DNA of 38,080 bases, taken from assembly GCA_002011115.2 (NCBI GenBank), contig MTME02000095.1, positions 1 through 38,080 on the forward strand. Reading direction: 5' to 3'. The stretch comes from Candidatus Pyrohabitans sp. JdFR-17 (GTDB lineage: Archaea > Hydrothermarchaeota > Hydrothermarchaeia > Hydrothermarchaeales > BMS3B). This document shows, piece after piece, positions 1-38,080 of the stretch (within the stretch, counting starts at the first letter, position 1; every line of letters begins with the position of its first letter). Position numbers and translations under genes: made by a program. The notes beneath the pieces are model-generated. The model was not told the DNA's origin, ran no database searches, and was given only the letters and a program-made list of their open reading frames with translations.

Positions 1-217
1 TCTTCTCTGCCACATCTAGAATTGCGTCGATATTCAGGTAGCTCTGGCTCGGGGGCGCAGCTCCAATCAGGTAAGCCTCGTCAGCATATTTCGCATGAAG
101 CGCGTGCTTATCCGCCTCGGAGTACACCGCCACCGTCGCTATGCCCAGCTCTCTGCACGCACGCATGACGCGAACCGCAATCTCGCCTCGGTTTGCCACG
201 AGGATTTTGTTAAACAT
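1..217 (-). CDS. accC: Biotin carboxylase subunit (acetyl-CoA/pyruvate carboxylase), 5' part only
   Basis: The reverse strand reads from an ATG at 217 to the window edge and gives about 72 residues. It begins [20 protein letters not shown], the hallmark N-terminus of the biotin carboxylase fold, and continues with [12 protein letters not shown], the typical pre-ATP-grasp segment. The ORF track missed it because it runs off the edge. In archaea this subunit carboxylates biotin for pyruvate carboxylase or an acyl-CoA carboxylase; which one cannot be told without the partner gene. A TATA-like stretch (TTAAATATAAA on the minus strand, about 26 nt upstream) suggests its own promoter and a very short leader. 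Confidence 0.93.
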
Positions 218-247
218 AAGTCAAGCTCTCCCTTGCCCTTTTTATAT

Positions 248-685
248 TTAACGTGTCACCCTCTGCAGTGCTACCTTAACCAGCGCCAGCCCGCGCTCAC
301 ACTGGAGTTTTTCTCCTGTTTGCGATACCACCACCCTGTCTCCAGCCTTGAGCCCTTCTGGCACACAGTAGATATAATTATCACACAGCACCCTATTGCA
401 AGCTACGGGAGAAAAGGCTAGGGTTGCGCCTATGAGCGCCTTCCTCTTCTCCATCCCTGCCTCAACTTCAGCCTCTTCCACCTCAACCACAACAGCCTCG
501 CCGCAGACGGCACAGGCATGGCTCTGCTCCCTCACCGCCACCACTCGATATCTCCTTCCAGCCTCAAGGTTCTCCACACACGCCTTGCTCAGCCTGCACT
601 CTGCGCACTCCTCAGCGGCGCCATAGTGGATAAACGCGTAGCCTTGCTTTGCTACTTTTTTGTCTATCAGTGTGACCGGCATCAT
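248..685 (-). CDS. UPF0179 family protein
   Basis: This 145-aa protein is recognised as UPF0179, an archaeal family of unknown biochemical function. It is cysteine-rich: CAECRLSKAC near residue 27, CAVCGE in the middle, CNRVLCDNYIYC towards the C-terminus and a late C before RGLALV. This pattern suggests metal or iron-sulfur binding, although that is inference. Its ATG overlaps the TGA of the upstream egsA gene (ATGATG arrangement), so the two are translationally coupled. The family's role is not established, so no function is assigned. Confidence 0.88.
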   Translation of the reverse strand: MMPVTLIDKKVAKQGYAFIHYGAAEECAECRLSKACVENLEAGRRYRVVAVREQSHACAVCGEAVVVEVEEAEVEAGMEKRKALIGATLAFSPVACNRVLCDNYIYCVPEGLKAGDRVVVSQTGEKLQCERGLALVKVALQRVTR

Positions 686-1725
686 ATTACCCCTGTTGCC
701 TTCGCAACCTTCTCTGCCTTATCTCTGCTCAGATTCACGTGCTCAAGAATGGTATAGCGGTGCGGTCGTATTTCGCGCGCCTTCAAAAGTGCTTCAACCA
801 CCTCTCGCCTGCTCACCCCAAGCTCCTCTGCGCTGGTGGGTGCTCCTATCTCAGCGAGTGCTCGCTTTATCCCCTGCCAGTCTCCGCCATGGAGGTACAT
901 CATCATTATTGCGCCCACGCCGCACTGCTCCCCATGCAAACCTGGCTTCTCAGCTATTATATCCAGAGCATGGCTAAACTTGTGCTCAGAACCAGAGCCA
1001 GGGCGGGAGCTTCCTGCTATGCTCATAGCCACGCCACAGGAGATAAGCGCCTTAACCACCTTGCGTATCCCCTCGCGAGAGCCGCGAATCTCCTGCGAGG
1101 AGCGCATAACTATCTTTGCACTCATTCGGGATAATGCGATAGAGTACTCGCTTATCTCCTCGCCGGTAACGCTATGCGCCAGCTCCCAATCGCGAGTAGC
1201 CGTAAGCTTGGAAATCACATCCCCGCACCCGCTGGCGGTTAAGCGGTAGGGTGCTGAGCTTATAACTTCTATGTCCGCAAGCACACCAAGAGGTGCGACA
1301 GCCTCATTTGAAACAGTGCCACTTTCGTGCTTAATTGATGCTCTCGCGCTTGCTATGCCGTCGTGACTTGCTGCGGTGGGTACACTCAGAAATTCCACAT
1401 CAAGCATCTTCGCAGTGAGCTTGGCAACATCTATAACCTTGCCCCCTCCCACGCCCACAAGAAATTCTGCGCCAAAGCTTTTTGCCAGGGCGAGAGCCTC
1501 CTCAACGTTGGAGAAGCTGGCTTGTGTGACCCTGAAAACCTCAACCTCATGCTCTTCTCCCAGGATTTGTACAGCACGCTCTCCAGCAACACGTGCAGTA
1601 GCGCGTCCTGTGAGCAAAAGGCAGCGCTTGCCCAGCTTAAGCTGCGCCACCAGCTTTGGAAGCTCTTCAAGCACGCGCTCGCCCACGAGCACCGCCCGGG
1701 GGAGCTGCATCAATTTAGTGCGCAT
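682..1725 (-). CDS. egsA: sn-glycerol-1-phosphate dehydrogenase
   Basis: This enzyme reduces dihydroxyacetone phosphate to sn-glycerol-1-phosphate with NAD(P)H, the committed step that gives archaeal lipids their backbone stereochemistry. The 347-aa length fits the family. Visible motifs include the dinucleotide-binding GVGGGKVIDVAK at about residue 92, TAASHDGIAS near 118, and the metal-site histidine segments GSEHKFSHALD and PGLHGEQCGVG in the C-terminal domain. The gene starts with ATG at 1725 and has a TATA-like box about 28 nt upstream, which suggests a leaderless transcript. It overlaps the UPF0179 gene downstream. Together with the tetraether synthase gene at 18-20 kb it marks a typical archaeal lipid pathway. 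Confidence 0.96.
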   Translation of the reverse strand: MRTKLMQLPRAVLVGERVLEELPKLVAQLKLGKRCLLLTGRATARVAGERAVQILGEEHEVEVFRVTQASFSNVEEALALAKSFGAEFLVGVGGGKVIDVAKLTAKMLDVEFLSVPTAASHDGIASARASIKHESGTVSNEAVAPLGVLADIEVISSAPYRLTASGCGDVISKLTATRDWELAHSVTGEEISEYSIALSRMSAKIVMRSSQEIRGSREGIRKVVKALISCGVAMSIAGSSRPGSGSEHKFSHALDIIAEKPGLHGEQCGVGAIMMMYLHGGDWQGIKRALAEIGAPTSAEELGVSRREVVEALLKAREIRPHRYTILEHVNLSRDKAEKVAKATGVI

Positions 1726-1749
1726 AAAAATTAGAAAATTACGTGAGAA

Positions 1750-1758
1750 TATATAAAT
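1750..1758 (-). promoter_or_regulatory. TATA box of egsA
   Basis: The minus strand reads ATTTATATATTC here, centred about 28 nt before the egsA ATG. That is the spacing expected when the transcript starts at or just before the start codon. No Shine-Dalgarno sequence is seen. Confidence 0.55.
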
Positions 1759-1761
1759 TTG

Positions 1762-2130
1762 CTATTTCTGTAGCAGTGACTCAATTGTGCGAAACAGCTT
1801 GTCCATGTTTATCGGCTTATCCACATGAGCATCTGCTCCGGCTTCTCTGCTCTCCTCCTTTGCATCTGGCTCCGCCATAACTGTTAATATCACCAGCGGG
1901 ATTCCCCTTAGCTTGGGGTCTGATTTTATAACCTTGCATGCCTCTATTCCGCTCATGCCCGGCATCATGAGGTCCATAATTATCAGCTCCGGGGTATCGC
2001 CGGAACGAAGCTTTTCTATGGCTTCCTCTGCACTCTCACACAACTCAACCTCGTAGCCGCGCTTTTTCAGGATTCTAGATAGGACCAACCTGATATCCGG
2101 CTCATCGTCCACCACCATTATCCTTGCCAT
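1762..2130 (-). CDS. Stand-alone CheY-like response regulator
   Basis: A single receiver domain with no output domain. The acidic pair is in VVDDEPD, the phosphoacceptor Asp is in IIMDLMMPGMSG, and the conserved Lys is in VDKPIN. The track's longer frame starts at a GTG (2142). I prefer the ATG at 2130 because GGGTGA lies 8 nt before it and the product then begins directly at the receiver fold. It follows the histidine kinase gene after 4 nt, so the two form a two-component pair. With no DNA-binding domain, output probably goes through protein interaction; the target is unknown. Confidence 0.92.
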   Translation of the reverse strand: MARIMVVDDEPDIRLVLSRILKKRGYEVELCESAEEAIEKLRSGDTPELIIMDLMMPGMSGIEACKVIKSDPKLRGIPLVILTVMAEPDAKEESREAGADAHVDKPINMDKLFRTIESLLQK

Positions 2131-2134
2131 TCTA

Positions 2135-3496
2135 TTACTCACCCTTCGGAAGTTTTACCCAGAAGATGCTGCCTTTTGGCTTATTATCTGCTACGCCCAC
2201 CTCGCCTCCATGAAGTTCTGCGACGCGCTTGGCTATCGCAAGACCAAGGCCAGAGCCTTTCACACCACCTTTTCCTCCTCTGCTGAACCTGTCAAAGATG
2301 GTTTCCTTCTGCTCATCCCGAACACCAGGTCCAAAGTCAGCAAAGCATATATTCCAGCAATCTCCCGCATCCTCGGCGTAAATCACCACATTCTTCCCCT
2401 CTTCTGCGTACTTTATTGCATTGCTGAGGAAGTTCCAGAAGATTTCCTTGACAATTGGGTTGGCCTTTACCGACAGCCTTGTGCTTATCCTGTTCTCCAC
2501 TGTCATGTCTGCTTCGCTGAGCATCGACTTAAACTCCTCTAACACCTCATTGATAATCTCTGCAACGTTTAACTCGACCTTTCTGATTTTATCTATGCTG
2601 GCGAGCTTTGAGAACTTTGTGGCGTTTTCTATTACCTCTATAATCCTTTCAGCATTTCTGTTAATAACTGTTATTGTTTCTGAATCCAACCCATCGCTCT
2701 GAGCTAGCTCAGCATAACCCTTTATTATACTTGTATAATTAAGGAGGTCGTGATGTAGTATATCTATAAAAAGGTCTTTAAGCTCACTGTTTTGCTTCAG
2801 TTTTTTGGCATAATTTCTTAATTTCTCATCAGTCTCTTTAAGTTGTGTTATGTCAGAGAACGTGGCAATAGTGCCTGTAATTTCTCCTTTATCATCAAAT
2901 ATAGGGGATATGTTTACAAGCACTTCTTTTATGTTCCTGTTAACGTCTGAAATTCTTGTTTCAAGGGTAATCGGAACCTCTTGTGGTTGGTGAAATCCCT
3001 GCATGAACTGCCAGGAGCACTCTTCACCGCAGTAATTCGTAATCGGGGTACCGATTAAATCATCGACGCTTGGTCCAAAGAGTTCAGCCGCCTTGGAGTT
3101 GGCGTAAGTTATGCGCCCCTCACTGTCAATGGTTACCACACTTTCATTCATCGTCTCAACGAGGGTTCTGTATCTCTCCTCGGACTCTGCGATAGCTCTC
3201 TCTGCTTCTGCCTTACTCCTGAAGTAATCTGAAATATAAAGCACACCGGCTATCATGAGTACTGAAATTAAAAGTGCCACAAGCTCTGGCAGCAAGCCTG
3301 TAAAAATCTTCCCTGCGCCGTAGTAAATGGCAAAGAGAGAGACGAGCCCACTTAATCCCATGAAAAGAAAGGCTATGCCCAGAAAAAGCCACCCTCTTGA
3401 TTTTGTTACCTTCACCAGCTGAAAAGCAAAGTATGCAGCTGTAACCTGAAGTAAGACTGAGAGGGACAATATACCCACGCTTAAGCTGTCAACCAT
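2135..3496 (-). CDS. Membrane PAS-domain sensor histidine kinase
   Basis: The 453-aa protein has about three hydrophobic helices in residues 5-90, then a short coiled linker and a PAS domain (about 105-220, with RYRTLVETMNESVVTID at its start). A dimerisation/phosphoacceptor region contains ILHHDLLNYTSIIKGY, where His is expected to be phosphorylated. The C-terminal ATPase shows the N box (FWNFLSNAIKYA), G1 (DFGPGV) and G2 (GSGLGLAIAKRV). It is coupled to the receiver protein just downstream. The membrane part has no sizeable external domain, so sensing is likely intramembrane or through the cytosolic PAS domain. The ligand is unknown. Confidence 0.94.
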   Translation of the reverse strand: MVDSLSVGILSLSVLLQVTAAYFAFQLVKVTKSRGWLFLGIAFLFMGLSGLVSLFAIYYGAGKIFTGLLPELVALLISVLMIAGVLYISDYFRSKAEAERAIAESEERYRTLVETMNESVVTIDSEGRITYANSKAAELFGPSVDDLIGTPITNYCGEECSWQFMQGFHQPQEVPITLETRISDVNRNIKEVLVNISPIFDDKGEITGTIATFSDITQLKETDEKLRNYAKKLKQNSELKDLFIDILHHDLLNYTSIIKGYAELAQSDGLDSETITVINRNAERIIEVIENATKFSKLASIDKIRKVELNVAEIINEVLEEFKSMLSEADMTVENRISTRLSVKANPIVKEIFWNFLSNAIKYAEEGKNVVIYAEDAGDCWNICFADFGPGVRDEQKETIFDRFSRGGKGGVKGSGLGLAIAKRVAELHGGEVGVADNKPKGSIFWVKLPKGE

Positions 3497-3562
3497 TCAT
3501 TTACCTCTTGGATTTTCCGGAGATAGAAGATTTATCTACTACTTTTTATTTTATCATAACAA

Positions 3563-3572
3563 ATATTTATAT
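3563..3572 (+). promoter_or_regulatory. Probable TATA box of the DUF63 gene
   Basis: ATATTTATAT lies about 40 nt before the ATG at 3608. GGGTGA precedes the ATG by 4 nt, so a short leader with a ribosome binding site is expected here, unlike the leaderless genes nearby. Confidence 0.45.
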
Positions 3573-3607
3573 CATTGGGAGAAAGTGCATAACTGCAGGG
3601 TGAAAAC

Positions 3608-4372
3608 ATGGCTGTTTACACACCGCTCGACTATGCAAAGAGTTTTGGCATTCTCATAATCATCCTCTGGTTATTGAAGAGGTACCTATTTACCAGAGTC
3701 GCCCTGGATAGGGAGTTCATGCTTGCCCTAATCCCACCCATAGTGTTGGCGATAACCATCCGCCTTCTTGCAGATGCCGGCGTCTATGAAAAATCTCAGT
3801 GGTGGAGTGTAACCCCGGGTATATACGTGCTGGGCGTTGCCTATGGTTCAGCGCTCGTTGGCGTGGGATTACTCGTGCAGGAGCGCTATGGAATAAGGTA
3901 CTGGAAGGTTGTCCTAGCGTTAGGCGCTGGCACAATCCCCTACTTTCTTCTGAAGCTTATAGCTGAGATGAACGCGCCGCTGAGGTTCTTTTATCCCGTC
4001 GCACTGGCTGCGTTGCTCACTCTTGTGGTGGGAGCAGTTGCAAGATTAGCAAACCTGCGATTTCTGCACGCCTCCGGTAACTTGTGGATAATCTTCGCCC
4101 ACTTCCTAGATGCGAGCGGTACCTTCATAGGCATAGACTACTTCCACTTCAGCGAGGAACACATTCTGCCAGAAATTTTCATCAACCTTGCCGGCACCGC
4201 CTTGGTGATGGTACCCCTGAAGCTTCTAGTAGTCGGCGGCGCGCTCTACCTGCTTGAGAAGTGGCGAGAAGAGGAAGGCGAGGACGTGTACTACCGCATT
4301 ATTAAAATAACCATGTTCATCCTTGGTTTTGGCCCCGGAACAAGAAACTCCCTTCTCCTAACTCTGGTTTGA
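3608..4372 (+). CDS. DUF63 family membrane protein
   Basis: A 254-aa polytopic protein with about six to seven hydrophobic segments. DUF63-type landmarks are visible: ADAGVYEKSQWWSVTPGIY near residue 55 and AHFLDASGTFIGIDYF followed by EEHILPEIF near 165-185. The family is widespread in Euryarchaeota and has no established function. Conserved His, Asp and Glu residues in the membrane suggest an enzymatic or transport role, but this is inference. It stands alone between the divergent kinase gene and the KaiC-like gene. Confidence 0.88.
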   Translation: MAVYTPLDYAKSFGILIIILWLLKRYLFTRVALDREFMLALIPPIVLAITIRLLADAGVYEKSQWWSVTPGIYVLGVAYGSALVGVGLLVQERYGIRYWKVVLALGAGTIPYFLLKLIAEMNAPLRFFYPVALAALLTLVVGAVARLANLRFLHASGNLWIIFAHFLDASGTFIGIDYFHFSEEHILPEIFINLAGTALVMVPLKLLVVGGALYLLEKWREEEGEDVYYRIIKITMFILGFGPGTRNSLLLTLV

Positions 4373-4394
4373 ATTTTGGGCATCCACTGAAAAG

Positions 4395-4402
4395 ATATAA
4401 AT
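4395..4402 (+). promoter_or_regulatory. TATA box of the KaiC-like gene
   Basis: TATAAATA sits after an A/G-rich BRE-like stretch (GAAAAGA). Its centre is about 28 nt before the ATG at 4427 and no Shine-Dalgarno sequence is present, so the mRNA is probably leaderless. Confidence 0.6.
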
Positions 4403-4426
4403 AAGGACTGAGAGTATTTTTAAGCA

Positions 4427-5140
4427 ATGGGCATTAAGAGGGTCAGAACCTTTGTGCGCGGCTTGGACGAGAAAATGGAGGGAGGAATACCAAAGGGAAG
4501 CGTAAACCTTATCTGTGGCACCGCAGGCACAATGAAGTCCTCGCTTGCATACAGTATCCTTTACCACAACGCACTGCGTGCAGGAATACCGGGGCTTTAC
4601 GTAACACTGGAGCAGGACCCTAGGAGCCTGCTCAGGCACATGGAAAAACTGAACATGGCTAAGGAGGGCGCCGTTGACATAGTGTGCTTCAATGACATTA
4701 AAGAAAAAGTCAAAGAGAGAAGGGTGGAAAACTGGATCCAGAAGCTATCTAGCTTCCTCAAGGAGATGAAGGATGAGAAGAAGTATGAGCTTCTGGTAAT
4801 CGACTCGCTGAACGCGCTCTACTCCCTCACCACCATAAAAGACGTTCGAGCGGAGATATACTTCTTCTTCAAATCCCTCAGCGACCTGGGCTTTACATCC
4901 TTCCTGATCTCCGAGATGCCCCCTGAGGGCGGACGATACGGTGAGTACGGCGTGGAGGAATTTCTCAGCGATGGCATAATCCATCTGCTCTTCCAGCGCA
5001 GGGGGGGCATACTTACCTCGCTGGAGCGCTACATAGGCATAGTGAAAATGCGTGCCACAAACCACGACACCCACTACTTCCCTCTGCTATACCAGAACGA
5101 CAGGTTCACCATCTACACCAAAGAAGACCTTGAGCTGTGA
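4427..5140 (+). CDS. KaiC-like RecA-superfamily ATPase
   Basis: The 237-aa protein is a single RecA/KaiC domain. The Walker A motif is GTAGTMKSS (about residues 31-39), an acidic catalytic region follows (YVTLEQDP), and Walker B is LLVIDSLNAL (about 123-132). Such single-domain archaeal KaiC-like ATPases are common and often linked to signalling or motility regulation, but few have a proven role. No partner gene is adjacent, so its process is not assigned. The short C-terminal tail after YFPLLYQNDRF lacks a second ATPase domain. Confidence 0.88.
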   Translation: MGIKRVRTFVRGLDEKMEGGIPKGSVNLICGTAGTMKSSLAYSILYHNALRAGIPGLYVTLEQDPRSLLRHMEKLNMAKEGAVDIVCFNDIKEKVKERRVENWIQKLSSFLKEMKDEKKYELLVIDSLNALYSLTTIKDVRAEIYFFFKSLSDLGFTSFLISEMPPEGGRYGEYGVEEFLSDGIIHLLFQRRGGILTSLERYIGIVKMRATNHDTHYFPLLYQNDRFTIYTKEDLEL

Positions 5141-5200
5141 TTGCAGATGTTAATAACCAAAAGACTTAAAAACCTGCAGGTGGTTACTACTTTCGAAACT

Positions 5201-5208
5201 TTTATATT
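5201..5208 (+). promoter_or_regulatory. TATA box of the eL42 operon
   Basis: TTTATATT, preceded by a BRE-like CGAAAC, lies about 45 nt before the ATG of the ribosomal protein operon. Transcription should start near 5230. The leader carries GGTGA 5 nt before the ATG at 5250. Confidence 0.5.
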
Positions 5209-5249
5209 GCTGCTCTGCGAGCTTTTAAACTCCAATTTCGGTGATAGTT

Positions 5250-5528
5250 ATGAAGATGCCAAAGGAGAAGCGAACCTACTGTCCGAGTTGCAAGAGGCAC
5301 ACAGTGCATGAGGTGCTGAAGGTTAAGAAGCGCAAGGCGAGCGAGCTTAAAGCTGGGCAAAGGCAGTTCCGCAGAGTTTTGGCTGGTTATGGTGGATTCC
5401 CCCGCCCCTTGCCGAGCGGCTCAAAGCCCACGAAGCGTGTAGCGCTTATACTGAGGTGCAAAGAGTGCAAGAAGGCGCACAGCATGAAGGGCTTCAGGGT
5501 TAAAAAGCTGGAGATGGAGGCGGTATAG
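5250..5528 (+). CDS. rpl44e: Ribosomal protein eL42 (L44e)
   Basis: A 50S subunit protein near the E site. The 92-aa product has the paired zinc-binding motifs CPSCKRH near the N-terminus and CKECKKAH near residue 75, and the basic linker [16 protein letters not shown] typical of the family. The track starts at GTG 5241. ATG 5250 is preferred because GGTGA precedes it at the right distance and the product then begins [14 protein letters not shown] like family members. It is the first gene of the translation cluster, and its TAG shares its last base with the GTG of rps27e. Confidence 0.95.
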
Positions 5529-5725
5529 TGGCGGAGGATGACAAGCTTATTCCAAAGCCTCGCTCTCGCTTCCTGCGCGTTAAATGCGACGACTGTAGCA
5601 ATGAACAGGTAATATTCGGCTCCGCATCCTCAAAGGTGCAGTGCCTTGTGTGCGGCAAAACGCTTGCGGAGCCCACTGGTGGTAAGGTAAGAGTTCTCAC
5701 CAAGATAATCTCTGTGCTGGAGTGA
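5528..5725 (+). CDS. rps27e: Ribosomal protein eS27
   Basis: The 65-aa 30S protein carries the C-x2-C...C-x2-C zinc ribbon expected for the family (CDDCSNE, then CLVCGKTL) and the conserved EPTGGKV segment. It starts with GTG overlapping the eL42 stop and ends by overlapping the GTG start of the aIF2-alpha gene, so the three genes are tightly coupled. Length and order are typical of Euryarchaeota. Confidence 0.95.
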
Positions 5726-6537
5726 AGAGCTTGGTTCTGAAACGTGAGCCCTTCCCGAGCGAAGGCGACCTGGTGGTTTGCACCGTAACTAAGGTTTACC
5801 CTCATGGAGCCTTCGCTAGGTTAGATGAGTACAGGGATAGAGAGGGCTATATACATATCTCGGAGGTAGCCTCTACCTGGATAAAGAACATCCGGGATTT
5901 TGTGAAGGAGGGGCAGAAGACAGTAGCCAAGGTTTTAGCGGTCGACCGCAAGAAGGGGCACATAGATTTATCGCTTCGCCGCGTTAGCGACGCCGCCAAG
6001 AAGAAGAAAATGCAGGAGTGGAAGCGCGCCCAGAAGGCTGAGAAGCTCCTGGAAATGGCGGCGACGCAGCTTGGTAAGAGTCTCGAGCAGGCGTACCGCG
6101 AGGTAGGCTTTGTGCTCGAGGAGGAGTTCGGCGAAATTTACGGTGCCTTTGAGGAAATCTCCGCTATGGGCGAAGAGGCGCTTAAGGGAATAAAGATACC
6201 CAAGGAGTGGGTGAAGCCGCTGGTAAAGCTGGCGCAGGAGAACGTCTCCATACCCAAGGTTAAGATAGACGGGTACGTGGATCTCAGATCCCGCGAGCCT
6301 AATGGAGTTGAGATAATACGAGAAGCGCTCATCTCAGCCAAGAAGCTTGACCACGGCGAGGATGTGAGCTTGGACATAAGCTATGTTGGTTCGCCCAGGT
6401 ATCGCATTACTGTCGTCGCCTATGACTACAAGACCGCAGAAGAAGCGCTGCGAAAGACGGCGGAGCATGCGATAAATATTGTAACCCAAAAGGGTGGAGA
6501 AGGCAAGTTTTACAGGGAAATAAAAGAGGAAAAGTAG
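5722..6537 (+). CDS. eif2a: Translation initiation factor aIF2 subunit alpha
   Basis: One of three subunits of aIF2, which delivers initiator Met-tRNA to the small ribosomal subunit. The 271-aa length matches the family. An N-terminal S1 (OB-fold) domain spans about residues 12-85 ([35 protein letters not shown]). A helical middle domain follows, then an alpha-beta C-terminal domain ([18 protein letters not shown]). It starts with GTG overlapping the eS27 stop and ends with two consecutive TAG codons just before nop10. Confidence 0.95.
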
Positions 6538-6540
6538 TAG

Positions 6541-6726
6541 ATGAACCGTCTTAAAGTATGCAAGAAGTGCAGGGTTTACACCCTGAAGGACGCCTGTAAG
6601 GTATGCGGTGAGCCTACGGTTTCTCCACACCCTCCAAGATTTTCACCTCAGGACCCGTACGGGGAGTACAGGAGAAAGCTCAAGAGGGAAATTATGAAGG
6701 AAGAGGGGAAGGAGCATGCAGTGTGA
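6541..6726 (+). CDS. nop10: rRNA pseudouridylation protein Nop10
   Basis: A 61-aa component of the archaeal H/ACA ribonucleoprotein that guides pseudouridylation of rRNA with Cbf5, Gar1 and L7Ae. The N-terminal zinc-binding motif CKKCRVYTLKDACKVCG and the PPRFSPQDPYGEYRR segment are diagnostic. It begins directly after the double stop of aIF2-alpha and overlaps the PAC2-family gene by 11 nt. This gene order is widely conserved in archaea. Confidence 0.95.
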   Translation: MNRLKVCKKCRVYTLKDACKVCGEPTVSPHPPRFSPQDPYGEYRRKLKREIMKEEGKEHAV

Positions 6727-7498
6727 GGTTGTGTTTACACGAAAGCCGGAGCTTCGCTCGCCAGTGCTCATCGAAGGCTTGCCCGGCATTGGGAATGTGG
6801 GTATGATAGCAGCCAAGCACATGATACGCGAGCTTCGTGCAAAGAAGTTTGCCAGGCTCTACTCAGCCACATTCCCGCCCCATGTTATTATTAAAAAGAC
6901 GGGAATGATAGAGGAGATGAAGAACGAGTTTTACTACTGGCGGGCAGAGGATGAGTCGCAGCGAGATCTGATTTTCGTCGTAGGAAATACTCAGAGCACC
7001 TCTCCGGAAGGGCAGTACCTGCTGTGCGAGAAGATTCTGGACGTTGCGCAGGAGCTTGGCGTTAAGGAGATGTTCACCCTCGGTGGGCTTGGGGTTGGCA
7101 GACCCGTGGACGCGCCGAAGGTTTTCGGAGCCGTGAACCACCCCCGCTACATACCCCTGCTGGAGGAGAAGGGCGTTGTGGTGAAGCGTGATGGCGTGGG
7201 GCAGATTATAGGCGTCTCGGGCATGCTTCTGAGTCAGGGGAAGCGTCGTGGAATATACGGCGCTTGTCTAATGGGCGAAACCTCTGGCTTCTATGTTGAC
7301 CCCAACAGTGCACGCGCCGTGCTGGAGGTGATCACATCCATCCTCGGCATAGAGATAAGCATGGAGAAGCTGGTTAAACGTGTGAAAGATGCCGCGAGGC
7401 GCGTGGAGGAGGCAGCTAAGCTTGAGAGGAAGATGATGGAGGATATGGGCATTCTGCGCAGAGAGCCCACCGATGATGAAATGCGGTACATAGGTTAG
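6716..7498 (+). CDS. PAC2-family protein (proteasome assembly chaperone-like)
   Basis: The 260-aa protein belongs to the PAC2 (formerly DUF75) family, related to eukaryotic and archaeal proteasome assembly chaperones. Typical segments are SPVLIEGLPGIGNVGMIAAKH near the N-terminus, GNTQSTSPEGQYLLCEKILD, and TLGGLGVGRPVDAPKVFGAV. The C-terminus is a charged helical stretch (about residues 205-250). It closes the eL42-eS27-aIF2alpha-Nop10 cluster. A chaperone role for this particular paralogue is inferred from the family only. Confidence 0.88.
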   Translation: MQCEVVFTRKPELRSPVLIEGLPGIGNVGMIAAKHMIRELRAKKFARLYSATFPPHVIIKKTGMIEEMKNEFYYWRAEDESQRDLIFVVGNTQSTSPEGQYLLCEKILDVAQELGVKEMFTLGGLGVGRPVDAPKVFGAVNHPRYIPLLEEKGVVVKRDGVGQIIGVSGMLLSQGKRRGIYGACLMGETSGFYVDPNSARAVLEVITSILGIEISMEKLVKRVKDAARRVEEAAKLERKMMEDMGILRREPTDDEMRYIG

Positions 7499-7506
7499 GG
7501 CAAAGG

Positions 7507-7514
7507 TTATATTA
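7507..7514 (+). promoter_or_regulatory. TATA box of argC
   Basis: TTATATTA is centred about 25 nt before the argC ATG at 7536, with no Shine-Dalgarno sequence in between. This spacing is diagnostic of a leaderless archaeal transcript. Confidence 0.6.
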
Positions 7515-7535
7515 CCGCCCTGCCTATTTTTCAGC

Positions 7536-8570
7536 ATGGTAAAAGTTGGCATAGTGGGCGCCTCGGGTTACACAGGTGGCGAACTTCTGCGTATCCTAGC
7601 TCAGCACAGTGAGGTTGAGATAGCCTGCGTCACCTCCCGTGCCCACGCAGGTAAGCCTGTTCACAAGGTGCATCCCAATCTGCGTGGTGTGCTTGACCTG
7701 AGCTTTGAGGACATACCCTACGAGCGCGTGGCTGAGCGCTGCGACTTTGTTTTCTGCGCAACGCCGCATGGGGCGAGCATGGAGATAGTGCCCACCCTCC
7801 TTGAGCATGACGTTCGCGTAGTAGACCTGAGCGGCGACTTCCGCTTTGAGGATGTTGCAGTGTACGAGAGGTACTACGGCAAAAAGCATGTGGCGCCTGA
7901 GATAAAAGCAGCCTATGGCTTGCCCGAGCTTCACAGGGAGGATATTAAGCGAGCGAAGCTGGTGGCCAACCCGGGCTGCTATCCCACGAGTATTATTCTC
8001 GGTCTTGTACCGCTGCTAAAAGCGGGGATTATTTATGCTTCTCACATAGTGGCAGACGCAAAGAGTGGAATCTCCGGCGCTGGGAACAAGCCTCGGGAGA
8101 CAACGCACTTCCCCAACGCCGCAGAGAGCGTCCTGGCATATAAGATGACAACGCACCAGCACCTGCCGGAGATAGAGCAGGAGCTACGTCGCTTTTCCAG
8201 CGAGGCAAGAGTTTCCTTCGTTCCCCACATAGTGCCTGTGATTCGCGGGCTTACGAGCACGCTGCACTGCTTCATCACCCGGAGTATAGACGCCGTGGAT
8301 GTGCGGAAGCTCTACGCCGAATTTTACAGGGAAGAGCCCTTTGTGCGGGTGCTTGACGTGGGCGAAGTGCCCCGCTTGAGCGCTGTGCGCGGCTCAAACT
8401 TTGCCGACATAGGCGGCTTTGCCGTTGATAAAGAGCGTGGGAGGGTTATAGTTATTTCGGCGATAGACAACCTTGTGAAAGGTGCCTCGGGGCAAGCGGT
8501 GCAGAACATGAATATAATGCTGGGTTTCCCAGAGCAGGAAGGGCTCCGTGGCTTGGGTATTCACCCGTAG
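7536..8570 (+). CDS. argC: N-acetyl-gamma-glutamyl-phosphate reductase
   Basis: It reduces N-acetylglutamyl phosphate to the semialdehyde in arginine synthesis; a LysY-type activity on LysW-bound substrates is possible in some archaea. The 344-aa protein shows the NAD(P) fold GASGYTGGELLR at the N-terminus, catalytic cysteine in NPGCYPTS (about residue 148), and the C-terminal DNLVKGASGQAVQNMN signature. No other arg or lys gene is adjacent. A CBS-domain gene follows closely. Confidence 0.95.
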   Translation: MVKVGIVGASGYTGGELLRILAQHSEVEIACVTSRAHAGKPVHKVHPNLRGVLDLSFEDIPYERVAERCDFVFCATPHGASMEIVPTLLEHDVRVVDLSGDFRFEDVAVYERYYGKKHVAPEIKAAYGLPELHREDIKRAKLVANPGCYPTSIILGLVPLLKAGIIYASHIVADAKSGISGAGNKPRETTHFPNAAESVLAYKMTTHQHLPEIEQELRRFSSEARVSFVPHIVPVIRGLTSTLHCFITRSIDAVDVRKLYAEFYREEPFVRVLDVGEVPRLSAVRGSNFADIGGFAVDKERGRVIVISAIDNLVKGASGQAVQNMNIMLGFPEQEGLRGLGIHP

Positions 8571-8582
8571 GAGGGCAGAAGT

Positions 8583-9026
8583 TTGAAGGTAAAAGATGTT
8601 ATGACGCGGGAGGTTATTACCCTCTCGCCAGAGGTGGGCATAGAGGAGGCTGCGAAGCAGCTGAGGGAGAACAAAATCAGCGGTGCCCCTGTGGTGGATG
8701 GGGATAGAATAGTTGGTATTCTCAGCGAAGCTGATTTAATGAGGCTACTGGAAGAGGAGAGCATAAACCTCGTGTTTCCGAGTCCCCTTGAGCTGATTGA
8801 GCTTCCAATAAAGATGCACCAGCAGCTGAAAGAGACCATAAAGAAGCTTACCGCCTCCAAAGTAAAAGATGTAATGACCCGCGAGGTTATAACCATAGGT
8901 GAGGAGGCGAGAATTGAGGAGGCTGCGCGGCTAATGGCAAAGCACGGGATAAACCGCCTGCCTGTGGTAAAGGATGGAAAGCTGGTGGGGATAGTAACCA
9001 GGGCAGACGTGATTAAGGCGATGTAA
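8583..9026 (+). CDS. Tandem CBS-domain protein
   Basis: The 147-aa protein is two CBS motifs and little else. Each begins with the near-identical VKDVMTREVIT, at residues 2 and 92, and ends with VGILSEADL or VGIVTRADV, so it is an internal duplication with a linker of about 35 residues. CBS pairs bind adenine nucleotides and act as energy sensors or allosteric modules; the ligand here is unknown. It starts with TTG at 8583 after GGAGGG. The first 8 nt of intergenic spacing from argC suggest co-transcription. Confidence 0.9.
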   Translation: MKVKDVMTREVITLSPEVGIEEAAKQLRENKISGAPVVDGDRIVGILSEADLMRLLEEESINLVFPSPLELIELPIKMHQQLKETIKKLTASKVKDVMTREVITIGEEARIEEAARLMAKHGINRLPVVKDGKLVGIVTRADVIKAM

Positions 9027-9040
9027 AAAGCTGTTTTTAC
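9023..9040. terminator. Bidirectional hairpin terminator between convergent genes
   Basis: GTAAAAA-GCTG-TTTTTAC forms a 7-bp hairpin that contains the stop codons of both the CBS gene and the convergent CGGC gene. Its A/T arms give a T-run on either strand. Confidence 0.55.
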
Positions 9041-9591
9041 TTCCTCTCGTGGAACCTCTTACCCAGAGCGAACTTCCCCACCTCGTGGTGCGTTCCCTCG
9101 ACCACCTCTATGCCGAGGGATTCAATGCTCTTTTTGATGTCCTCCTTGAAGATGCACCTGTTAAAGGGCTCTTCCATGAGCATACAGGAACTCATGTGTA
9201 TCACATCCACGCCGTAGCGTTTTAGCGTGTTCGCCAGTCTGAAGGTGCGCCTTCCCGAGCACCCGCCGCAGGTGAAGAATCCAACCAAGCTGGTTTCCTC
9301 GCCCTCATAGCGTTTGAACAGCTCCTTCTTGTTCTCATACGCAAGCAGGCAGCCTATCCCAGGGCAAACCTCGCTGACTATGTCGCACCTAACAATGGCG
9401 ATCCTCTTTTTCTTCTTGTCCCCTTCCTCCTCCATGCCCAGGTACTTAGCTTTGGCTTTGAGGGCAATCTCCTTGGTAACCTTCTCCAAACCTTCCTCCT
9501 TAGCAAGCTTTTCCACGGCTTTTTTAGCCAGAGGTCGGACAAAACTAGGGACTTCTTTTAAAACCTCCAGCGCGTCATCTTCCCACTTCAT
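9037..9591 (-). CDS. PCP_red-CGGC domain fusion protein
   Basis: A 184-aa two-domain protein. Residues 1-50 resemble the PCP_red domain found at the C-terminus of light-independent protochlorophyllide reductase subunit B and in redox proteins (W..DALEVLKEVPSFVRPLAKKAVEK, then VTKEIALKAK). Residues 60-180 match the CGGC domain, with CDIVSEVCPGIGC, the diagnostic TCGGCSGRR, and SSCMLMEEPFNRC. The many cysteines suggest metal or thiol chemistry, but the family's reaction is not known to me. A 39-aa four-cysteine protein gene lies 34 nt upstream on the same strand. Confidence 0.85.
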   Translation of the reverse strand: MKWEDDALEVLKEVPSFVRPLAKKAVEKLAKEEGLEKVTKEIALKAKAKYLGMEEEGDKKKKRIAIVRCDIVSEVCPGIGCLLAYENKKELFKRYEGEETSLVGFFTCGGCSGRRTFRLANTLKRYGVDVIHMSSCMLMEEPFNRCIFKEDIKKSIESLGIEVVEGTHHEVGKFALGKRFHERK

Positions 9592-9625
9592 AATTCAATC
9601 CTCTACCAGAGTCCTACTTCTGTGT

Positions 9626-9745
9626 TTAGCCGTGAATCAGCATGGGAAGGCACCGCACACAGATGTAGTGCTCTTCCTGCTTGTGGTAGAACTCTATTAT
9701 TGGTACCTCTTCTTCACTTCTGCTGCAGTTTTCACACTTTTTCAT
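9626..9745 (-). CDS. Small CxxC...CxxC protein, 39 aa (not in the ORF track)
   Basis: The minus strand from ATG 9745 to TAA 9626 encodes 39 residues beginning MKKCENCSRSEEE and ending YICVRCLPMLIHG. The CENC and CVRC pairs are 21 residues apart, a zinc-ribbon or treble-clef spacing. A TATA-like ATATCTTAT/TATAAAG stretch on the minus strand lies about 20-25 nt upstream, so the message would be leaderless. It is followed after 34 nt by the PCP_red-CGGC gene, so the two are probably co-transcribed. Function is unknown. The evidence for it being real is the cysteine pattern, clean composition and position. Confidence 0.65.
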   Translation of the reverse strand: MKKCENCSRSEEEVPIIEFYHKQEEHYICVRCLPMLIHG

Positions 9746-9839
9746 GATGATAGCTCAGCTTTATATCTTATCCCATTTTTCCCGAAAATGTTCGACCAAT
9801 AACCTTTAACTTCGTTACCTCATAATTTCACAGCAGGTG

Positions 9840-10349
9840 ATGCCTTTGCACAAAAAAATTAAGGGCAGGGTGTGGCGTTTCGGTGCAAATGTTGACACTG
9901 ATCAGATAATCCCAGCGGAGTATTTAATCACCGCCGACCCCAAGGAGCTTGCGAAGCACGCGTTTGAAAAGGTGAAACCTGAGTTTGCAGAGCAGGTTAA
10001 GGCGGGCGACATAATCGTAGCTGACGAAAACTTCGGGTGCGGCTCCTCGCGTGAGCATGCGCCGAGGGCTCTGATGGGGGCTGGCATAAGCGTGGTAATT
10101 GCGAAGAGCTTTGCAAGAATCTTCTTCAGGAACAGCATAAACATAGGCCTTCCCCTGATTGAGGCAAGCGTGGACGCTGAAGAGGGGGATGAGCTTGAGG
10201 TTGACTTTTCGCAGGGCATAATAAAGAATCTAACAAAGAACAGGGAGTACACCTTTAAACCCCTGCCGGAATTTCTCCTCAACCTTCTTGAGAGCGGGGG
10301 CTTGGTGGAGTACACCAAGCGTGAGCTTGAGAAGGCTCAAGCTCAATAG
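9840..10349 (+). CDS. leuD: 3-isopropylmalate/homoaconitate-type dehydratase small subunit
   Basis: Small swivel subunit of an aconitase-family hydro-lyase; the large Fe-S subunit lies elsewhere. The 169-aa form starts at ATG 9840 (the track uses GTG 9837, one codon earlier). Motifs are NVDTDQIIPAEYLIT, DENFGCGSSREHAP and FRNSINIGLPLIE. The loop after PAEY decides substrate in methanogen paralogues, where the known isopropylmalate and homoaconitate enzymes differ. Here it reads YLIT, which does not exactly match either pattern I know, so leucine synthesis is the default and other malate-type substrates remain possible. Confidence 0.9.
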   Translation: MPLHKKIKGRVWRFGANVDTDQIIPAEYLITADPKELAKHAFEKVKPEFAEQVKAGDIIVADENFGCGSSREHAPRALMGAGISVVIAKSFARIFFRNSINIGLPLIEASVDAEEGDELEVDFSQGIIKNLTKNREYTFKPLPEFLLNLLESGGLVEYTKRELEKAQAQ

Positions 10350-10372
10350 GAACTAATTGCTATGAGGTCAAA

Positions 10373-10380
10373 CTTAATAA
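10373..10380 (+). promoter_or_regulatory. TATA-like box of the cysteine desulfurase gene
   Basis: CTTAATAA is centred about 27 nt before ATG 10403 and no Shine-Dalgarno motif is visible. A leaderless start separate from leuD is likely. Confidence 0.45.
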
Positions 10381-10402
10381 GGCCGCAGCATAAGATTACG
10401 TC

Positions 10403-11638
10403 ATGCTACCAGAGAAGCTGAGGGAAGACTTCCCTGCCCTGAGCAGGCTGCGCAATGGCAAACCTCCTGTTTACCTGGACAGCGCATGCATGAGTTTAAA
10501 GCCCAAGCAGGTAATCCAAGCGATAAATGAGTATTATGAGAATTATCCTGCATGTGGTGGGAGAGGGCGCTCCCAGCACTGGTTTGCCCGCGAGGTTAAG
10601 GAAGCTACAGAAAAGGCGCGGGAGAGGGTGGCTGGTTTCATAAACGCCTCGCCAGAGGAAATTGTGTGGACGAAAAATACAACGGAGGCGATTAACCTAG
10701 TGGCTAGAAGCTTCAAGCTTGAGTGGGACGATGTGGTGCTAACCAGCGACAGGGAGCACAACTCCAACCTTGTACCCTGGCTGGAGCTTGAAAAGAGTAG
10801 GGGAATAAGGCACGAGGTGGTGCCTTCGCGGGAAGATGCCACCTTCGATCTGGAGAAGTTCAAGGATATGCTCTCTCCCAAGGTTAAGCTTGTGAGCGTG
10901 GTGCACGTCTCAAACCTCGACGGCTACGCCCTGCCCGTGGAAGAGATTATAGAAATTGCCCACGATTATGGAGCCAAGGTTCTGCTGGACGCTGCGCAGA
11001 GTGTGCCCCATCGTAGCGTAGATGTTCGTCGCCTGGATGTGGACTTCCTCGCCTTCTCTGTGCACAAAATGCTGGGTCCCAGCTTAGGGGTGCTATATGG
11101 CAAAGAGGAGGAGCTTCGCGAGCTTAGTCCCTTTATCGTTGGCGGGGATACGGTGAGCGATTCCTACTACAACCGCGCTGTATTTCTGCCGCCACCCCAC
11201 CGCTTTGAAGCAGGGCTTCAGAATTACGCAGCGCAGATAGGCTCTGCTGCAGCGGTTGAGTATCTCAGCCGCGTGGGGATGCGCAGGATTGAGGAGCACG
11301 AGCGCGCTCTGACGGAGTATCTCTCGAAAAAGCTCGCGGCTATTGAGGAGGTGCGCTTTGTTGGCGTTACCGAGGCGAAGCTGCGCTCGGGGATAGTAAG
11401 CTTCCGCTTGGAGAGACGCGGGCGAAGCCTTGTAGCGCCGAGCGACGTTGCCGAGCTGCTCGACCGCCACTACAACATAATGCTGCGCGCGGGCGACCAT
11501 TGCTTGCATGCGTGGTTTAACGCCCGCGGAATAGGGGCGAGCGGCTCTGTAAGGGCAAGCCTCTACCTCTACAACACCCGCAAAGAGTGCGATTTACTCG
11601 TGGAAGGTGTAGAGAGGATAGTTGAGATGGAGGGATAG
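10403..11638 (+). CDS. SufS/CsdA-type cysteine desulfurase
   Basis: A PLP enzyme of aminotransferase class V that would take sulfur from cysteine for Fe-S clusters or thiolated cofactors. The 411-aa protein shows VYLDSACMSLKP near the N-terminus (group II desulfurases usually have LDNAA here), TKNTTEAINLVA, DREHNSNLVPW, LLDAAQSVPH, the PLP lysine in FSVHKMLGP, and a late cysteine in AGDHCLHAWF at the position of the SufS catalytic cysteine. The changed DSACMS motif leaves open a related lyase or desulfurase activity. No suf genes adjoin it. An in-frame 80-codon ORF follows immediately after its TAG. Confidence 0.85.
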   Translation: MLPEKLREDFPALSRLRNGKPPVYLDSACMSLKPKQVIQAINEYYENYPACGGRGRSQHWFAREVKEATEKARERVAGFINASPEEIVWTKNTTEAINLVARSFKLEWDDVVLTSDREHNSNLVPWLELEKSRGIRHEVVPSREDATFDLEKFKDMLSPKVKLVSVVHVSNLDGYALPVEEIIEIAHDYGAKVLLDAAQSVPHRSVDVRRLDVDFLAFSVHKMLGPSLGVLYGKEEELRELSPFIVGGDTVSDSYYNRAVFLPPPHRFEAGLQNYAAQIGSAAAVEYLSRVGMRRIEEHERALTEYLSKKLAAIEEVRFVGVTEAKLRSGIVSFRLERRGRSLVAPSDVAELLDRHYNIMLRAGDHCLHAWFNARGIGASGSVRASLYLYNTRKECDLLVEGVERIVEMEG

Positions 11639-11641
11639 AAA

Positions 11642-11884
11642 ATCGATGAGGAAAAAAAGCGCCTTCTCTTAGAAATCCTCCGCTCCCTCGGCGAAGCCAA
11701 GCTGGCGAGGATTCAGGAAGAGGTCGAGGCGCGCCGTTTAGATGAGCCTGAAAAATATGAAGCTTTAACCGGGTGCAACCTTCAGGATTTGCTTATAGAG
11801 ATGGCGGAGGAAGGCCTGGTGGAGAGGATTTTTCCCGAGTGGGGTGCGCCGGTTTACAGGGTGAAATTGCGACAGAAAGAATAG
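11642..11884 (+). CDS. Small winged-helix-like protein, 80 codons, no canonical start
   Basis: Directly after the desulfurase TAG, in the same frame, 80 sense codons run to a TAG at 11882. The product reads DEEKKRLLLEILRSLGEA... and ends VYRVKLRQKE; its helical content and the RIFPEWGAPVYRV beta-wing-like tail resemble a small winged-helix domain. There is no ATG, GTG or TTG before the middle of the frame. GGAGGGAT lies 7 nt before an ATC at 11642, so initiation at ATC is the simplest model. Stop readthrough is the alternative, but TAG is used as a stop by many genes here, which argues against recoding. The function is unknown. Confidence 0.55.
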   Translation: MDEEKKRLLLEILRSLGEAKLARIQEEVEARRLDEPEKYEALTGCNLQDLLIEMAEEGLVERIFPEWGAPVYRVKLRQKE

Positions 11885-11915
11885 ATTTAAGTTTCATGAT
11901 TCTAAAGATTTAGCT

Positions 11916-12474
11916 ATGGAAGAATTCAAAGTAGAAATAGATGAAGGGCACTCTCTTAGAATAACTGGGAAGAAAAATAATGAAAAGGCAAAAATAATAA
12001 ACGATGAAAAACATCACTATCTCTACGAATGTCGCACCTACTATGTGGAAATAACATCAGAAAATGAGTAATCTAGGAAAATCAGCGATAATATCTCTAT
12101 TTATATAGGAGATGAGAAGCTTGAAGATATTAGCAAAAATATCTTCAGATTTAAAATAAAAAAATTATATAGGCAAATCTCAAATCAGAATTTTTAAAAA
12201 CAATAGAAAAATTAAAGAAATTCCTATATAAATAATTTCCGAAAAATTCAAGAAAATTAGAGATAAAAGAAATGGGCTAGTAAAATTCAGAGATAATAAT
12301 GAAATTTTCGATCTTGCCCTACTCATGAAGGCTCTACCGAAATTCCACGGGAACAGGAAGAAGCTTGAAGAACCACTTAAAACGATTTTTAAGGTATGTC
12401 ATGTTAAAACTGAAGACTTAAATGATTCTGAGAAAGTCACAAAAAAATTGAGGGAGGTAGATGAATGTATATGA
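11916..12474 (+). pseudogene. Decayed AT-rich gene (possibly DUF2357-like N-terminus)
   Basis: An ATG at 11916 opens a 51-codon frame ending in TAA at 12069. The same frame then continues with plausible sequence (ISDNISIYIGDEKLEDI), shifts frame in an A-rich run near 12150-12175 (IGKSQIRIFKNNRKIKEIP), hits another TAA near 12233 and continues (FDLALLMKALPKFHGNRKK) to TGA at 12474. Two stops and one frameshift therefore interrupt a protein of about 185 aa. The lysine- and isoleucine-rich composition differs sharply from the neighbours and suggests acquired DNA. Resemblance to the N-terminus of DUF2357/restriction-associated proteins is only an impression. Confidence 0.55.
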
Positions 12475-12601
12475 GATCCAAACTGAGGTAACTACAAGTT
12501 CAAACACACAGCCAAAAAGCCCTTATAATGCTCAGGCAGCTCTATGAAGTTGGTTTTGCTTCATTCTCATAGTGGCTAAATAGTCCATAAAGATAGAAGC
12601 A

Positions 12602-13012
12602 TCATCTCTCTGCGTCTTCTGCAAGTGGCACCCTCTCAATCCCAGGCACGCGGTCGAAGGCGGTGTCGTCGGAAATTAGAGCCTCATCCAGCGAGAGCGC
12701 TGCGGCTGCAACCAAGCTGTCGAAGTAGCTCAGCGAGAACCTTTCCTCTATCTCCGCCTGCCTAATAAAAAGTTCAGTGTTTATAGTATTAACCTCCTTC
12801 ATATTGTATTTAATGAAAATCTGCTTTAGAGCCATCATGGCGGAGGCGACCTTTGCGGCGCTCCTGCCCCTTGCGCGGAGAACTATCTGAAACTCAAAAA
12901 GCGCCACGTCTGGCACGAGCACGCGGTGGCGCTCTAGGTAGCGCAGCGCGCGGGCATGCTTCCTGTCGAGGGGGTTGAGGGCGAAGAGGAGCTCAGTGTC
13001 GGCTACCGCCAT
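12602..13012 (-). CDS. vapC: PIN-domain ribonuclease toxin (VapC-like)
   Basis: The predicted 136-aa toxin would cleave RNA using a metal-dependent PIN site. Acidic residues are placed as expected: ADTELLFAL near the N-terminus, VALFEFQ, FDSLVAAAAL and ISDDTAFDRV. The track starts 20 codons earlier. The ATG at 13012 is preferred because it gives the typical MAVADTELL start, has GGTGG upstream and produces the usual short overlap with the antitoxin gene. It lies beside decayed AT-rich DNA, which fits a mobile locus, although its own composition is GC-rich. Confidence 0.85.
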   Translation of the reverse strand: MAVADTELLFALNPLDRKHARALRYLERHRVLVPDVALFEFQIVLRARGRSAAKVASAMMALKQIFIKYNMKEVNTINTELFIRQAEIEERFSLSYFDSLVAAAALSLDEALISDDTAFDRVPGIERVPLAEDAER

Positions 13013-13241
13013 GCAGCAGCCACCTCTCGGTGCGGGCCTCGTCTTCCCTCTCGTCGTAGCTCTCTCCCACAACCTCCGCCAGTACTTTAAAGGGGTCGGA
13101 GGGAAGCTTCTCCAGGATTATCCTGCTCCCCTCGAGCTTCATCTTGAGAAGGTCACCCTCTTTCACCCCTAGAGCCCTTCTAATCTTTGAGGGGATCACC
13201 ACCATATACTTCTTTCCGACTTTTGTGATTACATCCGTCAT
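12993..13241 (-). CDS. vapB: AbrB-type antitoxin (VapB-like)
   Basis: A SpoVT-AbrB swapped-hairpin DNA-binding domain occupies about residues 3-50 (VGKKYMVVIPSKIRRALGVKEGDLLKM). The C-terminal tail is the expected toxin-binding part. ATG 13241 is chosen over the track's 13265 because GGTGA sits 7 nt before it. The gene overlaps vapC by 20 nt in another frame, the usual translational coupling. Such antitoxins repress their own promoter; an operator would lie in the AT-rich bases just upstream. Confidence 0.85.
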   Translation of the reverse strand: MTDVITKVGKKYMVVIPSKIRRALGVKEGDLLKMKLEGSRIILEKLPSDPFKVLAEVVGESYDEREDEARTERWLLHGGSRH

Positions 13242-13265
13242 TCTGATTTCACCAGAAATATACAA

Positions 13266-13479
13266 ATGTCTAACATTTTAAAATGTCTTACAAAAACACT
13301 ATTTCGCATCTTCGTAGCTATTGAGTTTTCTTGCTTAGTCCCTATCCCGGCCTCGTAGCAGCGCTCATCCTTCCAGTACCTGCTCTCGTGTGTATGTAGT
13401 CGTGCATCAAGAGAATAATAGCCGAGTCAAATCAAAAACCTTATAAACCAAGAGCGATATATCCCACTTACTGTTTTAC
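13266..13479. other. Intergenic region upstream of purA, with no convincing full gene
   Basis: The minus strand from 13426 to 13238 is open and contains plausible-looking sequence (HTHESRYWKDERCYEAG) but lacks a usable start codon. It may be a gene remnant. The right end carries the purA promoter. Confidence 0.4.
13440..13447 (+). promoter_or_regulatory. TATA box upstream of purA
   Basis: CTTATAAA lies about 37 nt before a small ATG ORF at 13480 and about 125 nt before the purA GTG. Transcription is expected to start near 13470, which would include the small ORF in the mRNA. Confidence 0.5.
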
Positions 13480-13572
13480 ATGAAATTGGCGAGGCTCTTC
13501 TGGGACATTGGCACGGCTTTGTGTGAGGGGGAACTATCTCGTTCTTCCACTAGTGAGGTGATTGCGTGGTAA
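13480..13572 (+). CDS. Putative 30-aa upstream ORF overlapping the purA start
   Basis: ATG 13480 opens [18 protein letters not shown], ending with TAA at 13572, 7 nt inside purA. It begins about 10 nt after the predicted transcription start. The overlap with the GTG start of purA, together with GAGGTGAT inside the small ORF, would couple translation of the two. Whether the peptide is made is unproven; chance ORFs of this length are common. Confidence 0.35.
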
Positions 13573-14582
13573 CCATCGTTGTAGGCGGTCAATGGGGCGA
13601 CGAAGGCAAGGGAAAGGTGATAAGCTACCTGTGCATGAAGGATGAGCCAGACATAATTGCACGCGCTGGTGTTGGTCCGAACGCAGGCCACACCGTGGTT
13701 TATAGAGGGAAGAAGTACCCCCTGCGCCTTACCCCGAGCGGTTTTCTGTATGCGAAGGCGAAGCTGCTCATAGGCGCGGGTGTACTTGTGAACCCCGAGG
13801 TAATGCTCAAGGAGATTAGGGACCTGGGCATAGAGAATAGGATAGGGATAGACTACCGCTGCGGTATAATAGAGGAGGAGCACATCGCGAGAGATAAAGG
13901 CTCAGGGCATCTCGCGGGTAAGATAGGCAGCACGGGCACAGGCTGCGGGCCTGCGAACATGGACAGGGCAAACAGGAGCTTGAAGCTGGCTAAAGAGATA
14001 CCTGAACTCAAGCCCTACCTCACCGATGTGCCCAAGGAGGTCAATGAGGCGATTGATGCTGGTAAAAAGGTGCTGGTGGAAAGCTCTCAGGGTTTTGGGC
14101 TCAGCTTATTCTACGGCACTTACCCCTATGTCACCTCAAAAGATACGACAGCAAGCATGGCGTGTGTGGATGTGGGAATAGGTCCGAGAAGGGTTAGGGA
14201 TGTGATAGTGGTGTTTAAATCCTTCCCAACCCGCGTTGGCGCAGGTCCATTTCCAACTGAGATGTCACAGGAAGAGGCGGAGAGGCATGGGATAGTGGAG
14301 TACGGCACCGTCACCGGGCGAAGGCGAAGGATAGGAAGGTTCGACTTTGACATGGCGCGTTATGCTGCAATGCTAAACAGCGCCTCGCAGATAGCACTCA
14401 CCTGCGTTGATTATATTGACGAGGAGAGCAGAGGTGCGAGGAGCTACGACGAGCTCAGCAAAGCTGCGCAGAGCTTCGTGGAAGAGGTGGAGCGCCGCGT
14501 GGGTGTGCCGGTGACAATAATCTCCACAGGTCCAGAGCTTGAGGACACCATAGATTTAAGGGAGGAGAAGCTCGGAATATGA
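13566..14582 (+). CDS. purA: Adenylosuccinate synthetase
   Basis: It joins IMP and aspartate using GTP, the first step from IMP to AMP. At 338 aa it is the short archaeal type, about 90 residues shorter than bacterial enzymes. The N-terminal [14 protein letters not shown]-loop, [10 protein letters not shown], the [11 protein letters not shown] segment and the [20 protein letters not shown] signature are all visible. It starts with GTG after GAGGTGAT and overlaps the ATG of pyrG by 4 nt. The purA-pyrG-guaAb order groups three nucleotide amination steps in one operon. Confidence 0.96.
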
Positions 14583-16186
14583 CCAAGTATGTAATTGTAA
14601 CTGGCGGTGTGCTTTCTGGCCTTGGTAAGGGCGTGACCACCGCAGCCATAGGCTTGATTTTGCGCTCCCGCGGGCTGCGCATAGACGTGTGCAAGATAGA
14701 CCCGTACCTCAACGTGGACCCGGGGCTAATGAACCCCTTCCAGCACGGCGAGGTTTGGGTTACCAAGGATGGCTACGAGGCAGACCTGGACTTCGGGCAC
14801 TACGAGCGCTTTCTGGATGTGGAGCTAACCCGGGACCACAACATTACGACGGGCAAAATCTACCTCTCCGTGCTGGAGAAGGAGCGCCGGGGCGAGTATC
14901 TCGGCCAGACGGTGCAGATAATTCCCCACGTCACCGATGAGATAAAGAGGCAGATTCGCGAGATCGCGCAGATTAACAATCCAGACGTGCTCATCGTTGA
15001 GATCGGAGGCACGACTGGCGACATAGAGAGCATGCCCTTCCTTGAGGCGCTGCGTCAGCTCAGGATGGAGCTGGGCAAGGAGAATGTGCTCTTCATCCAC
15101 GTCACGCTTGTGCCCACGCTTGAAACCGTGGGGGAGCAGAAGACCAAACCCACACAGCACAGCGTCAAGGAGCTTCGCGGGATAGGAATACAGCCCGACA
15201 TACTCGTATGCAGAACTCGCGACCCCCTCTTAGATGAGACCAAGGCGAAGCTCTCCCTGTTCTGCGATGTGAGCAAACGCGATGTGATAAGCAACCACGA
15301 CGTGAAGATAGTCTACGAGGTCCCCCTGGTTATGGAGGCTCAGGGATTGGGGGACACAATCCTTGAGAAGCTCAACCTGCGCGAGCGCAAGCACGACCTG
15401 CGCGAGTGGGACAGGTTCATAAATAAGATAAAGAAACCCAAGGAGAAGGTCACCATAGCCATAGTTGGTAAGTACACCCACCTTCATGACTCCTACATAA
15501 GCATCGTCGAAGCCCTGAAGCATGCGGCGTGGAAGCTTAACCATGACGTGGAGATACTCTGGATGGAGGCTGAGGAGATAGAGGAGGAACCCGAGAAGAT
15601 CAAGGAGCTTGAAGGTGCGCACGGCATTCTTGTGCCAGGCGGTTTCGGCGCGCGAGGGGCAGAGGGTAAGATCGCCGCGATAAGATACGCGAGGGAGAAC
15701 AATGTGCCTTACCTCGGGATATGCTTCGGCTTTCAGCTTGCCGTCGTCGAGTTCGCGCGCAATGTGCTTGGTTTAAGCCAGGCAAATAGCGTTGAGCTCG
15801 ACCCCAAAACCATGCATCCGGTAATAGACCTCCTGCCTGAGCAGCGGAAGATTGAAAAGATGGGGGGCACAATGCGCCTCGGTGAGATAAAAGTTAATAT
15901 AAAGCCCGGAACCAAGGCGCACGAAATTTACGGCTGCACCGAGGTGGGCGAGCGCCACCGCCACCGCTACGAGGTTAACCCGGATTACATCCCCCAGCTT
16001 GAAAGCGCAGGGATGGTGTTCTCTGCCACCAGCGACGGCGGACGCAGAATGGAGATATGCGAGCTCCCCTCGCACTTCCACTTTCTGGCGACGCAGTTCC
16101 ACCCGGAGTTCAAGTCCCGACCGCGTCGTCCTTCTCCAGTGTTTCTTGCTTTTGTTGACGCCGCAATAAGGAAGAAGAGGTTGTAG
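14579..16186 (+). CDS. pyrG: CTP synthase
   Basis: It aminates UTP to CTP with glutamine and ATP. The 535-aa protein has an N-terminal synthetase domain ([41 protein letters not shown]) to about residue 265. A C-terminal class I glutamine amidotransferase follows, with catalytic Cys in [11 protein letters not shown] and the His-Glu pair in FHPEFKSRP. Its ATG overlaps the purA stop and guaAb begins 2 nt after its own stop. Product feedback by CTP is known for the family. Confidence 0.97.
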
Positions 16187-16188
16187 TT

Positions 16189-17118
16189 ATGTTTGATGCA
16201 AAGAAGTTTATTGAGGAAGCGGTGAAGGAGATTCGCGAGCAGGTGGGTGAGGAGACCGCGATCATAGCTTTATCGGGCGGCGTTGATTCGAGCGTCGCCG
16301 CTACACTTGCCCACCGTGCGCTTGGAAAGCATCTCGTAGCTGTCTTTGTCAACCACGGCTTTATGCGCAAGGGCGAGGAAGAGGAGATAGTGGAGATTTT
16401 TAAGAATAAGCTTGGAATGAACCTCCGCGTTGTGCATGCGCAGGAGCGTTTTTTCAAGGCGCTCGAAGGGGTGCGTGACCCGGAGGAGAAGCGAAAGATT
16501 ATAGGCAGGATTTTCATTGAGGTGTTTGAGGAAGAGGCAGCCAAGGTGGGGGCGAAGTACCTGGTTCAGGGTACAATAGCGCCGGACTGGATAGAGAGCA
16601 GCGGCGGGATAAAAAGTCACCACAACGTTGCTGGTTTGCCAAGTGGCATGGTTTTAGAGCTTGTGGAGCCCTTGCGCGACCTGTATAAAGACGAGGTGCG
16701 CATAGTTGCCCGGGAGCTGGGCTTACCTGAGAGCATCTCTGAGCGCATGCCCTTCCCAGGTCCTGGCTTGGCGGTGCGCGTGATTGGAGAGGTAACGCCG
16801 GAAAAGGTGGAGATAGTGCGCGAGGCAAATGCCATAGTGGAGGAGGAGATTAAAAAGGCGAAGCTTAAACCATGGCAGGCTTTCGCTGCGCTCCTGGAAG
16901 GAAAGACCGTTGGCGTAAAAGGCGATATCCGCGACTATGGCTATACCATCGCTGTTCGTGTGGTGGAGAGTGTTGATGCGATGACGGCAACGGCGATGGA
17001 GGTGCCCTGGGAGGTGCTCAAGCGCATCCAGAAGCGAATAACCAGGGAGATTCCCGGCGTCACCCGGGTGCTCTACGACATAACCGATAAGCCCCCGGCG
17101 ACGATTGAATACGAGTAA
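16189..17118 (+). CDS. guaAb: GMP synthase subunit B (ATP pyrophosphatase)
   Basis: The ATP-PPase half of GMP synthase, which in many archaea is separate from the glutaminase half. The 309-aa protein shows the PP-loop [15 protein letters not shown] at about residue 27, a [11 protein letters not shown] region, [10 protein letters not shown] and the dimerisation-domain ending [17 protein letters not shown], which is the standard C-terminus. The glutaminase subunit is not in the window. It ends the purA-pyrG-guaAb operon, and a structured intergenic element follows. Confidence 0.96.
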
Positions 17119-17164
17119 GATACGGTTGCAGGATGTCTCGCCAATTCCATAAGAACTGGTTTCG

Positions 17165-17314
17165 GTTTCCCTCTCAAACGGTCGGGAAACAATAGGAACC
17201 CGCTGGTGGTTACCCGGAAGCTTCGCTTCCGGCGTGACGTAGTTCCTATAACAACGGAAAGGTTGGAGGTGAAATGCCCGAGAAAAAGGAGAGGAGGAGG
17301 TGGGGCATTTCACC
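17165..17314 (+). promoter_or_regulatory. Structured leader element with 26-nt repeat (copy 1)
   Basis: The 284-nt gap after guaAb is dense in inverted repeats. They are GTTTCCC/GGGAAAC (17165-71, 17184-90); ATAGGAAC/GTTCCTAT (17192-99, 17242-49), which encloses CCGGAAGC/GCTTCCGG (17214-21, 17225-32); CAAC/GTTG around GGAAAG; and a 12-bp pair GGTGAAATGCCC/GGGCATTTCACC (17268-79, 17303-14). The 26 nt at 17249-17274, containing CAACGGAAAGGTTGGAGGTG, recur exactly in the oxidoreductase leader at 28796-28821. In both places an upstream stem closes just before or inside the repeat. The last stem would bury the ribosome binding site. This looks like a cis-acting RNA; no known riboswitch class was recognised. 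Confidence 0.5.
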
Positions 17315-17372
17315 TTACCCAGTAATATTGCACATACCGAAGGTAAACATTATTGTTGATCTATTGCTTTAA
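17274..17372 (+). CDS. Putative 32-aa small protein after the structured leader
   Basis: ATG 17274 follows GGAGGTGA with 3-nt spacing and opens a 32-codon frame (MPEKKERRRWGISPY..., hydrophobic end) to TAA 17372. The start and ribosome binding site form the left arm of a 12-bp hairpin whose right arm lies within the ORF. No similarity is recognised. It could be a regulatory leader peptide for the endonuclease IV-like gene 30 nt downstream, or chance. Confidence 0.35.
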   Translation: MPEKKERRRWGISPYPVILHIPKVNIIVDLLL

Positions 17373-17402
17373 GGTAAACGTTGACGTTTGCAGGTGTGGT
17401 GA

Positions 17403-18230
17403 ATGGCGCTGCTCTTCGGCACTGCGGGTGTTCCCATTTCCTCACCCTCTAGAGACACCGCCTCTGGCATAGCGAGGGTGCATGAGCTTGGGCTGGGATG
17501 CATGGAGATAGAGTTTGTTCGCGGGGTGAGGATGGGTATGGAAAAAGCAAAAGAGGTGCGCGCAGTGGCGGAGAAGCTTGGCGTAGCTCTGACTGTACAC
17601 GCCCCCTACTACATTAATCTTAACTCACCAGAAGAAGCCAAGCTTAAGGCGAGTGTGCAGCGCATCCTCGACTCCGCTAAAGTGGGCTACGCCTGTGGTG
17701 CCCGCGATATAGCATTTCACCCAGGCTACTACATGAAAAGCTCCAAGGAAAACGCGTACGCTAGGGTAAAAGAGCATCTTGAGGGTATAGTTAGGACCCT
17801 CGAGGATGAGGGCATAGATGTGGTGCTTCGCCCTGAGACAACAGGCAAACGCAGCCAGCTGGGAAGCCTTGAGGAGGTTCTCAACCTTAGTGCAGAGCTT
17901 TCCAGGGTAATGCCCTGTGTTGACTTCGCCCACCTCTACGCGAGGAGCAGGGGAGCGGTGAACAGCTACGAAGCCTTTGCGGAGATGCTGGCAAAGATAG
18001 AGAATGCGCTTGGCAGCGAAGCGCTCCGCGACATGCACATCCATGTCTCTGGCATAACCTACGGCAAGGGTGGAGAGCTATCCCATCTTGTGCTTAAAGA
18101 GTCGAAGTTCAACTACGAGGCGCTGCTTCGCGTTCTGAAGGATTACCGCGTTGAGGGCAAGCTTATATGCGAGAGTCCTAACCTCGAGGAGGACGCGCTG
18201 CTTTTGAAGCAGAGGTATGGGGAGATTTGA
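17403..18230 (+). CDS. Endonuclease IV-like TIM-barrel protein
   Basis: A 275-aa xylose-isomerase-like barrel of the Nfo (AP endonuclease IV) type, likely to act on abasic sites in DNA repair. Metal-ligand segments appear in the expected order: HAPYYIN (about 67), HPGYY (about 105), RPETTGK (about 142), CVDFAHLYA (about 176), MHIHVSG (about 211) and CESP near the C-terminus. It starts with ATG after GGTGTGGTGA-like sequence. The gene stands alone downstream of the structured leader and converges on the tetraether synthase gene. Confidence 0.85.
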   Translation: MALLFGTAGVPISSPSRDTASGIARVHELGLGCMEIEFVRGVRMGMEKAKEVRAVAEKLGVALTVHAPYYINLNSPEEAKLKASVQRILDSAKVGYACGARDIAFHPGYYMKSSKENAYARVKEHLEGIVRTLEDEGIDVVLRPETTGKRSQLGSLEEVLNLSAELSRVMPCVDFAHLYARSRGAVNSYEAFAEMLAKIENALGSEALRDMHIHVSGITYGKGGELSHLVLKESKFNYEALLRVLKDYRVEGKLICESPNLEEDALLLKQRYGEI

Positions 18231-18251
18231 GAGCAATAGAAATAAAAAACA

Positions 18252-19967
18252 CTAAAACCCTGCACTCTGAATGCAGTGCCTGTAAAACTCGTCTATTTCT
18301 CTCTTCTCTTCCTCAGTGAATCTCCTCACGTACTTGTCCTCGCGAAGCTTCTTGCCCGTCTTTGCCTCCCATTCGCTGGCTGATATGCTGAACCTCTCCT
18401 GTATACGGTCGCGGTAGAGCTCCGGCAGGACATTGAAAGAGCAGAAGGGCACAATGCGAAGGTCAGGCAGGGCGTAGTGTACGCAACACTTCCTGACCCT
18501 CGCTATGTCGTAGTTGTAGGTGTCCTGGAAGTGCATCATTCCTATGAAAAGAGAGTTTCGGTTAAGTTCCTTGAGCTCAGCGTAAGAGCCTCTCGTTAGG
18601 GAGGATATGAGCACCCTCTTAAGGTCGAGGTACTCCGGCTTCTTTTCCTCGTCGATGAAACGGGAGATATTGGCGAGGGCTTTAATTATAGAGATACCCT
18701 TGCCAGCGAGCTTAAAGCGGGAGTGCTCCACCTCAAAGCTCAGCTCACGAAGGAACTCCAAGAAGCCCTCCACATCGAAAAATCGCGTCAGCGGCACGAG
18801 CGTGCTGCCCTGCTTGAAGGCGTAGGTCGCCATTCCGCACGCGAAGTGTGTAGACAGGCGGTACTTCGGTCTAGCGAAAATCGCCTCCATGAAGTCGGTT
18901 AGGCGAGCGGTACTCGGCACCGGGAAAAAGTCCTCCCTCGCTATGGCTCCGTCGGTCTGCTCTTCTATGGCCTTGATCACCCCGGGTATGGTTATGCGCT
19001 GCTTTTCGCGCTCCTCGCGGGGCATTCTTCCCACGAGGGAAACAGGCTGGAAGTTGACCCCGCGAACAACGTCTAAGTTAGCGAAGGCGAAGCGCAAAAT
19101 ATCTCCCAACTCGTGGTCGTTCGTACCTCGAATAACAGTGGGGACGAGCACCATATTCATTCCGGTGATGCGCGCATTGCGTATTACCCCCGGCACCTCG
19201 TAGTAATTCTTGGGATTCGTTTTCGGTGTAACTCCGTCGAAGCTCATGTAGAGAATGATGTGCCCGCGCTTGCTTCCCACTTCCTTTATCTTCCTCATAA
19301 GCTCTAAGTTGCGGGAAAGCTCTATCCCATTGGTGTTGAGCAGGATGTGCTGAAATCCAGCCTCGCGGCACGCGGCGATTATCTCGAGCAGGTCATCCCG
19401 CAGCGTTGGTTCGCCCCCGGTAAGCTGCACCGCCTCAGCACCAACTGGGCGCTCATTGCGAAGCACCTCAAGCATACGCTTAATCCTCTCCAGCGAGGGC
19501 TCGTATATCCTTCCACCCTCTTTAGCGTAGAAGAAGCAGTACCAGCACGCGATATTGCAGCGGTTTGTCACGACGATGTTCGCCAAGCCGGTGTGGGACT
19601 CATGCTCCTCGCAGAGGCCGCACTTCAGTGGGCACCTCGCTTTGGGCGCTTCCACGTTGGGGTTGTGTAGCTTTACACCATCGTCAGCAAACCTGCTGGC
19701 TAAGTGGTACATAGCGGCGTCTTCCCAGTAAACCTCTCTGGTTACGCCGTGGGTGGAGCAGTATTTTACTATCCACACCTTGTCATCCTTCTCATAAACC
19801 ACTGCGTCTATGACCATGGCGGAGAAATTCTTCTCTGAGGCGCAATCGGGGCAGAGGGAAGAGGTGTAGCGCAGAATCCTCGCATCCTCCCCTACAAGGC
19901 TGGAGAGAAAGCCAGACTCCACCTGTTGACAAAAGTCACAATTAAATGGGGTACTCTGGCTTTCCAT
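18252..19967 (-). CDS. tes: Tetraether lipid synthase (radical SAM)
   Basis: A radical SAM enzyme that joins the phytanyl chains of two archaeol-type lipids to form biphytanyl tetraether (GDGT) lipids. The 571-aa protein has paired cysteines near the N-terminus (CDFC, CPDC), a CPLKCGLCEEH cluster motif, the radical SAM CNIACWYC at about residue 137, AVQLTGGEPTLRDDL, and C-terminal cysteines in KCCVHYALPDLR and PFCSFN that may hold auxiliary clusters. This layout matches the characterised methanogen enzymes. ATG 19967 is preceded by GGGAGGATG. With egsA it defines the membrane-lipid capacity of the organism. Confidence 0.88.
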   Translation of the reverse strand: MESQSTPFNCDFCQQVESGFLSSLVGEDARILRYTSSLCPDCASEKNFSAMVIDAVVYEKDDKVWIVKYCSTHGVTREVYWEDAAMYHLASRFADDGVKLHNPNVEAPKARCPLKCGLCEEHESHTGLANIVVTNRCNIACWYCFFYAKEGGRIYEPSLERIKRMLEVLRNERPVGAEAVQLTGGEPTLRDDLLEIIAACREAGFQHILLNTNGIELSRNLELMRKIKEVGSKRGHIILYMSFDGVTPKTNPKNYYEVPGVIRNARITGMNMVLVPTVIRGTNDHELGDILRFAFANLDVVRGVNFQPVSLVGRMPREEREKQRITIPGVIKAIEEQTDGAIAREDFFPVPSTARLTDFMEAIFARPKYRLSTHFACGMATYAFKQGSTLVPLTRFFDVEGFLEFLRELSFEVEHSRFKLAGKGISIIKALANISRFIDEEKKPEYLDLKRVLISSLTRGSYAELKELNRNSLFIGMMHFQDTYNYDIARVRKCCVHYALPDLRIVPFCSFNVLPELYRDRIQERFSISASEWEAKTGKKLREDKYVRRFTEEEKREIDEFYRHCIQSAGF

Positions 19968-20010
19968 TCACTCATCCTCCCTGGTTTAAAAAATTGACCT
20001 GAGTAGTTTT

Positions 20011-21780
20011 TTATTTTTCCTGATATTTAAGCTTTCGCTTTTTTCTTGAAATGTAGGCTGCCGCCGCTATCCCGACGAATACACCCAGCAATAGGATGGT
20101 CGCTGAGAGAAGCAGGCTTCTCTTTTTCAGATATTTTGGTTTAACAGTTTCATGAACGCCGTCGTGGCATCTCTCGCAGTTTTTGTCATTACAGTATTTC
20201 ACCTTGCTCTTTATTGAAAAATCACCTGGGAAATTCCATCGAATACCATAAATCCATGGTGCGTACTGCTCCGCTTTTTCCAGAGGAATTTCACTGGTGT
20301 TTCTGAGGAGAATGAACATGCCCGTGGAGTTGGCTATTACATAGCTCTCTCCGGAGAAGTACATACTCTCATCCACGTGCTCCCCCTCATAGCTCCAGGT
20401 TGCATAGCTGCGCTGCTCGCCTGTGGAATGGCAGCTATCGCATTCCCTGCCCTTACCAAAGCCGTGGGATACCTTGTCCATGTGCACCCAGGCTATTGCA
20501 TTGTTGTACCTTGGCAGAGAAGAGAAGGTGCCCACTACAGCAAAGGCGTCGCGTGAGGAGTTGCGCAGCCCTGGTAGAGCCCTGAAGCTCAGGCTGGTGG
20601 AGTTGAGGCTGTGCTTCATGTTCAGCACCGCCTGGGGCATGGGTTTGACAGGAATCCACTTTCCAGCGTCGTCCCTTATCAATATTGGCACATCCATAAT
20701 CCCGTAGTAGTTTATCTTCGCCAGAGGTGTGGGCATGCCGTAGTAGTCGCCAGGTGCCCAGAAGGTTGCCTGGTAGCCGGCTAAGCTCGAGACGTGGCAC
20801 GCCTCGCAGGTTAAGTTTGCGTGCACACTCTTCGCCAGCTTAGCTTCTTCCCTTAGATGGCAATCGCTGCAGGTGGCGCTTCTGGTTATGTTGTGGTCCT
20901 GATAGGTGTGGCATTCTAAGCATGAAAGGTTCAGGTCAGCGTGCACATCATTGGGCAAGCCAAAAACCTCTTCACGGAAGTAGCCGGCGCCGCGGCGGTA
21001 CTCCTCCGCGCCCACGTGGCATATTCCGCGCCCACCACCGAAGTAGCATGTGCTCGCCTCCACTCTGCGGGAGAAGAAGTGCTTACCTTCGCCTTTATCT
21101 GGCTGATAGTGGCAGTCCAAGCAGGAGGTGTGGCACTGCTGGCACACTCGATCGTTGAGCGCCGCCTGCTCCTCAGAGTAGGGCACCGCCAGGTCCTCGC
21201 GTATTGCAGAGAGGTTCACAAGCCAGTAGCCGCAGTTGTGAGGCGCCGGCGAGGTGAATCTTGGATATGCGCTCTGCATTCTGGCGTTGCCCATGCTCGA
21301 TGTCAGGTAGTCTTCCACCTGGCGGGGATGGCACTTTCCGCAGGTCATATTTGCGATGGTAAAGTTAAAGGCATAGTTCTCTCTGTTTCTGTCGTGGTAA
21401 AGCACCGTCTTGACTTGATAGGGATCGTTCACTATGCGCAGCGCAAGGCTTCCTGGATAATAAATGTCTATTTTTGGATAATATGAGCGGTTGAGCTTTA
21501 AAAGAGCGTCCTCGCGGGAGATGATTAACAGAGAAAGCATTCCAGCGTGAGCGCCATCCTTTGTGTAGTTCTCAGCATCGCCGAGGTGACAGTCCTCGCA
21601 CTGAGGGCCGCCTAATCCCTGACGAAACATCTTGCTCTGATTCCATACTTCCTCGAGGGTAACCACAAACTCCTCGTAGCCCTGCATAAGTGTGGCATTC
21701 CCATGGCAGTATGTGCAGGAGCTTGCCTCTAATGCTGGTAGGAGCAGCCCAACTGCAAGTATTAAAAGCAGCGTTCTCAT
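20011..21780 (-). CDS. Membrane-anchored multihaem cytochrome c
   Basis: A 589-aa exported electron-transfer protein. A signal peptide covers about residues 1-20, ten CxxCH motifs follow (CTYCH, CEDCH, CGKCH, CQQCH, CLDCH, CLECH, CSDCH, CEACH, CDSCH, CERCH), and one single-pass helix near residues 550-575 is followed by a lysine-rich cytosolic tail. A further site, CYFGGGRGICH (C245-C254-H255), has the rare spacing CX8CH and may bind an eleventh haem. It is probably an outward-facing electron conduit, but the partner or acceptor cannot be read from sequence. The thioredoxin-like lipoprotein gene overlaps its ATG, and tes lies downstream. Confidence 0.9.
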   Translation of the reverse strand: MRTLLLILAVGLLLPALEASSCTYCHGNATLMQGYEEFVVTLEEVWNQSKMFRQGLGGPQCEDCHLGDAENYTKDGAHAGMLSLLIISREDALLKLNRSYYPKIDIYYPGSLALRIVNDPYQVKTVLYHDRNRENYAFNFTIANMTCGKCHPRQVEDYLTSSMGNARMQSAYPRFTSPAPHNCGYWLVNLSAIREDLAVPYSEEQAALNDRVCQQCHTSCLDCHYQPDKGEGKHFFSRRVEASTCYFGGGRGICHVGAEEYRRGAGYFREEVFGLPNDVHADLNLSCLECHTYQDHNITRSATCSDCHLREEAKLAKSVHANLTCEACHVSSLAGYQATFWAPGDYYGMPTPLAKINYYGIMDVPILIRDDAGKWIPVKPMPQAVLNMKHSLNSTSLSFRALPGLRNSSRDAFAVVGTFSSLPRYNNAIAWVHMDKVSHGFGKGRECDSCHSTGEQRSYATWSYEGEHVDESMYFSGESYVIANSTGMFILLRNTSEIPLEKAEQYAPWIYGIRWNFPGDFSIKSKVKYCNDKNCERCHDGVHETVKPKYLKKRSLLLSATILLLGVFVGIAAAAYISRKKRKLKYQEK

Positions 21781-22175
21781 TTTTCCAGCAGCTCGAGTAT
21801 CATTTCCTCAAATCTGTCCTCCGGTATGTACCCGACTGCGCCACCCACGACCTCGCCCTTTGAGTTTAAGAGCACAAATGTGGGCGTCCCTCTGATTCCA
21901 TACTTCTTTACCAGCGCCTTTTCTTTATCAAAGTTGAGTATTACGATGTTCACTCTGTCACTATACTTGGCCTTCATCTTCTCCACCACTGGTGCCATGC
22001 GCAGGCATATTGTGCACCACGTAGCAGAGAACTCGACAATGGTGGGCTTTCCGCTCGCCAGTGCCTTTTCATAATCTTCGCGAGTGTCAAAGCTTATTCC
22101 ATCGTTTCCTCCCTTCTCTCCAGTACATGCTGCAAATAGGAGGGTAACCATGAGAACTGCCAACAACTTCTGCAT
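21777..22175 (-). CDS. Thioredoxin-fold lipoprotein (cytochrome maturation type)
   Basis: The 132-aa protein has a lipoprotein signal ending LFAACTG (lipid-anchored Cys about residue 17) and a thioredoxin domain with active site WCTIC and cis-proline GTPTF. It would be attached to the outer face of the membrane. Its ATGA overlap with the multihaem cytochrome gene points to a ResA/CcmG-like job of keeping haem-binding cysteines reduced, which is inference from context. A GGTGAT ribosome site precedes the ATG by 1-2 nt. Confidence 0.88.
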   Translation of the reverse strand: MQKLLAVLMVTLLFAACTGEKGGNDGISFDTREDYEKALASGKPTIVEFSATWCTICLRMAPVVEKMKAKYSDRVNIVILNFDKEKALVKKYGIRGTPTFVLLNSKGEVVGGAVGYIPEDRFEEMILELLEK

Positions 22176-22340
22176 ATCACCACTCTCCTTTCAGGAATAA
22201 TCAGCATATCTTAATAAAATATTTGCGAATTCGGTTTTGGAGAGCTGTGGGTGGTTGTTCCCATCTTATGCATAACCTATTGACGCATTGTTTTATTTTA
22301 AACATATATTAAATGTTATTTTATAATTAAGTCGGAAAAA

Positions 22341-22348
22341 TTTATATA
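22341..22348 (+). promoter_or_regulatory. TATA box of the beta-propeller lipoprotein gene
   Basis: TTTATATA follows a GGAAAAA BRE-like stretch. Transcription should begin near 22370, leaving a leader of about 60 nt. Confidence 0.55.
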
Positions 22349-22374
22349 TGGGTTTCTTAGAAAATTAGCCTGAA

Positions 22375-22392
22375 ACCCGAGAGACTTCGGGT
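22375..22392 (+). promoter_or_regulatory. 5' leader hairpin
   Basis: ACCCGA-GAGACT-TCGGGT forms a 6-bp hairpin at or near the predicted 5' end of the mRNA for the propeller lipoprotein. It may stabilise the transcript; a regulatory role is only possible. Confidence 0.35.
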
Positions 22393-22428
22393 GGGACCAA
22401 AAAGATCTTTGAGTAAGGAGGTGAACAT

Positions 22429-23685
22429 GTGGCAAAGCCTAAGACTCTGGCAGTACTTTTAGGTTTAGTCTTGGTTCTCGGAGTACTTAGCGCAGGGTGT
22501 GCACAAAAGCCAGCGGAGCAGGCGCCTGCAGTTAAGGAGGAGAAGCCTGCAGTGGTAAAGAAGACCCACAAGGCGAGAATATATACTAATGGCCACGGCG
22601 GTCATCTTTCAGTAACTGACATAGAGATAGACCCACGCACAAAGGAGGTACGTGTTGTTGCTGGTCCTGCAAGGCTCAAGGCTCAGGGTTATGGCAGTGA
22701 CAAGGCTTCTCATGCGGTTTCACTCAGCAAGGACGGCAAGACACTCTACTGGGCAGCTCTTGACGGCACCATAACAGAGATTGACCTCGCTGAGGTTGGG
22801 TTAACCTTCGACAAGACTCCATGGGGCAAGCTCAAGCGCTTCAAGACCTACGTGGCAAAGAATGTGGAGTGGAAAGAGCTTGGAGGCAGCGAGGATAACC
22901 TGCACTGCGGCACAAGTCTGAGCCCTGACGGCAAGCTTTTGTATGTGTCCAGCATAGCAAGCGGTGCGGTGCTGGTTTACGACACTCAGAAGCACCAGAA
23001 GGTTGACAAGATACCTGTCGACGCCTTCCTGTGTACTGCGCAGGTAACCCGTGACGGCAAGTACCTCTATGCCGCAAACATGGCGAGCGGTGTGCTCAAC
23101 AAGGTCAATCTGAAGACAGGTGAGATTGAGAAGAAGGTGGACCTCACTGAGATGAATGGTTACTTCCTGCACATAGGCGAGATTGAGCCTACAGGGCGCT
23201 ATCTGTGGCAGACGGCTGCGAACGAGTTCAAAGAGGGCAAGCCCTACAACATACCTGTTGAGGGTGCCACCGGTATTGGTCAGGGCTACATTATAGTCTA
23301 CGACACCGTCAAGGATGAGCCGGTTGAGGCAATCAATGTGCCAGGCAATCCCCACGATGTGACCTTCACCAAAGACGGGCGCTTCGCCATCTCCTCAATA
23401 CGCCATCCGCCAAGCGACCCGACGAGCAGCGCAATTATTGTGATAGACACCCAGAGCAAGCAGCTCCTCAAGATAAAGGATGTGCAGACAGGCAGCGAGG
23501 TTGAGGAGTTCGACGTCTGCAATGCCTGCCACAAGGAGATAGGTGCAGACCTTAGCAACTTCGTTGATCCCGAAACCCAGGTGCTGGTGAACCTTGGCTT
23601 GCTGGAGCACCCCGAGAAGGGTATTGCTCTGCACTGCGGCATAGACGCAGCGTGGGCAGAGAAGGTTAGCCTCGGCTGCGGCTGA
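22429..23685 (+). CDS. Monohaem beta-propeller lipoprotein (cytochrome cd1/N2OR-like fold)
   Basis: A 418-aa exported protein with a lipobox LSAGC (Cys24). Repeated blade motifs follow (LSKDGKTLYW, LSPDGKLLYVS, VTRDGKYLYAAN, IEPTGRYLWQ, FTKDGRFAIS), so it is a roughly seven-bladed propeller of the YVTN/cytochrome D1 kind. A single haem c motif, CNACHKE, sits near residue 364 in a C-terminal extension. Several blades begin with His (GHGGHLSV, SHAVSLS, LHCGTSLS, FLHIGEI, PHDVTFT), as in propellers that hold metal at the centre. GTG 22429 follows GGAGGTGA. A role in extracellular electron transfer or a reductase is inferred; the substrate is unknown. Confidence 0.85.
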   Translation: MAKPKTLAVLLGLVLVLGVLSAGCAQKPAEQAPAVKEEKPAVVKKTHKARIYTNGHGGHLSVTDIEIDPRTKEVRVVAGPARLKAQGYGSDKASHAVSLSKDGKTLYWAALDGTITEIDLAEVGLTFDKTPWGKLKRFKTYVAKNVEWKELGGSEDNLHCGTSLSPDGKLLYVSSIASGAVLVYDTQKHQKVDKIPVDAFLCTAQVTRDGKYLYAANMASGVLNKVNLKTGEIEKKVDLTEMNGYFLHIGEIEPTGRYLWQTAANEFKEGKPYNIPVEGATGIGQGYIIVYDTVKDEPVEAINVPGNPHDVTFTKDGRFAISSIRHPPSDPTSSAIIVIDTQSKQLLKIKDVQTGSEVEEFDVCNACHKEIGADLSNFVDPETQVLVNLGLLEHPEKGIALHCGIDAAWAEKVSLGCG

Positions 23686-23737
23686 AGGTCCGAAACCCCT
23701 CCTCTCTTTTTAATTTTTGTAAATCTGCGGTGAGTTT

Positions 23738-24289
23738 ATGAAAAGACTACTTCTTTTACTGCTTATTTTGCTTCCTTCCAATGTTTTATCAGAACCCACG
23801 CTTCTTGTGGACATTCAGGAGGAAGGCAAGGCTAAGATTACATATGAGATGAAGGACGTGGATAATATTGAGAACCTCACTCGCAAAATGCAGGACCCCA
23901 TGGTTCAGGCAATTGTTGGGGAGCGCATCGCCTCACTTTTCTGCTGGGCAATAGAGGACTTCCTCATCGTGCCGGGTGAAGACAGGGTTACAATACTCGT
24001 GGATTGCGGTGAGTTTGCTAAAAAGGTTGGCAAAGTATGGGAAACTGAGGCGAAAAATCTGACAAACATAAAACCGGTGACCATAACAATAAATCTGCCC
24101 GAAGGAAGCGAGCTGATTTCGGTGGAACCGGAGCCCAGTGAGGTTAGAGACAACTCTCTTGTGTGGAAGGAAGTAACCTACATGCCCCGGGTGGTTTACA
24201 AGGAAGAGGGTTATCCTCTAAGCTATGGAGTGGCAGTGGTAATAGCAATTGTAGGCATGTTGCTGATCCTCTGGAAGCGGCGAAGGTAG
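23738..24289 (+). CDS. Exported, C-terminally anchored protein of unknown function
   Basis: The 183-aa protein has a signal peptide (residues 1-18, ending VLSEP), an external domain of about 135 residues with two cysteines (LFCWAIED and VDCGEF), and a final helix YGVAVVIAIVGMLLILW followed by KRRR. This topology places it outside the cell. It lies 52 nt after the propeller lipoprotein gene in the same direction and may assist it. No family was recognised. Confidence 0.7.
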   Translation: MKRLLLLLLILLPSNVLSEPTLLVDIQEEGKAKITYEMKDVDNIENLTRKMQDPMVQAIVGERIASLFCWAIEDFLIVPGEDRVTILVDCGEFAKKVGKVWETEAKNLTNIKPVTITINLPEGSELISVEPEPSEVRDNSLVWKEVTYMPRVVYKEEGYPLSYGVAVVIAIVGMLLILWKRRR

Positions 24290-24294
24290 TTTGT

Positions 24295-24765
24295 TCACAC
24301 GCTCATCTGTGGCACTTCTATTTTTTCGGTATTTGGCAGCATTTTATTGATATCGATCAGGATTAGGAGTTTATTATCCTTCATTTTTCCCACTCCCTTC
24401 ACGAATTCATTTTCACCTCCCACTGGTGGCGGTGAGATATCTCTTTCTGACATATGTATTACGCCAGTAACAGAGTCCACCACAATACCTATATTTGACC
24501 CTTCTGTTTCTACGATTACGATTCTCGTATCCTTTCCGATTTTCTCTGTCTCTGCGTTCAGTCTTCTTCTCATATCCATCACAGGAGTAATCTGTCCTCT
24601 CAGGTTAATCACCCCTTCGATAAACTCTGGTGCATTAGGAATCTCTGTAATCTCCTGCATTTTAATAATCTCCTTCACCTCCTGGATATCCAGCCCGTAC
24701 TCCTCCTTACCAACGCGAAACACCACGAGCTGCATCTCCCCGCTCTTATCCAGCTCCTCTGTCAT
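24295..24765 (-). CDS. cheW: CheW coupling protein
   Basis: A CheW-like domain that links chemoreceptors to the CheA kinase. Typical segments are VVFRVGKEEYGLDIQEVKEI, PEFIEGVINLRGQITPVMDMR and KLLILIDINKML. The track begins at a TTG 7 codons earlier. ATG 24765 is preferred because GGAGG lies 6 nt before it and the extra residues are encoded by the ribosome site itself. It follows the receptor gene after a hairpin; cheA and flagellar/archaellum genes are not in the window. Confidence 0.94.
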   Translation of the reverse strand: MTEELDKSGEMQLVVFRVGKEEYGLDIQEVKEIIKMQEITEIPNAPEFIEGVINLRGQITPVMDMRRRLNAETEKIGKDTRIVIVETEGSNIGIVVDSVTGVIHMSERDISPPPVGGENEFVKGVGKMKDNKLLILIDINKMLPNTEKIEVPQMSV

Positions 24766-24790
24766 AGCTTTCTTCCTCCAAGACAAAAGT

Positions 24791-24815
24791 GGAGGGGTTT
24801 GTTTTAACCCCCTCC
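24791..24815 (-). terminator. Hairpin between receptor and cheW
   Basis: On the minus strand GGAGGGGGTT and AACCCCTCC pair with one bulged C around a short AAACA-type loop, and ACTTTTG follows. It lies just after the chemoreceptor stop and before cheW. It may be a partial terminator or processing site that sets the receptor to CheW ratio. Confidence 0.5.
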
Positions 24816-24819
24816 TCTC

Positions 24820-26670
24820 CTATGCATGCACCCCCCTCTCTGCTCTCACTGCTGCCTTCTCATCCACCTTAAACTTGTTCACCCCCCTCTCCAGCTCCTG
24901 GGCCAAGCGTGCCAGCTCCTGGGCGCTAGCAGCGAGCTGCTCCATACTAGCCTTCTGCTCCTCTGTAGCTGCGCTCGCCTCCTGCGAAGAAGAAGCCACC
25001 TCCTGAGCGTTCACCGCCACCTCCTCAATACTCCTTGCAACACTCTCAGAGATACTCTTCTGCTCCTTTGCAGCCTCGCTAATCTCCAGAATCTTCGTCG
25101 TAGACTCCTCCACAGCCTTTGCAATATGCTCCAAACTCTCCAGCGCCTTCGCAACAACCTCTGTACCGCCCTCTACCTCCTGCGTACCCTTCTCCATCGC
25201 TTTCACTGCCTCCTCAACATCGCGCTGCACCTCCTGAATCATCGTCGCTATCTGCTCCGCCGCCTTCGCAGAACTCTCAGCCAGCTTCCTCACCTCCTCT
25301 GCCACGACCGCAAACCCCTTACCATGCTCCCCCGCACGCGCAGCCTCTATCGCAGCGTTCAAGGCGAGCAGGTTGGTCTGCTCTGCTATACTGGAAATCA
25401 TGTCCACGATATCACTAATCTCTCGGGAGCGCTCGCCCAGCTTACGTATCTTATCAGCAGACGCAAGAGAAAGATTGCGAATCGCCTCCATCTTCGCAGA
25501 GGCTTCACCCGCAGAAGCTGAGCCATGCTTCGCTGCCTGTTCCGCAAGCTTGGCACTCTCAGCAGCAACGCTTGCATTCTCTGCAATGCTTCGAATCATA
25601 TCAGCAAGGCGAGCCATCTCTTTGGAGCTGGCATCTATTAACCTTGCCTGGTTCTGCGCCTTCGTGGCTATCTGCTGCACCGCCGAGGTTATCTCGTCGC
25701 TGGCAGCATTCAATTGTTCCGTCGAAGCCGCCTGCTCCTCTGCCGTCGCCGCCACACGCTCAGCTACTGACTTAACTGAAAGAATAAGTGAGCATAGGCT
25801 CTCCCTCATTTTGCCAAAAGTGTTGATTACCTTGCCAATCTCATCGCTGGGGTTGGTTGCCTCTATGCTCTTTGTCATGTCTCCCGAGGCGGCGGCCTCA
25901 ATCACCGGCAGGAAGCGTCCTATTTCGTTCTTCAGGTACTCCTGCATTATAAGAAGGTCATTCTCCTTCTGCTTCATCTTTCTGAGGTCAACCGCCGTTT
26001 TTATTGCCCCTACCCTTTCTCCTTTGGCGTTGTACAGAGGCGATGTGTATATCATTACGGGGATATCCTCACCGTGCTTGCTTTTCAGTACAACCTCCCT
26101 GCTCACAAAGTCGTCTCTACCTTCCATCACAACCACAGAGGAACATTTTTTCGTATGGCAGGCTGGAGTTACGCCAACGTAGGTGGTGATATCGTAGCAG
26201 TACTTGCCGATAACCTCCTCCCTCTTGTAGCCGAGCAACTCCTCTGCAGCAGGGTTGAACTCTATTATCCTCAGGTCATTGTCGGTTACGTAAACCGCAG
26301 CACCAACGCCGTTAACTATAGATTCCGCCTTCTGTCTGTACTCTGTTAAGTTCGCTACCATATTATTGCAGGACTCTGCCAGTTGTTTAATCTCATGTTC
26401 GGAGGTGTCCAGATCCAGGTTGCTGGAGTCCCCCTCTGAAATTCTCTTTGACCACTCTGAGAGTCTTTCTATAGGTCTAATCACGTTCATGTTGATTTTA
26501 TACGTCATTGCTGCTATAGCGCCAATAGCAATAAATGATAGACTAAAAACCAGTTTTTTGTTAGTCTCTGCGGAATTTATACTGATAAAACTAAGCAATA
26601 CTACAACCAAAAATATAGCAGCCAGTGTTATGTTTACTTTACCTTTTAATCCCAGATTAAACTGCGACAT
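24820..26670 (-). CDS. PAS-containing methyl-accepting chemotaxis protein
   Basis: A 616-aa transducer. Two hydrophobic helices (about 12-32 and 40-60) are separated by only a few residues, so there is no external ligand domain. A HAMP-like region, a PAS domain (about 115-230) and the methyl-accepting signalling domain follow, with the hairpin tip [23 protein letters not shown]. The PAS domain contains [10 protein letters not shown]...ACHTKKC, where three cysteines and a histidine might bind metal or respond to redox state. Sensing is therefore probably internal (energy taxis). The cheW gene is downstream. Confidence 0.94.
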
Positions 26671-26776
26671 AACTCCTTTCCCCCTCTATCCTTAACTTAA
26701 AAATGAAAGTAAATAGTGGATATTAAAAATTTATTTTTCAGAAATTATATCAGAAAACGAAAAATACAGGATAGCC

Positions 26777-28024
26777 CTATTCATCCAAACTTCTGAAGAG
26801 CCCTACCTCCACCACTTCGCCCTTCTCTATACCCTCAGTATTCTCGGGCACAATCACAAAGCCGTCAGCGCGAACCAGACTGGAAACTATCCCTGAGCCA
26901 GAGGTTCTGATAGGCTCAACCTCAAAGCCTTCTTCGGAGCGTTCAACGCGAACGCGAACAAAGTCGCGCCTTCCAAGTTCAGAGGGTATCTTTCTGCGCA
27001 GCCTAGCCTTTATCGCTGGGTAGGGCATCGCTGGCTTCAACCCCTGCATCACCTGAAGTGCTGGGCGAACAAAGGTTTCAAAGGCGACTATGCTTGCAAC
27101 AGGGTAACCTGGAAGCATGAACACAAGGGTATCGCCTATATAACCAAAGCCCGTAGGTTCACCGGGGCGCATGGCTACGCCGTGCACCACAACTTCACCA
27201 AGTTCTCGCACTATCTCAGGCACCACGTCACGCTTGCCCACGGAGGTGGCGCCGCTTATCAGCAGGACGTCGTAGTTTAAACCGGCTTCTATTGCATGCT
27301 TCATTGCTTTGTACTCATCCCTCACAACCCCCAGACGGCTTGTTTCTGCGCCAGTTGCACTACACAGCGCAGCCAGAGCGAAGCTGTTGGTGTCGTAAAC
27401 CTGTCCTTCTTTCAGGTCTTCACCAGGCTCTTTAATTTCATCGCCAGTTGAGATTATCCCAACCCTTGGCCTGCGAAAGACTTTAACCCTGCGTAACCCG
27501 AGAGAGGCGAGGATCGCAATTTCCTGAGGGTTTAGCACACGCCCGCGCTTCAGGAGCACCTCGCCTTTTTTATAATCTTCTCCACGCAGTGAGACGTTTT
27601 TGCCAGGAGGTACCGCTTTAATTACTTCAATCTCGCCGCCAAGCTCATTCACATGTTCCAGCATCACTACAGCATCTGCGCCTCGGGGTAAGGGAGCACC
27701 GGTGGTTATTCGTACAGCCTCGAACTCGCGAACCTCACCATTGAAGCTCTGCCCGGTGAGCACCTCTCCTATTATTCTAAAATATATAGGATTTGCCTGA
27801 CTTGCACCGAAGGTGTTTTCTCCTCGAACAGCGAAGCCATCCATTGCAGCGCGGTCGAAGGGTGGGTTGTCCCTCTCCGCTACAACATCATGAGCGAGTA
27901 CTCTGCCAAGCGCTTCTTCCAGAAGGACCTCCTCCTCACCAATTACGCGAAGACCTGAAAGCAGATTCTCCAGCGCTTCATTTACTGGTGTTAGGCTGTA
28001 AAAGCCCTTGCCTCTTACCTGCAT
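26777..28024 (-). CDS. moeA: Molybdopterin molybdenumtransferase
   Basis: It inserts molybdate into adenylylated molybdopterin to make Moco. The 415-aa protein shows PPFDRAAMDGFAVRG, GAPLPRGADAVV, ISTGDEI, the active-site region LLISGATSVGKRDVVPE, RPGEPTGFGY and LPGYPVASIVAFE. It overlaps mobA by 10 nt in the same direction, so the operon supplies bis-MGD cofactor. The operon diverges from the molybdoenzyme genes that need this cofactor, and both directions share one intergenic control region. Confidence 0.96.
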   Translation of the reverse strand: MQVRGKGFYSLTPVNEALENLLSGLRVIGEEEVLLEEALGRVLAHDVVAERDNPPFDRAAMDGFAVRGENTFGASQANPIYFRIIGEVLTGQSFNGEVREFEAVRITTGAPLPRGADAVVMLEHVNELGGEIEVIKAVPPGKNVSLRGEDYKKGEVLLKRGRVLNPQEIAILASLGLRRVKVFRRPRVGIISTGDEIKEPGEDLKEGQVYDTNSFALAALCSATGAETSRLGVVRDEYKAMKHAIEAGLNYDVLLISGATSVGKRDVVPEIVRELGEVVVHGVAMRPGEPTGFGYIGDTLVFMLPGYPVASIVAFETFVRPALQVMQGLKPAMPYPAIKARLRRKIPSELGRRDFVRVRVERSEEGFEVEPIRTSGSGIVSSLVRADGFVIVPENTEGIEKGEVVEVGLFRSLDE

Positions 28025-28644
28025 GTTTTCACCTTTTCTCTGAGCTTTTTGTACTCTTCAGGTGTGTTTATGTTGAGAAAGCTTAGCATCTCTATGCCTT
28101 CTCTGCTGAGCTTTTCCTCGGGTACAAAATTAACATTGAGCAGGGTTAGAAGTGAATTCATACTTTTCAGCTCTTTTTTACTCTTCGCCAAAAGGGCTCG
28201 CTTATAATAAACGGCATGCAGGGGTTCAGCGAAGCCTCTGACAACAGGCACTGCTGCGTCGTAGCCTTTAACCTCTCGCATAAGTAAGTAGTATAATCCT
28301 GGTTCGAGCAGAGGGGAATCCACAGGCATTACAGCGAGATACTCATAGCTCGCGTGCTTGGCAGCTGAGATCAGGGCATAAGCTGGGCCTTTTCCAGGTT
28401 TTTCATCCAGCACTACTTTGAAATTACACTCAGCGCTTATCTGCGATGCCTGCTCCTCAGTTGCCAGGGAAACAATAACCTCTTGAGCAAAGCGTGTGGC
28501 GACCTTGAGTATGCGTTCAATAAAACTTTCTCCATCGAGTGTTAAAAATCTTTTATCTTTTCCCATCCTTCTGCTTTGCCCGCCAGCGAATATAACCGCG
28601 GTGCACAGCATTTTTTCATTACGGTTGTGCATTTTCATGCCCAA
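28015..28644 (-). CDS. mobA: Molybdenum cofactor guanylyltransferase
   Basis: It attaches GMP to Moco to form the guanine dinucleotide cofactor used by DMSO-reductase-family enzymes. The 209-aa frame contains AVIFAGGQSRRMGKDKRFL (nucleotide-binding loop), LDEKPGKGPAYAL and VMPVDSPLLEP. The first residues (up to the Met before LCTAVIF, ATG at 28611) are encoded by a copy of a 38-bp tandem repeat and have no ribosome site, so the true start is probably 28611. The gene is coupled to moeA. Confidence 0.92.
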   Translation of the reverse strand: MGMKMHNRNEKMLCTAVIFAGGQSRRMGKDKRFLTLDGESFIERILKVATRFAQEVIVSLATEEQASQISAECNFKVVLDEKPGKGPAYALISAAKHASYEYLAVMPVDSPLLEPGLYYLLMREVKGYDAAVPVVRGFAEPLHAVYYKRALLAKSKKELKSMNSLLTLLNVNFVPEEKLSREGIEMLSFLNINTPEEYKKLREKVKTCR

Positions 28645-28695
28645 TTCCGCCCTGAATCATTTTTTCATTACGGTTGTGCATTTTTATGCCCAATT
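28609..28695. repeat. Tandem 38-bp direct repeat with operator-like dyad
   Basis: Two 38-bp copies (28609-28646 and 28658-28695) differ at one base and start 49 bp apart. Each contains the imperfect palindrome TGTGCAT-TTTY-ATGCCCA (28626-43 and 28675-92). They lie between mobA and the divergent molybdoenzyme gene, next to a shared TATA box, so they could bind a regulator. Part of the left copy is also translated in the track's longer mobA frame. Confidence 0.6.
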
Positions 28696-28713
28696 TTGCA
28701 TCAGATAAAAAAG

Positions 28714-28722
28714 TATATATAT
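28714..28722. promoter_or_regulatory. Symmetric TATA box shared by mobA-moeA and the oxidoreductase operon
   Basis: TATATATAT is almost self-complementary and lies between the divergent genes. To the right it would place transcription start near 28745, exactly where the structured leader begins. To the left it would start near 28690, inside the second dyad repeat. Confidence 0.5.
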
Positions 28723-28744
28723 GGTGAAGTAATTAAAATTTAAA

Positions 28745-28821
28745 AGGTTACAGCGAAGTCGCGTGGGGTAGTTTTTACAAGCCCACGCAGTATGGTAACA
28801 ACGGAAAGGTTGGAGGTGAAA
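28745..28821 (+). promoter_or_regulatory. Structured leader of the molybdoenzyme operon (26-nt repeat, copy 2)
   Basis: From the expected transcript start the RNA can fold as GTTAC (28747-51) with GTAAC (28795-99), enclosing GCGTGGG (28761-67) with CCCACGC (28782-88). The next bases form CAAC-GGAAAG-GTTG and end with GGAGGTGA, the ribosome site for GTG 28824. Bases 28796-28821 are identical to 17249-17274. The nested-stem plus repeat design suggests a cis-regulatory RNA or protein-binding leader. Molybdenum-cofactor control is a natural guess for this copy but is not proven. Confidence 0.5.
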
Positions 28822-28823
28822 AA

Positions 28824-31319
28824 GTGGTAGTATTGAGGAGAGTGTCGGAGTCCGTAAAGGACTACGATACAATCAGGTACACCACCTGCGACAACATGTG
28901 CGAAAGCGGTTGCGGGATGAAGGTGTACCTCAAGGATGGCAGAATAGTCGACATCTGGGGTGACGACGAGCATCCACAGAACTACGGCTCTCTATGCCCG
29001 AAGGGAACGGCTAACTACCAGCATGCATATAATCCCCTGCGCGCCAAATATCCTGTTATTAGAGAGGACAACGTAAACGGCAAGTTCAGGCGCGTCACCT
29101 GGGACGAAGCCCTCGACTTCGTCGCAGACCGCCTGAAGTACATCCGTGAGAAGTGGGGTGCCCACACCGTAGCATGCCACCGCACTGGAAGGAGCAGCTA
29201 CGGTAACAAGCTAGGTGGCTCAAGATTCCTTGCCATGTACGGTACCCCGAACATCTACGGCCAGGGTCCGCTTTGCTGTGAGTCACCTGGGGCGAGGGGT
29301 CAGTATGTATTTGGCGCCAAGGAGTTCCTGCGCCTGATGAACCCCTGCCAGGATGCAATGAACAGCGATACCATATTCATCTCCGGTGCCAACGCTGCGG
29401 CGCTGGAAGTAATAACCATGAAGTGGTTCATCGAGGCCCAGGATCGCAACGGCGCAAAGATGATAGTCATAGACCCGCGCTTCAATGCGACAATGGCCAA
29501 GGCAGACCTTGCCCTGCGACTGCGCCCGACCACCGACGCCTATCTGGCGAATGCGCTTGCCCACGTGCTTATCTATGAGATAGATGGAATTGACAAGGAC
29601 TTTATAGCTCGCTGGACTGTGGGCTTTGAGAAGTACAAGGAGCTGGTGAAGGACTATACACCCGAGAAGGCGGAGAACATCACCTGGGTTCCTGCGGAGG
29701 ACATACGCAAGGCTGCAGAGTGGATAGCCTACCCGAGGAGGACTCACTTCACTGGTTGCTTAGGTACTGCGCAGCAGTACAATGCTGGTAATGGTAATGC
29801 TGCCTACCAGATACTCGTCGCCATAACCGGTAACGTGGGCGTTAAGGGAGGAGGCTGGAACTGGCTCCACAACTGTCGCCCAGTGCTCAGCGCTGGTAAG
29901 GACCTGAAGGAGTACGTTGCAAAGATAAAGGAGCCCCAGCTTGCTGACAAGATAATTCCGTGGGGCGACACATCAAGCGCGTGCACAATTAACCCCGGCT
30001 ATACCGGCAAGCCCTACCCGGTCAAGGGTCTCATCTGGAATGGAAATCACATAGTGCAGTGGCCCAACAACAACAAGGTTCGCGAGTACATGAAGAACCT
30101 GTACTGCGGTGTACACCTGAGCTTCCATCCCAACGAGACCATGAGCTGGATGCACGCCGCATTCCCGATAACCAGCTTCTTCGAGCATGAAGGCGTTGTC
30201 CACCACGGCAACAACCGCCACGTGCAGTGGCACAACCAGATTATAGAGCGCCAGTGGGAGTGTCGCGCCGACATAGACTTCTGGGCAGGTCTGGCCAAGC
30301 GCTTCGAGTTCGCCGAGGCGTATTATGCTCCTGATGGCAAGAGCTGGTGGGCGAAGAAGGACGTGTTCGGCAACCCCTTGCCCGAGGATCCCAAGTATCC
30401 GGGCACCACCCACGAGATCGACGAGCGCGTATGCCAGAACTGGTTCCACTCCCAGGAGAGCTTCGTCGCCGGCATAACCGTGGAGCTCATGGATCCCGAG
30501 ATGTCCCCGAAGGGCGGTGTGATGTGGCCTGCCGAGACCAAGGACGAGGCCATGATGTACTCCGACCCCGAGGCGACAATACGCGGTGCCCAGTGGATAA
30601 TGTACAAGGAGGGTGTGAACTACCCAGGTACAGACAAGCGCTTCCCGACACCGAGCGGCAAGGTGGAGATATACTCCCAGGCTCTGGAGCAGATTGGCTG
30701 GTATCCACTGCCCATACACATCGAGCCCAGCAATGCTCCAGTTGCGAGGCCTGACCTGTGGGAGAAGTATCCGCTCATCCTGTGCACTGGTCGCCTTGTG
30801 GCGCACTTCCACGAGATGGGCCACTGGTGGCCGTGGATGGTTGAGCTTGAGCCTCACAGGTTCATAAACATCCACACCGAGCTTGCGAAGGCTCTCGGAA
30901 TACGCGACGGTGACACTGTGGTGTGCGAGAACGACTACGGCAAGGTGATCGGCCCCGCCTGGGTCAACGAGATGGTTGATGAGGGCGAGGTATGGGGTCC
31001 AGAAGGTTTCGACAAGTATCAGCCCTTCTATCCGTACAGCAACATTAATGAACTCGTGGACGACACTGTGAAGGACCCATTCTACACCCAGGCTCAGTAC
31101 AAGTGCAACCTGGTCAGAGTGTACCGTCTGGGTGACGATCCAGACAAGGCTGTGGAGAAGACCAAGGAGTTCCTTGCCAAGGTCAAGCGCACACCCAAGG
31201 ACTACCTCGACCCAGAGAAGGAGCCCACTGTCAACCTGGGTACCTACACCAGGTTCATCCAGAAGGGCAGCGGCATCTACTATGTAGGCGTGCCGCGTGA
31301 GAAGTGGGAGACCAAGTGA
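28824..31319 (+). CDS. Molybdopterin (bis-MGD) oxidoreductase catalytic subunit
   Basis: An 831-aa DMSO-reductase-family enzyme. An N-terminal [4Fe-4S] site has C22-x3-C26-x3-C30-x27-C58 spacing. VTWDEALDFVADRLKYIREK and the double cysteine in GQGPLCCESPGARG (C151/C152, one a likely Mo/W ligand) follow. The C-terminal cofactor domain includes TGRLVAHFHEMGHWW. No Tat signal is present (MVVLRRVSESVKDY), so it should be cytoplasmic. GTG 28824 follows GGAGGTGA. Two ferredoxin-type subunits, a TorD-like chaperone and cofactor genes surround it, but there is no membrane anchor. The substrate cannot be named; sulfur-oxyanion, arsenate-type and hydroxylase-type relatives are all possible. Confidence 0.88.
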   Translation: MVVLRRVSESVKDYDTIRYTTCDNMCESGCGMKVYLKDGRIVDIWGDDEHPQNYGSLCPKGTANYQHAYNPLRAKYPVIREDNVNGKFRRVTWDEALDFVADRLKYIREKWGAHTVACHRTGRSSYGNKLGGSRFLAMYGTPNIYGQGPLCCESPGARGQYVFGAKEFLRLMNPCQDAMNSDTIFISGANAAALEVITMKWFIEAQDRNGAKMIVIDPRFNATMAKADLALRLRPTTDAYLANALAHVLIYEIDGIDKDFIARWTVGFEKYKELVKDYTPEKAENITWVPAEDIRKAAEWIAYPRRTHFTGCLGTAQQYNAGNGNAAYQILVAITGNVGVKGGGWNWLHNCRPVLSAGKDLKEYVAKIKEPQLADKIIPWGDTSSACTINPGYTGKPYPVKGLIWNGNHIVQWPNNNKVREYMKNLYCGVHLSFHPNETMSWMHAAFPITSFFEHEGVVHHGNNRHVQWHNQIIERQWECRADIDFWAGLAKRFEFAEAYYAPDGKSWWAKKDVFGNPLPEDPKYPGTTHEIDERVCQNWFHSQESFVAGITVELMDPEMSPKGGVMWPAETKDEAMMYSDPEATIRGAQWIMYKEGVNYPGTDKRFPTPSGKVEIYSQALEQIGWYPLPIHIEPSNAPVARPDLWEKYPLILCTGRLVAHFHEMGHWWPWMVELEPHRFINIHTELAKALGIRDGDTVVCENDYGKVIGPAWVNEMVDEGEVWGPEGFDKYQPFYPYSNINELVDDTVKDPFYTQAQYKCNLVRVYRLGDDPDKAVEKTKEFLAKVKRTPKDYLDPEKEPTVNLGTYTRFIQKGSGIYYVGVPREKWETK

Positions 31320-31329
31320 GGTGATTAAG

Positions 31330-32115
31330 ATGGATGAGGTATTCTCTGATAAGGGTCCCCTTCTCAACCTTGATCAGGAGACCGCTCGACAAGGTCTGCA
31401 GAGGAATGAGAAGATTGGTCTCTACGAGGTTCAGGCTGCCCGCGTCTGGGGTATCCCCCCAGACCACATTACCATGTTCGTTGACCTCAAGCGCTGCATA
31501 GGCTGCTTCGCCTGCGAGACCGCGTGCAAGCTGGAGCATGACGACCCCATGGGTCCGCGCAGGATGCGCGTCATCCAGGTGGGGCCCAAGAAGGTGGGTC
31601 GCCACACCAAGGCAATGTACATACCCATGAACTGCTTCATGTGCGGCCACGCAGCGTGTGTTGAGGCGTGCCCGACCGGAGCAATGACAAAGCGCGCCAA
31701 GGACGGCATTGTTTTCGTGGACAGCGAGAAGTGTATAGGCTGCAAGCGCTGCATGCAGGCGTGCCCCTTCGGTGCACCCCAGTGGGATTCCCGCACCGGT
31801 AAGGTAATAAAGTGCGACTATTGCATGCACCGCATCGACAAGGGTCTGCAGCCAGCCTGTGTTACCAAGTGTTCCACTCACTGCCTGTACATCGGCAACC
31901 CCGCCGACATAATGACCTACTTCCGCGAGAAGGATGCGATCCGCCTCGCGAGAGTGTTCTTCAATGACAAGGCAGACACCGACCTGCTCACCTCGCCGGC
32001 GTACTCCTTCCCGGAGCGCGCGCTTTTCATACCCAGGATACGCCTCAAGCCGGGCAAGCTGCCTGAGCGCGTAACCGAAGTGACAAAGCCGGTGTTCCTG
32101 AAGCAGCAGAAGTAG
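31330..32115 (+). CDS. Ferredoxin-type electron-transfer subunit 1 (DmsB/NrfC-like)
   Basis: The 261-aa protein carries cysteines for about four [4Fe-4S] clusters: CIGCFACETACKLEH, CFMCGHAACVEACPTGA, CIGCKRCMQACPFGAP, and CDYCMHRIDKG with CVTKCSTHC. It would pass electrons to or from the catalytic subunit. ATG 31330 follows GAGGTGATTAAG and is preferred to the track's 31297. No signal peptide is seen. It is paralogous to the second subunit gene downstream. Its C-terminal stretch (SPAYSFPERALFIPRIRLKPG) resembles the C-terminus of the small protein that follows. Confidence 0.92.
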   Translation: MDEVFSDKGPLLNLDQETARQGLQRNEKIGLYEVQAARVWGIPPDHITMFVDLKRCIGCFACETACKLEHDDPMGPRRMRVIQVGPKKVGRHTKAMYIPMNCFMCGHAACVEACPTGAMTKRAKDGIVFVDSEKCIGCKRCMQACPFGAPQWDSRTGKVIKCDYCMHRIDKGLQPACVTKCSTHCLYIGNPADIMTYFREKDAIRLARVFFNDKADTDLLTSPAYSFPERALFIPRIRLKPGKLPERVTEVTKPVFLKQQK

Positions 32116-32145
32116 GGGCATTCCCCTACCCTTTTGTTTTTGATT
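32112..32145 (+). terminator. Hairpin-plus-T-run terminator inside the operon
   Basis: GTAGGGG-CATT-CCCCTAC is a perfect 7-bp hairpin that overlaps the subunit 1 stop codon and is followed by CCTTTTGTTTTTG. It probably reduces transcription of the downstream genes rather than ending the unit, since no clear TATA box precedes the next gene. Confidence 0.65.
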
Positions 32146-32176
32146 TTTGTTTACTTTTCAGCAGGAGGATACTAAA

Positions 32177-32455
32177 TTGGCAAAAACGAAGGGTTATCGT
32201 GGAGAGCTTGACGAGACTCAAAAGAAAGCTCTTGAAGGTGTTGTTCCTCCCGAAATTAAGAAGAGTTTTATTAAGAATCCCAACTGGAAGTATGGTCTCA
32301 CCGCTGTGAGAGAGATTCGCGCCCTTGAGACTGTGTATGCTTATTTCTGGGGAGATAAGGATGAGATAATGGTCTCCCCGGCTTCAGCTTATCCCGAACG
32401 TCACAATGTTCTGCCGGAGGATATGCTTAAACCCAGGAGGAAGGAGCATGGTTAG
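32177..32455 (+). CDS. Small protein of the molybdoenzyme operon, 92 aa
   Basis: The TTG at 32177 follows GGAGG by 8 nt and gives 92 residues beginning MAKTKGYRGELDE; the track's earlier ATG would bury the ribosome site. The protein has no cysteines and is soluble. Its C-terminal part (ALETVYAYFWGDKDEIMVSPAS, AYPERHNVLPEDMLKP) resembles the C-terminal end of subunit 1 (DLLTSPAYSFPER..., IRLKPG), so it may occupy an equivalent place in the complex. It overlaps the subunit 2 start by 8 nt. The function is otherwise unknown. Confidence 0.75.
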   Translation: MAKTKGYRGELDETQKKALEGVVPPEIKKSFIKNPNWKYGLTAVREIRALETVYAYFWGDKDEIMVSPASAYPERHNVLPEDMLKPRRKEHG

Positions 32456-33284
32456 CGTAGAGGTTTTTGACGAAGCTTTTAGCATGTACGAGGTTGACCA
32501 GCGTGAGCCGAGTGATAATACTGTTGTTATGCTTATCGATTTAAAGCGGTGTATAGGCTGCTTTTCCTGTGAAACCTCATGCAAGCTGGAACATGACCTG
32601 AGCATGGGTCCGCGCTTGATACGCGTAATCCAGGTTGGACCGAGGAAGGTACTCGGCAGGGTTAAGACCCTCTACATCCCCATGCTGTGCTACCACTGCA
32701 ACCCTGCGCCCTGTGTCGAGGCGTGCCCGACTGGAGCAATGCAGAAGCGCGCCAAGGATGGCATTGTCTTTGTGGACAGCGAGGCTTGCATAGGCTGCAA
32801 GCGCTGCATGCAGGCGTGTCCCTATGGCGCCCCCCAGTACGACTCCCGCACTGGCAGAGTGGTAAAGTGCAACTTCTGCATGCAGCGTGTGGACTATCGT
32901 AGGACTTACACTAAAGAAGAGCTTCAGAAGATCTACCGCTATACATACAAGCATGGCGGAGAGGTACGCCTGCCAGTGGCGGATGAGGTTGGCAATATAA
33001 AGCGGGACAACAAGGGCAGGCTCGTCGATGAGAATGGCGAACCCCTATCTGGGAAGAAGCTTGCAGAGGTTGGTCGTGGGGTTGAGAGCATTACCTACGA
33101 AGGTTTGTGGAGTGCCTGTGCAACCAAGTGCTCCACCGAAGCCATGACCTTCGGGTACTACAAGGATGTGAAGAAGGTCATTGAAAAGAAGGCAGAGAAC
33201 AGGCGTATTATACGTGTGGGCTCTGTATATTATGCTTTACCCGGGGACGACTTCCCATTTCCTGCGCCAGAGGAGAGGCACTGA
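32448..33284 (+). CDS. Ferredoxin-type electron-transfer subunit 2
   Basis: A 278-aa paralogue of subunit 1 with the same four-cluster cysteine pattern: CIGCFSCETSCKLEH, CYHCNPAPCVEACPTGA, CIGCKRCMQACPYGAP, CNFCMQRV, and CATKCSTEAM. About 60 extra residues (YTKEELQKIYRYTYKHGGE to LAEVGRG) are inserted between the fourth motif and the last cysteines. ATG 32448 lies after GGAGGAAGGAGC and is preferred to the track's 32406. Having two such subunits beside one catalytic subunit suggests either two alternative electron paths or a larger wire. Confidence 0.92.
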   Translation: MVSVEVFDEAFSMYEVDQREPSDNTVVMLIDLKRCIGCFSCETSCKLEHDLSMGPRLIRVIQVGPRKVLGRVKTLYIPMLCYHCNPAPCVEACPTGAMQKRAKDGIVFVDSEACIGCKRCMQACPYGAPQYDSRTGRVVKCNFCMQRVDYRRTYTKEELQKIYRYTYKHGGEVRLPVADEVGNIKRDNKGRLVDENGEPLSGKKLAEVGRGVESITYEGLWSACATKCSTEAMTFGYYKDVKKVIEKKAENRRIIRVGSVYYALPGDDFPFPAPEERH

Positions 33285-33338
33285 TTCAGTTTTCCTTTCC
33301 ATCGGCTTTATTTTATAATTTGAGAAGAGGTGTTAACC

Positions 33339-34403
33339 TTGCCGAGAGAGCCCAAGGATATATTTGAGAGGAACGACTACGTAAAGTGGTACTTTGATCC
33401 CGAATTAGCAAAGGACTGGAAGAACCTGCTCAAGAAGTATAACTATCTCTTCTGGATTCATTCCATGAATGTGAAGGATAAAGATCACTGGATTGCTTTA
33501 ATAGAGAATAGAAAACCCAACATTCAGCGCACTCCTGCAACGCCTCACGATGCGAAGAGTTATGTGGAGCTCACCGTTGCCAGGCGAGACGCATATTTCC
33601 AGATTTTCCGCGCCTTTACAGAGATTTCTCCTGCGCTGGCAGAGGAGATTCTGAGCGGGGAGTACATGGAAAAGCTCCGCACCGCTCTAGGTAAGATTAT
33701 CCCTGAGAATCTGCTTGAGGAGCACTTCCAGGCGCTTGAGCGATTCCGCAATACTTTCACTGACATGAAGCCTAAGAAGTTCCGGCGTGAGCTTGAGGCG
33801 GAGCGCTTTACAATCTTCGACGACGACCTTATGCCATACATCTCGGGGCACGAGTCGGTGTATAGAAGCGAGAAGCAGATAATGGGCGATTTGACGGCTG
33901 AGGTTAAAAACCTGTACCGTGAGGCAGGTTATATTCTTGATAAATCACGCGGAAACCTCCCGCCGGACGAAGCCAAACTTGAGCTGGAGTTTGCCTTTCG
34001 CTTGCTGGAGGATGAGATAGAAGCATGGAAAGCTGGCGACAGGGAAAAGGCACTTCTCGCTTTGGAGCGCCAGAAGAAGTTCATCCATGAGCATATGATT
34101 CTGTGGCTGCCCTATCTCTTCGACGATGTAGCCAACGATGAGTTCAAGGTGGGCATAGCCCTCAAGTATCATGGCGACGTGCGCGACGTTGAGAAATACA
34201 AGAGCGAAGAGATAGTGGAGATGGACTTTTACAGAGCTATGGCGAGGCTCGCGAAGCTTTTCCTTGAGCACGAGTATAAGCAGGTGGAGGAGATGCTGAA
34301 CGCGGCGGGCAATCTGAGCGGAGAGGAGCTTGGTGCTGAGTTTGCCTCTGTGGATAAGATAGATACTTCGCAGGAGAGCACCTACTTCCTAAGGGCGGAG
34401 TGA
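33339..34403 (+). CDS. TorD/DmsD-type molybdoenzyme assembly chaperone
   Basis: A helical protein of about 354 aa, longer than usual for the family (about 200) because of an N-terminal half of about 130 residues. The TorD signature is in the second half: YISGHESVYRSEKQIMGDLTAEV, LYREAGY, PPDEAKLELEFAFRLLEDE and FIHEHMILWLPYLFDDVA. Such chaperones load cofactor into and protect their specific molybdoenzyme, here surely the catalytic subunit upstream. TTG 33339 has GAGGTG 6 nt before it; the track uses GTG 33330. The N-terminal half has no recognised match. Confidence 0.85.
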   Translation: MPREPKDIFERNDYVKWYFDPELAKDWKNLLKKYNYLFWIHSMNVKDKDHWIALIENRKPNIQRTPATPHDAKSYVELTVARRDAYFQIFRAFTEISPALAEEILSGEYMEKLRTALGKIIPENLLEEHFQALERFRNTFTDMKPKKFRRELEAERFTIFDDDLMPYISGHESVYRSEKQIMGDLTAEVKNLYREAGYILDKSRGNLPPDEAKLELEFAFRLLEDEIEAWKAGDREKALLALERQKKFIHEHMILWLPYLFDDVANDEFKVGIALKYHGDVRDVEKYKSEEIVEMDFYRAMARLAKLFLEHEYKQVEEMLNAAGNLSGEELGAEFASVDKIDTSQESTYFLRAE

Positions 34404-34405
34404 GC

Positions 34406-34750
34406 ATGGGCAGCATTTTAATAAAAAGCGCTGATATCAGGTTTGAGCCCCACCCCAAGTTCGCTGGAGTAGAGATTGCGAAGCTCATAACGAGCGAGAA
34501 CAACTCTGAGGTGAGCGTTTCTATTCTGAAAATATCCCCTGGAAGCTCCGCAAGCGTGCACCTGCATGAAAAGGAGGTGGATTCCATCTACATTTTAAAG
34601 GGTATGGGAAAAGCTTATGTGAATGGGGAGTGGGTTGGCATAAGGGAAGGTGACTATATCTTCGTCCCGCCGGGGGAGGAGCACGGAATTGAAAACACTG
34701 GCAGCGAGGAATTGATTCTGCTTGCAACCCATTCACCGCCGTTGTTTTAA
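34406..34750 (+). CDS. Single-domain cupin protein
   Basis: The 114-aa protein is one cupin barrel with metal-site motifs SVHLHEKEVDSIYILKG and PPGEEHGIENTG, so it probably binds a divalent metal. Start ATG 34406 follows GGAG; the GTG at 34400 overlaps the chaperone stop. It ends the molybdoenzyme gene run and may be co-transcribed with it. Its substrate is unknown. Confidence 0.85.
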   Translation: MGSILIKSADIRFEPHPKFAGVEIAKLITSENNSEVSVSILKISPGSSASVHLHEKEVDSIYILKGMGKAYVNGEWVGIREGDYIFVPPGEEHGIENTGSEELILLATHSPPLF

Positions 34751-34851
34751 AACTTTTCAAAATTCTTCCGTAGAAATAAAACATGGCTTAGCCAACGTTT
34801 AGTCGTTTGTTTTAACATGCGTACATAGATCAAAAAGTTCCTTATTATGAT

Positions 34852-35553
34852 TTAACTCTTGATCGGAGATGTCTTGAACAATGTATGTTCTTTGTCGCTT
34901 TTCTTTAAATCTAATTTACCTTCTCTTACTAATACTGAGGCAATTATACACAATGTAGGAGGAGATACGCCAAAAACATTTGGAATTGTCAAATCATGTA
35001 GAAGATCTATATATGTATTTTCCTTCAATAATCTCTTAGAAACTTCTTTTTCATCTTGAAGGTTTATTCTCCATTCTTTTGAATTAATACAGTGCGTATC
35101 ATTTTGGAACGATACCCTAACGTTAAGAGTTTTTCCGTCTCGATTGAAATTTAATCCAGGTGGACGAACAGCAAATTCAAAAAGTTTATTCAATGATTCA
35201 AATAAATATACAGATCCAACTAAAATTTCCCTTACTTTTTCCCGATATTTTCTAAAATAACTTGGTCGATCCCGATGAGCTCGTCTATCATCAAGAGCAA
35301 ATAATTTTTTGAATAGTTCATAAACTTCTTCTCTTGTATGTGGGTAAAAAGCTTGTTTGAAGATGGAATTCCAAATATTTTTGTTATTTATTAAGTCTGC
35401 ATATTCACTCCTGCTAAAATGATAAAAAAGGTTTAAGTCTATCCCTCTTTTCAAACCAACAGGGGCCCTTTCTGGAGTTCTCTCAATTCTATCAATTATA
35501 TGCGAAGGAAGTTGTTTAATATAATTAGTCCCAAAATGAAGGGAGAAAGCCAA
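34852..35553 (-). CDS. HEPN-like C-terminal part of the NTPase gene (separated by frameshift)
   Basis: The 233-residue frame resembles a Swt1-type HEPN domain: LNLFYHFSRSEYADLINN, WNSIFKQAF, then LFKKLFALDDRRAHRDRPSYF followed by a long helix (REKVREILVGSVYLFESL). The RRAHRD segment takes the place of the RNxxxH ribonuclease motif but is degenerate. It overlaps the large NTPase frame by 58 nt in the -1 frame. Reading backwards past its ATG the frame stays sensible (KIRSSFYLAFSLHF) to a nine-A run. It is therefore most likely the true C-terminus of the NTPase and not a separate protein. Confidence 0.7.
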   Translation of the reverse strand: MAFSLHFGTNYIKQLPSHIIDRIERTPERAPVGLKRGIDLNLFYHFSRSEYADLINNKNIWNSIFKQAFYPHTREEVYELFKKLFALDDRRAHRDRPSYFRKYREKVREILVGSVYLFESLNKLFEFAVRPPGLNFNRDGKTLNVRVSFQNDTHCINSKEWRINLQDEKEVSKRLLKENTYIDLLHDLTIPNVFGVSPPTLCIIASVLVREGKLDLKKSDKEHTLFKTSPIKS

Positions 35554-37940
35554 ATAGAAGCTTGAACGAATCTTTTTTTTTCAGCATGATCACTTATAAG
35601 ATCCACCGATTGAATAAAGCCGCCTTGATTATATGCAGCTATACCATCATATAATACACGTAGATCTCTCCAATCCAAATTTGTTTCCGCCAAATTTACA
35701 ACTCTATTTGCATTTAATAAACCAGAAAGAATTTCAAGAAGTACATCAGTTGACTGATAATAATCGTGTAAATAAATAAAGCGAGTACTGCTAGATGGAA
35801 TTTCTCCTATTAATATTCTTTCAATTACATCGGGGATTTGAAGATCAACCCAAGTTTTTCGTACCCATTCACTTGGTGTCATGTTAGAGCCTAGAACTAT
35901 TTTTATGGCATTTACTAAGCTCTCTAATGCTGTTTGGGAGTAACTTACAAGAAGATCTGTGGATAATTCATAGTCTGCTATTAGTATTTTATGATTGTTA
36001 ATGAATTGCTGCATCAAAGGAACAATTTCGGGCCATTCTGATTCCCAAGTTGCAAGAATATTATCAACTACTGCTAATCTGGTATCTTCTTTGTCTTTCT
36101 TTTTTGGGACACTTTTAATATCCATACCAAACGATCGAAATATGATTTCTGGTGGAAAACCTCTCTCATTTAAAGACTCTAGTGCTGCTAGGAAATCTTT
36201 TGATAATCCCCATGCAACTTTACCTTTATTTATTTTGACTCTCTGTATTAGGCCACATTTTCTAAGTAGCCAAAAAGCTCCTTTATTTTTAAAGAACAAT
36301 TCATCTTCTTCAAGCGAAAAATTGTTTTTATATATGGATTCAAGAACGCGAACACACGCTTTCCTTAAAGTTGGTTTTTCTTCAGTATTATTTCGATAGA
36401 TCAAATAAGACTCCTTTATTACAGACTTCTTTAGCAATTCGTCAATATTTTGGAGAGCGTCCATATCGATAGATACCGATATTCCAGCTTCTTCATATTC
36501 ACCTTTCTCTAGTCTGGGGAGTATATAATCAATAAAATCTCTGAAATAAACGTTCCCGCCTAACTTATCTGATAGGTAGTTGTATGCAAATTCAATCGCC
36601 CTTTTATTAAAAAATATAGGTACAGTAGTTTCTTCTCTCATATAGGACTTAAAGCGTTTTTCGAGCAATGTATAGGCATCTTCAAAAGTTATGGGGGGGA
36701 TTTCGTCTATTCTATAGTAAGACCCACTATATGATGGATCATGTGTCAACTTTCTTTTCCAATAAGGAGAAGCAGCAACTAATATTGCTATATTAATGCC
36801 CTTCGAATCTAAATACTCATGGAAATTTTGAAGCTGTTTTACAAATTCTAAGGAACTATCAAGTGTTGTTTCGGCTTTATGAAGTCCATCAATTGTTAAA
36901 AGATAGCCTTTCAATGAACATTTTTCTTTGAGATGGTCAAGGAGAGCAACTATATTGCTTTTATCAATATTTACTGCTCTGGCTCGAGGATCAATACTGC
37001 ATCTCATTCGTAGTGCTTCGCTAATTTCGTCATATATTGCAGAATACATATTACGTCTAATCATTTCAGGGTCATCTATAGGGTCTAAAATAGCCATAAT
37101 TGGGTATATAGACAATGCCGACAGTTTATGAGCAATATATTGAAATAAGGTTGTCTTACCAGAACCAAATTGCCCTGCAATTATTATTGTTTTCCCAAAA
37201 AGTTCCTCTGGACGATAAGAAATTGTTTGAAGGTAAATATCAAATATTTTCGTTTTTACGACAATTTCCTCGTATCTATCTTCAGGGATTCTATTCAGTC
37301 CATATTTCGTTGGGAATGGATCGTCCACAAGTCCAAGTTTCTCCCACCATAATAGTTTCCCTTCTCTTTGGTCGATCGGTATTGGTTCATTGGTTTTGCT
37401 AATATAGTCCTCAGGATTGATTACTTCAGGTAGATTATCGAGTTCGCTTTTGAATTTTTCCACAATCTTCTTTTCTTCTTCTATCTGACTTTTAAGTTTT
37501 TTCAGCTGTCCTCGTTCTTTTTCCAGTTTGATTTTTGCCTCTTTTATAGCTATATCTCGAAATTCTTTGGTTTTTCGTTGGATAAACTCTTCCTGCGATA
37601 AACGCGATAGATCTTCAACTGTAATCAAACCAGGTTTGATTCCTTCTAAACGAATTTTTAGGTCTTCTATATCCCTATCATGTAAATATTTTGAGAGGAA
37701 AGTGGAACTTTTTGAGAATTTAGTAAGGTCTTCGGGGGTCTTGATTTTAGATGTTTTAATAAGATATTCGATTGTCTCCTTTGCGATTTCTCTGTTTTTA
37801 AATCTATCAGAACTCTTTAAATTGTGACGATGGAAGTATTGGACCTTTTTATTCTTGATTAAATTAATCGAAACGTGTGGGGACGTTAGTAACAGAATGT
37901 TCTGCTTTACGAATTTTTTAATATGGTCTCTTTTTGACAT
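35496..37940 (-). CDS. Coiled-coil P-loop NTPase (STAND/AAA-like), candidate defence protein
   Basis: An 814-residue frame. Residues 115-170 are a charged coiled coil. The ATPase follows LGLVDDPFPTKYGLNRIPED, with Walker A GQFGSGKTTLF at 256-266 and Walker B YLLTIDGLHK at 346-355. A helical region and possible winged helix (FWLLRKCGLIQRVKINKGK) come next. The last 25 residues after AEKK (RFVQASIWLSPF) look like out-of-frame sequence: a run of nine A at plus-strand 35573-35581 lies just there, and a -1 shift joins the HEPN-like frame. The gene is AT-rich compared with its neighbours, which suggests transfer. NTPase-HEPN proteins often act in antiviral abortive infection; that role is inferred here. 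Confidence 0.8.
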   Translation of the reverse strand: MSKRDHIKKFVKQNILLLTSPHVSINLIKNKKVQYFHRHNLKSSDRFKNREIAKETIEYLIKTSKIKTPEDLTKFSKSSTFLSKYLHDRDIEDLKIRLEGIKPGLITVEDLSRLSQEEFIQRKTKEFRDIAIKEAKIKLEKERGQLKKLKSQIEEEKKIVEKFKSELDNLPEVINPEDYISKTNEPIPIDQREGKLLWWEKLGLVDDPFPTKYGLNRIPEDRYEEIVVKTKIFDIYLQTISYRPEELFGKTIIIAGQFGSGKTTLFQYIAHKLSALSIYPIMAILDPIDDPEMIRRNMYSAIYDEISEALRMRCSIDPRARAVNIDKSNIVALLDHLKEKCSLKGYLLTIDGLHKAETTLDSSLEFVKQLQNFHEYLDSKGINIAILVAASPYWKRKLTHDPSYSGSYYRIDEIPPITFEDAYTLLEKRFKSYMREETTVPIFFNKRAIEFAYNYLSDKLGGNVYFRDFIDYILPRLEKGEYEEAGISVSIDMDALQNIDELLKKSVIKESYLIYRNNTEEKPTLRKACVRVLESIYKNNFSLEEDELFFKNKGAFWLLRKCGLIQRVKINKGKVAWGLSKDFLAALESLNERGFPPEIIFRSFGMDIKSVPKKKDKEDTRLAVVDNILATWESEWPEIVPLMQQFINNHKILIADYELSTDLLVSYSQTALESLVNAIKIVLGSNMTPSEWVRKTWVDLQIPDVIERILIGEIPSSSTRFIYLHDYYQSTDVLLEILSGLLNANRVVNLAETNLDWRDLRVLYDGIAAYNQGGFIQSVDLISDHAEKKRFVQASIWLSPFILGLIILNNFLRI

Positions 37941-37978
37941 AGCTAACCTCTTAAATTATTTGTAAGATCAGTATATCT

Positions 37979-38029
37979 CCCCAATAAGTAGCTAAAAATA
38001 TTAGATTAAAAACCTTTCGGTTATTGGGG
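37979..38029. promoter_or_regulatory. Promoter region of the NTPase gene flanked by a 9-bp inverted repeat
   Basis: CCCCAATAA (37979-87) and TTATTGGGG (38021-29) are perfect inverted copies 33 bp apart. They enclose AT-rich sequence with a TATA-like TTTTTAATC on the minus strand and a second small dyad AACC-TTTC-GGTT. The NTPase ATG at 37940 has AAGAGGTTAGCT before it. A protein bound at the repeats could control this gene. Confidence 0.4.
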
Positions 38030-38080
38030 GGTTGTCGACGAATTCCACCAAAACGTGAACATTTCTTTTCAGAGCCAATT

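Follow-up and report, generated by a model that had tools for sequence, protein, structure and literature searches.

The alpha-L-fucosidase gene fucA1 of Saccharolobus solfataricus is an archaeal gene with a -1 split at an A run, where programmed -1 ribosomal frameshifting takes place at A-AAA-AAT; its full-length relatives differ in the length of the A run (PMC8211752). In Thermus thermophilus dnaX, transcriptional slippage at nine sense-strand As close to the gene's 3' end yields products with and without the C-terminal part (PMC1088944). Slippage at nine As during transcription is documented in bacteria (PMC1088944; PMC5009743), and when indels were introduced into an A8 run in the laboratory, they were bypassed to give a functional enzyme (PMC3812077). 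At the level of protein architecture, the HEPN superfamily includes HEPN domains fused to AAA+/STAND ATPases (PMC3710099), and the STAND/ORC-Cdc6 NTPases include NLR resistosomes, Apaf-1, archaeal ORC2 and BrxC.

The window analysed here, by which we mean the whole stretch of DNA under study, is one complete contig of 38,080 bases from an archaeal draft assembly (1.62 Mb, 101 contigs). Close to its right end lies a putative defence gene that is split, as fucA1 is, by a -1 break at an A run, and that carries, like dnaX, nine sense-strand As near its 3' end. It differs from fucA1, which has a stem-loop, tandem rare codons, another strain that shares the break, and protein evidence, no counterpart of which is seen for the window gene. 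It differs from dnaX in that the templated frame leads to the long product there and to the short product in the window, where the site also lacks conservation. As a frame break it is probably unremarkable: most likely the A run slipped recently, or the sequencing did, and a conserved switch is the less likely reading. The useful part is the gene family that it uncovered, a thinly spread archaeal family in which a STAND/ORC-like NTPase is joined to a HEPN-like C-terminal part and sometimes to an added TIR domain, and which is named by none of the libraries searched.

Reading frames across the nine-A run

The minus strand carries an open frame of 814 codons, here called the zero frame (35496..37940, read from 37940 to 35496), which encodes an N-terminal helical domain, a coiled coil, a P-loop NTPase and a winged-helix/helical region. 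Near its 3' end comes the minus-strand stretch ...GTGATCATGCTG-AAAAAAAAA-GATTCG..., whose run of As at 35573..35581 is exactly nine long (A9), and the zero frame enters and leaves the run in the register GCT GAA AAA AAA AGA TTC. The -1 frame (AAG ATT CGT...) is shut by a TGA at 35583-35581, just upstream, and is then open for 242 codons plus stop (34852..35580, minus strand). Joining the two frames by a -1 shift yields a protein of 1,029 aa (789 + 240), against about 1,020 residues estimated in an earlier note on this DNA, which had placed the break in an NTPase-HEPN gene with the correct coordinates and register. The same note had considered the zero-frame tail non-biological, and the 25 out-of-frame codons past the A run are indeed not homologous coding sequence, being unmatched by the homologue profile. 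Apart from the break, neither part contains a stop, suggesting that the break is recent.

A search of 394 related archaea returned two distant homologues, and profiles built from these returned more, in Asgard and Nanoarchaeota-phylum genomes. The junction is crossed in a single frame by 8/8 homologues that cover it (Asgard and Nanoarchaeota-type MAGs), including the intact proteins L005/L038 (Thorarchaeota MAG, 1150 aa), L006 (Nanoarchaeota MAG, 1074 aa), L035 (1086 aa), L036 (1044 aa), L037 (996 aa), L032 (1189 aa) and L033 (1078 aa), as well as the partial homologue L039. A profile was built from the C-terminal parts of eight homologues and compared with the window in all six frames (1,037 segments); it matched the -1 frame from end to end (positions 2-236, E 4.1e-21) and no other segment below E 1. 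Because all junction-spanning homologues are single-frame, the NTPase frame and the -1 frame are, by sequence comparison, one gene, which answers the question raised in the earlier note of whether homologues use one frame or two genes. The closest relative has only ~25% identity, and the pre-mutation allele is thus unseen. Single-protein peptide-pattern scans of genome and viral contigs, an alignment-based scan of viral contigs and a tblastn search against plasmids and phages gave no match. A Nitrososphaerota contig (L012, 942-1601) carries only a 220-codon NTPase piece, probably a relic of the family.

As the earlier note had recognized, the A9 site is a slippery sequence, and a textbook one, with the heptamer A_AAA_AAA of the X_XXY_YYZ type in the zero-frame register (GA A_AAA_AAA GA), and its nine As also reach the length of about nine or more A/T within a gene that characterizes transcriptional slippage of the dnaX type. 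The slippery site and the frame break are absent from all homologues found, in which the longest A stretch near the junction is 2-6. These homologues are all one residue shorter at the junction than the joined window protein, indicating that the A run has changed length. A stimulatory structure would lie 5-9 nt downstream of A9; pseudoknot-free folding gave only weak hairpins relative to shuffles (z of -1.1 for the 78 nt downstream and -0.05 for the surrounding 181 nt). Codon shuffling of the NTPase part produced A9 or longer in 38% of shuffles, and the run is therefore unsurprising in such an AT-rich gene; AT-rich homologues contain A9-A11 runs within intact frames, so runs of this length need not be signals. 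The lack of conservation, the lack of RNA structure and the chance expectation of A9 together argue that the frame break is private to the window sequence. Programmed slippage as a trait of the family, one of the possibilities in the earlier note, is not supported, given the single frames and short A stretches of the homologues and the missing downstream structure, and neither programmed nor phase-variable switching finds support in the sequence comparison.

No A/T run in the 1.62-Mb assembly exceeds nine, and only four reach that length, the other three being intergenic. In L015, a pair of intergenic A9/T9 runs (1501-1509 and 2147-2155), separated by 646 nt, have the context ATAATTTTTTTTTCGA in common, resembling a repeated promoter element.

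Domain architecture and predicted defence role

The NTPase part contains a Walker A motif, GQFGSGKTT (residues 256-264; 37149..37175, minus strand), whose core G-x-FGSGK is invariant in a three-way alignment, providing the P-loop expected of a STAND/ORC-Cdc6-type NTPase. It is preceded by a predicted coiled coil (~residues 112-170; 37431..37607, minus strand), which in the L006 model forms one long helix (115-166). Structures were modelled for the window C-terminal part alone and for homologue L006 as a whole. With the L006 model (mean pLDDT 77, pTM 0.45), Foldseek retrieved Aeropyrum pernix ORC2 (E 4.7e-6) and wheat Sr35 (E 4.1e-5), and also Apaf-1 and BrxC, all with low TM-scores, suggesting that the NTPase resembles STAND/ORC-Cdc6 folds. 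It differs from these proteins in matching no named family above cut-off and in having no recognizable sensor repeat domain. The best Pfam matches of the window protein (ATPase_2 and AAA_22) both fall under the gathering score, AAA_22 being above cut-off in homologue L005 only; NCBIfam gave nothing above cut-off, and a PDB sequence search gave no convincing relative. In PADLOC-DB, the window protein matched no defence system's own protein model, giving only weak P-loop matches (PtuA and mad8), and the family members L035 and L037 had no match.

The C-terminal part comprises a HEPN-like (Swt1-like) helical bundle (35167..35580, minus strand) with the motif DDRRAHRD, in which the conserved His is residue 102 of the C-terminal part, followed by a winged-helix-like alpha/beta domain (34861..35163, minus strand). 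AlphaFold2 predicts a confident fold for the -1 product (pLDDT 83.4, pTM 0.83), which adds to the homologue profile in identifying it as the C-terminal part of the gene. In a PDB fold comparison, the winged helix was the only portion matched, to ribosomal and MarR-type winged helices (Z up to 6.8). The bundle recalls the Swt1-like members of the HEPN superfamily in being C-terminal and fused to a P-loop ATPase. The HEPN_Swt1 profile showed similarity in three relatives (E 6.5e-5, 0.0043 and 0.086), each time below the Pfam cut-off, and did not match the window copy. The bundle differs in that the Arg of the RX4-6H motif is absent from the window and most relatives. The window copy reads A-L-D-D-R-R-A-H, with no Arg at the required positions; by eye, the His is kept in 7/9 sequences and the Arg in L033 alone (RNPWAH). 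Since this Arg is missing, RNase activity of the window copy is doubtful on sequence grounds. The 'effector domain' of the earlier note is uncertain: a HEPN_Swt1-like bundle is detected, below cut-off, in three relatives, and the window copy lacks the RX4-6H arginine. Compared with known HEPN-ATPase fusions, the window ATPase has no match above cut-off to DUF499 or to a named STAND family. Matches of the C-terminal part to Virulence_RhuM, Kunitz and Cas8a/Csx13 were rejected as chance. In L005/L038 (4398-7847), the HEPN His is lost and a C-terminal TIR_2 domain is gained (E 1e-26), suggesting effector exchange.

Some homologues adjoin defence genes: L037 lies next to the Gabija genes GajA and GajB (E 1e-238 and 1e-199), other family members adjoin restriction-modification genes, and an AbiTii-like gene is found near L038. 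By this association, a defence role of the NTPase-HEPN-like gene is predicted as likely. In L035 (1764-11653), a run of genes for Vsr, a C5 DNA methylase, a protein of 363 aa that by eye looks NurA-like but matches nothing in Pfam, HerA and a GHKL ATPase ends with the NTPase-HEPN gene, and may constitute a multi-gene defence system.

Explanations for the frame break

The break is probably a recent, genuine indel in the A run, private to this sequence and accompanied by leaky read-through, within a single gene of defence type. A horizontally acquired gene for a STAND/ORC-like NTPase with a HEPN-like bundle and a winged helix would have suffered an indel in an A-rich lysine stretch, A9 presumably arising through replication slippage. 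Plain translation would then end with an NTPase of 814 aa that lacks the C-terminal domain. Some full-length protein could be made as a minor product through RNA-polymerase slippage or -1 ribosomal slippage, as would be expected because nine As promote the former and A_AAA_AAA permits the latter, and further slippage of the A tract could reverse the change in subsequent generations. The frameshift would accordingly be incidental and leaky, with no conserved programmed signal. By analogy with bacteria and one archaeal gene, in particular the nine-A slippage and the A8 indel bypass seen elsewhere, such leaky rescue without programming is plausible. One extra A relative to the full-length relatives is also the situation proven for fucA1, and a functional shift is thus possible.

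A sequencing or assembly error, in which the true run length would keep one frame and leave the gene intact, is less likely, though the likeliest of the alternatives. A study covering 1,106 prokaryotic genomes attributed frame breaks that occur as singletons, and whose homologues are full-length, to indels or sequencing errors (PMC3711429), and such breaks are expected to be mostly sequencing errors; A9 is moreover the longest A/T homopolymer of the assembly, which is a metagenome-like draft in 101 contigs, with gaps of 100 N. Against this stands a control covering 20 contigs (270 kb of the assembly) and 74 coding runs (A/T of at least 7, G/C of at least 6), in which only A9 (1/74) was preceded by one long open frame and followed by another in a different register (242 codons), the fully checked sites being those with a gene end within 120 nt of the run. 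Runs without such a two-frame break include A7, T7, T8 and G7 elsewhere and a C7 within the same NTPase gene (36693..36699, minus strand), where the translation EIPPITFEDAY matches LPDITAEDAF of the relatives in the correct frame. The assembly is thus not generally broken at homopolymers, though a single error could have occurred at its longest run.

It is improbable, in our estimate, that an archaeal immune NTPase is switched by A9, with the gene yielding mostly NTPase without the HEPN-like domain and slippage yielding a minority of complete protein. Were this true, slippage by RNA polymerase, by the ribosome or in DNA replication would keep a potentially self-harming defence protein rare or bet-hedge it between cells. 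In its programmed form, i.e. -1 ribosomal frameshifting or transcriptional slippage at A9 that sets the ratio of NTPase with and without the C-terminal domain, we would give the idea about one chance in ten. The heptamer in zero-frame register, the nine As and the nearby zero-frame stop are consistent with it, as are the archaeal precedent of fucA1, whose A-AAA-AAT site has one A more than its full-length relatives (PMC8211752), and a weak GTGAT match, found by eye 7 nt upstream, to the archaeal anti-Shine-Dalgarno sequence. However, neither the site nor the break occurs in any homologue, no stable structure lies downstream, and the A run is expected from composition. If A9 did control the product ratio, an immune protein would join the very short list of archaeal cellular recoding genes, in which fucA1 is the proven -1 case.

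Phase variation, in which A-tract length would differ between cells and switch the full-length protein ON and OFF, is very unlikely. A9 is among the four longest A tracts of the genome and the sole genic one, lies within a costly defence-type gene, and has a length unlike that implied by the relatives; yet one allele was seen, dedicated contingency loci would be expected to have a longer tract, and the site is without a tract in every relative. A two-gene organization, with the NTPase followed by a stand-alone 233-aa HEPN-like protein from an in-frame TTG at 35553, was rejected, because both parts are fused in all homologues and a start at this TTG would remove part of the bundle's opening helix (helix 2-23).

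The AT-rich island

The NTPase-HEPN-like gene lies in an AT-rich accessory island (34751..38080, from the cupin gene stop to the contig end) with 32-34% GC, compared with ~50% GC in the host region. The window DNA matches that of three congeners (95, 88 and 80% identity) as far as the cupin gene stop and no further, the NTPase-HEPN-like gene is absent from four congeners, and no member of the class has it. The gene was probably acquired recently, at a site of high turnover. An Rfam search of the island gave no match.

The cupin-thermosome intergenic site (window 34750; L067 5011-5985; L068 5576-6308) is a turnover hotspot. It is occupied by the NTPase-HEPN gene in the window, by a 24%-GC ORF of 325 aa with the sequence LRNKYEH (a HEPN-like motif by eye; no Pfam match) in congener G001, and by a UPF0175/PIN-type toxin-antitoxin pair in congener G004. 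Upstream of the NTPase start, the inverted arms CCCCAATAA ... TTATTGGGG (window ~37979-38031), noted by eye, are a possible operator. Near the contig end, GTCGACGAATTC (window ~38034-38047) contains adjacent SalI and EcoRI sites, and is either a chance occurrence or the trace of a library linker.
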